DNA from: a virus
DNA: 22,356 nucleotides
Virus record (IMG/VR): IMGVR_UViG_3300042554_002262
Location: 1-22,356 of that record
Strand: one strand, 5' to 3'
Position numbers and translations under genes: made by a program. The first letter of the stretch is position 1, and the number at the start of each line of letters is the position of its first letter. The notes under the pieces are model-generated. The model saw only the letters and a program-made list of their open reading frames with translations. It was not told the DNA's origin and did no database searches. This document shows, piece by piece, positions 1 to 22,356 of the stretch.

Positions 1-3000
1 GTATATAAACGAAGAGCTTATTCCCGCTGGATCAACTTGACGATCTTTGTATCTTATAAGTTCCCAGCCTGATTTGTTATCTTGATTGTTGTATGTATAA
101 AGACTGCCGCCTCCATTTATAATATTTGAATCTTTGTTAACACCAACTGCCATGATTCCATCGACCAAACTGATACTGGATCCAAAATTGTCCCCTGTAT
201 CTAGATTTGGTCCAACAAGTTTTTGTGTAAATGCAAATACAGCCGGGTTGTCAATTGATTCGTAAGGATTTTCTAATAGATCATAAATGTACGCAGCACC
301 AGATTCAGAAACCACATCTACCAGTAGTGTGCTATTGCTGTCGAATGTGGTAGCTGAAAATGTTGCGTCAAAGGTTATAGGAATGGTAATGTCAGCACCT
401 TCACTGCCCACTGCCAATACTCCATATGCCTGCGACAATCCCAGTGCTGTCCCAAATCGTTCTCCTATATTATTAGGATGTTTGATAATCTGTGTTTTTT
501 TGTAAATTTCTATTCCAAGATCAGATAGAGCAGTTCCGATACTACCAGGTTTGATATCGAGCTTGTCGTTTGCTACTGCAACATCACTGTTGATTCGCAA
601 TTTTCCTTGATATTTTTCGGCAGAGACTCCGGGTACGTTGGCATTATTAATTGCTGATACCACATTGTCTAGTGTAGGACCGGTCAGCTGAATGTTCCTA
701 TCGTTTATTACCAGTGTGTGACCGGCAGTCATAGTTGGATTGATTTTGGAGCCAGTGACTTGTCCGTATACTCTTCCTACATTTACGTACCGTGTAATTA
801 GACCTGAACTATAATTAATTTCAGAATAGTAAGGACTGCTAACATATAAATTACATCCTGTACCGCACATGGCCAACGATGTACCAAATTTTTGCCCGGT
901 GGTACCGATGTCCGATGCATCAAAAACTTGGTCTAACAAAAATTGATTGGTTTCTACCCTTAACTTTTGTCCTCCGATTGGAGTAGCAAATCCAGGAAAT
1001 AGAACAGCGTTTAATGTTCCGGATGGGCGATACCAGTCTGTTCCCTCAATTAACACAGTGTTATTAAGTAGTACTCTATACACATCATTGAAATTGTCTG
1101 GGCAGATAAATGTTCCAGAAAAACCATCTGTGGTAAATTCTGTTATTGTTCTATGATAAACACTTACTGTGCCTTCGTTCGCTGTTCCGTTTAACGTTTT
1201 GGTGTTTGCACCAACTGCAATAACCGAACTGTCTCGATTTGCGGCTAGAGAACAACCAAAATTTGTATCAGCTGCACCACTTAGCGAATCAATTAGTTTA
1301 TAATAAGCAGTTCGTCTAAGAACATCAAATCTTTCAAAAATAGTTGGTGCAGTTCCAAAAGTTAAATTTGTAATTGTTCCTTTACTTGAAACTGTAATAG
1401 TTATGTCGTTAGCTACCGAACCTCCGAGGCTTGTGCCAGGTATGGTTAGTATATCCCCATTACTATATCCAGAACCGCCATTGATTCTTATAACATTTGT
1501 ATAGACACCAGCATTGTTAACAATAACAGTAAATTTAGCACCAGATCCTGATCCGCCAGTGGCACTAAGATTAGTATATGTCAGCGTCCCGCCCCCACTA
1601 ACTCCAGTGCCTGACCGTGTAAACGAAATAATGCCGTTCGATGCCTGTGCAATAGTATAATCCACCGTAGGAACATACTCAGAGGATCTTAAAACTGCAA
1701 ACACTACAAGGTCTGTTGGATCTTGTACGGCTGCTGACAAAGTAAACACATTGCTCGACCCGTCGCCTTCAAACGATTGCGTATCTTCTGCTCTGGTTGT
1801 CACTGCATAACAAAAGACCTTGTTTGCGCCTGGTGCACCAACATAAAGATAATTACCGTCTCTGCTCATTGCAAGCGACTGTCCAAATCTATCATTGGAT
1901 ACCCCAGATGCATCGGTTAATATCTGAATCAATACACCATCTTTATAAACGTAAACATAACCGCTGTTTGAATTACTGTCTGGAGCACCTACTGCAAAAT
2001 ATCCAGATCCATTAGCAATGGCTTTACCAAAACCGCTTAGATTATTACTGTTTCCGTACAGGAACGAACTAGGTACCCATGAGTTTGCGCTTGCACGACC
2101 GTATATGGCAGCTTGCCCAGTTCCGGATCCTGGTGCCCCAACGTAAAGCAACTGTCCGGTATTAGGATCTAGACTGACAGTTTGTCCAAAGAAGTCGTTG
2201 CCTGATAATTTACTTGGGTCTGGTTCAACCTTGACCGAATACTTCCACGGATCAATCTTGTTGTATACTCCCCAATTTTGATTGCTGTCTAGGTTGTTTA
2301 CCCAAATTTTATCATTTGGGATCCAGCCGGCCACTGGCCTGACTGTTTCTACATCTTTTAAATAATCAATTTTACTAGATGTTAGTCTAAATAAAATACC
2401 CACGCCAGCGAAGGCCTGTGTATCTTTCATCTGCTGCAGATTTTGATACAGTCGAATATAAAATCTTGTACTGTCAATGATACTGTCAACTTTATAAACA
2501 CCATCAAATTGTGGTTCAAAGTTTTTTATAACTATCAAATCATCAACAGCTAGTCCGTGTTCTCTATCAAAGATGACTTCAACTAAATCATCAATGTTGT
2601 ATCGTAATCCAAAAATATAACCATTTACTAAGCTGGCGCGGTACACGTTCCAATTTTTGTCAAAATCTCTAGCTACCCAGATTTTATAACCAATACCAAT
2701 ATTATTAACAATTGTTGTCAATGTTTCATAATCGTTTAAATTAAATATGGTTGCATCAATGTCATCAAGATTTACAAAGCCTGCTACCGGAAGAGGCTTA
2801 AAGGTATCTTTTTCGTCTAAACTTTTTGTTCGTACTATACGAGCAGAATATTCACCTGATGATTTAAACACATTGGTATTATCAAAGGCCAGTACATCTG
2901 GTTCCTTTGTTGTTGTTTGGTCAAGTAGTTGAAATGCAGTAGGATTGCTGCTAAAGTCTGTTTCGTTTAGCTCAAATTCTACAAATTTGTTTATGTCAGT

Positions 3001-6000
3001 GGCGCCATATTCGCCAACGCGAACAGCCCAGTTTTCGTAGAAATTGATATCTGTATCTAAATTTCCAAAGATGGCTCCTTGTAATGCATTTAATGCATTT
3101 ACAGTTCCTTTTTGCTTAATAAATCCTTGATAGAATTTACTTTGTGTAGTTCTATCAATTCCAAGATTAGTAAAATATTCTCTGTTTCTAAATCCTATTA
3201 GTCCATTGCTAAACAATTGTAAATCTTCATTTATTGGTTGGTTATCAATGTCGTAAAAGTTCGTGCCTTGTGCTGCATTGGTAGCAAAATTGTTGATAAC
3301 GCCAGATTTTAATTCTGACGAAGGAATCAATTGCCAGCTGCTGGTCTGAAATTGTTCTGTTGCTGTAATGTTTTGTATCGCAGTGTAGAATCTAAATTTA
3401 TACTTTACTATGGACCCTTTTAAATAATCTTTACCAGATTCCCATTCGTCAATTATATCACTGCTGTAAATAAATCCTGGCAATTCTAAACTACCATTCC
3501 AGTTTGCAGTTTTAGCCCCAACCAGTTTGAGTCTGTACTGTCTATTACCTAGTTCTGGCACGTAAATAATATCATTAAAAACAGTAATGTTATCTAATAT
3601 CAGAAGATGCTCGTATTGTACTAAATCCAATTCCGCGAATCCGACAGTTTGATCTGCATTGGCGGTAAAAGTGAATACATTACTTTCTCTGTTTATTGAA
3701 AAATTATTTTTAACAATTGGTTTAAAATTTATATCAAGCACTCTACTTGAATAAGGTGTATTTAGAATTTCGTCCACTGCAGACGAAGAGTCAAAAACTT
3801 TTAAGGTTGTAGACACCGGGCTTAATACTATTACGCTTCCGGGCTTCCATCCTTGGCTGGACCAATGCAAAAATTCTTTGGCACTTAAAATCCAATCTTT
3901 TTGTTCCGCTAAATCTGTGTCTCTGTCAACAAAAATAAATCCTTGTGCCAACAGATAACGCTGGTAGCTGACCAAGAAATCTACCACTTGTTGTTTTGTA
4001 TTAAATTCGAATCCGTAAGGAACTGTATACTTTGCTTTCTTGAAGTCTTTGTAGATTGTTCCGCGTTGATTGCCGGATGTGATAGTGTAGGCATTGTTGT
4101 TGACTTGGCTAGGAATAATAAAGAAGTAAGGATTTGTTAGATCGTATCCGCTTACTACATATCCTGATGTGCTTTTTTCAACAATAACTGCACTATAAGT
4201 TATTTTGTTAACCGGACTGCCTTTGTATAATTCAATTCTATAGTTTTCTTCTGGCACTATAACACTGTCGCTGATGCTACTTGGACTGCTTTGTTCAGCC
4301 AGCAGCTCAATGAATTTTTTGTCAGTGTAGCCAGCCATTTTGTAGGCCAATTGTACATCCAATGCCGCAAGGTTATCCTTGATCAATTCAGATGCATCAG
4401 CAATACCTAGATTTTTAACATAATCTCTAATCCAGTTCAAGTAGCCAGAATTTCTCTCCACAGTGACACCATTATTGTAGCCCTGAACCAATAAGGCTGT
4501 AGGTGTTAAATGCTGTCCTGTAGTGGCTGTTTCAAATTGTGCTGTGACTGCGTTTCTAGTATAATTCTGTGTGTTAGCCAATAGAGCAAAATACTTGGCT
4601 GGTTTGGCTAAAGCTAGGGCCAGTTGCATTGCAAAAGCAAATTCGCTGCTGCGTCGCCATGCTGCTTCCACCGGTCCGATGTCTCCTACCGCAAAATTTA
4701 CATTTGCCTTGCTGCTATCAAAGTCGGCCACAAGAATTTTTTCTGGGCTAATTAATTCCCCATTTTCGTCAACAGGAACATATTGTGCAAGATTTGGTCG
4801 TTGATATCTTGAATCGAACCCAGCACGATCGCCAGCATGTATATAACCAAGACTTAAGTCGCTCCACAACAGCCCGTTGCCTCCGGTATATGGGGCAGGT
4901 CCGTATCTGTTGTTCCAATAGCTGGGCTTTTCGCTAAATCCCAACATCTCCCAAGGATGTGTATGAGGACGATCGGTATCATAAAAATATCGATAAATGC
5001 TGCGCCAAGATCCTGGTAAAGTTTCCCCATTCACTACATCTCTAAATCGTTTATAATTCCAAGTAAAAGGATCCGAAGCTTTAAACGTGTTGTTAGTTGA
5101 GTAATCTAATCTATTGGTTCCAATCCAAGACAGAAACCCTTGGCTTAAAATTTGATTAAACTCTATTAGAGAATAATCTGTTGGTCTGAACTTGCCTGGC
5201 AAATAATCATGAATATTGAAAATATTGACATCGTATTGAACTTTGATATTATTGTAAATTCTGCGTTCTAATTCCAATAATAAATTGTCTCTAAAATCTC
5301 CAAACGCCGGCGTTATACTACCGTCGTGTCCCTGTATTACTGTAATTGACTCTCTGTAGGTATCATCTACGTAAATTTCAGGATAAAACTTAGGATGCAT
5401 ACCCATCTTGGTAGGAGTTTCAGGCACATAGCAACCGTCGGTGGTGCTGTATTCTACAATATCAATTTTGTCGCCATACAGGAGACCAAAACTATCATTT
5501 ATAGTAATAGCCGGTCTGTCTTGTCTAAAATAAAAATCTCTATCTTTAATTAATAGTGTTTTTGATGTGACGTTGTTGATTGTTCGGGTAAGGTATACAA
5601 GAACAGCTCGATTGCTGATCACTTTGTCATTGAAAATAGTTGTTATTTCATAACTTGTAATATCTGGATCTAAAACTGTATAAGTAGGAATTACAGTTTT
5701 TCCTAGGTCACCATACGGGAACATATCACTATAGAACCACGGAAACGAATCATTTTTCACCAAATTGATATGCAGCATTATTGCATCAACACTGCCTGCA
5801 ATATCATCACGATTTAAATCTAAATTGCCGGCCAATTCTAAAAACTTAATTTTAAATTTCGCATATTCTCTATTTGCCAATTTCAATGCATTTACGAAAT
5901 TCATTGTAGGATGATTTAAAAACAATCCAGCATACACCACAGGAGCACTGTGCTGTAAAACACTGCCTCCTTTGTTCATGTATTGAATATCTCTTAGATT

Positions 6001-9000
6001 GCTATTGCCCGGAACTTTACCAACAATGTCTAAACTGTTATTTTTTAGAGTAATCAAATGATTACGCATTTGGCCCAGTGTTAACATTTCCAGATTAGTA
6101 TTGAGGCTGTTAACGTCTAGATTTAATGGCACTTCGTAAAAAGCATTTGGTGACACTAAATCTTTATTAAAGATACTTACAAAAATAACATCATCTTTTA
6201 CAATCAAATCAGGATTGACTAATACAGCAAATTGATCAACTACTTTTGTAACAACAAAATTACCAATATCTAAGATTGAGTTATTGACTGTGACCTTGAT
6301 GTTGGGATTAATTATACTTGTGTCTGGAATGTTGTCTATAGGGAATAAATTGGTTTCGCCATCGTAAGCGAACTGATAATTCTGATATTGATGACTAAAA
6401 TCTCTGTTGATAGTCCAGATGTTCAATCGTTGGCAAGAAGCAGCATCAATATTTTTTTGTAAATATCCAGCATTAACCGTCACTGTTTCGATGCCGCCGC
6501 CACCAATTAAAAAATCAAACGACTGTGTGTCGTAGTCGTTGGTAAACTGTATGTCTCCTTGGCTAACGAAATTTTTATAACTTAACGGAAATCCAATTAC
6601 ACTATCGTTGTTTCCGATTCCTCTTTTGTAGGAAAATATTTTTGTTCCTTGAAATGTGGTACCTGGATATACCGAACTGTCAGTAAAACTAACTCCATCG
6701 TCGTTGATTACATCAAACAAAGGCTCTTGATTGTTGTATGTTTTTTCTTGCGACGCTTTCCATGATGTTCCGTTATAATGCCAATGTTTACCGCCGTTGC
6801 TGCCAGACAAAATAAGCACAGTGTTTCCCGCAACAATTGTGGTATCGTCTGTTTCCTCGATGAAAGCTTTATAGAGAAGAGGATCCGGGGCTTCAGTTGT
6901 GAGCTCTATAGAAAACTTATAAATTTTATTTCTAACATCATTATTGATATCATTTGAAAAAATTACTCTATCACCAGCAGTAAGAGTCAAGTCACCTATT
7001 GTAAGTGTTTTTGTGTCAACACACACTACACCTTGTACTTGTATAAATGCATTAGATATCGTAGTATCTAGTATGTCTACTGGCTGCTTGGCTTCCGCAC
7101 CAAAATTGTACAATTGTAAATCAGCATCAAATTCAATAATTGGTCTGCTGGCTCTTAAATTTTGATTAAAGATAGCATCAATGTTATTATAATCTGCAGT
7201 TTTTTGAATGACATCCATATGGAACCAACGATTGGCTCTTGACCAAGGATTTCTATCTATACTTGATCGCTTGATTGTCATATAATCTTGCACCGCAGGT
7301 TGCAAGTAAGCATTTATTAATGCACCTGTGCCAGACCCGCCTTTGAGACTCACAGGGTTGGTTGGTAAAACAGAATAGTTTCCTCGATCTTTGATTTTAA
7401 AAGTTTTAACTGGACCTGATGTTGGTGGGGCAACGGTTATAACAGGTGCAGACAAATAACCCGTGCCTGCCGAATCAACAATAATATTTGTGACTACCCC
7501 GTTGGTAATTACAGCATGTGCAAATGCGCTGGTGCCTGCTGCTGGTGCCGACGCAATACTTACGATAGGAGCACTGGTATATCCTGATCCACCATCAATG
7601 ATATCAATGGAAGTAATTGCTCCAGTAATACTATTAATTGTTGCTCCAGCTTTAGCTGTGTTTTCCACAATAGACGTCACTACCGCAGTAGCATCTGCTG
7701 TTCTAACCCCTCCAGCAAATGTGAGGCGATCGCCTACAATGTAGTCTTTGCCAGCTTCAACAATAGAACTGGTATTGATAGCTTCTATAGATACCAACTC
7801 AGAATCTGCAACCAATACTATTGAGGTGCCTACGCCTTCAACATAATAGTTTTTAGATCTCCATTCCGCCGGCGCACTTGCATCAAATCTAACTTTGAGT
7901 CCGTTGGTAAAACTAATACCATTTGGACTTGTGTAATTGATCTGACCTAATATCTCTAACGACGGATCAATTGTGCTTGAGGTTGGTTCAACTAATTTGA
8001 TGATTCCAACCGCGTTATTTTCTTCGCCACTTTGATAGAACAATGTGTCTGATGGCGCAGTTATGTAAGGAACCGCAGTTAGTAAATTCAATCTAGCGTA
8101 AAATTCTCTACCAGCATATTGTGCACCTGCTTTGATTCTTACTTTTCTTTCGTTAGGAACAGTAGATTTTGGAAACAGAATGATTCGTTCGACATCATTT
8201 TCGTCTCGTTCTATTTTTATAGTAAAAATACTTGTTCTTTGTTCAAATGGGATTAAATTATTTTGATCAAAATATGCAACACCGTCCTCGACTCGAGAAG
8301 TATCAACCCAGTAGGCATCGTCAATATATTGTGGATTTACAAACACTACCGAAGCGTTTTCTATATATCGTAGTGTGCCGTCAATTCCTCCTAGATCTTC
8401 ATTGACATCTTGAGGATTAGCCCCTAGTAATTGTGCAAAGGATAAATTGGTTGCATAGTCAACATCGTCTACAACCGGCATTGATGTCCAACGATCTTGT
8501 GCATTATTTGCCGGAACCGTAAATCTGACTGTGCCCACAGATTGTCCGTTATTAGAAACACCTAACACCTGTCTTGTGTCTAAATTTGGCATTTCTGGAT
8601 CAATGCCGTTTACTGTGGGTTTTGACTGAATATAAAATTCATTGCCAGGTTCGTTGACATTAAAATCGTACACCCCACCTCTAGACAATGTGATAGTAGG
8701 ATTAGGAGTACGACCATAACCGGTAAATTCGTATGTGCCTGTTGTGGCATTATATATAACATCAAAACTGTCTTCCAATGGCACACCTACAGCTGATATC
8801 ACTACTGGGTCTGGACCATTGTCTAACCAGTAGTACTGACTAAAGTTAACAAACTTGTCTAAATCTATTTTAGGATTGTAGGTATAATATTCGTTATCAA
8901 ATAAACGACTGTGATTGTTTGTTAGTCCACCATAATATCTAATTTTATTAACAATGTCAGTGTAGGTGGTAGCAAATTCTATTTCATTTGTGACATCGTT

Positions 9001-9231
9001 TTTTAAAACCAACGAAGGCTCAAGTTGATAATTTTGTCTGTCTGTTGTTGTTTCTTCAATATAACTGTCAGTTGTTTTGTACGACGGAGCTAGTTTTCTT
9101 CCTATATATCCATTGATTTTTTTTAACGCAGGTTCGCTAACTAACTGGTCTAATGTTGCGTTTAGAAATTTTTTGTTTGGTTCAGTCTGAAAAATTTCTG
9201 GAAGAAATTGGTGTGTCTTAATAACGGCCAT
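1..9231 (-). CDS. Giant baseplate-associated structural protein, gp7 position, 3' end beyond window
   Basis: One reading frame stays open from an ATG at 9231-9229 to position 1: 3077 codons with no stop, and the C terminus lies outside the window. AGGA (9238-9241) sits 6 bases before the start. The protein begins MAVIKTHQFLPEIFQ, followed by a segment like the start of large structural proteins of marine T4-like phages (recalled, not searched). Residues about 540-610 hold glycine-rich repeats of the type GGSGYTSAPIVSI. Residues 2344-3047 hold seven FG-GAP-like repeats (core FGxSLAxxxxGxxLxVGAP) with other modules between some of them. It directly follows gp6, the place of gp7 in T4, but T4 gp7 is only about 1030 residues. 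The likely role is a wedge or peripheral baseplate/adhesion protein of the virion. The gp7 equivalence is inferred from position only. I saw no signal peptide or membrane segment. Confidence 0.85.
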   Translation of the reverse strand, partial: MAVIKTHQFLPEIFQTEPNKKFLNATLDQLVSEPALKKINGYIGRKLAPSYKTTDSYIEETTTDRQNYQLEPSLVLKNDVTNEIEFATTYTDIVNKIRYYGGLTNNHSRLFDNEYYTYNPKIDLDKFVNFSQYYWLDNGPDPVVISAVGVPLEDSFDVIYNATTGTYEFTGYGRTPNPTITLSRGGVYDFNVNEPGNEFYIQSKPTVNGIDPEMPNLDTRQVLGVSNNGQSVGTVRFTVPANNAQDRWTSMPVVDDVDYATNLSFAQLLGANPQDVNEDLGGIDGTLRYIENASVVFVNPQYIDDAYWVDTSRVEDGVAYFDQNNLIPFEQRTSIFTIKIERDENDVERIILFPKSTVPNERKVRIKAGAQYAGREFYARLNLLTAVPYITAPSDTLFYQSGEENNAVGIIKLVEPTSSTIDPSLEILGQINYTSPNGISFTNGLKVRFDASAPAEWRSKNYYVEGVGTSIVLVADSELVSIEAINTSSIVEAGKDYIVGDRLTFAGGVRTADATAVVTSIVENTAKAGATINSITGAITSIDIIDGGSGYTSAPIVSIASAPAAGTSAFAHAVITNGVVTNIIVDSAGTGYLSAPVITVAPPTSGPVKTFKIKDRGNYSVLPTNPVSLKGGSGTGALINAYLQPAVQDYMTIKRSSIDRNPWSRANRWFHMDVIQKTADYNNIDAIFNQNLRASRPIIEFDADLQLYNFGAEAKQPVDILDTTISNAFIQVQGVVCVDTKTLTIGDLTLTAGDRVIFSNDINNDVRNKIYKFSIELTTEAPDPLLYKAFIEETDDTTIVAGNTVLILSGSNGGKHWHYNGTSWKASQEKTYNNQEPLFDVINDDGVSFTDSSVYPGTTFQGTKIFSYKRGIGNNDSVIGFPLSYKNFVSQGDIQFTNDYDTQSFDFLIGGGGIETVTVNAGYLQKNIDAASCQRLNIWTINRDFSHQYQNYQFAYDGETNLFPIDNIPDTSIINPNIKVTVNNSILDIGNFVVTKVVDQFAVLVNPDLIVKDDVIFVSIFNKDLVSPNAFYEVPLNLDVNSLNTNLEMLTLGQMRNHLITLKNNSLDIVGKVPGNSNLRDIQYMNKGGSVLQHSAPVVYAGLFLNHPTMNFVNALKLANREYAKFKIKFLELAGNLDLNRDDIAGSVDAIMLHINLVKNDSFPWFYSDMFPYGDLGKTVIPTYTVLDPDITSYEITTIFNDKVISNRAVLVYLTRTINNVTSKTLLIKDRDFYFRQDRPAITINDSFGLLYGDKIDIVEYSTTDGCYVPETPTKMGMHPKFYPEIYVDDTYRESITVIQGHDGSITPAFGDFRDNLLLELERRIYNNIKVQYDVNIFNIHDYLPGKFRPTDYSLIEFNQILSQGFLSWIGTNRLDYSTNNTFKASDPFTWNYKRFRDVVNGETLPGSWRSIYRYFYDTDRPHTHPWEMLGFSEKPSYWNNRYGPAPYTGGNGLLWSDLSLGYIHAGDRAGFDSRYQRPNLAQYVPVDENGELISPEKILVADFDSSKANVNFAVGDIGPVEAAWRRSSEFAFAMQLALALAKPAKYFALLANTQNYTRNAVTAQFETATTGQHLTPTALLVQGYNNGVTVERNSGYLNWIRDYVKNLGIADASELIKDNLAALDVQLAYKMAGYTDKKFIELLAEQSSPSSISDSVIVPEENYRIELYKGSPVNKITYSAVIVEKSTSGYVVSGYDLTNPYFFIIPSQVNNNAYTITSGNQRGTIYKDFKKAKYTVPYGFEFNTKQQVVDFLVSYQRYLLAQGFIFVDRDTDLAEQKDWILSAKEFLHWSSQGWKPGSVIVLSPVSTTLKVFDSSSAVDEILNTPYSSRVLDINFKPIVKNNFSINRESNVFTFTANADQTVGFAELDLVQYEHLLILDNITVFNDIIYVPELGNRQYRLKLVGAKTANWNGSLELPGFIYSSDIIDEWESGKDYLKGSIVKYKFRFYTAIQNITATEQFQTSSWQLIPSSELKSGVINNFATNAAQGTNFYDIDNQPINEDLQLFSNGLIGFRNREYFTNLGIDRTTQSKFYQGFIKQKGTVNALNALQGAIFGNLDTDINFYENWAVRVGEYGATDINKFVEFELNETDFSSNPTAFQLLDQTTTKEPDVLAFDNTNVFKSSGEYSARIVRTKSLDEKDTFKPLPVAGFVNLDDIDATIFNLNDYETLTTIVNNIGIGYKIWVARDFDKNWNVYRASLVNGYIFGLRYNIDDLVEVIFDREHGLAVDDLIVIKNFEPQFDGVYKVDSIIDSTRFYIRLYQNLQQMKDTQAFAGVGILFRLTSSKIDYLKDVETVRPVAGWIPNDKIWVNNLDSNQNWGVYNKIDPWKYSVKVEPDPSKLSGNDFFGQTVSLDPNTGQLLYVGAPGSGTGQAAIYGRASANSWVPSSFLYGNSNNLSGFGKAIANGSGYFAVGAPDSNSNSGYVYVYKDGVLIQILTDASGVSNDRFGQSLAMSRDGNYLYVGAPGANKVFCYAVTTRAEDTQSFEGDGSSNVFTLSAAVQDPTDLVVFAVLRSSEYVPTVDYTIAQASNGIISFTRSGTGVSGGGTLTYTNLSATGGSGSGAKFTVIVNNAGVYTNVIRINGGSGYSNGDILTIPGTSLGGSVANDITITVSSKGTITNLTFGTAPTIFERFDVLRRTAYYKLIDSLSGAADTNFGCSLAANRDSSVIAVGANTKTLNGTANEGTVSVYHRTITEFTTDGFSGTFICPDNFNDVYRVLLNNTVLIEGTDWYRPSGTLNAVLFPGFATPIGGQKLRVETNQFLLDQVFDASDIGTTGQKFGTSLAMCGTGCNLYVSSPYYSEINYSSGLITRYVNVGRVYGQVTGSKINPTMTAGHTLVINDRNIQLTGPTLDNVVSAINNANVPGVSAEKYQGKLRINSDVAVANDKLDIKPGSIGTALSDLGIEIYKKTQIIKHPNNIGERFGTALGLSQAYGVLAVGSEGADITIPITFDATFSATTFDSNSTLLVDVVSESGAAYIYDLLENPYESIDNPAVFAFTQKLVGPNLDTGDNFGSSISLVDGIMAVGVNKDSNIINGGGSLYTYNNQDNKSGWELIRYKDRQVDPAGISSSFIY
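91..2202 (-). repeat. Seven FG-GAP-like repeats (candidate seven-bladed beta-propeller)
   Basis: Within the giant protein, seven segments share an FG...VGAP...Y-V/I-Y pattern typical of FG-GAP/integrin-alpha-type propeller blades. They lie at 2202-2101, 2040-1945, 1896-1807, 1269-1156, 897-787, 465-280 and 195-91 (residues about 2344-2377, 2398-2430, 2446-2475, 2655-2692, 2779-2815, 2923-2984 and 3013-3047). Examples are DRFGQSLAMSRDGNYLYVGA and GFGKAIANGSGYFAVGAPD. Blades 1 to 3 are close together; about 179, 86 and 107 residues separate blades 3/4, 4/5 and 5/6. The last repeats are degenerate, with VGAP becoming VGSE or VGVN. The classic calcium-binding DxDxDG loop is not evident. Such propellers usually mediate protein or glycan binding; that role here is inference. 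More blades could follow beyond position 1. Confidence 0.7.
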
Positions 9232-9235
9232 TACT

Positions 9236-9241
9236 TTTCCT
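9236..9241 (-). promoter_or_regulatory. Ribosome binding site of the giant gene
   Basis: AGGAAA on the minus strand, a few bases before the ATG at 9231. It lies in the 11-base gap after the gp6 stop codon and supports the chosen start of the giant frame. Confidence 0.7.
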
Positions 9242-9242
9242 A

Positions 9243-12200
9243 TTATGCTATTATATTGAGTTGTCCTGCTGTAATTGCGCTGATAATTTGTACATTGTCA
9301 ACTGTGGCAGCACTGACTAAAATTTCATTTGCTTCGGCATTGATCTGATATAAGGTACCAAAACTGGCCAATTCTGCTGCCGGGACGATCACAACGCTAC
9401 TGACATTAGGGCTTAGTGCAGAATGCAAATATGCACTAAGTTCACTAAAGTAAAAAGTTTCGCCAAATTCCCAGTTTGATATGTCAAAATAAGTGTTAAT
9501 TGCGGTAATCACCTGGCTCTTTACATCATTGTCACTAATATTGACATTTGGATTTTTAACAACTTTGAATGTTGCTCTCAAACTATCCTCGGCTTTGTTT
9601 CCAAATAATGGTTTAAATTTAGCAGGATTATAAATTATGCTGTCACTAATTGTTTTAAAGTTTTCAATTGATCCAAACTCTGTTCTCAATTCGTCGCTGG
9701 TTGGCGCCACAGGTTCCTGCACTCTATTTGTTGGATCTGTTATATGAGCGTAATATTGGTCACTGTAGCTTCTAGTGAGAATATAAAAATCTATTAGATT
9801 ATTAGGACTTGGGTCTATTCTTCGACTATTAGGAGCATTATGAGTGTATTGAAACATAAGATTCTGTCTACCAACTTTGGCAATATAATCGGTCAGTAAA
9901 GTTAGTGTTGCTCCGTTTGATCTAAAAAATTTATCTTCAGTGAAGGCATAAAATACCGTTGACGGTGGGTACAGAGTAATATTATTAATTACTTCTGTTT
10001 CTGTTGGATACGAAGACACGATGCTGGCTTGATCTACTGGGTCGTACTTTACAAAATTAAACTGATCTACGGCTCTAACAAAAAATACGAATTTATTTTC
10101 TGGGTTAGTGGTAGGTGCTACTAGATTGCTAAACAAATCAGGATCGTCAGGCACTTCATCTAGATTGTCATCTGGGAAAGTGACGTAGACTTTTCTATTG
10201 TCTTCGAATCCGTCAGACTCCACTACTCTGTTCCATATTCTATAAATTTGACTATAAAATATACTGTTTGAATTGTCGGGCTGAGTGTTTGTGCGTAAAA
10301 TCTTGATAGCATCTAGTCTTGTAGTTGCTGTTTTACTATCATACACTTTCACATCAGGGTCATAATAAAATCTAGTTTCTTTTGTGCTTTGGAAATAATA
10401 ATTTACTCCTCTACTGGTGACAGTGTATTCTTGATTGGCAAAGACAAATTTTAAAAACCAACTGTTGTCTAATCCAGTGCCCGATGTATTACCAGCATTA
10501 GTTAAACTAAAGACACCAGACCCTAGATTTGCTGCATCCACTATGGTCCATAATTTATTAACTACATCGTATCTCAGACCAAATGTCTTATAACTTAAAA
10601 TATTATTAATCACTTCAGTGGTCAATGCAGCTGACCAAGAATTGGCAAACACCGGAATAACTTGACTTATTTCTGCACCGGTAGGTACATTAACACTCAA
10701 AACTGCATTGCCCACACCAGGAGTTGGGTACGAAATTATACTGGCCCACAATGTGGTTCGTTGATTTTCTGTTTCTGGTGAACCTGTCTGCAATTGATTT
10801 TGTGCATCAAAATACTGTCCAGCTGGTGCATCAAATTGAACTAGAGCTCCTTGTGTCAGATAGATATAACTTGATGCCCCAAACGTGCCGGTGCTGCGGC
10901 CGCCGCTGAATGATGTACGAGACCATGTTCCTGTTGGGGTATATCGTGTTGCTGTTTTATAATACAGATGTCTGGTAGGAATTTTGGCAATTAACGGCAA
11001 AACTAAATTTTGCACTACAAAATTAACTTCGCTGCTGCTAGTAAATTGGAAAGTTTCTATTTCAGACGAATCTTCGCTATAGATAATTCCGTCTTCGGCA
11101 AAAATATTTGTACTAGAATATTTTCCGGTAGCATCAACTACATCTAAAAATCTACTGACTCCAGAACTGGATCTATTAACTGCTTTAATTTTTAATATAT
11201 TACTGAAAGTGGTAAAAGGTAAAACATTGTAGTCTTCACCAGTGACCATTCTGTTCTGCGTGTAGTACTGTTGTGGTGCTTTGGTTCTAATGTCTTCTAG
11301 TGTTTCTCTAGCCACAGCGTTAGTGACTGTGTATTGTAAACTTGCACGAATAGACAATGTTTCTGCGCGACCGGTTCTTCCTCGATAAGGAATCGAAACT
11401 GTCACAGCACTCATTTCTTCTGGTGTTATTTTGTAAGTTTGATTATTGCTTACTCTATAATATAGTCTAAAATTACCAGTTGGTATATTAGTAAATGATC
11501 CGTCTCCAAATACCAAATCAATTTGATCATTTGCTCTAGAACTGACACTGTATAAATTTCTGTCAGCAGTGTTGTTATAAATTACATTGATTCCGTTTAC
11601 TGCTGGTACCTGTGTCCACAATGTGGTTGGATTGCCAGCCGAGCTCAACGAGTACAGCCAAATATCAGTGTTATTAATATTGTCAAAATTGACATTAACT
11701 ATACGATTTGGTAAACTTTCTGTGATCGTAAAATCAAGATTTTTTAATTCGCCCTGTTTAAAGTAAAAAAAGTATCCGGTATTATTTGATCCGTTGCCTT
11801 GGTTATCGTTTCTGTAAAGAAAGTTAAACACACCGCTAGGAGCAGGATCTTTTTCATAGATAAAAGTTTTGTCAGCTGAAGTAGGGCTTATTATTTCAAA
11901 CGGGTATGTGACACCTGCAATACTAGCAGTGTACGGTTGTACTGGTATCAGACCATTTAACAGATCAATTGCGTATTCGTCGGTTTTTACTCCACTAAGA
12001 GTTTTAGTAGCACCAGGTTTACCAATGGCCTGTGTGCTCACTAGAGCTGCATTGAGTACTGTGGTAAACTGTTCTAGCCAGTTTTCGTTGGTACTATCGT
12101 TCCAATTAACTAATTGATTGCTTAAATTGGTACCTGTACTGTCGTATACGATTTCTGTTGTGCTGACATTTTGAAACTTAAGATATCCACCAGCCGGTAA

Positions 12201-12533
12201 ACTTCTTTTTGGATTATAGCTAACTAATTTTGCTAACTTTAGTATACTGTCTCTACGTTCGGCTGTATCTAAAAAATTCTCTCTAGCATTAAGATCTGTT
12301 CTAAAAGCCAAACTTTGTCCTAGAAACGCTATAAGATCTATAAGTGCAACATATTCAGAACTTTCAGTGAAATCGTTAAAATCTTCAGGATAATAAGTAC
12401 GCAAGTATTCAATCATGCTCTTGCGTAAAGTTTCAAAATCAAAGCTTTGGAAATCAGCTTCTCTAAAAGTCTGATAGATCTTAGTCCAGTCTTGCCGAGC
12501 TAATAAACTAGTTTGTCTTGTTGTAATCGCCAT
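9243..12533 (-). CDS. 6: Baseplate wedge protein gp6
   Basis: 1096 residues. The N terminus (RQDWTKIYQTFREADFQSF, then an acidic segment ending ALIDLIAFLGQSLAFRTDLN and ARENFLDTAERRDSILKLAK) is the conserved opening of T4-type gp6. A central segment around QQYYTQNRMVTGEDYNVLPF matches the conserved gp6/gpJ-like core. The C-terminal segment (residues about 990-1070, with INTYFDISNWEFGETFYFSE) resembles the conserved end shared with gpJ-type baseplate proteins. In T4, gp6 dimers join the six wedges into a ring around the hub and drive the baseplate shape change. This version is much longer than T4 gp6 (about 660 residues); the extra length appears to be interior. The ATG has AAGGT 7 bases upstream and its own late-promoter-like element. 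gp25 precedes it, as expected since gp25 and gp6 bind each other in the wedge. Confidence 0.9.
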   Translation of the reverse strand: MAITTRQTSLLARQDWTKIYQTFREADFQSFDFETLRKSMIEYLRTYYPEDFNDFTESSEYVALIDLIAFLGQSLAFRTDLNARENFLDTAERRDSILKLAKLVSYNPKRSLPAGGYLKFQNVSTTEIVYDSTGTNLSNQLVNWNDSTNENWLEQFTTVLNAALVSTQAIGKPGATKTLSGVKTDEYAIDLLNGLIPVQPYTASIAGVTYPFEIISPTSADKTFIYEKDPAPSGVFNFLYRNDNQGNGSNNTGYFFYFKQGELKNLDFTITESLPNRIVNVNFDNINNTDIWLYSLSSAGNPTTLWTQVPAVNGINVIYNNTADRNLYSVSSRANDQIDLVFGDGSFTNIPTGNFRLYYRVSNNQTYKITPEEMSAVTVSIPYRGRTGRAETLSIRASLQYTVTNAVARETLEDIRTKAPQQYYTQNRMVTGEDYNVLPFTTFSNILKIKAVNRSSSGVSRFLDVVDATGKYSSTNIFAEDGIIYSEDSSEIETFQFTSSSEVNFVVQNLVLPLIAKIPTRHLYYKTATRYTPTGTWSRTSFSGGRSTGTFGASSYIYLTQGALVQFDAPAGQYFDAQNQLQTGSPETENQRTTLWASIISYPTPGVGNAVLSVNVPTGAEISQVIPVFANSWSAALTTEVINNILSYKTFGLRYDVVNKLWTIVDAANLGSGVFSLTNAGNTSGTGLDNSWFLKFVFANQEYTVTSRGVNYYFQSTKETRFYYDPDVKVYDSKTATTRLDAIKILRTNTQPDNSNSIFYSQIYRIWNRVVESDGFEDNRKVYVTFPDDNLDEVPDDPDLFSNLVAPTTNPENKFVFFVRAVDQFNFVKYDPVDQASIVSSYPTETEVINNITLYPPSTVFYAFTEDKFFRSNGATLTLLTDYIAKVGRQNLMFQYTHNAPNSRRIDPSPNNLIDFYILTRSYSDQYYAHITDPTNRVQEPVAPTSDELRTEFGSIENFKTISDSIIYNPAKFKPLFGNKAEDSLRATFKVVKNPNVNISDNDVKSQVITAINTYFDISNWEFGETFYFSELSAYLHSALSPNVSSVVIVPAAELASFGTLYQINAEANEILVSAATVDNVQIISAITAGQLNIIA

Positions 12534-12551
12534 AGTCTATACCTTATTCAG

Positions 12552-12559
12552 TATTTATG
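12552..12559 (-). promoter_or_regulatory. T4-type late promoter candidate for gp6
   Basis: The minus strand reads CATAAATA here, close to the T4 late promoter TATAAATA. Transcription would begin about 6 bases downstream, near 12546, giving a leader of about 13 bases that carries AAGGT (12541-12545) before the gp6 ATG. It lies in the 46-base gap between gp25 and gp6. Confidence 0.6.
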
Positions 12560-12579
12560 GCAAATAAAAAGTGGTATTA

Positions 12580-12960
12580 TTATGATACTGCAAGGTTATT
12601 GGTATTTGAATTAAATGTCAACAGCAGTTGTTCTGAATAATTCCCAGGTAAAAAAGTTAATTCTACTTGTATTTGCAGTCCGTGTTCAAATTCATCCAAA
12701 ATAACATTATTCACTTGTAGTCTTGGGTCATAGCTGACTATTCTTCTTACATCTTCTACGATAGTTGATTTTACATCAGCTGTTAACGGCTCGTATAGCA
12801 TGTTCCAGATTATGCTTCCAAAATCTGGATTCATTAGCTTTTGACCTTTACGTATACTAAAATGATTTATAAGGTCGCGTTTGACTAATTCAGCGTCAGT
12901 GAGGCGAAATTTTTTGACCTGATTTATTGTGCTAAAGCCTCTATATCTAGTGTTTGCCAT
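12580..12960 (-). CDS. 25: Baseplate wedge protein gp25
   Basis: 126 residues, close to T4 gp25 (132). It has the family layout: an N-terminal segment ending in a K/R-rich stretch, then RKGQKLMNPDFGSIIWNMLY followed by EPLT (the conserved NPDFG...EPL motif), a helix (ADVKSTIVEDVRRIVSYDPR), and a final beta region with VQVELTFLPG-like strands. Gp25 is the most conserved contractile-tail wedge protein, related to TssE of type VI secretion; it binds gp6 and initiates the sheath at the baseplate. No Shine-Dalgarno sequence is visible before the ATG. Instead an AATAAATA element ends 5 bases before it, which makes a leaderless transcript possible. The upstream gene ends 18 bases away, so read-through transcription is also likely. 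Confidence 0.92.
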   Translation of the reverse strand: MANTRYRGFSTINQVKKFRLTDAELVKRDLINHFSIRKGQKLMNPDFGSIIWNMLYEPLTADVKSTIVEDVRRIVSYDPRLQVNNVILDEFEHGLQIQVELTFLPGNYSEQLLLTFNSNTNNLAVS

Positions 12961-12965
12961 ATTAA

Positions 12966-12973
12966 TATTTATT
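12966..12973 (-). promoter_or_regulatory. T4-type late promoter candidate for gp25
   Basis: AATAAATA on the minus strand in the 18-base gap before gp25. By T4 late promoter spacing, the start site would fall about 6 bases after the element, at or next to the A of the gp25 ATG (12960). The sequence is short and AT-rich, so chance occurrence cannot be excluded. Confidence 0.5.
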
Positions 12974-12978
12974 GGTAA

Positions 12979-14268
12979 TTAAGGTAAGGATTCAGTTGAA
13001 ACATCGGCACCTAAATTTTGCACAGCAAAACGACCAGCATTGTAAAATAATGATCCCGGTCTGCCTTTACTGTCTTTTTCTTTACCTTTTTGGCGCCAAT
13101 CCTTTGCTTTGGTAGCCGGTAAACTGTTCGAAAAGTCGTCGCCTGATGCTTTGAGTTTACTGACGTCAACTTTGGCTGCTGCTGTTTTGAGTTGTTTCGC
13201 TGACCCTTGTAAGGTGGGATCCAGTGCTGCTTTTACGCTTTCTGTTGTTTTTGTTGCAGTATCAGTGATAGTGGGTATACCAGTTACTGCTTGTTTATCA
13301 ATTGACGCTCCACCTTTTCCTACAGAAATTTTTGGTAATGCAGACTGCAAGCCCTGTGCTACAGAACTAATTCCGCTTTCTACCAGTTTTTGAGCGGCTT
13401 GAATTGGTGCTGCTGCGGTGTTTAAAAGTCCTCCAAGTGACCCAGCAAGACCCGAAGTAGCCGATTGTAAACCGCTTGTGTCTGTACCCATTAGCCCAGT
13501 AATCGATGATAATCCTTGCTGCAAGCTTGGATTCGCATCTTGGAACTGATACGACACTGCCAATATTCCTGCTACTACTTCTTTTGTATCATATTCTTTA
13601 ATTGCGCCAGATTTAATACAGGCATTGTATTGATTTAACAAAAACTTTTCCATTATGCGATCCTGTACGTTCACATCAAATGTAAACTCAAATTCTGACG
13701 TTACTCCATCTTTACCAGTAAAGGCTGCACCGTTAGAAAATTTATAACCGTAATTGATTAGTGTTTTGTTATGTACTGCGTATCGCCCAATTCGAGGAGA
13801 TTGATTGTATGTGCTATCGTTATTGGTTTCCATAAAAGCAATTTGCACCATTATGGCTTTTATATCACTTTCCCTTAATTGAGGAATTGTTGATTTTACT
13901 TTTGGAGTCGGAGCTCCAATTGGTGCAGCTGGATCATCAAGAAGTTCTCTTGGTGCGCCTTGACTAAAAGGATCTTGCCTAGCTTGCTCAGGTCCAAGAT
14001 TATTTGACTGCGATTTGGCCTGTTGGCCAGCAGCAGCACTGGGTTTACCAGTATCACCAGTGACTGAAGAATTGACAGCGTTTAAATTTGCTTTGATCCC
14101 GGCAGGCAAGTTGTCTGCCGCAGTTAATACAGTAGAAGCATTAATTCCGCCAGATTGAAACGCACTAAACATAGCCGCTGCTGTGCTTGCTCCTGCTTTT
14201 ACTTCAGCGTTGGCTTTGGGATTGCTTGAGACTGTTCGATTAACAAATTCTGTTACGTTAATGGGCAT
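12979..14268 (-). CDS. Baseplate/hub-associated protein with possible lysozyme-like domain
   Basis: 429 residues. Residues 1-125 are low-complexity and rich in A, S, N and G. A compact segment at about 131-245 begins LRESDIKAIMVQIAFMETNN and continues RIGRYAVHNKTLINYGYKFS, a pattern like the ESGG...GRYQ...L region of lysozyme/transglycosylase-like domains in phage virion proteins. E147 sits where the catalytic glutamate would be, and residues 228-245 (KEVVAGILAVSYQF) resemble the later helix of that fold. Residues 250-330 are A/G/S-rich, and the C-terminal part is K/A-rich. The gene follows the gp5-like gene by 2 bases, and AGGAAG (14276-14281) lies 7 bases before the ATG. Its role could be local cell-wall digestion at the tail tip, or a purely structural hub role. 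The enzymatic assignment is inference; without it this is an unrecognised virion protein. Confidence 0.55.
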   Translation of the reverse strand: MPINVTEFVNRTVSSNPKANAEVKAGASTAAAMFSAFQSGGINASTVLTAADNLPAGIKANLNAVNSSVTGDTGKPSAAAGQQAKSQSNNLGPEQARQDPFSQGAPRELLDDPAAPIGAPTPKVKSTIPQLRESDIKAIMVQIAFMETNNDSTYNQSPRIGRYAVHNKTLINYGYKFSNGAAFTGKDGVTSEFEFTFDVNVQDRIMEKFLLNQYNACIKSGAIKEYDTKEVVAGILAVSYQFQDANPSLQQGLSSITGLMGTDTSGLQSATSGLAGSLGGLLNTAAAPIQAAQKLVESGISSVAQGLQSALPKISVGKGGASIDKQAVTGIPTITDTATKTTESVKAALDPTLQGSAKQLKTAAAKVDVSKLKASGDDFSNSLPATKAKDWRQKGKEKDSKGRPGSLFYNAGRFAVQNLGADVSTESLP

Positions 14269-14270
14269 AA

Positions 14271-15872
14271 TTATTCTTCCTGATTTCTAGCAGGTTCTAC
14301 TAGACCGCTATTTAATTTTTTCTTGCCAGTCTCTCTAGTCCACGGTTCGTGTGTTGGTGTAAAAGGAGCAACGCTTGATAGACCGCTTTGACTGTCTACT
14401 ACCCAACGTTTGGTATCTACATCGAATCTTACGTTTCGTTGTTGATACAGTTCCATTGGGGGATTGATCTGCGGCTCCACCGGTGTAGTAGCATTGGGTA
14501 CAACTTTACCTGCGGTATTGATATAAACTTGATCTCCACCTTTGAACCATAATTCTCCATTGGCCACTTTCCATCCACTGGTAGCACCAGAACTGATTGT
14601 GGTTTTACCTGAGGTTGTTAAAGTGAAACTGCTGCTTTTGACATTAAACAGTCCTGCTGTTTCTAAACTAGCGTTTAGTGCTCTGATGTCAAGACTACCA
14701 CCACTACGAACACCAACGACCCCGGCATTTATATTGTACAAATCTTTAGCTGTAATTAGTTGTAAAGCAGTTTGCGATTCTATAGATGCTCCAGCATACA
14801 TTCTTAGACTAGAACCTGCGTTGATGTTCACATTACCGTCAGCATGAAAGTTTAAATCCATCTCAGATCTAATATTCAAACTGTCTCCACTGTAAATGTT
14901 AATACTGCCTTTGGGGGTAAATTCCAACCAAGCAGTTCCTTTGTTGTTAATGATATACAACACTTCATTGGTATCATTTAATAATATTTGATGTCCACCA
15001 GCTGAACGCAATCTGACCAGTTGACTATCTCCATACAAATCACCGTCATCCATTACAAATGTATGGCCGCCCCGGCGCTCTGTTGGTTTCCAATCACTGA
15101 TTTTTTCTCCTTGATTACCAAGTTTTAGAGCCTCGTCCAATGTCTCTTTGTCTGGGTATTTGTCGGTTAGATCAGGAAATCCTCTACCAGGAGTACTGAA
15201 TCCAAACACTCTACTAGGAGATTCTCTAGTGCTTGCACTGGTAATTGTTCCTCTGTCGGGGTCTGTTTCTAATCCTTGCTGAATAACAATGTTTGACTGA
15301 TAGGTATGAAGAACTCTGTCTAGTAGTAAATAGTCTTGCCGTCTGCTTCTTTCTTTACTTTCTAAATTTACTTCGCTCGCTGGCAAAAAAACATCAGTGG
15401 ACGGAATATCTCTATTTAAACCAAAACTAGAGTCTACTGTGTACGCAATCGGCCTAATGGGTCTCGCTATACCAGGAACCATGTGTGTAGATTCTGTATT
15501 TTGAACGCAAGCAAACCAGTATCCTCTACTGATATCACCGTTCACAAAAGTAATCAGAACATGATTTTCAAGATCAGGCGGAACTGCCCAAAATCCATAA
15601 GTTTGTGACTCCGTACCAAAAGTGTTTGGATCTTCTACTCCTGGTTTACCAACGGTACTGCCAAAAAATGGACTTGCATAACTCACAGTTATGTAAGGCC
15701 CAGTTTCCTCAGCACTTAATTCAGCAATCCACACCTCTAGTCTACCTTGTCTGGTAGGATCTACATTGTTTTTTACTATTCCAATATAAGGACCTGGATC
15801 AATTTTGATTCCGGGGGTTGCATCCTTGTCGTAGGAAGGATTGACTTTTTTGGGATTGATTGAATCTGCCAT
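14271..15872 (-). CDS. 5: Baseplate hub/tail spike protein gp5-like (OB-fold plus beta-helix, no lysozyme domain)
   Basis: 533 residues. Residues about 24-125 form a phage baseplate OB-fold (GPYIGIVKNNVDPTRQGRLE, then YGFWAVPPDLENHVLITFVN and GYWFACV), as in gp5, gpV and VgrG. Residues about 268-310 (GGHTFVMDDGD, LVRLRSAGGHQILLNDT) lead into repeating short beta strands at 315-450 (SINIYSGDSLNIRSEMDLNF and onward), the triple-stranded beta-helix needle. T4 gp5 (575 residues) has a lysozyme domain between OB-fold and needle. Here the linker at 130-265 shows no lysozyme motif. The protein probably forms the trimeric membrane-piercing spike. The C-terminal tail after about 455 is proline-rich and charged. 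The ATG follows the preceding gene by 1 base; only a weak AGG (15884-15886) lies upstream. Confidence 0.82.
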   Translation of the reverse strand: MADSINPKKVNPSYDKDATPGIKIDPGPYIGIVKNNVDPTRQGRLEVWIAELSAEETGPYITVSYASPFFGSTVGKPGVEDPNTFGTESQTYGFWAVPPDLENHVLITFVNGDISRGYWFACVQNTESTHMVPGIARPIRPIAYTVDSSFGLNRDIPSTDVFLPASEVNLESKERSRRQDYLLLDRVLHTYQSNIVIQQGLETDPDRGTITSASTRESPSRVFGFSTPGRGFPDLTDKYPDKETLDEALKLGNQGEKISDWKPTERRGGHTFVMDDGDLYGDSQLVRLRSAGGHQILLNDTNEVLYIINNKGTAWLEFTPKGSINIYSGDSLNIRSEMDLNFHADGNVNINAGSSLRMYAGASIESQTALQLITAKDLYNINAGVVGVRSGGSLDIRALNASLETAGLFNVKSSSFTLTTSGKTTISSGATSGWKVANGELWFKGGDQVYINTAGKVVPNATTPVEPQINPPMELYQQRNVRFDVDTKRWVVDSQSGLSSVAPFTPTHEPWTRETGKKKLNSGLVEPARNQEE

Positions 15873-15873
15873 T

Positions 15874-18800
15874 TTATGCTATACCTGTCCTTTTTACTGT
15901 TTCTATTCGCTCTGCCACTGATTGAGAGAATTCTGTTGTTTGCTTTTGTAATCTTGATAGACGAGTTAACAGTGTTAGTTTCTGCCGACTTTGATCGCTG
16001 CCTACTTCTGTCTGTGTATTAAATGTGCTTATAGCCAATTGTGAAATTTGATTTGCTTGCTCTTTAAATATAACCAGTAAAGCTTCACGCAAGGCAATTA
16101 CTTTGTCGGCTTTTTCTGACGCACTCAATGTGTTGTCGTTTCTAATTCTAGTCAATTCTGCGTTAAAGGCTGGTGTCTGTACAGCTCTAGCTTCTACTAG
16201 ATCGTTTATTTCTGCTTCGTTTTGATCAAGCACCAGCCTAGGATCCGCTGGCGCTTTTTCCTGTGGTGCTATTGCAGGTGCATCATTAACATTGCTTGGT
16301 GCTGCTTGTGTAGGTTGCGTTGCAGTGGCTACTGTTCCTTCACCTGGGAACGACGCTACTGGATTGGTTGGTGCTTCAGCTGCTGCTTCTTTTAGTCTTG
16401 TCTGTTCATTGGTTGCTACCTGGCCGCCATCCGTTCCAACCACTTCCGCGGCAGGTGCTGGTGCAGGAGTAGGTGTTGTTGTTTCTGTTTGTGCCACTTG
16501 CGTTTTAAGTTCTACCTTGGGAGTTGACTGAGGTATATCCTCGTAAAACAAATCGTCTGGCATTTTGACCAATTCAAGTGTTTGTTCAAACTTTCCTCTG
16601 TTAAATTCACTTTTTACTTTTAGTAATTTATAAACTCCGCTAAATGTAGAATCAGTCATTCTGCCATTGGACAGTTTTATTTGCTTGTTGGTAATTCCAG
16701 TAGCATCGTCAATATCAACAGCACTTTTAATCAGTAATTGAACAAAAACTTGCTCTTGATCAAATAATATTTGTCCAGTGCTGGGATTGATTGGAACTGT
16801 TTCTTCGCTGTCCACTGTAGTTTTGCTAGACGTATTGTAGGCCTGATATGCAGGGCTCATAGGATTGTAATATATGTCGTCCTGTTTTATAAATGCAGGA
16901 TCACCTATAATACGCAATTGAACATTAAGATTATCTCCACGACTTGAAGTATAAATGCTGTCAGCAACGTCTGCCACTGCACTGGTATTTTTTTTAGAGC
17001 TGCTGTTTACTTGTCCAGTTCCTTTTTTATTAACCCCTCTTGCTTGTATTGTGGTAGTTAAATTATTTGTTCTTACAGGATTGTTCTTAGTTAGATCAGG
17101 GTCTCTAACGTCGTTATTAGCATCTTTATTTGGATCCACATAGCTCGATGTGGTCGCGGTTTTATTATCTTGGTACGCGGTAATTGAAGTATAGTACAAA
17201 CTGTCAAAATCTATATCTAAGCTTGTTATGTCTTGATTTAGTCCTGTGTACAAATAGTTGTAGGATCTAACAATTTTACTTTTACCTATTTTAGTTTTAG
17301 CAAAATCTGGGTGATATGCATTGGCTGCTCGATAAGGAAGAATAGTATAAACAACTTGTTTGCTATAAGCATTTCTACTGAAATCAAAATTCAACAGATA
17401 CACCTGAGGTATAATCTTGTACCAATCTAAAAATTTATATCGATTAAGCTCGGCTTCTGCTTCTCTTAGTTCTCTGGTCAGTTGTTCTCTATCAATGTTT
17501 ACTTGATTGGCATCGTTTAATAAGTTGCTTCTATTAGCAATTATTCCTCTGTTTTTTTCAATTGCTTCTTTGGCCGTTTTGACTTGTCCCCCAATATATT
17601 CACTACTCTGCATTATTCTGTCAATCAGCTGAACAATATTGGTGCCTGGATTGATATTGAATCCTTGTTTTGTTTTGCCGGTGAGTGTAGGCGAATTACG
17701 TATCGAAGCGTTCATTGCTTCAACAGGATTGGTCATTGGAATCTTGCTTGCCTCAGCAAAGTCTGCGTCTACAATTTTGCTTTTTTTAATCTTCTCATCT
17801 GGAATATTAAAAGCTATCAAGGAAGGTGGAAAAGCAAAAGTTTTATTAAATCCTGCGACTCCGCGCATAAAAGTATTATAGCCAGCTGGATAACTTTTAG
17901 TTGCATAGTCAAATCCTGCTCGTAATCTATTTCTTTCTTCATTGAGTTCGGCGATCGTGGGCTTTGTGCCTTGATTTTTATTTGCTTGATCTGCTGCCCA
18001 TTTGTTAAGTTCGCTTTCTACACGCTGTTCGTTTTGTGCTACTTCAGGAGAAAATATTTTTGCTATTTCGCTTCCGCTATCAAAAAATTCTCCTATTGTT
18101 CCAGCCTGCACACTTAAAACCACAGGCAATGATGCTACAGTGTCTTGAAATGCCACATGATTAAAAGGCATGGCTCTACATCTATACTCAGTACCTCCTG
18201 TGCCAGGTTTAATTTTCATTTCAGCTATTTTGATTGCTAGACGTTTTCTATCAATTCTAATACTTTTAGATTTGGCTTCGTCAACATTAGACAAAAAATC
18301 AATTTCTAATAGATAAGGCTGATCAATATAATTAGGACTGTTAACCGGAGGCATGCTGCATGCACTTTGCAATCTATCTAGCAGGGTCATTCCATATGGT
18401 TCTACTATGGTAAAACTTATTTCTACTGCATTACTGGCTTTGGTTTTTGCATTTAGTCCAACAACAGTTGTTAGATTTAAATTTTCTATAAAAAAATCTT
18501 CTTGAAAATCTGGGTGGCGGCCACTGGCTTCTTTGCCAGTACGTACCATAGCAAACTCGGGTGCGTTAGGAAATCCTCCTCCGCTGCTTATTAATACATA
18601 CTGCGGATTAAATGTGTCCGGTCTGTCAGAGAGCGCAGCATAATCGTCTGCTGACAGCAGATACAGAGTAAGCCTGTAGGTAGAGCTTGTATAATCATGT
18701 AAAACATTTTTCTTGGCTGGTGCCAATCTGACAGATAATTCTTTTTGCTTTTGATTATCTGTTTGATTAGTAGAAGCTTGCTTGTTTTTACTAGTGGTGC

Positions 18801-19872
18801 CTACAATTGTTCCTTGTTGGTCTTTATTTGCAGAGCGTGCATCTTCGCCGGACCGGCTTTCTGATGGCGGTGGTGCCGGAAACGCATTGGGCGGTAGTTC
18901 TTGGGCTGCTTGACCTCTATTTTGATTGTTTTGAATTCTATCAGCTTCGGCGGCGCTGACCGCAGCAGCAGGAACCAAAACAGGCGTAGGGTCCGTTGTG
19001 GTTTTAGGAGCTGTTGATCCTACTCCTGGCTCCGGGGAAATATTTTCGTTTCTGACTTTTGATTCAGCAGTTTGCCCGGCTGCAGACTCGTTGGCTGCTT
19101 GGTCCGCTGTCATTGTTCCATCGTTGGCAACTTGTTTACCATCAACGTTGGGACGTATTGTTCTCTCTTCGTACTGATTTGCCGGCGGAGGCCCTAGTGC
19201 ATCTCTGTTTGTAGTAACATTAAAATTGGTTCCACTGGCTTCTGCTTCTCTTAGTGCTTTGTTTCTTTCTCTAAAATTGGCCTGGCCTAACCCTTTTGAT
19301 CTTAAAAATTCGTTTTTGGCTGCGAAAGTGGCATCTTCGTCGGCTTTACTAGCAGCTCGATTTTTGTCTGTCCAATCAGACATTTCGGCGGTCATTCTGG
19401 TTTCTCTTACACCACCGCCACTGGTTGTAGTTGTTACGCCCTCTCTGGTATTTGCTGGACCGGTGGTTTCGGATTTGTCTTCTTCGTCGCTCCAACCTTT
19501 TTTGGCTGCTTCTCTTTGGGCTTCTCTTTCTTTTTTAAGTCTTTCTAAATTTGCTGCCCGTTCGGCTGCTATTTCTCGATTTCGTTGTTCTAGTCGGGCT
19601 TCTCGATCAGCTGCTCGTTTGGCATCTGCCGCAATTCTGGCTTTTTCCTCTTCCTCACTTTCAACAGTTATTTCCCCGTCAGGGCCGAGGCCAAAACCCT
19701 TGACTAATTGGCCTCGAGTAGGACTACCGGCTATGTCGTCAATAGTATAAGCACCCCAAGCTGGTTCAGGAATACCAACACGTCTAAGGGCCTCTTCTTC
19801 GTCAATGCCGGATTTTATAAGGGCACTGGCTTCAGCAGCTTTTACTGGATCATATTTGTATTTTGTTGCCAA
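15874..19872 (-). CDS. Large virion protein, probable baseplate hub core (gp27-like role) with disordered tails
   Basis: 1332 residues, started by TTG at 19872-19870; the next in-frame methionine is about 160 residues in, and AGGAG lies 6 bases upstream, so TTG is favoured. Residues about 9-42 look like a small helix-turn-helix (AAEASALIKSGIDEEEALRR). Residues 72-126 are a strongly charged E/R/K/A coiled coil. Residues 130-380 are low-complexity. An ordered core at about 381-1110 begins LAPAKKNVLHDYTSSTYRLT and ends GVYKLLKVKSEFNRGKFEQT followed by LELVKMP. That ending resembles the closing strands of gp27/gpD-type hub proteins. Residues 1115-1215 are P/A/T-rich, and about 1220-1332 look helical. 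It stands just before the gp5-like spike, fitting a hub partner. The hub role is inference from position and the core's end; T4 gp27 is only about 390 residues. Confidence 0.6.
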   Translation of the reverse strand: MATKYKYDPVKAAEASALIKSGIDEEEALRRVGIPEPAWGAYTIDDIAGSPTRGQLVKGFGLGPDGEITVESEEEEKARIAADAKRAADREARLEQRNREIAAERAANLERLKKEREAQREAAKKGWSDEEDKSETTGPANTREGVTTTTSGGGVRETRMTAEMSDWTDKNRAASKADEDATFAAKNEFLRSKGLGQANFRERNKALREAEASGTNFNVTTNRDALGPPPANQYEERTIRPNVDGKQVANDGTMTADQAANESAAGQTAESKVRNENISPEPGVGSTAPKTTTDPTPVLVPAAAVSAAEADRIQNNQNRGQAAQELPPNAFPAPPPSESRSGEDARSANKDQQGTIVGTTSKNKQASTNQTDNQKQKELSVRLAPAKKNVLHDYTSSTYRLTLYLLSADDYAALSDRPDTFNPQYVLISSGGGFPNAPEFAMVRTGKEASGRHPDFQEDFFIENLNLTTVVGLNAKTKASNAVEISFTIVEPYGMTLLDRLQSACSMPPVNSPNYIDQPYLLEIDFLSNVDEAKSKSIRIDRKRLAIKIAEMKIKPGTGGTEYRCRAMPFNHVAFQDTVASLPVVLSVQAGTIGEFFDSGSEIAKIFSPEVAQNEQRVESELNKWAADQANKNQGTKPTIAELNEERNRLRAGFDYATKSYPAGYNTFMRGVAGFNKTFAFPPSLIAFNIPDEKIKKSKIVDADFAEASKIPMTNPVEAMNASIRNSPTLTGKTKQGFNINPGTNIVQLIDRIMQSSEYIGGQVKTAKEAIEKNRGIIANRSNLLNDANQVNIDREQLTRELREAEAELNRYKFLDWYKIIPQVYLLNFDFSRNAYSKQVVYTILPYRAANAYHPDFAKTKIGKSKIVRSYNYLYTGLNQDITSLDIDFDSLYYTSITAYQDNKTATTSSYVDPNKDANNDVRDPDLTKNNPVRTNNLTTTIQARGVNKKGTGQVNSSSKKNTSAVADVADSIYTSSRGDNLNVQLRIIGDPAFIKQDDIYYNPMSPAYQAYNTSSKTTVDSEETVPINPSTGQILFDQEQVFVQLLIKSAVDIDDATGITNKQIKLSNGRMTDSTFSGVYKLLKVKSEFNRGKFEQTLELVKMPDDLFYEDIPQSTPKVELKTQVAQTETTTPTPAPAPAAEVVGTDGGQVATNEQTRLKEAAAEAPTNPVASFPGEGTVATATQPTQAAPSNVNDAPAIAPQEKAPADPRLVLDQNEAEINDLVEARAVQTPAFNAELTRIRNDNTLSASEKADKVIALREALLVIFKEQANQISQLAISTFNTQTEVGSDQSRQKLTLLTRLSRLQKQTTEFSQSVAERIETVKRTGIA

Positions 19873-19873
19873 G

Positions 19874-20179
19874 TTATACTCCTAGGTCTTGTTGGAGTGT
19901 GGCCTTTTTGGGAATAAAAATTTGAACTCCGGCGCGAAAATCAAAAAGCGGATCTTTGAGTACATTGGGATTACGCATGGCAAATACCCACCACAGGGCA
20001 CTATCGCCGTACAAGTCGGACGCTAAGATATCAGGCCTGTACTCATACACTTTGTCGATTTCGTATAACACATCGTCGTCTTTTTTGGTAATAGGTCTTT
20101 GTACCATGACGTCGAGAAAATTTCCAAATGTGGTAGTTTGTGCGTAAGGACTGGTACTGGAATATGCAACTTTGGCCAT
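19874..20179 (-). CDS. 53: Baseplate wedge protein gp53-like
   Basis: 101 residues. The diagnostic stretch is DILASDLYGDSALWWVFAMR followed by NPNVLKDPLFDFRAG and IFIP. This is the gp53 family pattern of YG, LWW, a short helix, N, DP, then a LysM-like close ending in IP. In T4, gp53 (196 residues) clamps neighbouring wedges around the hub during baseplate assembly. This protein is about half that length and seems to hold just the core. Its ATG overlaps the stop codon of the preceding gene by one base (TAATG), with AGGAA 7 bases upstream, so translation is probably coupled. It ends 1 base before the TTG of the next gene. The family call rests on motif recall and gene context. Confidence 0.68.
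   Translation of the reverse strand: MAKVAYSSTSPYAQTTTFGNFLDVMVQRPITKKDDDVLYEIDKVYEYRPDILASDLYGDSALWWVFAMRNPNVLKDPLFDFRAGVQIFIPKKATLQQDLGV
19879..19883 (-). promoter_or_regulatory. Strong ribosome binding site deciding a TTG start
   Basis: AGGAG on the minus strand, 6 bases before the TTG at 19872. It overlaps the last codons of the gp53-like gene. No ATG or GTG start is available near the beginning of this frame, so this site supports TTG as the true initiator. Confidence 0.75.
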
Positions 20180-21114
20180 TATAACATTCCTTTGGTAATC
20201 ATATCGCCTCTAGCAAATGCATTAAAGTCAAACTCTCGTTGTTTTGCACGACTGAACACCGGTTGCAAGGTGATACTGATAGTGCTTACTGTTGGTAATC
20301 TTGTTTTGTCAGGCAAAGATGCACTTTCTGTTGTAATTGTTCCAGGTCCGGTCTTTGTAGTAGGTAGTTTTGTAGCAGCATCTATAGTGGTCTTGGTGGT
20401 GTTTTTTGATTGATATGTAGTTTCAAGATAATCAACATCGTTGGGCATGGTGTGACTAAATTGAGTCAACAAGCACGGAACATGCGGTAAATAATGTGCG
20501 CCATATCCATCTAGGTATAAAATAGGAGGAGGCGAACCTTGGTAAGTTCCAGAATTTCCGTAAAACATTTTGGTAGCTGCTCTGAAGAAATATAATGCCC
20601 CTAGCAGATACTGTGCATCAAAATCGTTTTGTACTGAAAATTCTCCACTAATTTGTATTGCTTGTACTTCACTGGCTTCATAAAAGTAGTTTGTGTAATT
20701 GCTATGTGTTAAAGGTTGTGAACCATATCTTGCTGAGTAGGCCACTGTAACTTGAGGAACATAAGGAAAAATGACACCATCTGTATCTTTTAAGTATGCC
20801 ATAACTCCGGGGTTAGGATCTCTATATAATATAGGTGCTCCCGGGCTAACACTGAGCCTAACACGCCATTCTTGTCCAGATCTATCAAATCCTATAGTAG
20901 GTGCAGCACCGCCAGAACCCGATGTTAAAGCTGCGCCATCGGCTTGCAAGCCCGCTTTCTGCAAGCGACTTTCTTTTGGATCACCGCTTCCACTGATTGC
21001 TGCTTTTTGGCGTTCAGCAAAAGCTGCTCGCCCTTCGGCGTCAAGGGTTGGGTTTAGCTGGCTATTTTTGTTTGGGGCAAATAAGCCCAATTTTGAATCT
21101 TCTACTACAGGCAT
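20179..21114 (-). CDS. Tail-tube/baseplate junction protein, gp48/gp54-like
   Basis: 311 residues. Residues 1-75 are low-complexity and charged. The ordered part opens with QEWRVRLSVSPGAPILY, then VIFPYVPQVTVAYSARYGSQ, HSNYTNYFYEAS, and ISGEFSVQNDFDAQYLLGAL followed by YFFRAATKMFYG and GSPPPILYLDGYG. It closes at about 272-311 with a strand-rich tail containing ITLQPVFSR. This pattern is familiar from structural proteins of marine T4-like phages, and the tube-like strand layout suits the gp48/gp54 proteins that cap the baseplate and start the tail tube (T4 gp54 is 320 residues, gp48 364). I cannot tell gp48 from gp54. It is the first gene of the minus-strand block, with AGAGGA (21121-21126) 6 bases before the ATG and a late promoter candidate just upstream. 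Confidence 0.55.
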   Translation of the reverse strand: MPVVEDSKLGLFAPNKNSQLNPTLDAEGRAAFAERQKAAISGSGDPKESRLQKAGLQADGAALTSGSGGAAPTIGFDRSGQEWRVRLSVSPGAPILYRDPNPGVMAYLKDTDGVIFPYVPQVTVAYSARYGSQPLTHSNYTNYFYEASEVQAIQISGEFSVQNDFDAQYLLGALYFFRAATKMFYGNSGTYQGSPPPILYLDGYGAHYLPHVPCLLTQFSHTMPNDVDYLETTYQSKNTTKTTIDAATKLPTTKTGPGTITTESASLPDKTRLPTVSTISITLQPVFSRAKQREFDFNAFARGDMITKGML

Positions 21115-21177
21115 GTAATTTCCTCTTGCTTTTTTATTATTTATTTGTTAAATTAACACTGTATTTTAAGGAATCTA
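21115..21177. promoter_or_regulatory. Divergent intergenic control region
   Basis: These 63 bases separate the minus-strand virion block from the plus-strand gp55 gene and are the longest non-coding stretch in the window. They hold an AATAAATA late promoter candidate for the minus strand, ribosome binding sites for both flanking genes (AGAGGA at 21121-21126 minus, AAGGA at 21168-21172 plus), and a perfect 13-base dyad at 21146-21158. I could not identify a convincing promoter for gp55 here. Confidence 0.6.
21138..21145 (-). promoter_or_regulatory. T4-type late promoter candidate for the virion gene block
   Basis: AATAAATA on the minus strand. Transcription would start near 21132, leaving a short leader with AGAGGA before the ATG at 21114. 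It could drive the whole series from the 311-aa gene onward, whose genes are spaced by 1-2 bases or overlap by one base as far as the 429-aa gene. Confidence 0.6.
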
Positions 21178-22062
21178 ATGAAACACAACTATCTAAACAA
21201 CCGCGATATTCTCAAAGAAATTCACAAAAGTAAAGCCACTTACTGTAGCTTTTTAACTACCGAAGACGGCGATTATGATTTAATTTTGCCTGGTATTGAC
21301 AAAATAAACAAAAAAAATATTGCAGCTGGTCGCAAGGCCAGGGCCGAACGTCTAGGACGAGCAGCCTACGACGAAGCACAATCCAATACTACTGTAAAGC
21401 TAAAATTGGATGACTTTGCTGTCAAACCTAGTAAAATCAAGGACACCGACATTGTATTTCGCATAATGACTTGGGAGCATGTGCCAATTGATGAAGCAAA
21501 AACTCGTAAAAGTCAAGAAAAGCTGTTAGACGATGATCCTGCAGTTATAACAGAATATGACGATGGTGTCGATGTGGCTGTTCCTGCAAAATATACCAAA
21601 TGCAATTTTCCGCCGTTTCAACATTACAAAGTCAACGAAGAAGGTGTGCCTTACTGTGTTGGCAAGAGTCACTGGCAAGGCGATTTGGACAAAGGTAAAT
21701 TCAGTCGCAATCACGGCACAATGACCAAAAAGCTTGCTCACATGTTTATGAAACTGTGTGAGCGTTATGCTACACGTAGCAATTGGCGTGGATACACTTA
21801 TAACGACGAAATGCGTAGCCAAGCATTATTACAACTTTCCCAGATAGGACTACAATTTGATGAAAGCAAATCACAAAATCCTTTTGCTTATTATACTGCT
21901 GCTATCACTAATTCCTTTACTCGAGTCCTTAACATTGAAAAGCGCAACCAGAATCTCAGAGATGATATTCTTGAAATGAACGGTCTAACTCCTAGCTATA
22001 CTAGACAAGGTATGGGGTCATGGGGCGGTAGTTCAACTTCAGGCGAATACACCGATGATTAA
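21178..22062 (+). CDS. 55: Late transcription sigma factor gp55
   Basis: 294 residues. The C-terminal half (about 180-275) reads like a minimal sigma region 2: KKLAHMFMKLCERYATRSNW, then YNDEMRSQALLQLSQIGLQF, NPFAYYTAAITNSFTRVLNI, and EKRNQNLRDDILEMNGL. The NPFAY(Y/F)T segment and the following basic EK(R/K)NQNLRDD stretch are typical of gp55 in T4-like phages. Gp55 replaces the host sigma factor on RNA polymerase and recognises the TATAAATA late promoter, working with gp33 and the gp45 clamp. The first 170 residues, opening MKHNYLNNRDILKEIHKSKA, are not in the 185-residue T4 protein, though similar openings occur in marine phage versions (recalled). The tail ends GGSSTSGEYTDD with no evident hydrophobic clamp-binding motif. 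AAGGA lies 5 bases before the ATG. Confidence 0.85.
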   Translation: MKHNYLNNRDILKEIHKSKATYCSFLTTEDGDYDLILPGIDKINKKNIAAGRKARAERLGRAAYDEAQSNTTVKLKLDDFAVKPSKIKDTDIVFRIMTWEHVPIDEAKTRKSQEKLLDDDPAVITEYDDGVDVAVPAKYTKCNFPPFQHYKVNEEGVPYCVGKSHWQGDLDKGKFSRNHGTMTKKLAHMFMKLCERYATRSNWRGYTYNDEMRSQALLQLSQIGLQFDESKSQNPFAYYTAAITNSFTRVLNIEKRNQNLRDDILEMNGLTPSYTRQGMGSWGGSSTSGEYTDD

Positions 22063-22064
22063 GT

Positions 22065-22094
22065 TTGACTTTGTGCCTTGAGAAATAGTAAACT
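22065..22094 (+). promoter_or_regulatory. Possible sigma-70-type promoter before gp47
   Basis: TTGACT (22065-22070) is followed after 18 bases by TAAACT (22089-22094), an acceptable but weak -35/-10 pair in the 38 bases between gp55 and gp47. The start site would fall at or very near the gp47 ATG. No Shine-Dalgarno sequence is visible there. This could be chance. Confidence 0.25.
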
Positions 22095-22100
22095 AACACG

Positions 22101-22356
22101 ATGAGTAATCTATTTAAAAAAGCAGCAGTCTGCACAGATATACATTTTGGGTTAAAGAGCAACAGTCAAACACATAATGACGATTGCCTAAACTTTATCA
22201 AATGGTTCACCGCAAAGGCCCAAGAAGAAGGATGTGAAACGGCATTCTTCCTTGGCGATTGGCATAACAATCGAGCGTCAATCAACATTGTGACTCTCAA
22301 CTATAGCCTACGAGCTCTGGAGCATTTGAATGACAATTTTAAAGCTGTTTATTTTA
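22101..22356 (+). CDS. 47: Recombination endonuclease subunit gp47 (Mre11-like), 5' part
   Basis: The frame is open from the ATG at 22101 to the right edge: 85 codons, with the rest outside the window. It starts MSNLFKKAAVCTDIHFGLKS. D13 and H15 in TDIHFG form phosphoesterase motif I, and GDWHNNR (G52-D53 to R58) after hydrophobic AFFL forms motif II, as in T4 gp47 and SbcD/Mre11. With gp46 (a Rad50-like ATPase) it resects DNA ends for recombination-dependent replication. It lies 38 bases after gp55 on the same strand, matching the 55-47-46 order known in T4-like phages. The later catalytic motifs cannot be checked here. Confidence 0.88.
   Translation, partial: MSNLFKKAAVCTDIHFGLKSNSQTHNDDCLNFIKWFTAKAQEEGCETAFFLGDWHNNRASINIVTLNYSLRALEHLNDNFKAVYF

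Follow-up and report, generated by a model that had tools for sequence, protein, structure and literature searches.

An uncultured phage related to T4 very probably carries, in a giant protein of its baseplate region, a closed propeller of seven FG-GAP_2 blades without calcium loops, set as a self-contained insert into a short turn of the protein. This reading draws on sequence comparison and on a predicted model. The DNA analysed, 22,356 bases of a virus record, is here called the window. The phage is probably large, and the contigs of its relatives reach 354 kb. For the propeller, a role as a conserved docking or gripping platform is favoured with moderate confidence; propeller and platform together, taken as the best explanation as a whole, have in our estimate an even chance of being correct.

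The propeller is encoded in an open reading frame on the minus strand (9231..1) that codes for 3077 residues and is open at its 3' end, where the window edge cuts off the C terminus. The original prediction had noticed seven copies of an FG...VGAP...YVY pattern in this protein. A search with a loose motif, in which FG and two further residues are followed by a small hydrophobic residue and, after 4-14 residues, by [VIL][GS][ASV], gave exactly seven matches in the 3077 residues, at positions 2348, 2401, 2449, 2658, 2782, 2926 and 3016, all inside the predicted segment and none elsewhere in the protein. This was far above the shuffled controls: the segment shuffled 2000 times gave a mean of 0.13 matches and a maximum of 2, and the whole protein, also shuffled 2000 times, a mean of 0.30 and a maximum of 4. 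The loose motif was composed after the repeats had been seen, and when applied strictly the same motif found only 2 to 7 units in each of 26 aligned relatives; the profile and model tests therefore weigh more than the motif count.

The Pfam profile FG-GAP_2 (PF14312) matched the reading frame with an E-value of 5.4e-14 and 52.5 bits, above its cut-off of 23 bits. Scanned blade by blade, it was found in blades 1, 2, 3, 4 and 7, with only blades 3 and 7 above the cut-off alone, and no match was found in blades 5 and 6. The profile FG-GAP (PF01839) gave no match in the record at E 0.001 and reached 15.5 bits on blade 2 alone, below its cut-off of 22.1 bits. The exact VGAP is confined to blades 1-3, and the other blades read VGAN, VSSP, VGSE and VGVN. 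Integrin alpha subunits carry calcium loops of the type DxDxDG in their later blades. Of 27 aligned sequences, with that of the window among the negative ones, 26 gave no match in a pattern search for such a loop; the sole match, in L038, lies between blades 5 and 6 within an inserted decoration. The calcium loop had been proposed to be lost. Its absence from the window sequence was confirmed; the term "lost", however, may not apply, because the blades belong to FG-GAP_2, and PF01839 had no match.

The fold was predicted with AlphaFold2 for residues 2300-3077, using an alignment of 27 sequences. The model had a mean pLDDT of 86.8 and a pTM of 0.87, and the pLDDT fell below 50 over three or more consecutive residues in one place, within the insertion in blade 6. 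When the model was compared with the PDB by Foldseek, the first 35 of the matches listed were all integrin alpha chains. The scores were modest (TM about 0.36 by query and at most 0.62 by target among the matches listed, rmsd about 8-12 Å for the better matches), presumably because of the insertions. With VIA-align, 9t3y_A matched with Z 39.7 over 343 residues at an rmsd of 2.7 Å, involving model residues 28-759, and 6om1_C gave Z 38.9 over 354 residues; such matches cover integrin residues 1-440. The identity in the listed integrin structural alignments was 15-21%. By sequence only, a profile search of the PDB found integrin alpha-4 with E 5.8e-7 over blades 1-3. Its two integrin alpha-4 rows were followed by an antibody chain (E 1.9e-4), integrin alpha-L (E 0.0017) and weaker antibody chains, and only the first two rows are trusted because the antibody chains follow as noise. 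The model predicts a ring of the integrin alpha type with seven four-stranded blades that aligns along the whole integrin propeller, and its predicted closure rests on these full-ring alignments. The complete beta-propeller that had been suggested from the repeats is in agreement with this model. Integrin leg domains were not found by Pfam in the 3077 residues, where only FG-GAP_2 and a CBM_5_12 match below its cut-off appeared, nor in the C-terminal part of the relative L030, where only SGL and CBM_5_12 matched, both below cut-off. Among predicted viral proteins (BFVD), the best match was A0A6J5L8L4 of an uncultured Caudovirales phage (E 3.7e-34, 24% identity), and several further viral structural matches were named FG-GAP proteins of giant eukaryotic viruses.

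The strand ranges were taken from the DSSP assignment of the model and the strand lettering is our own; all features lie on the minus strand. The original prediction had placed the repeats at 91-2202, which corresponds to the stretch from the FG of blade 1 to the end of the Pfam match of blade 7, and the modelled propeller including its closing strand spans about 88-2244. It is preceded by a strand of the carrier (2257..2277, residues 2319-2325, NWGVYNK), assigned by the model and aligned by the empty-site profile described below with DWAVAVV of PA5oct. The N-terminal closing strand (2227..2244, residues 2330-2335) begins close to where the model aligns with integrin, model residues 28 onward corresponding to integrin residue 1 onward; by analogy with integrin topology we take it to be the outer strand of blade 7. 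Model, Pfam and motif agree on blade 1 (2056..2193, residues 2347-2392), blade 2 (1918..2034, residues 2400-2438), strands A-C of blade 3 (1795..1887, residues 2449-2479), strands A-C of blade 4 (1132..1260, residues 2658-2700) and strands A-C of blade 7 (88..186, residues 3016-3048). Strands A-C of blade 5 (781..888, residues 2782-2817) and blade 6 with its insertion (217..456, residues 2926-3005) were recognised by the model, the motif and a custom profile and were unseen by Pfam. The D strands of blade 3 (1279..1308, residues 2642-2651), blade 4 (919..966, residues 2756-2771) and blade 5 (481..504, residues 2910-2917) come from the model. The second strand of the carrier hairpin (46..69, residues 3055-3062, GWELIRYK) was found by the model and the empty-site profile.

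Extra sequence is present between strands C and D in blades 3, 4 and 5 and between strands B and C in blade 6. In blade 3, the C-D loop carries decoration 1 (1309..1794, residues 2480-2641), which matched phrog_6005 with E 7e-9 and includes a GGSGY-type phage virion module that occurs in several phage virion families and at more than one site of the giant; the length of this decoration differs between relatives. Decorations 2 (967..1131, residues 2701-2755) and 3 (505..780, residues 2818-2909), in the corresponding loops of blades 4 and 5, were delimited by the model, and neither had a family match above cut-off in Pfam or PHROG. As our assumption, decoration 3 may be flagellin-IN-like and decorations 1 and 2 may be a common phage beta-sandwich; no tool confirmed this. 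In 60 seven-bladed sequences the decorations were at the same three places throughout. The spacing between blade profiles in these sequences had medians of 4 (blades 1-2), 5 (2-3) and 21 residues (6-7), and was wide at 81-286 (3-4), 70-89 (4-5) and 100-296 residues (5-6). In integrins, the C-D loops lie by convention on the bottom face, where the chain ends are also located. By this analogy, which takes the faces from integrin topology and not from coordinates, the top face of the phage propeller would be largely free, because the C-D loops and the chain ends would share the bottom face.

The number of seven is not an artefact of the window edge, because relatives continue past blade 7 into conserved non-propeller sequence. 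L001, which by its 99.76% identity over 16,231 bases is the same phage species as the window, carries the gene to 3,896 residues with seven blades and no eighth. L030 (96% in the core) has a complete reading frame of 4,719 residues and also seven blades and no eighth. The region downstream of blade 7 is conserved in propeller-less jumbo phages as well. Additional repeats beyond position 1, which could have made the count accidental, were not present in these two relatives.

The distribution of the blades was followed in 64 loci that had been collected with a query from the core of the giant and form the less biased set. All seven blades were present in 34 of them. Seven loci had one to six blades in reading frames that were cut short, nine whose frames end before the site had none, and three (L051-L053) had four divergent blade matches each. 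The remaining 11, the distant loci L054-L064, had no blades, and both flanks were recognised in nine of them. Among 84 non-identical sequences in which both flanks are present, 60 carry seven blades in order; seven matches occurred in 61 in all, six in 6, four in 2 and none in 15. Identical sequences and those without the downstream flank, the window among them, had been dropped from this set, and L149 and L151 were skipped since the core is missing. The value of 60 out of 84 is inflated because L072-L151, the best 80 of 132 relatives, were collected with a propeller-bearing alignment. In named phages no relatives of the propeller were found at 1e-5. At E-values up to 10, matches were obtained in 177 records; the best 25 of these weak matches belonged to one cyanophage species (E 0.2) and covered query residues 216-350, from decoration 1 into blade 4.

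The insertion site was analysed with an empty-site profile, made from the two flanks of 24 relatives with the propeller removed and run on 15 propeller-less giants. In four of these the alignment went straight across the junction (PA5oct with i-E 3.6e-20, Phosso 6e-19, Atu_ph07 4.5e-19 and SCTP-2 9.5e-13), and in all four the W-x-V strand is joined to the second strand by a turn only a few residues long. In another seven (L054, RaK2, Munch, L059, L060, L063 and L064) the matches, all below 30 bits, were confined to the junction or the sequence after it. No domain was found by the profile in L062, and L055, L056 and L061 are not included among the matches listed. An FG-GAP propeller was not found at the site in the six scanned giants of PA5oct, RaK2, Munch, Atu_ph07, SCTP-2 and Phosso. 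Insertion of the propeller into a hairpin turn of the giant is the most parsimonious interpretation; a possible alternative is a loss of the propeller in the outgroups.

The carrier matched phrog_10938 in its core with E 8.7e-285 (reading frame 1..9231, minus strand). When the core was searched by tblastn, matches were found in 58 phage records, all below 60% identity, and the same core protein is present in PA5oct (gp355), RaK2, CBB (CBB_236), Munch, Atu_ph07, SCTP-2 and Phosso. The adjacent gene in the window (9243..12533, minus strand) encodes a gp6-like baseplate wedge protein (phrog_10646 E 9.3e-304, phrog_219 E 5.2e-24) and is accompanied by a gene for a gp25-like wedge protein (12580..12960, minus strand, PF04965 E 1.2e-9). 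As in the window, the gene just before the giant is annotated as baseplate wedge in PA5oct, Atu_ph07, RaK2, Phosso and CBB; in Munch and SCTP-2 it is annotated as hypothetical. The PA5oct gp355 record bears the note ESI-MS/MS, and in the accessible part of the CBB paper CBB_236, matched by its locus tag, is tabulated as a structural protein (PMC5259590); the values given for it, 21 and 7.72, would be peptides and coverage. Neither gp070/ORF070 in the main text of the RaK2 paper nor gp180 in the available part of the Atu_ph07 paper is named. The gp6- and gp25-like neighbours and the orthologues reported in virions bear out the proposal of a giant virion-type protein encoded beside baseplate genes. 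We infer its attachment to the baseplate from the order of the genes, together with mass spectrometry of orthologues that lack the propeller. For this family, the PHROG category "head and packaging" is accordingly doubtful.

The giant sits directly after the gp6-like gene, which is the position of gp7 in T4. We considered it as a gp7 homologue, and position alone agrees: hhalign against one T4 sequence gave probabilities of 0.2% and 0.4%, and gp7 was not among the PDB matches of the N-terminal or core profiles, which included two weak chitinase chains. No sequence relation was found by profile.

Alignment A1 comprised 26 of 31 locus rows, near-identical ones and the long L047 being left out, and alignment A2 comprised 20 of 29 rows. 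Regional identity was determined for 24 relatives that had been picked for length from the 64. The median identity was 67-68% in the core, 51-60% in the blades and 39-52% in the decorations. Other peripheral parts before the propeller had 50-58%, except for the N terminus (73%) and the tail of the core at 1926-2050 (66%). By these values the blades are not unusually fast-evolving. Strands and loops were compared in 20 of 27 rows, kept at under 85% identity. The mean pairwise identity was 0.44-0.55 in the strands, 0.41 in the B-C loops and 0.36 in the D-A loops of the propeller, and decoration 1 showed 0.39 with 22% gaps in 20 sequences. The loops are modestly less conserved than the strands, and the aligned sequences display no hypervariable face. 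The least conserved parts of the blades are the loops toward the presumed free side, and a receptor-binding face would show the same.

The propeller was then set against the downstream genes in seven relatives with downstream DNA. In 21 pairs, the share of its length that aligned had a median of 0.98; for the second gene downstream the median was 0.41 and the minimum 0.12. Two other downstream genes were conserved like the propeller or more, with medians of 1.00 (15 and 21 pairs). The piecewise-variable gene is probably host-range fibre-like, a name given by analogy; its L156 copy has a Pfam glycine-rich domain, and its L071 copy had no Pfam match. For the propeller, the worst pair aligned over 0.23, a value that counts against a constant partner.

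A second, different propeller with five blades is present in L030, at about residues 3,844-4,090, and in others. It was taken from a second model, of the C-terminal part of L030, which was poor overall (pLDDT 60.9) and of which only the propeller, model residues 26-272, was used. Its best structural match was E. coli YjiK with Z 23.9 over 227 residues, and the propeller alone passed the Pfam cut-offs of Lactonase and SGL. Relatives were found in 11 phage records, most of which belong to phages of Roseobacter, Synechococcus and Lentibacter. With a simple pattern, at least two units were detected in 20 of 71 sequences, many of them cut short, and L026 is without this propeller. The phage of the window likely has it as well, beyond the window end.

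From these data we propose a working mechanism, to which as a whole we give slightly less than an even chance. The propeller would be closed by its own N-terminal strand, which would bring both ends side by side, and a hairpin turn could therefore accommodate it while the carrier stays undisturbed. The giant would hold it at the baseplate. The phage-type beta-domains inserted between strands C and D of blades 3, 4 and 5 would share the face of the tether and leave the opposite face mostly free. We tentatively suggest that the partner bound by this free face stays constant. It would be either fibres or spikes of the phage itself or a common structure on the host surface that the baseplate meets on landing, and strain-specific recognition would be left to the separate variable, probably fibre, protein encoded downstream. 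A constant partner is favoured because of the regional identities, the comparison of strands and loops and the coverage of the downstream genes. Against the proposal, some relatives lack the domain, so that none of its structural roles would be universal.

The original prediction saw in the propeller a natural receptor- or glycan-binding head. In this reading the free face or the central pocket would bind a sugar or protein of the host surface, as proposed for the five-bladed propeller of the phi11 RBP. Precedents for adhesion propellers in phages are given in the accessible part of PMC4901313 for the phi11 RBP and, as speculation, for phiKZ gp131C. The fold is that of the ligand-binding integrin head, conservation within the blades is lowest in the D-A and B-C loops, and the CBM_5_12 match elsewhere in the giant, below cut-off, would also fit. 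However, the propeller is not swapped piecewise like the variable downstream gene, the decorations keep their three places in the 60 seven-bladed sequences, and the blades are about as conserved as the other peripheral parts. As it was stated, the claim is not supported by the coverage of 0.98 against 0.41 and by loops that are only modestly weaker, and we regard such a head as doubtful. As a passive spacer, the propeller would be a stable disc that binds no ligand and gives the periphery of the wedge its shape. This would explain the fairly even conservation and the constant blade count, and the propeller is one of several beta-modules along the giant, with GGSGY-type modules at more than one site. 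Related jumbo phages, however, build the same protein without the propeller, and the long retention of all seven blades seems more than a spacer needs; this explanation is unlikely. Chance or open-ended repeats that form no propeller at all are highly improbable: Pfam is blind to blades 5 and 6, but the model and its PDB matches, the shuffles and the seven ordered blades in 60 of 84 sequences contradict it.

A bolder and rather improbable version can be formulated. In a widespread lineage of uncultured large phages, every baseplate wedge would bear a fixed gripping head of integrin-like build, accompanied in some members by the second five-bladed propeller on the same chain. The two would act as a conserved second-step adhesion device, clamping a common host-surface structure once the variable fibres have located the cell.

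Taken together, the giant would be a clear case of a phage that carries a large head as a self-closing propeller in the hairpin turn of an old structural protein, and propeller-less relatives show a short turn at the same place. A propeller on the baseplate need not be a host-range determinant, and the piecewise variation was here found in another gene. The likeness to the integrin head offers a testable model for baseplate adhesion or fibre docking in large phages, for which few functions are known.

Among known systems, the integrin alpha headpieces (alphaM, alphaL, alphaV) share the full-ring fold of seven four-stranded FG-GAP blades. Integrins, too, may have domains inserted in loops, such as the alphaI domain. 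The phage propeller differs from them in that no calcium loops or leg domains were found, its insertions are at other positions and it is part of a phage virion protein. The nearest functional precedent is phiKZ gp131C (PDB 4GBF), which is similar in its seven blades and in its location; in the available part of PMC4901313 it is described as a seven-bladed propeller at the periphery of the jumbo-phage baseplate whose role is unproven. A sequence relation was not found by profile, as hhalign of the last 598 residues of one gp131 sequence against this propeller gave a probability of 0.1%, and the only Pfam hint in gp131C was the RCC1-like PF25390, below cut-off. The phi11 RBP (Gp45) is a baseplate-borne, five-bladed propeller according to the accessible part of the same paper (PMC4901313); it is a trimeric receptor-binding protein of a siphophage, in contrast to the seven-bladed insert described here. 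Giants of PA5oct, RaK2, CBB, Munch, Atu_ph07, SCTP-2 and Phosso share the core, and no FG-GAP propeller was found in the six scanned at the site, CBB not among them; Kelch propellers have been reported for CBB in the available part of PMC5259590. Atu_ph07 gp320 (annotated "hemagglutinin"), which carries FG-GAP_2, and H6WG31 of cyanophage S-TIM5 are stand-alone proteins of about 400 residues with the same predicted fold and are not inserted in a giant. A0A6J5L8L4, the best viral structural match, is an uncharacterised prediction and possibly the same giant. Phage propellers are thus known as a kind, from phiKZ gp131C, the stand-alone FG-GAP proteins and the CBB Kelch propellers. A search of open-licence papers by title and abstract opening found none that describes a baseplate protein of a phage with an FG-GAP propeller, and new in the literature searched is an integrin-type propeller that is inserted in this giant and retained across a large uncultured lineage.

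In contig IMGVR_UViG_3300047510_004105 (loci L037 and L151), the reading frame of the giant baseplate-region protein stops within blade 1 of the seven-bladed FG-GAP_2 propeller and a second ORF holds seven blade hits, which would reflect either an interruption or a sequencing error. In the giants of two other loci, L051 and L052, a divergent propeller was seen at the same site, at residues about 2126-2970, with an internal block of repeated units that looked helical by eye.

A second propeller, five-bladed and YjiK-like, is located in the C-terminal part of the giant, beyond the window's end (18518-19279 of L030, a locus with a complete giant). It is present in some of the full-length relatives, and its occurrence is patchy. 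By eye, it is enclosed by a W..NTAY..N..Y module.

Within the window, the GGSGY-type module at 7312-7734 matched 24 PHROG families at E-values of 1 or lower; these families include 'head closure Hc2'. Annotations of this kind may thus be passed on through the shared module. The late-transcription sigma factor gene (21178-22062, plus strand; phrog_12791, E 3.4e-79) is oriented divergently from the baseplate genes.

The second gene downstream of the giant (14940-18080 in L156, and its counterparts) encodes 447-1095 residues, aligns only partially among the relatives and is probably a host-range fibre. In L071 (2083-11132) and in L156-L161, the DNA downstream of the tail genes encodes radical-SAM/SPASM-like proteins in an array. 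In L071, six of the seven scanned proteins had a Pfam Radical_SAM match at E 0.01, four above the cut-off, and at least two proteins of the array have homologues in all seven relatives with downstream DNA. The adjoining genes appeared glycosyltransferase-like by eye; Pfam gave no match for them.

The record of the jumbo phage Phosso (PV764938) had 66 FG-GAP_2 matches. Among the matches listed, at 48386-68852 and 92229-94508, none fell in its giant baseplate-region protein; the ORFs that contain them encode 3702 and 3182 residues, and 429 and 398 residues. These ORFs of Phosso are possibly strings of propellers.
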